The notes beneath the pieces are model-generated. The model did not search any database. It was not told the DNA's origin and was given only the letters and a program-made list of their open reading frames with translations. From Planctomycetia bacterium (GTDB lineage Bacteria > Planctomycetota > Planctomycetia > Pirellulales > UBA1268), in the NCBI GenBank assembly GCA_021414115.1, contig JAIOPD010000134.1, forward strand, positions 1 to 33,672: DNA of 33,672 nucleotides. The letters run 5' to 3'. The number at the start of each line of letters is the position of its first letter. Position 1 is the first letter of the stretch. This document shows, piece after piece, positions 1 to 33,672 of this stretch. The position numbers and the translations under genes were made by a program.

Positions 1-1
1 A

Positions 2-52
2 CTCTCCCGCGCCCGCGAGAAGATGCGGAAGCAGGAGCAGCAGGCGGGCTGA
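2..52 (+). CDS. 3' end of an upstream gene (partial), possibly an ECF sigma factor
   Basis: An open frame enters from the left edge and stops with TGA at 50-52. The visible C-terminal residues are LSRAREKMRKQEQQAG. The SRAREKMR stretch resembles the end of region 4 in sigma-70 family factors, which often finish with SRARxxLR and a short charged tail. Only 16 residues are visible, so the family is a guess. No terminator is evident before the repeat that starts at 120. Confidence 0.3.
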   Translation, partial: LSRAREKMRKQEQQAG

Positions 53-119
53 GTCGCCGGCGGGTCAGCCCGCGGCCTGCCGCGAGAGGGCGAGCGAGAG
101 CGCATTCGACTTCCGTGGT

Positions 120-247
120 TCGCCGGCTCGGGGGCGGCAAAAGTCGCGTCGCCCGGGCGAGGATACGCCCAAGGCTCCGCGAGCGTTCGCCGACCCCCTT
201 CGCCTACCCGTCCCGGTGTGCCGAAACGACGCTCCGCATCGACTGGA
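120..247 (+). repeat. Dispersed repeat family 2, intergenic copy
   Basis: This roughly 128 bp stretch lies between the partial gene at the left edge and the M20 hydrolase and has no gene of its own. It matches the reverse complement of 31717-31841 inside hypF. Two 26-base blocks are identical: 120-145 with 31816-31841, and 180-205 with 31759-31784. A shared CATCGACTGGA ends both copies (237-247 here). The spacer between the two blocks is 34 bases here and 31 in hypF, a 3-base difference that preserves reading frame. The same frame that is read in hypF is also open here. Confidence 0.85.
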
Positions 248-298
248 CATGGGCCAGGTTGCCGCCACCTACGGAGAGTCGTCACGATAACCCTCGTC

Positions 299-1558
299 AT
301 GCCCTCAGTCCTCAATCCCCAGCGAACCATCCGCGAGCTCGAGGAGCTGCGTGCCCTCACCGGCGACGCCGACGGCGCCCAGCGGGTGGCCTTCACGCCC
401 ACATGGCTCACGGCGCGGCGGTGGTTTCGCGAGCGGCTCGCCGGTTTGCCGGTCGAGATCCACGAAGACGCCGCCGGCAATCTCTGGACGACGCTGCCTG
501 GAGCGACCGACCGTGCGGTCGTGATCGGCAGCCACATCGACTCCGTGCCCAATGGCGGCTGGCTCGACGGCTGCCTCGGCCTACTCGCCGGCGTCGAGGT
601 GCTCCGCCGCATGGCGGCGGAGCACGACGGCAGACCGCCCGTGACCGTCCGCGTCGTGGACTGGGCCGACGAGGAGGGAGCCCGCTTCGGCAAGAGCCTC
701 TTCGGGTCAGCGGCCTGTTCCGGCAACCTCGACCTCGACGAGGCGCGGAGGCTCGTCGACAAGCAGGGTATTCGCCTGCCCGACGCGCTGTGCGCCGTCG
801 GCATCGACTTCGAGCGGGTCAAGGAGAGCGGCCGCGAACGCGCGACGGCGGCGGCCTACCTCGAACTCCACATCGAGCAGGGGCCGGTGCTCCTCGACCT
901 CGGTCTGCCGCTCGGTGCCGTGCTCGGCACGTTTGGCGTGGAGCGGCATGCGGTCACGTTTCACGGGCAGGCGGCGCACTCGGGCAGCACGCCCATGAAC
1001 CGGCGCCGCGACGCCTTTCTCGCCGCCGCGATGATGGCGCAGGAGATTTACGCGATCGCCGCCCGCAGCGACGGCGGGGTGTGCACGATCGGCTCCTGCA
1101 CCACGAAGCCCGGCATCGTGACAAGCGTCGTGGAGGAGTGCCGGATCACGCTCGATCAGCGACACCTCGATGCGGGAGCGCTGGCCCGCATGCACGCCGA
1201 GGCCCGCGAGGCGGCGGCGCGGTTTGCGGCCGAGGGGGGCGTGGACGTCGCGTGGGAGCGGCTCTGGCACATCAAGCCGGCGCCGTTCCATCCCAGGCTG
1301 ATCGCGTTCGCCGACGAGGCGGTCCGCGAGACCTGTGGCACGTCGCACCGTCTGCCGTCCGGCCCGCTGCACGACGCGGCCGAGATGGCGATGGCAGGCG
1401 TGCCCACGGCGATGCTCTTCGTGCAGAGCCTCGGGGGCATCAGCCACAACAAGATCGAGGACACGCGACGCGATCACCTCGAGATGGCGGTGGCGGCGCT
1501 CGACCGCCTCGCCGAGAAGACGATGCGCTGGGTGGCAAGTCATTCAGGGAGCCGCTGA
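299..1558 (+). CDS. M20-family Zn-dependent hydrolase (N-carbamoyl-amino-acid hydrolase / allantoate amidohydrolase type)
   Basis: This 419-residue protein has the motifs of the hydantoinase/carbamoylase branch of peptidase family M20. In order they are [18 protein letters not shown] (metal ligands His79 and Asp90), [10 protein letters not shown] (catalytic and ligand Glu125/Glu126), LHIEQGP (His191), the dimerisation-domain segment around [21 protein letters not shown], and a C-terminal GGISHNKIE with a metal-binding His. The family hydrolyses carbamoyl or ureido groups from amino acids or ureidoglycolate-type substrates in the cytoplasm; the substrate here cannot be told. The frame opens at 218, but ATG 299 gives the normal family N-terminus, because residues before it come from the repeat region. 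pdxH starts one base after the stop, so the two are probably co-transcribed. Confidence 0.88.
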
Positions 1559-1559
1559 C

Positions 1560-2207
1560 ATGGAACACAGAACCACGCACGCCCGCAAGGAATACGAGCG
1601 GGGTGAACTCGACGAGGCGACGGTTGATCGCGATCCGATCCGCCAGTTCTCGGCCTGGTACGACGACGCCGTCGCGGCGGAGCTGCCGGAGCCCGAGGCG
1701 ATGACGCTCTCCACCGCCACGCCCGACGGGCGGCCATCCGCCCGGATCGTGCTGCTCCGCGGGTTCGACTCCCGCGGGTTTTGTTTTTTCACGAACTACG
1801 ACAGCCACAAGGGCCGCGAGCTCGCCGCCAATCCCCAGGCCGCGTTGACCTTCCACTGGGCCGACCTCGAGCGGCAGGTGCGGATCGAAGGCCGCGTGGA
1901 GCGAACCACCGCGGCGGAGTCCGACGAGTATTTTCGGACGCGACCGAGTACGTCGCGAATCGGCGCCTGGAGCTCGCCGCAGAGCGCGGTGATCCCCGAC
2001 CGGGAATCGCTCGAGTCGCTCTTCGCCCGGTTTCGCGCGGAACACCCAGACGATGCGGCGATCCCGCGGCCGTCCAATTGGGGCGGCTTTCGCCTGGCGC
2101 CGGAGCGGATCGAGTTTTGGCAGGGGCGGCCGAGCCGGCTGCACGACCGACTCGTCTTTCGCCGCGACGCTGTCGGGAGCTGGATCCTCGAACGGCTCGC
2201 GCCGTAG
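1560..2207 (+). CDS. pdxH: Pyridoxamine 5'-phosphate oxidase
   Basis: This 215-residue protein matches PdxH, the FMN enzyme that oxidises pyridoxamine- or pyridoxine-5'-phosphate to pyridoxal phosphate in the last step of vitamin B6 synthesis and salvage. Visible signatures are [13 protein letters not shown] near the N-terminus, [18 protein letters not shown] (FMN phosphate region), [26 protein letters not shown], and the C-terminal [19 protein letters not shown] with [10 protein letters not shown]. Length is normal for the family. The ATG lies one base after the M20 hydrolase stop codon, suggesting translational coupling. It converges on psuG across a hairpin and a repeat copy at 2253-2473. 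Confidence 0.95.
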
Positions 2208-2252
2208 GTCGAGGCGATCGCGCCACATGAACCGGAGGCGTTCTCAGGGCAC

Positions 2253-2385
2253 GGGGCTGCTCGTGCCCCGAGAGCCGGACGTTCGCCTCGGCCCTCCAGG
2301 CTTCGGCTCTCTGCATGTCCGCTGCGCTTCGGCATCCTGCCTTCGCTTGCTCCCATAGCCCGGCTCTCGGGGCACGAGCAGCCCC
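2253..2385. repeat. 26-bp perfect inverted repeat between convergent genes
   Basis: Positions 2253-2278 and 2360-2385 are perfect reverse complements (26 of 26), separated by 81 bases. The arms begin GGGGCTGCTCGTGCCCCG on the left. The right arm runs directly into repeat family 1 copy A, and replaces the usual right end of that family (GGGGCTTCC becomes GGGGCTGCT). It sits between the convergent 3' ends of pdxH and psuG and could act as a bidirectional terminator or be part of a mobile hairpin. There is no T-tract. Confidence 0.8.
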
Positions 2386-2473
2386 AAGCGCGAGCGCGGG
2401 GAAGACGCCCTCCACCCCCCGCTCACGGAGAGCCACCCGCTTTCCCGTCGCTCCCGCTCCGGGCTTCCCGAGC
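2380..2473 (-). repeat. Dispersed repeat family 1, copy A (overlaps psuG 3' end)
   Basis: On the minus strand this copy reads GGAAGCCCGGAGCGGGAGCG, a variable middle, then a GGTGGAGGGCGTCTTCCCCG block and CGCTCGCGCTTGGGGCT. The two ends are imperfect inverted repeats of each other. It matches copies B (5632-5750), C (11719-11843) and D (32888-33010). Its left part encodes the last residues of psuG. Confidence 0.85.
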
Positions 2474-3424
2474 CGGAGGCCACGGCATGCCGAGGCTCTC
2501 GGCTGAGGCGAGTGCCACCGCGAGGTCGGCGGCGACGCGGGCGTTGTTGAGGAGGAGCTTCTCGTTCGTCCTCACGCTCGCGCCGCCGGTGAGGGCCCGC
2601 ATCCGGTCGAGGAGATAGGGCGTGACGTCGCGGCCGCTGACCTCGATCGCCTCCGCGAGCGCCGTGCCGAGCGCGGAGTCGTGGAGATCCTTCGGCAGGG
2701 CGTCGGCTTCGGGTACGGGATTGGCGATTACGAGCCCCGCCGTGAAGCCGAGGTCGAAGTGCGTGCGCACCGCACGGGCCAGATCGGCCATCGTGTCGCA
2801 GCGGCGATCCACCCGGAGCCCGCTCTCGCGGCGATAGAAGGCCGGGAACTCGTCCGTGCCCACGCCGAGGATGGGCACGCCGAGGGTCTCGAGCATCTCG
2901 ACGGTCCGCGGCAGGTCGAGGATCGCCTTCGCCCCGGCGCAGACCACGGCCACGGGATACCGCGACAGGGCCGTGAGATCCGCAGAGACGTCGCCTGTCT
3001 CGATCGCGCCGCGGTGCACGCCGCCGATGCCTCCGGTGGCGAACACGCGGATGCCTGCCTTCGAGGCAGCAAACATCGTCGCCGCCACGGTCGTGGAGCC
3101 GCAGCCACCGGCCGCCACCTCGGCGGCGAAGTTGCCGAGGTTGACCTTCACCGGATTCGCTGCCGCCGCGAGCCGCGTCAGGTCGGCCTGAGTGATGCCC
3201 ACTTTGACGCAGCCGTCGAGAATGCCGATCGTGGCCGGCGTCGCGCCTCCCGCGCGGACCGCCTCCTCGAGTGCTGCCGCCACCCGCTCGCCGTCGGGCT
3301 GCGGCAGGCCGTGCGTCACGAGCGTGGTCTCGAGCGCCACCACGGGCCTGCCGCTCGTGATCGCAGCGGCGACCTCGTCGGACACCGAAACAAAACGGCC
3401 CAGGATTTTGTGAACCATGTCCAT
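2423..3424 (-). CDS. psuG: Pseudouridine-5'-phosphate glycosidase
   Basis: This 333-residue protein matches PsuG, which cleaves the C-C glycosidic bond of pseudouridine 5'-phosphate to uracil and ribose 5-phosphate in pseudouridine breakdown. Visible signatures are VVALETTLVTHGLPQP (Glu31), KVGITQADL, GGCGSTTVAATMF, FATGGIGGVHRGA, CAGAKAILDLP with Lys166 at the position of the E. coli catalytic lysine, and TDEFPAFYRRESG. The family domain ends near residue 312 at ARVAADLAVALA. The remaining tail, including REARSGSDGK, is encoded by repeat copy A, so the stop codon has been supplied by the repeat. No pseudouridine kinase gene is visible nearby. It is divergent from the hydrogenase beta gene, with about 100 bases between starts. 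Confidence 0.93.
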   Translation of the reverse strand: MDMVHKILGRFVSVSDEVAAAITSGRPVVALETTLVTHGLPQPDGERVAAALEEAVRAGGATPATIGILDGCVKVGITQADLTRLAAAANPVKVNLGNFAAEVAAGGCGSTTVAATMFAASKAGIRVFATGGIGGVHRGAIETGDVSADLTALSRYPVAVVCAGAKAILDLPRTVEMLETLGVPILGVGTDEFPAFYRRESGLRVDRRCDTMADLARAVRTHFDLGFTAGLVIANPVPEADALPKDLHDSALGTALAEAIEVSGRDVTPYLLDRMRALTGGASVRTNEKLLLNNARVAADLAVALASAESLGMPWPPAREARSGSDGKAGGSP

Positions 3425-3524
3425 CGGTGTACCAGACGGCCCACGCGACGGGGAGCGGCTGAGGTTGCATCCCGGGGCTGCACCGCCGACAGTTGAGGCT
3501 GGTCACCCGCCGCCCGAGGCTCCG

Positions 3525-4742
3525 ATGCCCGCACCTTTACTCCCCGTCGGCTCCTGGCACAGACTCGACCATGCGGGCCTTCAGGCGGTGGTCGACGTGC
3601 TCTGGAGTGCGGGACATCGCGTGGTGGGGCCGCAGGTGGCCGACGGGGCGATCGTGATTCGCGATCTCCGCGGCGTGGCTGAGTTGCCCACCGGCTGGCT
3701 CGACGATCAAGACGGCGGCTCCTACCGGCTCCGGTACGATCCCGCCGCCGGCACCTTTGATCACGTCGTCGGCCCCCACTCGCTCAAGAACTTTCTTTTT
3801 CCCGCGCGGGAGACGATCGCGTCGTTCGTCCAGCTCGACGGCTCGTGGAGTCAGACGCCTCCCCCCGCGCAGGCGCCCCCGTTGGCGGTGCTCGGCGTGC
3901 GCGGCTGCGACCTGGCGGCGCTGGCGATCCAAGACCGGGTGTTTCTCGGCAGCGGGTATGTCGACGAGGCTTACAAGCAACGGCGTGAGAAACTCTTCCT
4001 CGTCGCGGTCAACTGCCGGCGGGCGGCCGCCACTTGTTTCTGCCACTCGATGGGGAGCGGGCCGGCCGCGGGACCGGGGTTTGATCTGGCGCTCACGGAG
4101 ATCGAGGGCGGCTTCACCTGCGAGGTGGGGAGCCACCGCGGGGCGGCGGTGCTTGCGGAGGCGGTCGCGGCAGGAGCGGCGCTCGGTGGCTGCTCGACAG
4201 AAGACGTCGAGGCGGCGCGGGAAGTCTCGCAGGCGCTGGCAACGCGGATGCATGCGCGGCAGCAGGTGGGCGGCGAACCCAAGCCCCGCAGCCTCGACAC
4301 CCACGGTATCCGCGATCTCTTGATGACGAATCTCGAGCATCCCCGCTGGGACGAGGTTGCCGCGCGGTGCCTCTCCTGTACCAACTGCACGCTCGTCTGC
4401 CCGACCTGCTTCTGCTCGTCGGTGCAGGAAGTGGCCGACCTCTCCGGCGATCACGTCGATCGCGAGCGGCAGTGGGCGAGCTGCTTCTCGCTCGACCATG
4501 CCCGGATGCACGGCCACAGCGTGCGGAGTTCGACGGCCGCCCGGTATCGCCAGTGGCTGACGCACAAGTTCGCCGGCTGGATCGACCAGTTCGACACATC
4601 GGGCTGCACCGGCTGCGGGCGTTGCATCACCTGGTGCCCCGTCGGCATCGACGTCACCGAGGAGATCGCCGCGATTCGGGCGACCGCTGGCGGCGGTGCG
4701 TCGCAGGCAGATGCGTCGCAGCCCGGGGAGGCTGCGTCATGA
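3525..4742 (+). CDS. hydB: Group 3b-type [NiFe]-hydrogenase beta subunit (4Fe-4S dicluster protein)
   Basis: This 405-residue protein resembles the beta subunit of Pyrococcus-type sulfhydrogenase and the related sulfite reductase A subunit. Two ferredoxin-type cluster motifs lie at the C-terminus: C282-x2-C285-x2-C288-x3-C292 (CLSCTNCTLVCP) and C361-x2-C364-x2-C367-x3-C371 (CTGCGRCITWCP). The N-terminal half contains LKNFLFP and GVRGCDLAAL, which are typical of this family. It passes electrons between the small subunit and the flavin-containing gamma subunit in the cytoplasm. The frame is open from 3417, but ATG 3525, with GAGG five bases upstream, gives the usual N-terminus. The gamma gene starts at an ATGA overlap. 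The delta and alpha genes that normally follow are 6.3 kb away. Confidence 0.88.
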   Translation: MPAPLLPVGSWHRLDHAGLQAVVDVLWSAGHRVVGPQVADGAIVIRDLRGVAELPTGWLDDQDGGSYRLRYDPAAGTFDHVVGPHSLKNFLFPARETIASFVQLDGSWSQTPPPAQAPPLAVLGVRGCDLAALAIQDRVFLGSGYVDEAYKQRREKLFLVAVNCRRAAATCFCHSMGSGPAAGPGFDLALTEIEGGFTCEVGSHRGAAVLAEAVAAGAALGGCSTEDVEAAREVSQALATRMHARQQVGGEPKPRSLDTHGIRDLLMTNLEHPRWDEVAARCLSCTNCTLVCPTCFCSSVQEVADLSGDHVDRERQWASCFSLDHARMHGHSVRSSTAARYRQWLTHKFAGWIDQFDTSGCTGCGRCITWCPVGIDVTEEIAAIRATAGGGASQADASQPGEAAS

Positions 4743-5596
4743 GCGGCCCTTCGTCCGATGCCGCCTCGCGGGAGAACCCCTGGCGATCGCATGCCGCGCG
4801 GATCCGCTCGATCGTGCCCGAGTCGCCGGGCGTGCAGACCTATGAACTGGAGTTCGAGGAGGTGCTCGTACGCGATTCCTACCGATTCGCCGCCGGCCAG
4901 TTCAACATGCTCTACCTGCCGGGGATCGGCGAGGCGGCGATCTCGGTGAGTTCAAATCCCGCCGATCGGAGCTCGCTTGCCCACACCGTCCGCGCCGTGG
5001 GCAACGTCACCGATGCGCTCGCCCGGCTCGGCCTCGGTGGTCAGGTCTTCGTCCGCGGCCCCTTCGGAACACCGTGGCCCGTGACCGACGTGATCGACCG
5101 CAACGTCGTGATCGTGGCGGGCGGCCTGGGCCTGGCTTCGCAGCGGGCCGCGATTCTCTTTCTGATGGCAGAACGGGCCTGCCGCTCCGTCACGGTGCTC
5201 CACGGTGCCAAACGACCCGAGGGGCTGCTCTATGGCCGCGAGTACGATGCGTGGCGGGCGGCCGGGGTCGCCGTCCACACGATCGTCAACGAGGCCGACG
5301 CGTCGTGGAGCGGCCCGGTCGGTCTCGTCACCGACCTGCTCACGGACGCGCTCCGCGATCCATCTGCCACGACGATCCTCTGCTGCGGACCGGATCCGAT
5401 GATGGTGGGCGTGGCCAAGGCCGCGATCGGGCGGGGCGTGGCCGCGGACGACGTCTTTCTTTCGCTGGAGCGAAACATGGCCTGCGCCGTGGCCCACTGT
5501 GGCCTCTGCCAGTTTGGCCCGCTCTTCGTCTGCCGCGACGGCCCGGTGCTCCCCTACGAGCGGATCGCGGACCTCATGCGGATTCCGCAGATGTAA
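4739..5596 (+). CDS. hydG: Group 3b-type [NiFe]-hydrogenase gamma subunit (FAD / NAD(P)-binding)
   Basis: This 285-residue protein is a ferredoxin-NADP reductase-like flavoprotein, the diaphorase subunit through which such hydrogenases use NAD(P)H. Visible parts are the FAD region FAAGQFNMLYLPGIG followed by AISVSSNP, the nucleotide-binding GGLGLASQRAAI, the CGPDPMM signature, and a C-terminal [2Fe-2S] site with Cys249, Cys254, Cys257 and Cys265 (CAVAHCGLCQFGPLFVC). It starts at ATG 4739, overlapping the beta stop codon by four bases, so translation is probably coupled. A repeat copy and a Rho-independent terminator follow, so this half-operon appears to end here. Confidence 0.9.
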   Translation: MSGPSSDAASRENPWRSHAARIRSIVPESPGVQTYELEFEEVLVRDSYRFAAGQFNMLYLPGIGEAAISVSSNPADRSSLAHTVRAVGNVTDALARLGLGGQVFVRGPFGTPWPVTDVIDRNVVIVAGGLGLASQRAAILFLMAERACRSVTVLHGAKRPEGLLYGREYDAWRAAGVAVHTIVNEADASWSGPVGLVTDLLTDALRDPSATTILCCGPDPMMVGVAKAAIGRGVAADDVFLSLERNMACAVAHCGLCQFGPLFVCRDGPVLPYERIADLMRIPQM

Positions 5597-5631
5597 CGTC
5601 GGATTCTCTTTCTCAGATCGATGTGGCCCCG

Positions 5632-5750
5632 GGTGCTCGGAAAGCCCGGAGCGCGAGCGACGGGGATCGGGATGGCGATCCTCGAAGGTCGCGTGGAGCC
5701 TGTCAGCGTGGAGGACGTACTCCCCGCGCTCGCGCTTGGGGCTTCCTGAA
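5632..5750 (+). repeat. Dispersed repeat family 1, copy B
   Basis: This copy lies about 35 bases downstream of the gamma-subunit stop. Its ends are GAAAGCCCGGAGCGCGAGCG on the left and CGCTCGCGCTTGGGGCTTCC on the right, an imperfect inverted repeat, with GTGGAGGACGTACTCCCCG before the right arm. It has the same orientation as copy C at 11719-11843. The 373-base intergenic stretch 5597-5969 otherwise holds the terminator at 5771-5796. In 5797-5969 no supported feature was found apart from a weak 5-bp hairpin near 5838. Confidence 0.88.
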
Positions 5751-5770
5751 AGAGAGCGCAGACGCCGGTT

Positions 5771-5796
5771 CCCCGGCTTCCGCCGGGGGGCTTTTT
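5771..5796 (+). terminator. Rho-independent terminator after the hydrogenase beta-gamma genes
   Basis: The stem CCCCGGC (5771-5777) pairs with GCCGGGG (5782-5788) around a TTCC loop, followed by GGC and five T residues (5792-5796). It is well placed to end the beta-gamma transcript after repeat copy B. Confidence 0.75.
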
Positions 5797-5969
5797 CTGT
5801 GCGTGCCGTCCCTGGCTCCTCACGATCGAAACAATTCAGCACCAGGTGCTTTTTGACAGAGGTATTCTCTTGTGAGGCCGACCGACATCAAGACGCCCGG
5901 CGACTCCCTGTCCACAATGAACTGGATGGATCTATTTTCTTGGGGCATTGCCGCGAGGGTGGTTTGCAG

Positions 5970-7622
5970 ATGATGTCCAACGATCCAGTTCAGCGTGCTC
6001 CAGCAGCCGGCGTGGGTGCCGGTGTTCTCCCCCGCTGCGTCGGGTGGGCGGCCGCCCCACTCGCGGCCGCGGCGATCGCGGTGTTCGTCGCCGCTCCCTG
6101 GCTCGATCAGGGGCTCGTGTGGTGTGGGTGGATCGGCGTCTCCGCGGCTCTCCTGCTCGTGATGCAGATTCGCGGCTGGTGGGGAGAGGCGTGGACGCTC
6201 GTCGGAGCGGCCACGGCACTGACGATCGCCTTCCATTGGACGCCGGAGGTGCTGGCCTATGCGATGAACACCGGGTACCCGGGGGGGCTGCTGTTCGCCG
6301 CACCGATCGTGCTCTGGGATGCCGTCCGGCTCGCGCTGCCCTTTTGGTTCGCCGCGCGGGTCACGAACGACCCGTTGGCGGCCTGGTGGCCGGCGGGTCT
6401 GGCCGCAGCCGCCACCGAGGCTTTCATGCCGGCCGTGTTTCCCTGGAAACTCGGCTATTCGCAGATCGCCTGGCCGTTCCTCGTGCAGTCGGCCGACCTC
6501 TTTGGAGCGGAGTTCTCCACGCTCGTCTTCTTTGCCCACGCCGGCGCGATCGCCTGGCTCGTCGCCGTGCTGACGGGCCGAGATCGACTCGGCCGCACCG
6601 CGGCATCGCGATCCGGAATCGTCGCCGTTGTCTTGTGCGTTGCGAATGCCGCCTACGGCCTGGGGGCCATGGCATCGTGGAGCCGGACGATGGAGACGGC
6701 GCCACGGCTGCGCATCGCGGTCGCGCAGGCGAATCCGGAAGACGAGGGGGGCGTCGATGAGCTCCGTTCACTGACGCAGCGTGTCTGCGCGGATCCCGGC
6801 CGCGTGCCCGATCTCGTCTGCTGGCCGGAGTGCAGCGGCGGCAGTTACGAAGCCAGCCTCGATTCGCTGGCCGATCCGGAACGGGTCGTCGCGTCATCCC
6901 GCGAACCGAACCGCGGGATGAGGCCGCTCGATGATCCGACATGCCCCCTGTTGTTCGGCGGCAAGATCTACACGGGTCATCCCGAGAAACCGCGGGTACT
7001 CCATCAGTCGGCGATCCTCGTCGACGCGTCGCAGGCCATCCTGGGCCGGTATCACAAGCGGCATCTCATGCCCTTCGGCGAGTACGTGCCGGGGTCCGAC
7101 ATCTATCCGGACCTCCGGCTCTATTTCCCGATGCAGGACGAGATGACGGAGGGCACGGAGCCCACCGTGCTCCACGCCAGTCCGGCTGCACGGCTGGGCG
7201 TGATGCTCTGCTACGAAGACATGATCCCCGCCGCCGCCCGCTCTCTGGTCCGCGAGTCGGCCAATGTCCTCGTCTCGCTGATCAACGGGTCGGCCTTCAC
7301 GGCGCCGCTCACGCTCCGGCAGCACCGTCTGCTCGCCCAACTCCGCGCGGTGGAGTGCAGACGAGCGCTCGTCCGCTGTGCCGCGACCGGCGAAACCTGC
7401 GTCATCTCTCCGCTGGGTGTGATCACGGCCGAACTGCCGCTGCACACGCGGGATATCCTCGTGGCGGACGTGCCCTTGCTCGAGGGACGGACGCTCGCCG
7501 GCCTGCTGGGGCCCGCGTTTCCGATCGTGGCCGCTGCTGGTGTGCTGGCGATCGTGGCCCTGCGGCAGAAAGCGAGCCGGCGTCCCCGCGGCAGCCACCG
7601 CGGGGACGCCGTGCCCAAATGA
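5970..7622 (+). CDS. lnt: Apolipoprotein N-acyltransferase
   Basis: This 550-residue inner-membrane protein resembles Lnt, which adds the third acyl chain to the N-terminal cysteine of lipoproteins. The N-terminal part is strongly hydrophobic with several membrane segments up to about residue 240. The C-terminal part is a nitrilase-like domain with the expected catalytic triad: Glu287 (VCWPECSGG), Lys363 (YHKRHLMPFGEYVPG) and Cys414 (GVMLCYEDMIP). A last hydrophobic segment lies near the C-terminus. ATG 5970 (Met-Met) follows GAGGGTGG, a plausible ribosome-binding site; the open frame further upstream comes from the repeat and terminator region. Its stop codon abuts the stop codon of the convergent gene at 7623. 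It lies inside the segment separating the two hydrogenase halves and has no obvious functional link to them. Confidence 0.88.
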   Translation: MMSNDPVQRAPAAGVGAGVLPRCVGWAAAPLAAAAIAVFVAAPWLDQGLVWCGWIGVSAALLLVMQIRGWWGEAWTLVGAATALTIAFHWTPEVLAYAMNTGYPGGLLFAAPIVLWDAVRLALPFWFAARVTNDPLAAWWPAGLAAAATEAFMPAVFPWKLGYSQIAWPFLVQSADLFGAEFSTLVFFAHAGAIAWLVAVLTGRDRLGRTAASRSGIVAVVLCVANAAYGLGAMASWSRTMETAPRLRIAVAQANPEDEGGVDELRSLTQRVCADPGRVPDLVCWPECSGGSYEASLDSLADPERVVASSREPNRGMRPLDDPTCPLLFGGKIYTGHPEKPRVLHQSAILVDASQAILGRYHKRHLMPFGEYVPGSDIYPDLRLYFPMQDEMTEGTEPTVLHASPAARLGVMLCYEDMIPAAARSLVRESANVLVSLINGSAFTAPLTLRQHRLLAQLRAVECRRALVRCAATGETCVISPLGVITAELPLHTRDILVADVPLLEGRTLAGLLGPAFPIVAAAGVLAIVALRQKASRRPRGSHRGDAVPK

Positions 7623-8024
7623 TCACCGCAGGCCGGCGGCCATGCCACGAAAGCCCCGCAGCATGCCGGCGAACGACGACAGCCGCGGCGAGAGGAGCGT
7701 GAGGCCGTAGGTGCGCCGGGCCTGGGGCGTGGCGGGGGGCGTGCGAACCATGGCCACGACCGGGCTGAGCCGTGGCGAGAGCACGCCGAGGGCGCTGAGT
7801 CGGCCGGCCGGCGTCCGCATGCCGCCAAGCTGGAAGATCGAGACGGCGTTGCTCAGCCGTGGGGAGATCAGGCCCAGCGGGCTGGCCGTCGGGAGGCCCG
7901 GCGCCGTCGGCACCAGGGACTTGTTGAGGCTGGCGAACAGACCGCCTTGGGCGAACGATTCGCCGGCCGACGAAGCCACGGCCACCGTGATGGCAGTGAG
8001 CAGGAGCATGCGACGCAGGGACAT
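7623..8024 (-). CDS. Small secreted protein with three SPRLS repeats, unknown function
   Basis: I do not recognise this 133-residue protein. It has a clear signal peptide (positively charged start, hydrophobic LLLTAITVAVASSA, likely cleavage near AFAQ-like SFAQ at 23-26). The mature part carries three copies of a short motif: LGLISPRLS (50-58), LGVLSPRLS (79-87) and LTLLSPRLS (108-116). The SPRLS cores start at 54, 83 and 112, an exact 29-residue period. The spacers are rich in Gly, Pro, Ala and hydrophobic residues, and the mature part has no Cys or Trp. The upstream 5' region contains a strongly structured element (8053-8111). It follows the large amidohydrolase on the same strand and converges on lnt with no gap between stop codons. 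It is probably exported, but no role can be assigned. Confidence 0.7.
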   Translation of the reverse strand: MSLRRMLLLTAITVAVASSAGESFAQGGLFASLNKSLVPTAPGLPTASPLGLISPRLSNAVSIFQLGGMRTPAGRLSALGVLSPRLSPVVAMVRTPPATPQARRTYGLTLLSPRLSSFAGMLRGFRGMAAGLR

Positions 8025-8052
8025 GGAATGATTCCTGGTGGTGAGAAAAAGA

Positions 8053-8111
8053 CGTTCACGAGAGCGGCGGCATGCATGCCGCCGCGTGGGTCAGGCTCGA
8101 CCCAGTGAACG
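8053..8111 (-). other. Predicted three-way-junction structure in the 5' region of the SPRLS gene
   Basis: CGTTCAC (8053-8059) pairs with GTGAACG (8105-8111) as a closing stem. Inside are two hairpins: a perfect 22-base palindrome at 8064-8085 centred on CATGCATG, and TGGGTC / GACCCA (8087-8092 and 8099-8104) around a 6-base loop. The second hairpin abuts the closing stem, giving a compact 59-nt junction that ends 28 bases before the SPRLS gene start. It could be a leader RNA, a processing or termination structure after the amidohydrolase, or a DNA-level palindromic element. The rest of 8025-8229 shows nothing I can support. Confidence 0.55.
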
Positions 8112-8229
8112 ACGTTAGTTCGCCGTCGGGCCAAAGCAAGCCGCCACGGCACCACGATGGGCATCACGGAAAACGGGTATCCGCTGGCTCTGAGCGGCTC
8201 TTCGGCGGCTGCCGGTGGTGATCGCTCGC

Positions 8230-11640
<3,411 letters not shown>

Positions 11641-11718
11641 GGCGGGCTCACGTACGGGGAAAGAAACGGACCAGGGAATCGTGAACCCTGAAAGTGTAGC
11701 GACACCCCGGGCCGTCAC

Positions 11719-11843
11719 GGCATCGGGTGCTCGGGAAGCCCGGAGCGCGAGCGACGGGTCTACGGGTGGCGGATCTTTTGGTGACGCGGAACGGATTGGG
11801 GTGGAGGGCGTATTCCCCGCGCTCGCGCTTGGGGCTTCCCGAG
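11719..11843 (+). repeat. Dispersed repeat family 1, copy C
   Basis: This copy lies between the divergent amidohydrolase and hydrogenase delta genes. Its ends are GGAAGCCCGGAGCGCGAGCG and CGCTCGCGCTTGGGGCTTCC, with GGTGGAGGGCGTATTCCCCG before the right end. It is preceded by GGCATCGGGTGCTCG, which is also present in copy D. Copies B and C have the same orientation and bracket the 6.3 kb segment between the two hydrogenase half-operons. It fills most of the 11641-11935 intergenic region. Confidence 0.88.
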
Positions 11844-11857
11844 GGGAGGCGGTGTCG

Positions 11858-11887
11858 TTGTCCTTGCCGTGGGCAAACCGCGATAAT
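11858..11887 (+). promoter_or_regulatory. Candidate sigma-70 promoter for the hydrogenase delta-alpha genes
   Basis: TTGTCC (11858-11863) and GATAAT (11882-11887) are separated by 18 bases and lie about 50 bases upstream of the delta-subunit ATG, just beyond repeat copy C. The match is moderate and rests on the general bacterial consensus only. If real, it explains how delta-alpha is expressed independently of beta-gamma. Confidence 0.3.
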
Positions 11888-11935
11888 GCCGAGGAACCTT
11901 TTCGCGGCACACCCTCGGGATTCGGGCTCTTCACG

Positions 11936-12718
11936 ATGATCCCCAAACCTCGCCTCGCCGTGTTCAAGTTCGCCTCGTGCGACGGCTGCCAGTTGCAGCT
12001 GCTCGAGGCCGAGGACCGGCTGCTCGAGATCGCCGCGAAGGTCGAGATCGATCACTTTCTCGAGGCGCGGTCGCAGGTCGTGCCCGGCCCGTACGATGTC
12101 GGGCTCGTGGAGGGCTCGATCACGACGGCCGAAGACGCCGAGCGGATCCGGGAGATCCGCCGCCAGTGCCGGTTCCTCGTCACGATCGGTGCCTGCGCGA
12201 CGGCAGGCGGGATCCAGGCCCTGCGAAACTGGGGGCGGATCGAGGACTTCGTGTCGAGCGTCTATGCCACGCCGGCCTTCATCGACACGCTCGCCACGAG
12301 CACGTCGATCGCCGACCATGTGCCCGTGGACTTCGAGCTCCGTGGCTGCCCGATCGACCGTGGCCAGCTCCTCGATCTGATCACGGCGCTGGTTCTCGGC
12401 CGCAAGCCTCACGTGCCGGGGCACAGCGTGTGTGTCGAATGCAAGGCCCGTGGCACGGTCTGCGTAGCTGTGGCCAAGGGAATCGCCTGCCTCGGGCCGG
12501 TCACCCAGGCGGGCTGCGGCGCGATCTGCCCGGCCCACGATCGCGAATGCTTCGGCTGCTTCGGCCCGAGCGAGTCGCCAAACCTCGTGAGCCTCACCGG
12601 CTTCTACGAGCATCGCGGCACGCCCCGCCACACGCTCGTGCGGCTCGTGCGGTCGTTCAACGGCTATGCCCCCGCGTTTCGGGCGGAGAGCGACCGGCTG
12701 GAGGCGAAGTCGACGTGA
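11936..12718 (+). CDS. hydD: Group 3b-type [NiFe]-hydrogenase delta (small) subunit
   Basis: This 260-residue protein is the Fe-S small subunit of a cytoplasmic [NiFe]-hydrogenase. It lacks a Tat signal and starts directly with the proximal cluster motif [13 protein letters not shown] (Cys15, Cys18), followed by [32 protein letters not shown], and a Cys-rich C-terminal part ([37 protein letters not shown]) that would hold the remaining clusters. The missing signal peptide and absence of a membrane anchor gene fit a soluble group 3 enzyme. ATG 11936 is the first start giving the family N-terminus; the open frame upstream is repeat copy C. The alpha gene begins at a GTGA overlap with its stop. 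Its beta-gamma partners lie 6.3 kb upstream. Confidence 0.92.
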
Positions 12719-14010
12719 GCACGATCCGACGGTTCAGCGTGAAGTCGCTCACCCGCGTCGAAGGGGAGGGCTCGCTCCGCGTCCGCGTGGTCGACGGAGC
12801 GATCGAGATCGCCGAGTTTTCGATCTACGAGCCGCCACGGTTCTTCGAAAGGCTCGTCCGCGGCCGCGAAGTCCGCGAGGTGCCCGACATCGTGGCGCGA
12901 ATCTGCGGCATCTGCCCGGTGGCCTATCAGGTGACGGCCTGCGAGGCACTGGAGAAGACCCTGGGAATCGCCGTCACGCCCGACATCCGCCGACTCCGCC
13001 GGCTGCTCTACTGCGGCGAGTGGATCCAGAGCCACGCCCTCCATGTGCACCTGCTCCACGCGCCGGATTTTCTCGGTGCCGAGAGCGGCTTCACGCTCGC
13101 CGCGACGCATCCGGATCTCGTGAACCGCGGCCTGCGGCTCAAGAGCATCGGTACCCGGATGATGGAGGTGATCGGGGGCCGCGCGGTGCACCCGATCAAC
13201 GTCACGGTCGGGGGTTTTTATCGCAGCCCGGCGGCGGCCGACATCCGCGGGCTGTTGCCCGACCTCGAGTGGGGGCTCGCCGCGTCGCTCGAGATGATCA
13301 CCGAGGTGAGCCGATTCGACTTTCCGGGCATGCCGCACGACTACGACTGCGTGTCGCTGCGGCCGGCCGCGGGCTATCCCGTCGACGAGGGGCGGATCGT
13401 CTCGAGCCGCGGGCTCGACGTCGACGTGGCCGACTACGAGCGGCACTTCGCGGAACGGCAGGTGCCGTGGAGCACGGCGCTGCACAGCCTGACCGTGCCC
13501 GACGAGCGGCCGTACCTCGTGGGGCCGCTCGCCCGGGTCAATCTCTGCCACGACCGGCTGCCCCCCCTGGCTCGCCGGGCCGCGGAGTCGTGCGGGCTCG
13601 AGTTTCCGCTGCGGCTTTCCGCGCAGAGCATCGTGGCCCGGGCGATCGAGATCGCGGCGGCCTTCGAGGAGGCGGTCGGAATCGCGCGGGAGGCCGTGGC
13701 GGAGATCGCGCCCTGCCGCATCGACTACGACCTTCGACCGGGCGTGGGCTGCCACGCCACCGAGGCGCCGCGCGGACTGCTCTATCACCGCTACGAGATA
13801 GGTGATGATGGACTGATCGCCCATGCGAACATCGTGCCGCCGACGTCGCAAAATCAGGCACAGATCGAGGCCGATCTCAAGGCGATCCTGCCCACGGCGC
13901 TCGTGCTCGACGACGCCGCCGCCACCCATGCCTGCGAGCGGCTGATCCGTGACTACGACCCGTGTATCAGCTGTGCCACGCACTTCCTCAGGCTCGCCAT
14001 CGAACGGTAG
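12715..14010 (+). CDS. hydA: Group 3b-type [NiFe]-hydrogenase alpha (large, catalytic) subunit
   Basis: This 431-residue protein carries both nickel-binding motifs: L1 [11 protein letters not shown] (Cys64, Cys67) and L2 DPCISCATH (Cys417, Cys420, His423). Other family parts are [15 protein letters not shown] at the N-terminus and [15 protein letters not shown]. Eight residues (FLRLAIER) follow His423 and would be the tail removed by the maturation endopeptidase after nickel insertion. The L1 form with Pro-Val-Ala-Tyr fits group 3b (NADP-linked, sulfhydrogenase family). The start is GTG 12715, overlapping the delta stop codon by four bases. It converges on hypE with about 70 bases between. 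With delta, gamma and beta it would catalyse reversible H2 oxidation coupled to NAD(P). Confidence 0.93.
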
Positions 14011-14078
14011 GCGTGGGCGTGTGGCGTCGGGCTTCCTGGATTCATCTCATGACCAGGTTTCTCAATCGCCAGGAACAA

Positions 14079-15152
14079 CTAGCAGATTCTCGGCAGTTGC
14101 TCGCCGAGTGGCATCGGGATCACGCGGGTGCCGCCGATGGCGGTCCGCATCACCACCATTCGCGGATGCCGCTCGACCACGCGGCCGATGGCCACGGCGT
14201 CGTGGCCGTGTTCGTGGGCCCGCATCACGGCGAGGATTCGTTCGGCGGCGTCGTCCGGCACGACGGCGAGGAGCTTGCCCTCGTTGGCCACCTGGAGCGG
14301 ATCGAGCCCGAGGATCTCGCAGGCTGCGGCCACCTGCGGACGCACCGGGATCGCCTGCTCGTCGATCTCGATGCCGACGCTGGCGAGGCCCGCGATCTCG
14401 ACGAGGCTCGTCGCCGCGCCACCGCGGGTGGGGTCGCGCAGGAGTCGGATCGTGGGACAGGCCGCCAGCATCGCAGCAACGAGTCCGTGAAGCGGCGCCG
14501 AATCGCTCACGATCTCGGCCTCAAACGCGAGCCCCTCGCGAACGCTCATGATCGCCATGCCGTGGTCGCCGAGCGTGCCGCTCGCGAGCACCACGTCGCC
14601 GGGCCGGACCGGCTCCACGCCGATGCCGATCCCCGGCGGCACGATGCCGACCCCCGCCGTATTGATGTAGACGCCGTCGCCGTGGCCGCGCTCGACCACC
14701 TTCGTGTCGCCCGTCACGATCCGCACGCCAGCCGCCGCGGCGGCCACTGCCATCCGCCGCGCCACCTCGGCCAGCTCACCGATCGCGAGCCCCTCCTCGA
14801 TGATGAAGCCGGCCGTCAGGTAGAGCGGCCGGCCGCCGCTCATCGCGAGATCGTTGACGGTGCCGTTGACGGCGAGGTCGCCGATCGAGCCGCCGGGAAA
14901 GAAGAGCGGCCGCACCACGTAGGAATCGGTCGAGAGGGCGAGCCGTCCACCGCCGGCGAGGTCGGCGGCGATCTCGATCACGGTCGAATCGCCGAGCCGG
15001 TCGAGCAGGGAATTCGAGAACGCCGGCAGAAAGACATGCTCGATCAGGTCGCGGGAAAGCGCCCCGCCCCCGCCGTGCCCCATGACCACGTGCGGGTAGT
15101 CGCGGAGCGGCAGCGGGCAGGCAAAGGCCGCGATGTCGGGTGTGTCGGTCAT
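14079..15152 (-). CDS. hypE: Hydrogenase maturation protein HypE
   Basis: This 357-residue protein matches HypE, which dehydrates the carbamoyl group attached to its C-terminal cysteine to a thiocyanate, the CN source for the NiFe active site. It shows MGHGGGGALSRDLIE near the N-terminus, STDSYVVRPLFFPGG, GTVNDLAMSGGRP, GDTKVVERGHGDG, LRDPTRGG, and ends with the hallmark PRIC, whose Cys357 carries the group. ATG 15152 (MTDTPDIAAF) was preferred to an upstream in-frame Met at 15245 with no family match. It is the last gene of a hypC-hypD-hypE cluster, 58 bases after hypD, and faces the hydrogenase alpha gene. Confidence 0.95.
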   Translation of the reverse strand: MTDTPDIAAFACPLPLRDYPHVVMGHGGGGALSRDLIEHVFLPAFSNSLLDRLGDSTVIEIAADLAGGGRLALSTDSYVVRPLFFPGGSIGDLAVNGTVNDLAMSGGRPLYLTAGFIIEEGLAIGELAEVARRMAVAAAAAGVRIVTGDTKVVERGHGDGVYINTAGVGIVPPGIGIGVEPVRPGDVVLASGTLGDHGMAIMSVREGLAFEAEIVSDSAPLHGLVAAMLAACPTIRLLRDPTRGGAATSLVEIAGLASVGIEIDEQAIPVRPQVAAACEILGLDPLQVANEGKLLAVVPDDAAERILAVMRAHEHGHDAVAIGRVVERHPRMVVMRTAIGGTRVIPMPLGEQLPRIC

Positions 15153-15210
15153 TGCGATTGCTTTCCGACGCCTCCGGGTCTCCGCCCGCTCCCGACCATG
15201 ACACGGCAAC

Positions 15211-16314
15211 TCATGCCGCTCCGGAGTCGGACCACCGGCCAGCATTGTAGTAGGCCGCGCAGGCGCCCTCGCTTGACACCATCGTCGCCCCGAGCGGCGT
15301 GCGTGGTGTGCACTCCTTCCCGAAGGCGGGGCACTGGTTGGGCTTGAGCGTGCCCTTCAAGACCTCGCCGGCTTTGCAGAGGGGGGACTCGACGGCGGTG
15401 ATGTCGCTCACCGCAAACCGGATCTCGGCGTCATGGTCGCGGTAGGCGCCGGCCAGCCGCCAGCCGCTCGCCGGAATCACGCCGATCCCCCGCCAGGGGC
15501 GGTCGACCGGCGCGAACACCTCCGCGATCACCCGCCGCGCCGGCTCGTTGCCCCGCTCGGTCACGACGCGGGCGTAGGCATTCTCCAGTTCGTGGCGGCC
15601 CTGCTCGAGCTGCAGGACCGTCCGGCGGATGCCCTCCAGGAGGTCGAGCGGCTCGAAGCCCGTGACCACGATCGGCACCCGAAACCGTTCGGCGAGCGGC
15701 GGATACTGCCAGGTGCCCATCACGCTGCACACATGTCCCGCCGCGAGGAATGCATTCACTCGGTTCCCGGGGCTCCGCATGATCGCCTCGATGGCCGGCG
15801 GCACGAGCACGTGCGACACGAGCATCGAGAAGTTTCTGAGGCCCTGCTGCTTCGCGAGCTTCACGGCCATGGCGTTGGCCGGCGCCGTCGTCTCGAAGCC
15901 GATCGCCAGAAACACCACCTCTCGGTCGGGGTGGGCTTGAGCGAGCTTCACGGCGTCGAGCGGCGAGTAGACGACGCGGACGTCGCCGCCGCGGCCCTTG
16001 ACCGAAAACAGATTCTCGCGGGAGCCCGGCACGCGGAGCATGTCGCCGAACGAGCAGAAGATCACCCCCGGCGTGGCCGCGATGGCCAGGGCACGGTCGA
16101 TCGTTTCGAGCGGCGTCACGCAGACGGGGCAGCCCGGCCCGTGGATCAACTCCACCTCGGGGGGCAGGAGCTGGTCCACGCCGTTTCTGATGATGGAGTG
16201 GGTCTGGCCGCCGCAGACCTCCATGATGGCCCACGGCCGCGTCGCGATCCGGCCGATCTCGGCGGCCAGCCGCCGGGCCGTGTCCGCGTCGCGGTATTCC
16301 GTGAGGTGTTTCAT
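15211..16314 (-). CDS. hypD: Hydrogenase maturation protein HypD
   Basis: This 367-residue protein matches HypD, the Fe-S scaffold on which, with HypC, the Fe(CN)2CO unit is assembled. Visible signatures are [10 protein letters not shown] (Cys34), [11 protein letters not shown] (Cys62, Cys65), [33 protein letters not shown], and the C-terminal Cys-containing part around [21 protein letters not shown] and [10 protein letters not shown] that binds the 4Fe-4S cluster. ATG 16314 overlaps the hypC stop codon as ATGA, so the pair is coupled. A longer in-frame extension upstream is the hypC gene in another frame and was rejected. Confidence 0.96.
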
Positions 16315-16586
16315 GGCCCGGCCCCGGCCTCGTCGCCGCGGAGTTCGTCGAGGCTCTCCTCGAGGAGGCCGAGGTCGGCAAAGGTCTGGAGCGTGGCCAG
16401 GGCCGAGGCCTCGTCGATTTTCGAGATCGCAAAGCCCACGTGAACGATGGTGTAGTCGCCGACGGCGATGTCGGGAAGGTAGGCGAGGCAGACGTCCTTG
16501 ACGACGCCGCCGAAGTTTACGCGACCCATCCGCGTGCCGCTCTCCTCGTGGATCGATTCGACCATCCCCGGAACAGCCAGGCACAT
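16311..16586 (-). CDS. hypC: Hydrogenase maturation chaperone HypC
   Basis: This 91-residue protein begins with the invariant MCLAVPG of HypC/HybG, whose Cys2 binds the iron unit passed from HypD to the large subunit. The sequence continues with [38 protein letters not shown] in family order. Length is typical, with a slightly acidic C-terminal tail. It is the first gene of the hypCDE transcript, and a short dyad at 16611-16627 lies just upstream. Confidence 0.96.
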
Positions 16587-16610
16587 CAGTCACATCCCCT
16601 CTGTCGACGC

Positions 16611-16627
16611 ATCACACGATTTGTGAT
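16611..16627 (-). promoter_or_regulatory. Candidate operator dyad upstream of hypC
   Basis: ATCACA and TGTGAT form a 6-bp dyad with a 5-base spacer, 25-41 bases upstream of the hypC start. The arms recall CRP/FNR-family half sites, but their order and spacing differ from the consensus and no cognate regulator is seen. The remainder of the 16587-16757 gap contains only a small GTCGCC/GGCGAC hairpin (16658-16672) without a T-tract. Confidence 0.25.
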
Positions 16628-16757
16628 CGAGTCGGTTGCCGCGTCGAACTCATTGTTGTCGCCAGCGGCGACGTTGTCCTGCCAGGGGGGGGCTGCCGCG
16701 GCGAAACGGCGCGGTGTGCGGTGGACAAGGGCCTCCGGGCGTCGCGGCGTCCATCGG

Positions 16758-17105
16758 TCATGCGGGCTTCACCCAGACGACACCCGCCGTCACCCGCAGC
16801 GGAAACGGCTCGAGCCGGCACTCCGGCTTGGAAAGGCAGTCGCCGGTGTCGGTGTCGAACCGAAAGCCGTGCCACGGGCAGGTGATCGTGCCGGCCTCAG
16901 AATCGCACATCCCGCGGTCGAGCGGCAGGCCGACATGGCCGCAGGCGTTGCGGAAAGCGCGGAGTTCGTCCTTCACGCGGAGCACGAGAATCTTCGCGCC
17001 ACCTCCCTCGAAGGCCGCCGGCTTGGCGGCCGTCACGTCGGCGACCTTCGGACCCTCGTACCATCCGCTCGTGTCTTCCGGCAGGCGCGGCTGGACCGGT
17101 TCCAT
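16758..17105 (-). CDS. Small Rieske-type [2Fe-2S] ferredoxin
   Basis: This 115-residue soluble protein carries a complete Rieske site, Cys55-x-His57 (ACGHVGLPLD) and Cys76-x2-His79 (CPWHGFRFD), followed by the DTGDCLSKP segment seen in dioxygenase-type Rieske ferredoxins. It has no signal peptide or membrane segment, so it acts in the cytoplasm as an electron carrier or as a domain partner. It lies upstream of hypC on the same strand, with a 171-base gap. Rieske proteins occur in some hydrogenase gene clusters, and its position suggests a link, but no oxygenase or obvious partner is adjacent. Confidence 0.88.
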   Translation of the reverse strand: MEPVQPRLPEDTSGWYEGPKVADVTAAKPAAFEGGGAKILVLRVKDELRAFRNACGHVGLPLDRGMCDSEAGTITCPWHGFRFDTDTGDCLSKPECRLEPFPLRVTAGVVWVKPA

Positions 17106-17122
17106 GCGTGGCTCCGGCGGGC

Positions 17123-18664
17123 CTAGGGCGCGGTGGTGGGCTCGGCCGTGACGAGCACGTCCTGCGGGTCCTCGACGAGCACGAGACCGCGAAAGCGAAC
17201 CTCCTGCGGCACCTTATTGGAGTGCAGTTGCAGGCCGATCGGTCCCGCCTCGCAGAGCTCCGGCTTGGGGTCTGTCCAGTCGAGCACCGCCTTGCCGTTG
17301 ACGGCCATCCGGATCCGGCTTCCGATCGCGAGGATCTCCAACTGGTTCCAATCGTGCTGCTTGCCGGCGGCCTTCGCCCTGCCGCCTTGATCGCCCGAGA
17401 TGCCGTTGCGGCGATAGAGGTCGTAGAGACCCCAGCCCGATGGGAACATCACGAGGTGGCCCTGGTAGCTCGACGACTCGCCATCCTTGTCGAACTTCTT
17501 TCCCCAGATCGCCACGCCCGAGTGCATCTCGCTCGTCGCGAGCTTGCCTTCGAGGAGGAGCCGGAAGTTGCGATAGGGCTTCTTCGTGAGCAGGTAGGTG
17601 CTCACCGGCGGGGCGTTTTCCGCCGTGTTCTTCGCCACGATCTCGCCGCCATCGACCGACCAGTAGGGATCGATGTGCCCTTCCCAGCCCTCGAGGTCGC
17701 GGCCGTTGAAGAGCCGCACGGACTTCCCGCGCTCCTCTGCCGGGAGCGAGACCGACGAGACCCAGTCGGTCGCCGCCGCCTGTTCACCTGCCGAGAGTTG
17801 CAGTTCCGGCGCGATCGCGCCGTCGTCGCCCAGGCGGCCGGCCGACCAGAGGAGGCCGCGGGTCACGAGGTCGAGGTAGCGGTCGTCGGCGACCGTCTCG
17901 TTGTTGTGCCCGAGTGACGTGCTGAAGATCCGCGTGCGGTTGGGGCCAAACTCGTTGGTCCACGCCACCGCCGTCGTCACCTCCGCGGGCTTGGCGGCAG
18001 GATCCGCGGGTTCGCCCTGCTTCGGTTTCGGCGGGATCGCCTGCGTGCCCTTGGCCAGCACCGTCGCCGACGGGAACACCTGGATGTTGTTGTAGAGCTC
18101 CTCGTTGATCGTCGTCCAATCGGCGAGGGCCTTCACGATCGGGTGCGACCGGTCGCCAAACGCGATCGCGATCGGGAACTGGGGCCCGTGGCTGGTTGAC
18201 TGGATGCCGATCATCTCGAACCAGCCTGCATTGTCGGCGCCCGCCGCGACCTTCTCCTTGAAATCGCCCCAGCGGTAGGAGTGCATGGCGCAGTGGATGT
18301 TGACGGCCGGCGTCCCGCGGCGGTGCGCCGCGAGGATTCGCGCGACGTAGTCGCGGTCGGCGACGTCCGCCGAGCACTCGTCATGCAGGATCACGTCGTA
18401 GCCGCGGTCCCAGTCGTCCTTCGCGTAGACGTCGAACGTGGCCTTCGTCGACTTGTCGGGGTTGTAGGCGACCTCGACATGGGCCCGCGTCCGCGACTCG
18501 ATGCCCTTCTTGAGGAGTTGCGTCTGCGTGGCGTAGTCGTGGCAGCACCCGCCGGCCACGAGCAGCACCTGGAGCGGCTTGGTCGGTTCGGCGGCATGAA
18601 CGGCGACCGCGCAGGCGGCGAGGGCAAACCCGAGCATCGGGGCAAGGAACTGTCGGCTGAGCAT
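17123..18664 (-). CDS. Secreted ThuA - DUF1080 (3-keto-disaccharide hydrolase) fusion protein
   Basis: This 513-residue protein has a signal peptide (about 1-25, ending near VHAAEP). A ThuA-like trehalose-utilisation domain covers about 30-280 (VLLVAGGCCHDYATQT, INIHCAMHSYRW-like VNIHCAMHSYRWGDF, and FSTSLGHNNETV). A DUF1080 / 3-keto-disaccharide hydrolase, concanavalin-like domain covers about 325-505 (SVRLFNGRDLEGWEGH, SVDGGEIVAKN, NGKAVLDWTD, GPIGLQLHS). Such proteins act outside the cytoplasm in carbohydrate processing. ATG 18664 is preceded by GGAGG six bases upstream and starts the signal peptide; in-frame sequence beyond it is not coding. It is the last gene of a three-gene block with DUF1501 and DUF1553 proteins, typical of planctomycetes. 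Confidence 0.88.
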   Translation of the reverse strand: MLSRQFLAPMLGFALAACAVAVHAAEPTKPLQVLLVAGGCCHDYATQTQLLKKGIESRTRAHVEVAYNPDKSTKATFDVYAKDDWDRGYDVILHDECSADVADRDYVARILAAHRRGTPAVNIHCAMHSYRWGDFKEKVAAGADNAGWFEMIGIQSTSHGPQFPIAIAFGDRSHPIVKALADWTTINEELYNNIQVFPSATVLAKGTQAIPPKPKQGEPADPAAKPAEVTTAVAWTNEFGPNRTRIFSTSLGHNNETVADDRYLDLVTRGLLWSAGRLGDDGAIAPELQLSAGEQAAATDWVSSVSLPAEERGKSVRLFNGRDLEGWEGHIDPYWSVDGGEIVAKNTAENAPPVSTYLLTKKPYRNFRLLLEGKLATSEMHSGVAIWGKKFDKDGESSSYQGHLVMFPSGWGLYDLYRRNGISGDQGGRAKAAGKQHDWNQLEILAIGSRIRMAVNGKAVLDWTDPKPELCEAGPIGLQLHSNKVPQEVRFRGLVLVEDPQDVLVTAEPTTAP

Positions 18665-18707
18665 GGGGATCCTCCGGAGGTGGCGGAAGAATACCATGGC
18701 GACGGTC

Positions 18708-20159
18708 TCAGGCGAGAATCTCCGCCACGACACGCGCCGGCTCCACGCCGGTGAGCCGGAAGTCGAGCCCCGCGAAGCGATGGGTGAGCCGCTCGTGGTC
18801 GATCCCCAGCAGGTGCAGCACCGTGGCGTGCAGGTCGCGGACATGCACGCGGTTTTCGGTGACGTTGTAGCTGAAGTCGTCGGTTGCGCCGTACGTCATG
18901 CCCGGCTTCACGCCGCCGCCGGCAAGCCACATCGTGAAGCACCGGGGGTGGTGATCGCGGCCCGCCTCGGCGGTCTGCCAGTTGCCCTGTCCCGCGACGC
19001 CGCGACCGAACTCGCCCCCCCAGATCACGAGCGTGTCGTCGAGGAGACCGCGGCGGTCGAGGTCGATCAGGAGCGCCGCGGTGGGCTGGTCGGTATCGCG
19101 ACAGCGGGCGGTGCACCAACTCGCGAGGCGACTGTGGTGGTCCCAGTCGGGATGAAAGAGCTGGATGAACCGCACGCCCCGCTCGGCGAGGCGACGGGCG
19201 AGGATGCAGTTGGCAGCGTAGCTGCCGGGCCGCCGCGAGTCAGGGCCGTACAGAGCGAACGTTTCCTCGGTCTCGTCCGCGAGGTCCACCAGGTCCGGCA
19301 CGCTCGCCTGCATCCGATAGGCCATTTCGTATTGGCGGATCCGCGTCTCGATCTCGGGATCGCCCGTGGCCGCATGTCGCAGCCCGTTGAGCTCCGCGAG
19401 GCCGTCGAGCATACCGCGGCGGAGTTCGCGCGGCAGGCCGGCGGGGTCGCCGAGGTCGAGCACCGTGTCGCGGGCGTTTCGCAGTTTCACGCCCTGGTAA
19501 CGGGAAGGAAGGAATCCCGCGCCCCAGTAGTGGTCGTAGAGCGGCTGATCGCTGGGCCGTTGCATCTTCGAGACCATCACCAGGAAGTCGGGCAGATCGC
19601 GGTTCTCGCTGCCGAGCCCGTAGCTCACCCAGGCGCCCATCGTGGGCCGGCCCGGGATCTGGTTGCCGGTGAGAAACTGTGTCATCGCGGGGGCGTGGTT
19701 GATCTGGTCGGTGTGCATGCTCTTGATGAAGCAGCACTTGTCTGCCACCCGCGCCAGATGCGGCAGCCACTGCCCCACGGTCGCTCCGCTCCGCGGGCAG
19801 CGCGTGAACGTCACCTTCGCCGGCATGACGAGCTGCTTTTGATTGGCCGTCATCATCGTCAGCCGTTGTCCTTGCCGCACCGACTCGGGCAGTTCCTGGC
19901 CGGCCCACTTCACGAGATCGGGCTTGGCATCGAAGAGCTCGAGTTGCGACGGGCCGCCCGACTGCGTGAGAAAGATCACCCGCTTGGCCCGCGGGGCGAA
20001 GTGTGGCAGTCCGGGCAGGCCGACGGCGTCGCCGGCCGCGTGGCCTTCCCGGGCAAGCAACTGGGCAAGCCCCATGGCGCCTATCGAGAGCCCCGTGCCG
20101 CGCGCGAGAAAATGCCGCCGTGTGACCGCGAGGCCACGGTCCTCGTGTTCGTCATTCAT
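18708..20159 (-). CDS. DUF1501 domain protein (Tat-exported, sulfatase-like fold)
   Basis: This 483-residue protein belongs to the DUF1501 family. It has a Tat-like leader with TRRHFLARG (Arg14-Arg15) and a following hydrophobic stretch. Family signatures are KRVIFLTQSGGPSQLELFD, MHTDQINHAPAMTQFLTG, RPTMGAWVSYGLGSEN, FHPDWDHHSRL, DDTLVIWGGEFGRG and GRDHHPRCFTMWLAGGGVK. The family is related to sulfatase/alkaline-phosphatase-like enzymes, but its reaction is not established. Its start overlaps the end of the PSCyt1/DUF1553 gene by eight bases. This pairing is a well-known planctomycete arrangement, and the two products are presumed to work together in the periplasm. Confidence 0.93.
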   Translation of the reverse strand: MNDEHEDRGLAVTRRHFLARGTGLSIGAMGLAQLLAREGHAAGDAVGLPGLPHFAPRAKRVIFLTQSGGPSQLELFDAKPDLVKWAGQELPESVRQGQRLTMMTANQKQLVMPAKVTFTRCPRSGATVGQWLPHLARVADKCCFIKSMHTDQINHAPAMTQFLTGNQIPGRPTMGAWVSYGLGSENRDLPDFLVMVSKMQRPSDQPLYDHYWGAGFLPSRYQGVKLRNARDTVLDLGDPAGLPRELRRGMLDGLAELNGLRHAATGDPEIETRIRQYEMAYRMQASVPDLVDLADETEETFALYGPDSRRPGSYAANCILARRLAERGVRFIQLFHPDWDHHSRLASWCTARCRDTDQPTAALLIDLDRRGLLDDTLVIWGGEFGRGVAGQGNWQTAEAGRDHHPRCFTMWLAGGGVKPGMTYGATDDFSYNVTENRVHVRDLHATVLHLLGIDHERLTHRFAGLDFRLTGVEPARVVAEILA

Positions 20160-23100
20160 GGGTGAGGGCCTCGTCGAGGTTGAGGATCAGGCTCGCCACC
20201 AGCGTCGCCGTGGCTCGCTCGGCTTGGTCCGCCGCCGCGGCCGGCACGGGAAAAAGATCGCCAGGATCGGTGGCATCGAGCAGCGCGGCGGCATCGGCGG
20301 GATACCTGGCGTAATACTCCCGGGCCCGCGCGGCCTCGCGATCGAGCACCAGCCGCTCGCTCGCAGCAGGCTCCCGAAACAACACGCCGCGAAACATCGC
20401 CACCGGGACGCGGTCCCTTTCCGCAAGGGCCCGTGCCGCCTCCAGGTAGATCGCATCGTTCAAGAGCGTGAGCGCCTGCAGGGGCGTGTTGGTGCGCGGC
20501 AGCCGCACCTCGCAGCTCCGCCGCTGGGCCGAATCGAACAGAAAGGTCGGCGCGATCGCCCGCCGCCAGAAGGCGTAGAGCGTGCGGCGATGCTGGGCCG
20601 GCCCTTCGCTGGGCTCGTAGGTAAATCTTCCCATGAACATCTCCTCCCACACCCCCGCCGGCTGCCAGGGCTTCACCGGCGGGCCGCCGAGGGCGGGATT
20701 GAGCAGGCCGGCGACGGCGAGCGCCTGATCGCGGAGCATCCAGCTCGGCAGGCGATGCCGGGCGCCGCGAGCCAGCAGGCGATTGTCCGGATCACGGGCC
20801 AGCCGCTCGGGTGACACGTCCGACGCCTGCCGGTAGGCGCGGCTCGTGACGATGAGGCGGCAGAGCCGTTTCACGTCCCAGCCATGCTCGACGAAGTCCA
20901 CGGCCAGCCAGTCGAGAAGATCGGGATGCGTCGGCCGTTCGCCCTGCAGTCCAAAATCCTCGACGGTGCGGACGAGGCCAGCGCCGAAGAAGAGCTGCCA
21001 GACGTGGTTGACGATCACGCGTGCGGTCAGCGGGTTCGTCGGTCCCACGAGCCAGTTGGCCAGATCGAGCCGCGTGGCAGGGCCGCTGGGCAGCATCTTT
21101 GAAAACGAGCCGAGCACCGCGGGCGTTCCCGGTGTCACGGCGTCGCCCTTCGCGTCCCACACCCCGCGGAGGAGCACATGCGTGGTCCGCGGCTGCGGGC
21201 GTTCGGCGAGCACCATCACGTCCACGTTTACCGCCGCCTTGGCCTCGGCCAGTTGTCTGCTGGCCCGGTCGGCCACCCGCTTCGCGATCTGATACGGCTC
21301 GTCATCGGCCAGAAACTGCTCCCGCAGCCGGTCGCGGAGCGGCCGAACGACCAGCGGAGGATCGGTCGTGCCGGCCGCGAGCGCGGCAGCGAGTTGCTCC
21401 AGCGGTGCAGGCTCCACGCTCGCCACGGCAGGCCCCGCCTGGTCGGTCACCGACACGCGAAACCGCCCGATATTGGCGTCGCCCCGGGTGGACCGCTGCC
21501 GCAGTTCGAACACGAGTTCCTCGTCGGCCTCGAGCACGAGCGGCTCCCGCAGGGCGAGCACGGCCGTATGGCTCGACGCGGCCGCCGCATCCCGCACGCC
21601 CCAGCCGTTGCGCGGATCATCGTCGAGCACGCCGCCGATGCTGCCATAGTTGTCGTGCTTCTTGGGATCATCGGAATGGTCGGCAACGGCGCGGGCGAAC
21701 GGTATCTCGCGGACCTGCGAACTGCCCCGCTTGGTCACCCGCAGCTTCACGTCGGTGAGCGTGAACTGGCCTGAGTCGCCGCGCGAGAAGAGCCCATGCG
21801 CGTGCGACTCGTGCGTGAACACCTCGAGCTTCAGGCCCGTGACCCGCGGGCGGGACGCCGGCGCCGTGACGAGGTAGTCATCCTGCGGGGGGGTCGGCCC
21901 GTGTGTCTGGATCATGCCGTCGGTCTCGACGGCGAAGAGCGTGCCCTCGGTCGATTCGACACCGCTCGGCTCGAGCGGCCGCCAGGCGGTGAAGCCACCT
22001 GCCTTCACCACTGCCGCCGTCTGGTCGGCGAGCCACGCTTCAAACCGCCCCTCCGCCTGACGGCGTGCTGCATCGACCGCCGGCGTGCGGGCGTCGACGA
22101 GCCGCCGCGCCTCGGCGACGGCTCGCGCGACATGGGGCGACGTGACGGCGAGGTACGGAGTGGCACCGCGGCCGGCGGCGCCGGTCTCGTCGATCGAATC
22201 GAAGAAGGCGTTGAGCTGGTAATAGTCGTGATGCGTGACGGGATCGTACTTGTGGGAGTGGCACTGGCAGCAGCCGACGGTAAGCCCCAGCCAGAGCGTG
22301 CCGAGCGTGTTGGTCCGGTCGATGACGTAGTCGATCCGCGATTCCTCCGGATCGCGGCCTCCTTCGCCGTTAGTCATGTGGCTGCGATGGAAGCAGGTGG
22401 CGAGCCTTTGCTGGGGCGTCGCGTCCGGCAGCAGGTCGCCCGCACATTGCTCGACGGTGAAGCGGTCGAACGGCATGTCGGCATTGAAGGCCTCGACCAC
22501 CCAGTCGCGCCACGGCCAGTTGGTGCGGTCGGCGTCTCCCTGGAAGCCGTCGGTGTCGGCATAACGGGCCGCGTCGAGCCACCACATCGCCATCCGCTCG
22601 CCGAAGTGCGGCGACGCGAGCAGGTCGTCCACGAGCCGTTCGTATGACGCCTCGGACGAGTCGCGCGTGAGCGACTCCGCCTGTTCGCGGCTTGGCGGCA
22701 GGCCGACGAGGTCGAAAGCGAGCCGGCGGGCGAGCGTGTGCGGCGGCGCCCGTGGCGCGAAGGCGAGGTCCTCCGCGGCGAGTCGCGCTCCGATGAACGC
22801 ATCGATTGGATGCGGATGCCCGGCGGGAGGCGGTATTTTCACCGGTCGCTCGAAGGCCCAGTGGGTGCCCCATGCCGCTCCCTCGGCGATCCACCGGGTC
22901 AGCACGTCCACCTGCTCTTGTGAAAGCGGCTTCTTGTGAGAGGAGGGGGGCGGCATCTGCACGTCGGGATCGGTGGCGACGATCCGGGCGATGAGTTCGC
23001 TCTCGGCGGGTGCGTCAAGCGAGATCACGGCCAACGCACCCTCTCGGGTGTCGAGCCGCAGGTCGGCCTCCCGATGCCCCTCGTCTGGTCCATGGCAGGC

Positions 23101-23229
23101 GAAGCAGTTCTCGGACAGGATGGGCAGCACGTCGCGGCTGAACCGTACCGGCTCTGCCGTGATGGCACCCATGCCGAGCGCGTTGACCGCGATGGCAACG
23201 GCGACGTGGAACAGGATCGGTATCCTCAT
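20152..23229 (-). CDS. PSCyt1 / PSCyt2 (DUF1549) / DUF1553 planctomycete cytochrome protein
   Basis: This 1025-residue exported protein starts with a hydrophobic signal segment. A planctomycete cytochrome domain (PSCyt1) follows, with a c-type haem site C42-x2-C45-H46 (NCFACHGPDE) and the distal MPPP region. The DUF1549/PSCyt2 domain covers about 140-345 (PHFGERMAMWWLDAARYAD, FDRFTVEQCAGDLLPD, CCQCHSHKYDP). A middle part of about 430-590 resembles a ligand-binding beta domain. The DUF1553 domain covers about 690-960 (RLDLANWLVGPTNPLTARV, NHVWQLFFGAGLV, TNTPLQALTLLND). It is translationally linked to the DUF1501 gene by an 8-base overlap. Biochemical role is unknown; it is thought to be a periplasmic polysaccharide-related oxidoreductase. 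Confidence 0.93.
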   Translation of the reverse strand: MRIPILFHVAVAIAVNALGMGAITAEPVRFSRDVLPILSENCFACHGPDEGHREADLRLDTREGALAVISLDAPAESELIARIVATDPDVQMPPPSSHKKPLSQEQVDVLTRWIAEGAAWGTHWAFERPVKIPPPAGHPHPIDAFIGARLAAEDLAFAPRAPPHTLARRLAFDLVGLPPSREQAESLTRDSSEASYERLVDDLLASPHFGERMAMWWLDAARYADTDGFQGDADRTNWPWRDWVVEAFNADMPFDRFTVEQCAGDLLPDATPQQRLATCFHRSHMTNGEGGRDPEESRIDYVIDRTNTLGTLWLGLTVGCCQCHSHKYDPVTHHDYYQLNAFFDSIDETGAAGRGATPYLAVTSPHVARAVAEARRLVDARTPAVDAARRQAEGRFEAWLADQTAAVVKAGGFTAWRPLEPSGVESTEGTLFAVETDGMIQTHGPTPPQDDYLVTAPASRPRVTGLKLEVFTHESHAHGLFSRGDSGQFTLTDVKLRVTKRGSSQVREIPFARAVADHSDDPKKHDNYGSIGGVLDDDPRNGWGVRDAAAASSHTAVLALREPLVLEADEELVFELRQRSTRGDANIGRFRVSVTDQAGPAVASVEPAPLEQLAAALAAGTTDPPLVVRPLRDRLREQFLADDEPYQIAKRVADRASRQLAEAKAAVNVDVMVLAERPQPRTTHVLLRGVWDAKGDAVTPGTPAVLGSFSKMLPSGPATRLDLANWLVGPTNPLTARVIVNHVWQLFFGAGLVRTVEDFGLQGERPTHPDLLDWLAVDFVEHGWDVKRLCRLIVTSRAYRQASDVSPERLARDPDNRLLARGARHRLPSWMLRDQALAVAGLLNPALGGPPVKPWQPAGVWEEMFMGRFTYEPSEGPAQHRRTLYAFWRRAIAPTFLFDSAQRRSCEVRLPRTNTPLQALTLLNDAIYLEAARALAERDRVPVAMFRGVLFREPAASERLVLDREAARAREYYARYPADAAALLDATDPGDLFPVPAAAADQAERATATLVASLILNLDEALTHE

Positions 23230-23315
23230 GCCGGAATTCTTTCAGACGGCGGCCGGTCCGTCTTGCATCGCGCTCCGAGCGGCATGGTACGATTTGACCA
23301 TCTCGGAGACACGGC

Positions 23316-24086
23316 ATGCCCGGTTCTTCTTCCCGCACTCCCACAGAGTCCGCCGCCTTCCAGCGGGAGTTCTTCGCGCGGTGCCCGCAGGCGAAATCGC
23401 TGATGCGGCTCTTCGACGCGCTGCCGCAGACCTATTTCTTCGCGAAGGACCGCGACAGCCGGTTCGTGGCCGTGAACCACATGTTTCTCGACAACCATGG
23501 GCTCACCGACGAAGCGCAGGCGATCGGCAAGAGCGACCGCGATCTTCACCCGCCGCTCATGGCCGAGGCCTACATCGCCGAAGACCGCCGCGTGATGCAG
23601 TCGCGGCAGCCGCTCCCGGGGCAGGTGTGGGCGGTGCTCCACCGCCGTACGGCACCCCGCTGGTATGTCTGCACCAAGACGCCCATCTTCGGCCCCGACG
23701 ACGCGGTGCTCGGGATCGCCGGGGCGATGTACCGTATCGACGATCCCAAGGTCCTGACCGACTACTTCCAGGAACTCATGCCCGTCGTTCGGCACGTCGA
23801 TCGCCACTTTGCCACGACCGTCTCGATGGCGGAGATGGCGAAACTCGCGGGCCTCTCGACGACTCACTTCAATCGACGGTTCCGCCAGCTTCTGCGGATG
23901 ACGCCGTCGCAGTACCTCCGCACGGTTCGCGTGCAACACGCCCGCGGCTTGCTCACGACCACCGACAAGCCGCTGACGGCGATCGCCGCTCTCACCGGCT
24001 TTACCGACCAGAGCCACTTTACCCGTCGTTTTCGGCAGACGACCGGCCTCACTCCCGAGGCCTACCGCCGCCGATTCCGGCAGTGA
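23316..24086 (+). CDS. AraC-family transcriptional regulator with N-terminal PAS domain
   Basis: This 256-residue protein has a PAS-like sensory domain (about 29-145: LPQTYFFAKDRDSRFVAVN, IGKSDRDLHPP, WYVCTKTPIFGPDD) followed by a C-terminal AraC double helix-turn-helix (about 155-253: MAEMAKLAGLSTTHFNRRF, then AIAALTGFTDQSHFTRRF). It is divergent from the PSCyt1/DUF1553 gene with an 86-base spacer, so it probably controls that divergent operon. This arrangement is common in planctomycetes. The ligand is unknown. Confidence 0.92.
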   Translation: MPGSSSRTPTESAAFQREFFARCPQAKSLMRLFDALPQTYFFAKDRDSRFVAVNHMFLDNHGLTDEAQAIGKSDRDLHPPLMAEAYIAEDRRVMQSRQPLPGQVWAVLHRRTAPRWYVCTKTPIFGPDDAVLGIAGAMYRIDDPKVLTDYFQELMPVVRHVDRHFATTVSMAEMAKLAGLSTTHFNRRFRQLLRMTPSQYLRTVRVQHARGLLTTTDKPLTAIAALTGFTDQSHFTRRFRQTTGLTPEAYRRRFRQ

Positions 24087-24102
24087 CAGGAGCGCTCGTG
24101 CT

Positions 24103-24645
24103 TCATGACGGAGAGCCGTCGCCCGGCATGTCGCCCACCGGCTGTGGGCGAGGAATCGAGGCGGCGGCCGCGGGGGCCACTGCGGGCCCGGCCCCGACCT
24201 TCGCGAGCAGGAGATCGGCGAGCCGATCGACCGCCGCATCGACCGCCGGCGAGAGGCCTTCGCCGATCTCGTATCGCTCACCCTCGATCAGGTAGGCGGT
24301 GACGTTTTTCGGATAGTCGTCCTTGAGCAGCCAGTGGCCGAAGGCGATCGCGTGATCCCAGCGGAAGGAGTGAAGGTTGATGCCCGTGTGCGGCGGCAGG
24401 TTTTCGACCTCGTGACCGGGCACCTCGAAGAGCGAACCCGGATCGCTTCCCGACGAGCAGGCGTCGACGAGAATCACCTCCGGCACGCCCCGCATCTGAA
24501 AGGCCACGTCCATGCCCCCCGTGCCGCCGTCGGCGCACCGCACACCGTCGGGCAGGCCGCGTTCCCGCAACCGTCGCACGAGCACCGGCCCGGCGGCATC
24601 ATCGCCGCGGAGGAGGTTGCCGCAGCCGATAATCAGCGTCCGCAC
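24103..24645 (-). CDS. [NiFe]-hydrogenase maturation endopeptidase (HybD/HupW type)
   Basis: This 180-residue protein resembles hydrogenase-specific endopeptidases, which cut the C-terminal tail of the large subunit after nickel insertion. It shows LIIGCGNLLRGDDAAGP, and its Asp16, Asp61 (VILVDACSSG) and His92 (NLHSFRWDHA) line up with the nickel-sensing Glu16, Asp62 and His93 of E. coli HybD. The Ala/Pro-rich tail (from about 150) is extra. The start is GTG 24645 giving MRTLIIG. It follows the relic of a hydrogenase large subunit by only three bases, so it was probably that enzyme's dedicated protease. It may now serve the group 3b alpha subunit, or it may be an orphan. Confidence 0.9.
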   Translation of the reverse strand: MRTLIIGCGNLLRGDDAAGPVLVRRLRERGLPDGVRCADGGTGGMDVAFQMRGVPEVILVDACSSGSDPGSLFEVPGHEVENLPPHTGINLHSFRWDHAIAFGHWLLKDDYPKNVTAYLIEGERYEIGEGLSPAVDAAVDRLADLLLAKVGAGPAVAPAAAASIPRPQPVGDMPGDGSPS

Positions 24646-24648
24646 ACA

Positions 24649-24870
24649 TCACCCCATTTCGCCGATGCGGAACTTCGCCAGTTCGCGGCCTGTCTTGCCA
24701 TCATAGGTGTGCACGGTGCAGACGAGGCAGGATTCGTAGGAACGGGCCACATGCCCCATCTTCGCGTCCTGCGGGCCGATGTTCCAGGCGGTGGTAACGA
24801 CACCGTCGGTGACCCCGATCCGAAGGTCGAGATCCCCCTCGACGCGTCCCGGCGAATTCCGATTTGGTAA
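24649..24870 (-). pseudogene. Relic of a second [NiFe]-hydrogenase large subunit (N- and C-terminal ends joined)
   Basis: One frame of 73 codons ending at TGA 24649-24651 carries an N-terminal large-subunit signature (NSPGRVEGDLDLRIGVTDG), then at once the near-C-terminal TTAWNIGPQD and GHVARSYESCLVCTVH. The latter contains the second nickel-binding CxxC and His. The central several hundred residues, including the RxCGxC motif, are absent. The first part resembles cyanobacterial-type uptake hydrogenase (HupL, group 2a) and the second part the CLVCTVH form of groups 2a/1h, so it differs from the alpha subunit at 12715-14010. No ATG or other good start is visible; a different frame just upstream reads TKVYQI, suggesting a frameshift near the original start. 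The intact endopeptidase gene follows directly. Confidence 0.78.
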
Positions 24871-24959
24871 ACTTTGGTTTGGTCGACGAGATTCCGCGCG
24901 GGATGATTTCCGCAGGTCGAGTGATGAAGCAGCTGGGCGTCGAACTCGGAGGCCATCTC

Positions 24960-25340
24960 ATGCACGAACTCTCGATCGCGAGCCGCATCGTCGAGGTGGC
25001 CGGCGACCACTGCCGCGACGCAGGGGCCGTGCGGGCCGTGGCGATCACCCTGCGGATCGGCCGACTGTCGTGTGTTCACGAAGATGCGCTGCGGTTCAGT
25101 TTCGGCCTCGTCAGCGAAGGGACACCACTGGCCGGCGCCGAGTTGCGAATCATCCACGTGCCCCCCACGATCTGGTGTGGTCCCTGCGGCCGCGAGGTGG
25201 AGCTTCCCAGCCTACAAAAGTTTGCCTGCCCCATCTGCGGCACGCCGAGCGGCGACATTCGAGCGGGCCGCGAACTCGACCTCGAGTCGATTGAACTCGC
25301 CGACGAACGGTCTACGGTGACGGAGGATGCGATTCGATGA
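24960..25340 (+). CDS. hypA: Hydrogenase nickel-incorporation protein HypA
   Basis: This 126-residue protein begins with the MHELSIA motif whose His2 binds nickel in HypA. It has the structural zinc site formed by Cys73/Cys76 (CGPCG) and Cys90/Cys93 (CPICG). HypA receives or delivers nickel together with HypB. The frame is open from 24864, but ATG 24960 gives the invariant N-terminus and is preceded by GGAGG nine bases upstream. hypB begins at an ATGA overlap with its stop, so the two are coupled. The start of hypA faces the hydrogenase relic on the other strand. Confidence 0.95.
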   Translation: MHELSIASRIVEVAGDHCRDAGAVRAVAITLRIGRLSCVHEDALRFSFGLVSEGTPLAGAELRIIHVPPTIWCGPCGREVELPSLQKFACPICGTPSGDIRAGRELDLESIELADERSTVTEDAIR

Positions 25341-26026
25341 CCGCGCCCGAGCCGACCGGCCCCCGGATCCTCGAAGTCCGCACGAAGATCCTGAAGAAGA
25401 ACGACGAACTCGCCCGCGAGATGCGGCGTGGGTTCGAGCGGGCGGGCGTGCTCGTGGTCAACATGGTGTCGAGCCCCGGCACCGGGAAAACATCGTTTCT
25501 CCGGGAAACGCTCGCACGGCTCGTCGCGCAGGGCGCGCCCGTGGCGGCGGTCGTGGGCGATCTCGAAACCGACAACGACGCGCGGCGGCTCGCCGAGAGC
25601 GGCGCGCCGGTGCGGCAGATCATGACCCACGGCCTCTGCCATCTCGAGGCCGACATGGTGCAACGGCATCTCGACGGCTGGGACATCCCGGCGCTGCATT
25701 ACCTGTTCATCGAGAACGTCGGCAATCTCGTCTGCCCGACGAGTTGGGACCTCGGCGAATCGGTGCGGCTCGCGCTCCTGTCGGTGACGGAGGGAGAGGA
25801 CAAGCCGCTCAAGTATCCGGGGCTCTTCAATACGGCCGATGTGGCGGCGATCACGAAGATCGACCTGGCCACGGCCTGCGAGTTTGACCGGGCTACGGCG
25901 CTCGCCAACATCGAGGCGGTGCGGCCGGGGATGCGGGTCTTCGAGACGTCGGCGAAGACTGGCGCGGGGCTCGATGCCTGGCTTGCCTATCTCGCCGAGC
26001 GTCGGGCGGCCCTCCGGCCGGCGTGA
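25337..26026 (+). CDS. hypB: Hydrogenase nickel-incorporation GTPase HypB
   Basis: This 229-residue protein is the GTPase that drives nickel insertion with HypA. It shows the P-loop SSPGTGKTS (45-53), GDLETDNDARR, the G-domain metal site Cys101-His102 (HGLCHLEADMV) with Cys133 (ENVGNLVCP), ITKIDL (NKxD-equivalent) and a C-terminal SAKTGAG. The N-terminal CxxCGC high-affinity nickel motif and His-rich stretch found in some HypB proteins are missing, as in many species. ATG 25337 overlaps the hypA stop by four bases. Confidence 0.95.
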   Translation: MTAPEPTGPRILEVRTKILKKNDELAREMRRGFERAGVLVVNMVSSPGTGKTSFLRETLARLVAQGAPVAAVVGDLETDNDARRLAESGAPVRQIMTHGLCHLEADMVQRHLDGWDIPALHYLFIENVGNLVCPTSWDLGESVRLALLSVTEGEDKPLKYPGLFNTADVAAITKIDLATACEFDRATALANIEAVRPGMRVFETSAKTGAGLDAWLAYLAERRAALRPA

Positions 26027-26040
26027 CCGCGACGGCAGCT

Positions 26041-26466
26041 TCAAGCTCCCGAAATCCAGGCCAGCCGCGGCGGGCTGCCGCGTGAGCCGACCACGATCGC
26101 GTGCTGGTCGAACATTCGGATGAGTTCGATCGCGTCGAGTTCCTCGATGCCCAGCACGAGCAGGCTCGGCTCCGCGGGCCAGTCGCCGCCATCGCCCCGC
26201 CCTTCGCCGGGAAGCGAATGAAGGCCGCGATCGCGCACGACGTGGGCAAGCTCCCCCATCCGCACCGCGTTCTCGGTCTCGTCGAGTCTCGTGGACCGCG
26301 GATTGCAGGCCGTGACGAAGGCCCAGTGGTCGTGGCCTGCCGCGGCGAGAAACCGTTCGAGCGCGTCGGAGTGTTCTCCGATGCGCCAGGCGAGTCTGGT
26401 ACCGTCTGGCATCACGACCGAATACGTCGTGGCTCGGTAGGCGGCGTCGAGTGCGGGATCGGTCAT
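26041..26466 (-). CDS. DUF3293 domain protein
   Basis: This roughly 141-residue protein matches the DUF3293 family by order and spacing of YRATTYSV, FVTACNPRSTRLDETENAVRM, a Gly-rich loop followed by GDWPAEPSLLVLGI, and MFDQHAIVVGS near the C-terminus. Function is unknown. Met at 26466 starts just before the conserved region. An upstream in-frame Met at 26550 would add 28 residues with no family match; that stretch adjoins a vWA-protein relic. It converges on hypB with 14 bases between stop codons. Confidence 0.8.
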   Translation of the reverse strand: MTDPALDAAYRATTYSVVMPDGTRLAWRIGEHSDALERFLAAAGHDHWAFVTACNPRSTRLDETENAVRMGELAHVVRDRGLHSLPGEGRGDGGDWPAEPSLLVLGIEELDAIELIRMFDQHAIVVGSRGSPPRLAWISGA

Positions 26467-26569
26467 CACGAGGAAGAAGGATAGCTCGGTCAACGGCGCC
26501 TCAGCCAGTTTCTCGCCGACAACAAGCCATGGTGGGGCCTCGTCGCGCATGCTCGTCGCCGGTGAACGT

Positions 26570-26683
26570 CACCTCGTAGAGTGCGGTCACGCCGTGGCCG
26601 GCGCCAATCTCACCGGCGTCCGTCTTGTCGTCTCGGAAATCGTCGTCAGCGAGGCCGCGGTTCTCGTAGCCGAGCAGGCGGTG
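26570..26683 (-). pseudogene. C-terminal relic of a von Willebrand factor A (YfbK-like) protein
   Basis: On the minus strand 38 codons read [16 protein letters not shown] followed by [20 protein letters not shown]. This closely matches the C-terminal region (DUF3520) of YfbK-type vWA proteins, usually [26 protein letters not shown]. Nothing belonging to the vWA domain itself is visible upstream on that strand, and the frame then breaks. It is a fragment. The stretch 26684-26916 shows no supported feature. Confidence 0.7.
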
Positions 26684-26916
26684 GGGGGGGGTTGGACGGC
26701 GGCCGGAGCCGGGTGCCACGGCGGCGGACGGGGATTGGCCGACACAACTGGACGCTCACTGAAAACAGGTATCGACTAGGGGCAACGGCCCGCGGATCCA
26801 CCTTCTGGATCGTTCACCACCTCTTACCGTACAACGAAGGGCCGGCCCGACCTGCCCACGGGCGTCGTCGCGGCGGCCCGCGACGACGGATTCGGGCCCC
26901 ACACGGACGTCCTCGC

Positions 26917-27573
26917 GTGCCGACAACGCAAGAAACCACGAGCTCACGAGCGTCGGGCACGCCGCTGCGCTGCCTGATCGTGGAGGATCAGACGATGTTT
27001 CTGCAGCTGCTCGTGGGCATGCTGCGGACCATGCCTGGCGTCGAGGTGCGGGCGACCGCGACGACTGCCGCGACGGCGGTCGCGGCCTGCCGTTCCCAGC
27101 CGTTCGACCTGCTGATCCTCGACCTCAAGCTGCCCGATGGCGACGGGCTCGACGTGCTAAGGGTCGCCGCAACTACGGCCCCCGGCATTGACTGCGTCAT
27201 CTTGTCGAGCGCGGCCTGCGAGTTCGCCTGCCCCCAAGGGCTCCTTGGTAACCTGCGCGCCGTCGTCGACAAGACGCAGGCCTACGAGCAGTTGCAGGAC
27301 CGAATCACGGAGATCGTCCGCGGCCGAGGCATCTCTTTTTCGGGGGCTGCTGACGCTGGTTCGACGGCGTTGGCCCTCCTCAGGCCGCGGGAACTGGAGG
27401 TCTTCCGGCTGATCGGACGTGGCCTGATGACCTCAGAGATCAGCCAGCGACTGGGGATCTCGAAGAACACGGTCGAGACGCATCGCAAGAACATTGCCAG
27501 CAGGCTCGGCGCAAAAGGTGCCGAGCTTGTCAGGCTGGCAACGATCCACAACCACACGTCGCTGCCAGACTGA
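26917..27573 (+). CDS. NarL/LuxR-family response regulator
   Basis: This 218-residue protein has a receiver domain with the acidic pair Glu23-Asp24 (LIVEDQTMF), the phosphoryl-accepting Asp69 (DLLILDLKLPDGDG), Ser/Thr switch residues at ILSS and Lys119 (VVDKTQ). A LuxR-type helix-turn-helix covers about 150-212 (LRPRELEVFRLIGRG, GISKNTVETHRKNI). The frame is open from 26581, but sequence before about 26917 is Arg-rich shadow; GTG 26917 is the most sensible start and ATG 26996 would destroy the receiver. The binding-protein gene follows after 10 bases and the kinase after that, so the three form an operon and a two-component system. Confidence 0.88.
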   Translation: MPTTQETTSSRASGTPLRCLIVEDQTMFLQLLVGMLRTMPGVEVRATATTAATAVAACRSQPFDLLILDLKLPDGDGLDVLRVAATTAPGIDCVILSSAACEFACPQGLLGNLRAVVDKTQAYEQLQDRITEIVRGRGISFSGAADAGSTALALLRPRELEVFRLIGRGLMTSEISQRLGISKNTVETHRKNIASRLGAKGAELVRLATIHNHTSLPD

Positions 27574-27583
27574 CGGCCGTGCC

Positions 27584-28636
27584 ATGAAAAGACTCGGCCT
27601 GCTGGTGGTTATCTCCACGGTCTTCCTGCTGGCGTGGCGGCAGTACGAAGAAATCCCGCTGCTGGTCATCGGCCAGCTCTCGTCGAGCGGCCTGCTGCAA
27701 CAACGGAAGGAGGCGCCGTTCTTCCAGAACCTTCGGAACACGACGCAACTCCCGCTCCAGGTCACCTACAAACCGCTGGAAACGGTCGGCTTCAAAGACA
27801 CGCATCAACTGCGAATGCTCAAGGAAGGCTTGTTCGATCTGGTGTCTTTGAGGTTTCTGCAAAATAGAGCGGCGGAGCCGGGGCTGGAGGGAATCGATCT
27901 GGCCGGGCTGATTCCCGATTACAAGACCGCCGAGCAGGTCGTTCGCGCCTATTCGCCCACGCTCGATCGCTACCTGCAGGAACGATTCAAGGTCAAGTTG
28001 TTGGGCGTCTGGACGTTCGGTCCGCAAGAATTCTTCAGCCGCACGCCGATTCGACATCTCGAGGATCTCCGCGGCCGCAAGGTGAGGGTGGGAGATGCGT
28101 CGCTCGCCACCGTGATCTCCGCACTGGGAGGCATCCCTGCCGTCATCCCGTTCGACGACACGGAAGAGGCCCTGGCCATCGGGTTGGTGGACTGCGCGGT
28201 CAGCAGTGCCGCTTCGGCCAGCCATGCTGGCTGGACGGAACATGCACCCTACTATTTTCCGCTGGCCGTCCACTTTGGGCTGAATGGCTATGTGATCTCG
28301 CTCAAGAAATGGAACGAGTTTTCGCCGCGGCAGCGGGTCATTCTCCAGCGGGCCTTCGACGACTACCTGGCAGATCTCTGGCGGTTTTCCCAGCAGCTTC
28401 ACGAGGAAGCCGCTCGCGGCGGCGGTGATCTTGGGGGGCCCGACGGCAGCTGCCAACTGGTGCTGGCCGAGCCCTCCGCAGACGATGTTCGGCTCCTGCA
28501 CGAGATTGCCATCGCCAAGTCGTTGCCGGCATGGGCGGAAAAATGCCGGAAGTCCCGCCCGGAATGTCCGGCGGAGTGGCGTGAGAAACTCGCGGCCTTC
28601 CTGGATCTGCCGACGTCCTCGGCTCCCTCGCCGTGA
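27584..28636 (+). CDS. TRAP-type (DctP-like) substrate-binding protein, sensor component
   Basis: This 350-residue protein starts with a membrane-anchor or signal segment (LGLLVVISTVFLLAW) and then resembles the periplasmic solute receptor DctP of TRAP transporters. Family features are LKEGLFDLVS, FGPQEFFSRTPIRHLEDLRGRKVRVGD (an Arg in the substrate carboxylate-binding position), VIPFDDTEEALAIGLVDCAVSS, and a C-terminal alpha-helical KKWNEFSPRQRVILQRAFDDY. No TRAP membrane subunits (DctQ/DctM) are nearby. It lies between a response regulator and a histidine kinase, with a GTGA overlap to the kinase, so it probably presents a ligand, likely an organic acid, to the kinase rather than feeding a transporter. 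Confidence 0.83.
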   Translation: MKRLGLLVVISTVFLLAWRQYEEIPLLVIGQLSSSGLLQQRKEAPFFQNLRNTTQLPLQVTYKPLETVGFKDTHQLRMLKEGLFDLVSLRFLQNRAAEPGLEGIDLAGLIPDYKTAEQVVRAYSPTLDRYLQERFKVKLLGVWTFGPQEFFSRTPIRHLEDLRGRKVRVGDASLATVISALGGIPAVIPFDDTEEALAIGLVDCAVSSAASASHAGWTEHAPYYFPLAVHFGLNGYVISLKKWNEFSPRQRVILQRAFDDYLADLWRFSQQLHEEAARGGGDLGGPDGSCQLVLAEPSADDVRLLHEIAIAKSLPAWAEKCRKSRPECPAEWREKLAAFLDLPTSSAPSP

Positions 28637-30288
28637 ACCTCATGAAGCGGCCGCGCGCCAACACCGGGCCGCTCTCCGGACTCCGTGACTCGCTGGCCCA
28701 CCGCGGCTCTCCGGTTTTTCTGCCGCTGCAGGCCGCCGGCATCCTGTCGGTGGTGATCTTCCTGATTCGATGCGGCCTCGAAATCTTCGTCGCTCACGGT
28801 TTGTATGAATCGCAGCACGTCCTGATTTCGCTCTTGGATGTGACGCTCTCGATCTGGGCGTTGGCCGAGATCGCGATCATCGATCGGAAAGTCACTCCGA
28901 TTCCCCTCCGCGGCCTGACGGGAGCGCTGGTGGGGCAAGTGGCGGTGGGGGTGATCCGCGCACTCGTCATCTTTGTGACCCTTTTCCCTCGCTCGGCGGT
29001 TGATGTGCTCACGAACCGAGTCGATTTCGGGCTCGCGGCCGTCTTCATTCCCGTCGCAGGGATCGTGTTTCTGGCGATCAGTAAACTCCTCATCGACGCC
29101 TTTTCCCACGCGGAGCGGGTCCGTGGCGACCAGCTCGAGATGCAGGTGGCCCGCACCCTGAAGGCCGAGGCTGAACTGCGAGCCAGGCAGGACGAGTTGC
29201 GAAGGATCTTCGACAACCTCCCGATCGCCATCGCCGCCACGACACCCGAGACGGATGGTCGCATCCTGTTTCTCAACGCGCATTTCGTCCGCACGTTTGG
29301 CTACAGCCACGCCGAGATTCCGACCACGGCCGAGTGGGTCGTGCGGGCCTATCCCGATCCCGCCCAACGTCAGGCTGTTCTCTCCCGGTGGAATGACGCC
29401 GTATCGCGTGCCATCCGCGCACACGGCACGGCGTCTTCCCTGGAGTTTCAGGTGACCTGCAAAGACGGCACAGTGCGAGAGATGCTCTTCAGCGCGCTGG
29501 CGCTGCCGGATCTGTTGCTGGTCGCGATGCTCGACGACACTGCGCGCACGCACGCGGAGAAGGAAGTGGCGGCGGCCCGTCGTCGGGTGCAGATCGCTGA
29601 AGCCCGGCAACGCCGGCTGCTGAAACGCAAGCTCAAGAGCAGCCTGATGGCCTCCGCCGTGGCCCACGAAATCAACCTCCCGCTCAGCACAATCCTGCTC
29701 CGCACGCAGCTGGCCCTGAAAAACGGAGATGGCGGTCAGGAGACGCTGACGGCGGTGGCGGCCGATGCCCAGCAGGTGGTCCGCACGATCGAGAAGATGA
29801 AGGTCTTGCTGCGGAGCGTGCAGACGGAGCATTCGACGGTCGATCTGACGGCGGTGGTGCGCACGTCATTCCTCCGACTCAAATGGCAACTGAATCAGCA
29901 GGGGATTGTCCTGGAGTGCTCCGGGCTCGACGACCCGTGCCTCATCGACGGGGACGATGCCCAGCTCCAACTCGCCGTCACCAACGGTCTCCGCAACGCG
30001 ATCGAGGCGATCGCGGCGACCGAAGCGGGCACGGGCAGGATCGCCGTGTCGCTTCTGCGGAAGAAGCTGTCGGTGATCCTCGCGATCGGCGACAGCGGCC
30101 CCGGCTGGTCGGGCGCCGAGCGGGCTGTTGACCCGCTTTCGACCACGAAGCCGTCGGGCAGCGGCATCGGGCTCTACGTCGTGCGGGCGGCGCTCAGGAA
30201 CCACCGCGGCCGGATCGCCTTTCGACGCTCCCCGCTCGGCGGCGCGGAGTTGCGGCTCCGGTTTCCGAGGAAAGGCGACGCGGAGTAA
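28633..30288 (+). CDS. Membrane PAS histidine kinase
   Basis: This 551-residue protein has four predicted membrane segments (about 29-53, 63-83, 95-118 and 132-155). A coiled-coil linker and a PAS domain follow (about 187-305; RIFDNLPIAIAATTPETDG). The dimerisation/phosphoacceptor helix has His345 (SAVAHEINLPLSTILL). The C-terminal ATPase domain shows NGLRNAIEAI, GDSGPGW and TTKPSGSGIGLYVVR. The N-terminal membrane part is short, with little room for a periplasmic sensor, which suits input from the adjacent DctP-like protein. GTG 28633 overlaps the preceding stop; ATG 28642 is an alternative. The last 95 bases overlap the 3' end of hypF on the other strand. Confidence 0.9.
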   Translation: MNLMKRPRANTGPLSGLRDSLAHRGSPVFLPLQAAGILSVVIFLIRCGLEIFVAHGLYESQHVLISLLDVTLSIWALAEIAIIDRKVTPIPLRGLTGALVGQVAVGVIRALVIFVTLFPRSAVDVLTNRVDFGLAAVFIPVAGIVFLAISKLLIDAFSHAERVRGDQLEMQVARTLKAEAELRARQDELRRIFDNLPIAIAATTPETDGRILFLNAHFVRTFGYSHAEIPTTAEWVVRAYPDPAQRQAVLSRWNDAVSRAIRAHGTASSLEFQVTCKDGTVREMLFSALALPDLLLVAMLDDTARTHAEKEVAAARRRVQIAEARQRRLLKRKLKSSLMASAVAHEINLPLSTILLRTQLALKNGDGGQETLTAVAADAQQVVRTIEKMKVLLRSVQTEHSTVDLTAVVRTSFLRLKWQLNQQGIVLECSGLDDPCLIDGDDAQLQLAVTNGLRNAIEAIAATEAGTGRIAVSLLRKKLSVILAIGDSGPGWSGAERAVDPLSTTKPSGSGIGLYVVRAALRNHRGRIAFRRSPLGGAELRLRFPRKGDAE

Positions 30289-32767
30289 GCATGAGCCGCC
30301 CGAGCACGGCCTGGCCGAGCGCGAGGCCGCCGTCGTTGGGCGGCACGGCGTGGTGCGTGAGCACCTCGAAGCCTGCGGCATGGAGCGCGTCGAGTGATCG
30401 CTCGACGAGGATCGCGTTTTGGAACACGCCACCGCTCAGGCCGACCAGATTGCCACTGCCGCCGTCGCGGAGCCGCTTGCAAACATCGACGATCATCCGC
30501 ACGACGGCGTCGTGAAACGCGGCGGCGATGGTGGCCGGCGTATGACCGGCGTTGATGTCGTCCACGATCGCCGCGACGAGCGGTCGCCAATCGGCCACGA
30601 CCGTCCCGTCGGTGGCCGTGGTGAGCGTCAAGCCGCGCCGACCGTCCCACGACTCCACGCCCGCCGCGGCGGCCAGTGCCTCGAGATTCAGGGCCGCTTC
30701 GGCCTCGTAGTCGATCGAGTGGCACGCACCGACGAGCGACGCCACCGCATCGAAGAGGCGGCCCATGCTCGTGGTGGCAATGCAGTTGACCGTGCGCGTG
30801 AGCTGCCGGGCGAGAAGGTCGCGTTCGGCCGCCGAGCCGTGCCCGACGGGCGGCAGCCGCTCATCCCACGGAATGCCCGCCTCGCGGAGGAACGCCAACG
30901 CCGTTCGCCACGGATGACGGATCGCCGCGTCGCCTCCGGGCAACGGAAACGGCAGGAGGTGGGCCGCGCGGTGCGGGTCGCCACCGGCGGCGACGAAGAA
31001 CTCGCCCCCCTGGATCGTGCCGTCACGGCCGTAGCCGGTGCCGTCGAAACAGACTCCGATGAACGCCGGGACAGAGCCGACGTCGAGCCCATGTTCGGCG
31101 AGCAACGCCGCGACATGGGCCTCGTGATGCTGAACCTGCACGAGCGGAATGTCGCGGGCGGCGGCGAAGTCGCGGGCCCAGCCCGTCGAGAGATACCCCG
31201 GATGCATGTCGGCGATCACCGCGGCCGGCGCGACGTCGAAGAGCCGCATGAGGTGCGTCGCCGCGCGGTCGAGCGCTTCGAGCGTTTCGAGATTGCCCAT
31301 GTCGCCGATGTGCTGGCTCATGACGGCCTGATCGTCATGGGCCAGGCAGATCGCGGCCTTGAGTTCGCCTCCCACCGCGAGGACGGACGGCCCGCCACGG
31401 GCCAGTTGGACCGGCAGCGGCGCATGGCCGCGGGAGCGGCGGATGGGCAGTGGCAGGCCGGCCACGCATCGAACCACGGAATCATCACAGGGCACATGAA
31501 TGTCGCGATCGTGCAGCAAAAACCCGTCGGCGAGCGGCGCCAGCCGCGTCGCCGCGTCGGCGTTGTCGGAGGCGAGCGGTTCTTCGGCGAGGTTGCCCGA
31601 GGTCATCACGAGCGGCGGCATGCCGTGGCAGAGCAGGTGATGGAGCGGCGATGAGGGAAGCATGAGGCCCAGAAAGTCGTTCCCCGGGGCCACGGCCGCG
31701 GACACGTTCGAGCACATCCAGTCGATGTCGAGTGTCGTGGCGGCGAAAGAGGACGGGGAGGCGAAGGGGGTCGGCGAACGCTCGACGAGCGTCGGCGATC
31801 TTGCCGCCGCGAGAAGACTTTTGCCGCCCCCGAGCCGGCGATCCACCACAGTCGGATGGGCCCGCGGCCGCAGGAGCACGATCGGCCGCTCGCAGCCCTC
31901 GAGCAGCCGCCGTTCCTGTTCATCGATCTGTGCGAGCTCCCGCGCGGCGGCGAGGTCGGCCACCATCACGGCGAACGGCTTGCGGAGCCGCTGCTTGCGG
32001 TCGCGGAGGATCCGCACGGCCGTGGCATTGGTGGCATCACACACGAGCTGAAAGCCCCCCACGCCCTTGATCGCGACGATGCCGCCGCGGCGGAGCAGCG
32101 CCCGCGCGGCCTCGATCGCGGCGGGGCCGAGGCAGCGGGCGGCGGAGCGGATCGTCGGGATCGCACCGCCGGCCCCCTCGGCAAACCAGACGGCCGGGCC
32201 GCAGGCGGGGCAGGCATTCGGCTGGGCGTGAAACCGCCGCGACGACGGGTCGCAATACTCCGCCGCGCAGGTGTCGCACATCGCGAACGACCGCATCGTC
32301 GTCGCCCCGCGGTCGTAGGGCAGGGCCTCGATGATCGTGAACCGCGGACCGCAGTCGGTGCAGGTGATGAACGGGTGGCGATGTCGCCGATCCCCCGGAT
32401 CGGCCATCTCGGCGAGGCAGGCTTCGCAGGGAGCGATGTCGGGGGGCATGACGACGGCCCGAGGTCCGATGGCCATCACGCTTCCAAGGATCACAAACCG
32501 GCTTTCGTTGTCATCGGCCAGCGGTGGCACATCGAGCGACTCGATGCCGGTCACGCGGGCCAGCGGCGGCGCGGCCGAGGCCAACCCTTCGAGAAACGCG
32601 GCCACGGCGGCGGCGGTGCCCTGCAGTTCGGCCGTCACGCCCGCGGCGTCGTTCTCGACCCAGCCCGAGAGTCCGAGCCGTGTGGCCCGCCGCCAGACGA
32701 AGGGCCGGAACCCCACGCCCTGCACGACGCCGGTGATCCGGATGCGTTTGCGAACGATGGCCGCCAC
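30194..32767 (-). CDS. hypF: Carbamoyltransferase HypF with an in-frame repeat-encoded insertion
   Basis: This 857-residue protein, longer than the usual 750-780, matches HypF, which makes the thiocarbamoyl precursor of the CN ligands from carbamoyl phosphate. The order is acylphosphatase domain (VQGVGFRPFV, 15-24), zinc-finger region (CEACLAEMADP, CTDCGPRFT, CDTCAAEYCDP, CPACGP), YrdC-like domain (GGIVAIKGVGGFQLVCDA, ERPIVLL, MLPSSPLHHLL, VMTSGNLAEEP) and a Kae1-like domain (VQHHEAHVAALL, FDGTGYGRDG, LSGGVFQNAIL). Between ERPIVLLRPRAHPTVV and VAPGNDFLGLM about 45-50 residues (309-356) are encoded by repeat family 2. The normal C-terminus ends near NDGGLALGQAV; about 35 extra residues overlap the kinase gene. 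GTG 32767, with AGGAGG five bases upstream, was chosen over 32869. Confidence 0.92.
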   Translation of the reverse strand: MAAIVRKRIRITGVVQGVGFRPFVWRRATRLGLSGWVENDAAGVTAELQGTAAAVAAFLEGLASAAPPLARVTGIESLDVPPLADDNESRFVILGSVMAIGPRAVVMPPDIAPCEACLAEMADPGDRRHRHPFITCTDCGPRFTIIEALPYDRGATTMRSFAMCDTCAAEYCDPSSRRFHAQPNACPACGPAVWFAEGAGGAIPTIRSAARCLGPAAIEAARALLRRGGIVAIKGVGGFQLVCDATNATAVRILRDRKQRLRKPFAVMVADLAAARELAQIDEQERRLLEGCERPIVLLRPRAHPTVVDRRLGGGKSLLAAARSPTLVERSPTPFASPSSFAATTLDIDWMCSNVSAAVAPGNDFLGLMLPSSPLHHLLCHGMPPLVMTSGNLAEEPLASDNADAATRLAPLADGFLLHDRDIHVPCDDSVVRCVAGLPLPIRRSRGHAPLPVQLARGGPSVLAVGGELKAAICLAHDDQAVMSQHIGDMGNLETLEALDRAATHLMRLFDVAPAAVIADMHPGYLSTGWARDFAAARDIPLVQVQHHEAHVAALLAEHGLDVGSVPAFIGVCFDGTGYGRDGTIQGGEFFVAAGGDPHRAAHLLPFPLPGGDAAIRHPWRTALAFLREAGIPWDERLPPVGHGSAAERDLLARQLTRTVNCIATTSMGRLFDAVASLVGACHSIDYEAEAALNLEALAAAAGVESWDGRRGLTLTTATDGTVVADWRPLVAAIVDDINAGHTPATIAAAFHDAVVRMIVDVCKRLRDGGSGNLVGLSGGVFQNAILVERSLDALHAAGFEVLTHHAVPPNDGGLALGQAVLGRLMLTPRRLSSETGAATPRRRAGSVERRSGRGGS
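31717..31841 (-). repeat. Dispersed repeat family 2, copy inserted in frame in hypF
   Basis: This 125 bp stretch on the minus strand matches 120-247 at the left edge of the window, with two identical 26-base blocks (31816-31841 and 31759-31784) and a shared CATCGACTGGA at its end. It is read through in hypF as residues RRLGGGKS...ERSPTPFA...TTLDIDW. A 15-base perfect hairpin (ACGCTCG-A-CGAGCGT, 31778-31792) lies in the middle. Known HypF proteins pass directly from the RPIVLL segment to VAPG, so these codons are an addition. Confidence 0.87.
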
Positions 32768-32887
32768 CGACACCTCCTGGGTCGCGACAGCGGGCCTGGC
32801 GCGACCTTCAGAGGATACGTCCGCGGCCCGCCGAAAAAGCACGCCGTCTACGGAAGGAGCCTGCGGCAAACTTCGTGCCGCCTCCTT

Positions 32888-33010
32888 TCAGGAAGCCCCA
32901 ATCGCGAGCGCGGGGCATACGACCTCCACCCCAACCCGCGCCACCGCTTCGTGCGGCCACCCCTCTCCCCCGTCGCTCGCGCTCCGGGCTTCCCAGGCAC
33001 CCGATGCCAC
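32888..33010 (-). repeat. Dispersed repeat family 1, copy D
   Basis: On the minus strand this copy reads GGCATCGGGTGCCTGGGAAG and CCCGGAGCGCGAGCGACGGG at its left, then GGTTGGGGTGGAGGTCGTAT, and CGCTCGCGATTGGGGCTTCC at its right. It matches copy C best, including the left flank. It occupies much of the 311-base gap between the SulP gene end (33079) and the hypF start (32767); the rest of that gap shows only the hypF ribosome-binding site. Confidence 0.87.
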
Positions 33011-33078
33011 GGCTCGCAGATCACCACGCCGACGCCCGTCGCTCGCCGACTTCCTTTCCACTCACAACCCTGATGGAG

Positions 33079-33672
33079 CTAAAACTGTTCCAGCCGCAGG
33101 ACGTCCACCGGCTCCATCCAAACGGTCATCCGGTCGGCGGTGAACCGCGGCTCCCGCAGGGATTCGAGGATGCGACCGGCCACTTCCGCGGGCACGATCG
33201 TCTCGAACTGCACGATCGGCCGACCTGATTCCGGCGACTCGCGGCGGCCGCCGCCGTGGCAGGGGGTCGCCGTGAAACCCGACGCGCCGTGCTGCCGGGC
33301 CATCGCCACCAGCGCCTCCTCCATCGCCGCGCCGGCCACGACCGTGATCCGCCGCATCTGCACGGTGACCCGCCTGCGGGACGACATCGGATGGTCCGAC
33401 AACTGGCGGTGGGATCCGAGGCCGACGATCTCGAGCCGCAGCCCCGCCTGCTCGAAGTCGAGTGAGAGTTCGTGAAGTTTCTCCATCACGCTCGAGTCGA
33501 CCAGCTGGGTGCCGGCGAGGTTCACGATCACGTTGTGATGCTGCACGAGCCCGAGCTGCTCGATCTGCCGGCGGAACGGAATCCAGTTGGTGAACACGGC
33601 TGATCCGCTGGCGTCGATCTGCACCGTCTGGTCGTCGACGGGAGTGACCTTGAGGAACGGCTTGAAGAACGA
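33079..33672 (-). CDS. SulP-family anion transporter, C-terminal part: STAS plus PII-like domain (5' end outside window)
   Basis: The frame enters from the right edge (FFKPFLKVTPVDDQT) and gives 197 residues. The first part is a STAS domain as at the C-terminus of SulP transporters (SAVFTNWIPFRRQIEQLG, VIVNLAGTQLVDSSVMEKLHELSLDF, GLGSHRQLSDHPMSSRRR). The last 90 residues resemble a PII-like signalling domain (ITVVAGAAMEEALVAMARQ, GASGFTATPCHGGGRRE, then FETIVPAEVAGRILESL and a C-terminal WMEPVDVLRLEQF). SulP proteins carry sulfate, bicarbonate or related anions; the PII-like tail suggests control by a nucleotide or by carbon state. The membrane part lies outside the window. Confidence 0.82.
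   Translation of the reverse strand, partial: SFFKPFLKVTPVDDQTVQIDASGSAVFTNWIPFRRQIEQLGLVQHHNVIVNLAGTQLVDSSVMEKLHELSLDFEQAGLRLEIVGLGSHRQLSDHPMSSRRRVTVQMRRITVVAGAAMEEALVAMARQHGASGFTATPCHGGGRRESPESGRPIVQFETIVPAEVAGRILESLREPRFTADRMTVWMEPVDVLRLEQF

Follow-up and report, generated by a model that had tools for sequence, protein, structure and literature searches.

Why does an intact gene for a hydrogenase maturation protease follow a frame in which the two ends of a hydrogenase large subunit are joined, and which enzyme might such a protease serve? The locus that raises this question lies in the window (the whole stretch of 33,672 nucleotides that we analyzed). Our overall reading, which we hold with high confidence, is that the frame is a decayed hucL gene of a Huc-type hydrogenase whose maturation protease has been kept under selection, most likely processing HydA of the group 3b enzyme.

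The hucL relic and its parent enzyme

The frame is composed of segments that align with intact hucL genes of related genomes, among them G013 and G021, as follows.

24649 to 24854, minus strand: hucL relic, three collinear pieces of a [NiFe]-hydrogenase large-subunit gene in a single open frame
24783 to 24854, minus strand: piece 1, hucL start, nucleotides 44 to 115 of the G021/G013 gene (GRVEGDLDLRIGVTDGVVT); blastn, 85% to G021, E = 3e-17
24759 to 24794, minus strand: piece 2, near the hucL 3' end, nucleotides 1409 to 1444 (TAWNIGPQDAK); blastn, 94% to G021, E = 3e-10
24649 to 24761, minus strand: piece 3, hucL 3' end with stop codon, nucleotides 1511 to 1623 (MGHVARSYESCLVCTVHTYDGKTGRELAKFRIGEMG, then stop); blastn, 88% to G021, E = 8e-37

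The relic translates from the minus strand as GRVEGDLDLRIGVTDGVVTTAWNIGPQDAKMGHVARSYESCLVCTVHTYDGKTGRELAKFRIGEMG, ending at a stop codon at 24649-24651, and it lies in a stop-to-stop frame of 102 codons. The fragment itself recovered no match among Pfam profiles and only weak hydrogenase matches (E = 0.001) among NCBIfam profiles. The blastn E values against intact relatives are such that the similarity is not due to chance, and they bear out the initial annotation, which had described the frame as a fusion of the N and C termini of a hydrogenase large subunit. With the intact hucL of G021 as the reference, 1,305 and 69 nt have been deleted from inside the window's gene, both multiples of three. 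Alignment of the first junction shows a GCCTGGA run common to both sides, and pieces 1 and 2 overlap at this short homology; at the second junction, which parts GPQDAK from MGHVARS, the homology is about three bases. Thus, the joined ends and their origin by deletion at short homology were correctly recognized from the outset, but there are two junctions rather than the one proposed. The native hucL start codon falls outside the retained pieces and is lost from the window; no ATG, GTG, or TTG occurs in the relic frame before an internal ATG at 24757-24759. Of the nickel ligands, the C-terminal CLVC is retained and the CGIC region is gone. As the CGIC and CxxC ligands do not stand in one full-length chain, the window's copy is a pseudogene and not a working hydrogenase.

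A draft genome in 144 contigs could in principle have acquired such a structure through the assembler joining unrelated reads at short repeats, and the junction homologies are indeed short. However, assembler word sizes are far larger than homologies of 3 to 12 nt, changes extend to the start codon and several other positions, hucS and half of hucE are also gone, and similar decay is seen in four other, separately assembled genomes. We therefore regard an assembly artifact as extremely unlikely.

The intact large subunit of G013 matched Mycobacterium smegmatis Huc (HucL) with 870 bits in a structure-chain search, the next best match having 221 bits; the small subunit of the intact parent matched HucS with 589 bits. 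The structures concerned (PDB codes 7UTD and 7UUS) are those of M. smegmatis Huc, a group 2a enzyme (PMC10017518). Group 1h was considered as an alternative parent and was ruled out by the same search, in which HofG of Ralstonia eutropha reached 127 bits against the 870 bits of Huc. Judged by sequence, then, the relic descends from hucL, which encodes the large subunit of a [NiFe]-hydrogenase of group 2a (Huc type), in agreement with its first description as group 2a-like. Huc (HucL/HucS; PMC10017518, PMC7784904) is by far the best match of the relic's intact relatives and has operon features in common with them, namely, hucS, hucL, hucE, an NHL-repeat gene, and maturation genes. In contrast to Huc, the window holds fragments alone and no functional hydrogenase.

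Decay of the huc operon in related genomes

Using the protease gene as a guide, we located the orthologous place in 60 related genomes, which are drafts and mostly metagenome assembled. An intact large subunit directly before the orthologous protease, which the initial annotation had suggested looking for, was found in G013, G021, G011, and G028 (hucL of 539 to 541 residues). It is preceded by hucS in G013, G021, and G028; the hucS of G011 is on another contig, and the large subunit of G008 is divided between two contigs. In G013, two more open reading frames lie 3' of the protease, hucE and an NHL-repeat-like gene, of which the window retains only part of the first.

16758 to 17105, minus strand: hucE remnant, C-terminal Rieske half; open 115-codon frame; tblastn of the G013 HucE frame aligns residues 186 to 317 only

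HucE consists of a NifU-like and a Rieske domain and is required for Huc activity in M. smegmatis (PMC6883350); the NifU-like half is absent from the window. The suggested search for a matching small subunit elsewhere likewise recovered no hucS in the window's genome (a 95% complete draft), in which the only PF00374 matches are two segments, both belonging to the group 3b alpha subunit. Hence, whereas the relatives present the huc context of hucS, hucL, protease, and hucE, the window has the protease and half of hucE without hucS. This fits the proposal that a second, different hydrogenase was lost and one was kept: the group 2a Huc-type enzyme is gone and a group 3b enzyme is retained. A second protease or huc copy could sit in the part missing from this draft (144 contigs, 95% complete).

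Among 72 genomes of the family, five relics in total were found, that of the window and those of four congeners, with no breakpoint in common. In G014, hucS has a 96-nt in-frame deletion, the native hucL start is joined to approximately codon 263, and there is a further deletion of 381 nt. In G015, a fusion joins the hucS start to the hucL end; G016 retains three small hucL pieces, the middle one out of frame; and G002 has just the last 285 nt of hucL, with the conserved C-terminal His replaced by Arg. The G014 locus (L023) has long open frames that represent a different stage of decay and that automatic annotation would call genes: hucS with its in-frame deletion at 643-1518 and a 153-codon hucL with a native start at 1556-2017.

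No huc relic was found in G020, G025, G027, G032, or L091, all of which have the protease in the same position, and a search of these genomes for hidden relics gave nothing convincing. L091 is close to G028 by its protease, yet has no huc remnant. From about 700 to 10 bases before the L091 protease, a gene resembling UreH/HupE-type metal transporters occupies the space after hypA that hucSL takes up in relatives; the end of such a gene is also present upstream of the G015 relic and before the G032 protease.

The retained C-terminal end

In all five relics, the C-terminal 35 to 37 codons stand in an open frame, as might be expected if the frame encoded a functional mini-protein of the hydrogenase C terminus (CxxC plus cleaved tail), e.g., a decoy or regulator of the protease. 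Over the 32 codons of the retained end, dN/dS by pairwise counts, rough values given so few codons, is 0.05 to 0.14 for intact pairs, and the window's copy stands at 0.06 versus G021 and 0.35 versus G013. The low value versus G021 suits a mini-protein, but recent loss would give the same value; it indicates that either the loss in the window is recent or the retained end is still weakly constrained. The five N-terminal structures differ, with native starts in G014 and G015 and none in the window. The last His is replaced in G002, and there are many amino acid changes in G016, G015, and G002 (dN/dS versus G021 of 0.50, 0.36, and 0.29, respectively, i.e., about 0.3 to 0.5). The five genomes or loci without a relic do without it at the same protease position. 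We consider a mini-protein very unlikely on these grounds. A conserved family of intact short proteins, which had been named as the finding that would speak for one, did not emerge; instead, the five relics have five structures, and three of them have key residues relaxed or lost. Since the congeners' relics have different breakpoints, the relic is a decay stage, repeated in the genus, and not a conserved mini-protein.

Seven of the nine deletions over the relics are in frame (two in the window, three in G014, and two in G015), the two of G016 being out of frame. Selection for the reading frame was set aside as a cause: among repeats of at least 8 nt in the intact genes, 76% of those within genes and 80% of those between hucS and hucL are in phase, rising to 90 to 92% for repeats of at least 10 nt, and this alone predicts in-frame joins. 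Because in-phase repeats dominate in these GC-rich genes, frame-keeping deletions are not evidence of function.

The C-terminal piece might instead be kept as DNA, the hucL 3' end carrying the ribosome binding site of the protease gene or coupling its translation, such that longer deletions would silence the protease. We entertain this possibility tentatively; it refines the favored explanation and is not its opposite. In intact relatives, the protease start overlaps the hucL stop or lies almost next to it (TGATG in G021; ATGA in G011 and G008), and exactly this end is kept in all relics, the native starts of G014 and G015 being fused to it in frame. However, L091 has the protease with other upstream sequence and no huc remnant, so that the piece can be dispensed with; in-frame joins would be common regardless (76 to 90% of repeats of 8 to 10 nt or more being in phase); and sequence beside a selected gene is the last to go, with no further reason needed. 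The hucL end probably holds the translation start region of the protease, which would account well for its retention, with a replacement in L091.

The orphaned protease and the group 3b hydrogenase

The genes that bear on the present role of the protease are the following.

24103 to 24645, minus strand: hydrogenase maturation protease, huc operon type, intact; Pfam HycI, E = 1e-12, 48.3 bits (cut-off, 23); TIGR00072, E = 1e-37
12718 to 14010, plus strand: group 3b large subunit (alpha); NF040828, 252 bits; C-terminal tail after the last His
11870 to 12718, plus strand: group 3b small subunit (delta); NF040831, E = 8e-46; start approximate
3417 to 5596, plus strand: group 3b beta and gamma subunits; NF040833 and NF040835
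24960 to 25340, plus strand: hypA, divergent from the relic; TIGR00100
25337 to 26026, plus strand: hypB; TIGR00073

The group 3b genes of the window are split, with about 6 kb between beta/gamma (3417-5596) and delta/alpha (about 11870-14010) that contains an Lnt-like gene and, on the opposite strand, a long amidohydrolase frame; they are contiguous in G016, G028, and G032. Between the protease and hypCDE (18708-24086), the window has a DUF1501/PSD1-type pair, named from sequence, and an AraC-like regulator, none of which the examined relatives show at this position.

The protease starts with a GTG at 24645, three bases past the relic stop, and its HycI profile match upholds the earlier remark that an intact protease gene lies three bases downstream. 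It resembles the HybD/HycI/HupW proteases in belonging to the HycI Pfam family, in its D-G-G-T motif (DGGTGGMDVAFQM), and in its position directly after a large subunit; it is unlike them in that its own hydrogenase is gone and the remaining large subunit is of group 3b. A search of GTDB contigs recovered the same protease directly 3' of hucSL in nearly all loci examined, from Acidobacteriota, Gemmatimonadota, Chloroflexota, Actinomycetota, Bacillota, and Planctomycetota, among others. In the protease tree, the window's copy falls beside those of G014 and G016 in a supported clade (99/97) with hucSL-adjacent proteases, although long branches among the 3b-type proteases leave the order of events at the base unsure. 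This clade and the position after hucSL show that the window's protease is the lost Huc enzyme's own, as the initial annotation had supposed. Gene order had suggested an ancestral 3b protease of the locus, which the clade rules out for the window; the proteases of G020, G027, and G032 fall just outside it and may be of ancestral 3b origin.

In the genomes without a huc trace (G020, G025, G027, and G032; loci L030, L031, L034, and L033), the DGGTGGMDVAFQM motif, which lies close to the proposed specificity region, has changed (e.g., DCGTGGIDAALAM in G032 and DAATAGIDVALAM in G027), as if released from HucL. The G008 protease (L040, 1138-1824) aligns as two segments of 86% and 56% identity, all in one long frame; the roughly 190 additional bases that part them may be an insertion.

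Among the relic species (the window's species, G014, and G016), the protease has a dN/dS of 0.06 to 0.14 and is thus under purifying selection (dN/dS of about 0.1). It might nevertheless persist merely because its loss has not yet happened, with no role in the window's species, and the relic does look recent in this lineage. We consider this unlikely, as the gene is intact with low dN/dS in the relic species and is also open in lineages without a huc trace (G025 and L091). In the favored explanation, hucS and most of hucL were deleted, short direct homologies marking the two deletions inside hucL, and selection has kept the downstream protease; the protease would now process HydA of the surviving 3b enzyme, which has a C-terminal tail of the kind that such proteases remove.

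We consider it probable that the 3b large subunit is a substrate of the protease and the reason for its survival, since no other HycI-family protease was found in the window's genome and the 3b tail is retained; where their ends are readable, all 3b large subunits end in DPCISC(A/S)TH followed by a tail, and the tails are conserved. Wherever a HycI protease was matched, the genome has just one, including the genomes that hold both Huc and 3b enzymes (G011, G013, G021, G028, and G008). This is most simply explained by a single protease that serves, or once served, both hydrogenases. Somewhat less firmly, we favor the view that this group 2a-operon protease also matures the group 3b hydrogenase, first alongside Huc and then alone after its repeated loss. 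In G007, G017, G035, and G036, all draft genomes, a 3b hydrogenase is present and no HycI-family protease was found, which either reflects missing contigs or weakens the case for sharing. The published view that each such protease is specific for a single type of hydrogenase (PMC2670836) counts against a group 2a protease that acts on a 3b enzyme; the same work notes a scattered placement of 3b proteases in trees. A precedent for one protease acting on two hydrogenases is the exchange of HycI and HyfK between hydrogenases 3 and 4 in Escherichia coli and Pectobacterium (PMC7654741), but the enzymes there are close relatives, whereas groups 2a and 3b are distant.

Beyond the initial annotation, we find two deletions and a lost start in the relic, a hucE remnant, decay that has recurred within the genus, and a probable cause of the protease's survival. 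Taken alone, the pseudogene is ordinary; the interest lies in the protease, which has been orphaned and is probably shared. One genus of Planctomycetota, Pirellulales-like to judge from those relatives that bear names, has huc operons both intact and broken in five different ways, and clean losses are seen in nearby genera, so that the loss of a trace-hydrogen-oxidizing enzyme can be traced stepwise. The set offers a natural test of maturation protease specificity. If true, a shared protease would amount to a natural exception to the one-protease-one-hydrogenase rule, and such sharing could help explain the scatter of 3b proteases in published trees.

Follow-up and report, generated by a model that had tools for sequence, protein, structure and literature searches.

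The hypF gene of an uncultured planctomycete raises the question of how a dispersed repeat came to be read as part of a conserved enzyme, and whether the repeat belongs to a class that habitually enters genes. The gene lies in the 33,672-nucleotide stretch of DNA that we analysed (contig JAIOPD010000134.1), hereafter the window. An earlier sequence-only reading held that a dispersed repeat is inserted in frame within hypF, in the manner of the Rickettsia palindromic elements (RPEs). We assessed this proposal from the gene, the repeat family, the HypF homologues and the surroundings of the other copies.

The hypF gene and the repeat within it

The gene for carbamoyltransferase HypF occupies 30194–32764 on the reverse strand and was identified using TIGR00143, Pfam domains and a codon-based gene call. 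The open frame extends back to 32869, with a likely start near 32764–32773, and the codon-based call (30197–32773) gave one continuous gene through the insert. The 856-aa product scored 721 bits against the TIGR00143 hypF equivalog (cut-off 466), indicating a full HypF, and contained acylphosphatase, two zf-HYPF, YrdC, HypF_C and HypF_C_2 domains. Columns were counted as conserved when at least 95% of the 39 homologous HypF sequences agreed, and the window HypF deviated at none of the 135 such columns.

The reading frame was unbroken across the repeat. The element proper lies at 31707–31858 on the reverse strand (family model positions 5–161, E 3e-34; aligned with 16 other copies), close to the first estimate of 31700–31850. 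It encodes approximately residues 303–353, HPTVVDRRLGGGKS...TLDIDWMCSN, and the translated insert includes HPTVVDRRLGGGK.... Its 3′ terminal repeat (31707–31723, reverse strand) is degenerate in the alignment of copies, reading GACTGGATGTGCTCGAA against a family consensus of GACTGGATGCGCTCTAG. A second, intergenic copy was found at 95–256 on the forward strand (family model E 6.6e-36), ending approximately 40 bp upstream of a gene called at 299–1555. Two conserved core blocks of the hypF copy on the reverse strand, at 31816–31841 and 31759–31784, were identical to the reverse complements of 120–145 and 180–205, respectively; i.e., the two 26-base blocks reported as common to hypF and the stretch at 120–247 are both exact, in reverse orientation. 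Taken whole, the two copies matched at 79% over 138 nt (BLAST, E 5.9e-26). No Rfam families were detected in the window at gathering scores.

Identity and spread of the repeat family

The host genome (G000) comprises 4.35 Mb in 144 contigs. A BLAST search of this genome with the hypF copy returned 45 matches at E ≤ 1, and a profile search returned 53 places at E ≤ 0.01, the lowest-scoring few of which are probably chance matches, giving a copy number of approximately 45–50. Profile matches at E ≤ 1e-15 were present in 20 of the 22 genomes of the genus. The named relatives of the host are MAGs assigned to Pirellulales or Planctomycetota, and their isolate names point to Delaware Bay-type and lake samples. 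The element is a new sequence family in this Pirellulales genus, and the family is abundant in this uncultured group, with apparently recent activity. We found no described MITE of such kind in planctomycetes in the literature, mainly openly accessible papers.

Full-length copies were approximately 156–182 bp long with inverted ends CTAGAGCGCATYC... and ...GGATGCGCTCTAG, the inverted ends of the family being TAGAGCGCATYC. TA was present at both ends in a YTAR context, often CTAG, a target that IS630 is reported to prefer (Tenzen and Ohtsubo, in 1991). The near-identical copies in the congener G013 read YTAGAGCGCGTCTGAG...GCGCTCTAR, flanked by YTA at the left end and TAR at the right end, which is consistent with duplication of TA within YTAR. 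IS630-family elements duplicate a TA target on insertion (PMC2170065). The element carries no transposase gene and few long open frames, and its length is within the range of approximately 100–300 bp for MITEs.

A DDE_3 search in the congeners revealed IS630-family elements with matching ends in G001 and G013, the ends being compared with those of the MITE by eye. The G001 element (L248) has a two-ORF DDE_3 transposase and ends TAGAGCGCATCCCGCC and TAGCGCATCCTGCC, the first 12 nt being identical to the MITE end. The G013 element (L247), also of the DDE_3 IS630 family, has ends TAGATCGCGTC, similar to the MITE end, and TACGTGTAGCG is common to its right end and that of the MITE in the same genome. 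Among the DDE_3 matches in the host genome itself, none had convincing matching ends and no intact autonomous partner was identified. The predicted RNA structure of the element consisted mostly of invariant pairs, with no net support from covariation.

Like IS630/Tc1-mariner-type MITEs, the present element is small and non-autonomous, has inverted ends with TA at both, is mainly intergenic and has autonomous relatives with matching ends, here in the genus. Unlike them, it is a new sequence family that often sits on TAG stops, and its movement is putative. The assignment to the IS630-type MITEs is well supported by these sequence features, and an IS630-type transposase would be the probable agent of its mobilisation. 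We also weighed whether the repeat is a REP element moved by a RAYT (tyrosine, HUH) transposase. GTAG-type REPs also give TAG stops to neighbouring genes (PMC3733652), some of the present copies start with GTAG, and this class has been reported in Planctomycetes. However, the present unit is 160–180 bp long with two terminal inverted repeats rather than a 20–40 bp GTAG/CGTC palindrome, the young-looking copies have TA at both ends, and IS630-family elements share the same ends. From these features of the unit and its ends, we regard a RAYT-mobilised REP as quite unlikely.

At hypF itself, TA was absent from the ends of both copies described here (CTCGAA in the window and TTCGAG in the second hypF on contig C53); therefore, a target duplication cannot be read at this site. 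In the hypF copies, as well as in L006, L207 and L211, TAGAG at the ends has become TCGAG, in some cases on both sides of a single copy. In relatives without the element, the gene next to one G013 copy terminates at the same codon position, but the stop is TGA rather than TAG. A base-exact empty site for one G013 copy was not found, as the element-free relatives were too divergent.

Entry of the repeat into hypF

We compared the loop between RPIVLL and VAPG in the window HypF with that in 39 homologues representing many phyla. Its length was 59 residues in the window HypF and 10–37 residues (median 11) in the homologues, indicating that approximately 48 residues were added, in agreement with the 45–50 residues that had been estimated between ERPIVLL and VAPGN. 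In the Planctomycetaceae isolate Ww544 (L295), the loop at the same point comprised 37 residues of a different sequence and was the longest of the 39; that is, the HypF loop can enlarge by other routes.

The repeat was absent from this site in all 11 congeneric HypF regions, where the alignment contained a short variable loop. Genus-wide protein matches to the window HypF stopped at query residues ~300–306 and restarted at ~353–355. Among the aligned hypF genes of the genus, only the two copies of the host genome (window and C53) bore the repeat, which supports its entry into hypF within the host genus, as judged from the alignments. This entry within the genus, the open frame and the 45 BLAST matches in the host genome bear out the proposal of an in-frame insertion of a dispersed repeat. 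The sequence-only reading had added that homologues carrying the segment, with a repeat lacking relatives elsewhere in the genome, would point to an old lineage domain instead. None of the other homologues examined bore the segment, and numerous relatives of the repeat occur elsewhere in the host genome, a result that favours insertion. We consider it extremely improbable that the segment represents an ancient domain of HypF specific to the lineage, with the intergenic copies derived from it or resembling it by chance. The 37-residue loop of L295 at the same point would fit such a domain; however, the presence/absence pattern (none of 11 congeners) largely refutes it, and the dozens of intergenic copies with common inverted ends and the predicted disorder of the segment also speak against it.

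This disorder was observed in an AlphaFold2 model of the window HypF, which was built with 40 sequences and had a mean pLDDT of 88 and a pTM of 0.88. The best PDB match of the model was HypF 3vth (TM 0.84 on the query and 0.95 on the target). Residues 305–351, i.e., the insert, formed the only long internal stretch with a pLDDT below 50, between the strand at 295–300 (RPIVLL) and the strand at 365–368. Residues 309–356 had been put forward as a possible surface loop in a protein that keeps the HypF motifs; the model is in accord with this suggestion, as it contains a disordered segment in an otherwise confident fold and all conserved columns were intact. The simplest reading is that the enzyme works and tolerates the insert as a loop. 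The insert is presumably translated, and HypF activity was probably retained with it.

A second, partial hypF was identified in the same assembly by its match to the window gene (C53, 31225–33742; L077). It runs off the contig end and lies downstream of genes resembling an inorganic-carbon uptake cluster. Within its first 298 codons, 101 of 894 nt (11%) differed from the window copy, with a dN of 0.082 and a dS of 0.244 (ratio ~0.34). The C53 hypF also bears the element, at an identical position and in frame, with different indels from the window copy. Measured between the shared GCC codon and the VAPG codon, the segment is 168 nt long in the window copy and 105 nt in the C53 copy, a difference of 63 nt; both lengths are divisible by three. 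The outer element end (TTCGAGCGCATCC) was retained in C53 and is gone from the window copy, and most of the inner part was lost in C53. This shared position indicates that the insertion is probably older than the split of the two copies, both of which remained in frame; separate insertion events at a single site are less likely. The C53 gene may stem from a variant strain or from contaminating DNA. We dropped the low difference between the two inserts (~1 in 46 nt) as evidence, because the adjoining 150 nt were unusually alike as well (7 differences); the low difference consequently says little.

A second hypF could free one copy to decay, and the window gene may then be a pseudogene whose open frame through the insert arose by chance in GC-rich sequence. 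The dN/dS of ~0.34 between the two copies and the frequently open frames of the element (mean 2.1 of 6) are compatible with such decay. However, the damaged-looking copy is that on C53, in which a near-invariant proline was lost (RLRKPF to RLRKLF), whereas the window HypF shows no deviation at any of the 135 strongly conserved columns, reaches 721 bits against the TIGR00143 equivalog and is called by codon statistics as a single continuous gene across the insert. A decaying window hypF is thus unlikely.

Location of the copies and proposed route of insertion

The surroundings of the copies were assessed with a codon-usage gene caller trained on the window genes, which was run on 51 places in the host genome and on 60 full-length copies from relatives (G013, G017, G009, G004 and G032). 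The caller is simple and may misplace starts; stops were read from the sequence. A genome-wide search for copies inside ORFs had been suggested, and among the approximately 50 host copies the only real intragenic ones were those at the two hypF loci. In the relatives, 1 of 60 was intragenic, late in its ORF (L219). A candidate third intragenic copy in the host genome (C65:75422) was dropped as a 17-bit chance match in a secretin-like gene. The TAG stop of a neighbouring gene was formed at the element end in 30 of 81 copies (G013, L186–L205; G000, G004, G009, G017 and G032), including 14 of the 20 in G013. Gene ends are the usual location of the family.

On average, 2.1 of 6 frames were open per copy (73 copies), and most lengths were not multiples of three. 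The near-identical G013 copies nearly all lacked an end-to-end open frame. As these are the youngest-looking full-length copies, the element does not appear to be adapted to being read. The scarcity of open frames in the family also suggests that the in-frame passage through hypF arose by chance, or by repair through small deletions, followed by selection on HypF. We regard the reading of the element in hypF as a rare accident that was tolerated.

The parallel with RPEs, which are found in 19 reading frames (PMC2229807), was therefore upheld in part. Like an RPE, the hypF copy is a short inverted-ended repeat that is read in frame and tolerated in a conserved gene; the habitual insertion into genes that the parallel implies was not observed. 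RPEs and the present element are set apart by description, i.e., 19 reading frames versus hypF alone among approximately 50 copies, and by the visible IS630-type partner of the latter. A protein-coding palindromic element that decorates many genes under selection or tolerance would agree with the size, the inverted ends, the dispersal and the in-frame position at the same point in two hypF copies. It is nevertheless very improbable, considering the single intragenic copy in 60 among relatives, near an ORF end, the restriction to hypF in the host genome and the near absence of open frames, with typical lengths out of frame, in the youngest-looking copies.

In-frame insertions of small mobile sequences have already been described in enterobacteria for RU-1/ERIC and RU-3 (PMC2229807). 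Like the present element, these are MITE-like and have frames fused to host genes; they differ in their hosts and in that RU fusions were described for several genes. GTAG/CGTC REPs are also read inside conserved proteins, contributing 20–82 residues, including in Opitutus terrae of the PVC superphylum, and the termini of GTAG REPs give neighbouring genes TAG stops (PMC3733652), as does the present element. However, REPs are 20–40 bp palindromes, the GTAG ones being tied to RAYTs, whereas the present unit of 160–180 bp has IS630-like ends. The hypF case resembles RPE, RU and REP at the level of one gene, and the family is no habitual gene inserter. In-frame repeats as such are already known; what is new is a family of IS630-type MITEs for which one in-frame insertion is established.

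We propose, with a probability of roughly 0.86, that the segment is a copy of an IS630-type MITE that entered the YrdC-like domain, at its short variable loop, in an ancestor of this hypF lineage. An IS630/Tc1-mariner transposase would move the element in trans into TA targets, with YTAR or CTAG preferred. Such sites would be scarce in GC-rich genes, and most copies would therefore be intergenic or exactly at stop codons. At a stop codon, TA and the terminal G of the element would form TAG again and leave the protein unaltered. The hypF copy was perhaps trimmed by later small deletions to a length and frame without stops, so that the ribosome would read approximately 48 extra residues. Between the RPIVLL strand and the VAPGN segment, these residues would make up a disordered loop, leaving the folded core and all conserved HypF residues intact.

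A further idea, which we offer tentatively and consider doubtful, is that YTAR targeting together with a first base G makes insertion at TAG or TAA stops harmless, as the stop is regenerated. The family could then spread cheaply via gene ends, and rare escapes into loops could become lasting protein segments. The shared site in two hypF copies differing by 11% in DNA would mean, on this idea, that the segment was long kept.

The hypF insert offers a closely bracketed example from nature of mobile DNA joining a conserved enzyme without evident damage. The element-free relatives and the two in-frame variants of one insertion allow direct comparison, and the mobile family often provides the stop codons of adjoining genes.

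Many MITE copies in the host genome are situated at most a few hundred bases from a contig end (C99, C44, C78, C14, C24, C115, C138 and C40), suggesting that the family probably breaks the assembly. Other dispersed palindromic repeats were observed in the window at 2253–2470, 5625–5752, 11719–11842 and 32885–33010 (GGGAAGCCCGGAGCGCGAGCGACGGG and relatives). These resemble CGTC-tagged REPs and adjoin the MITE at other loci too.
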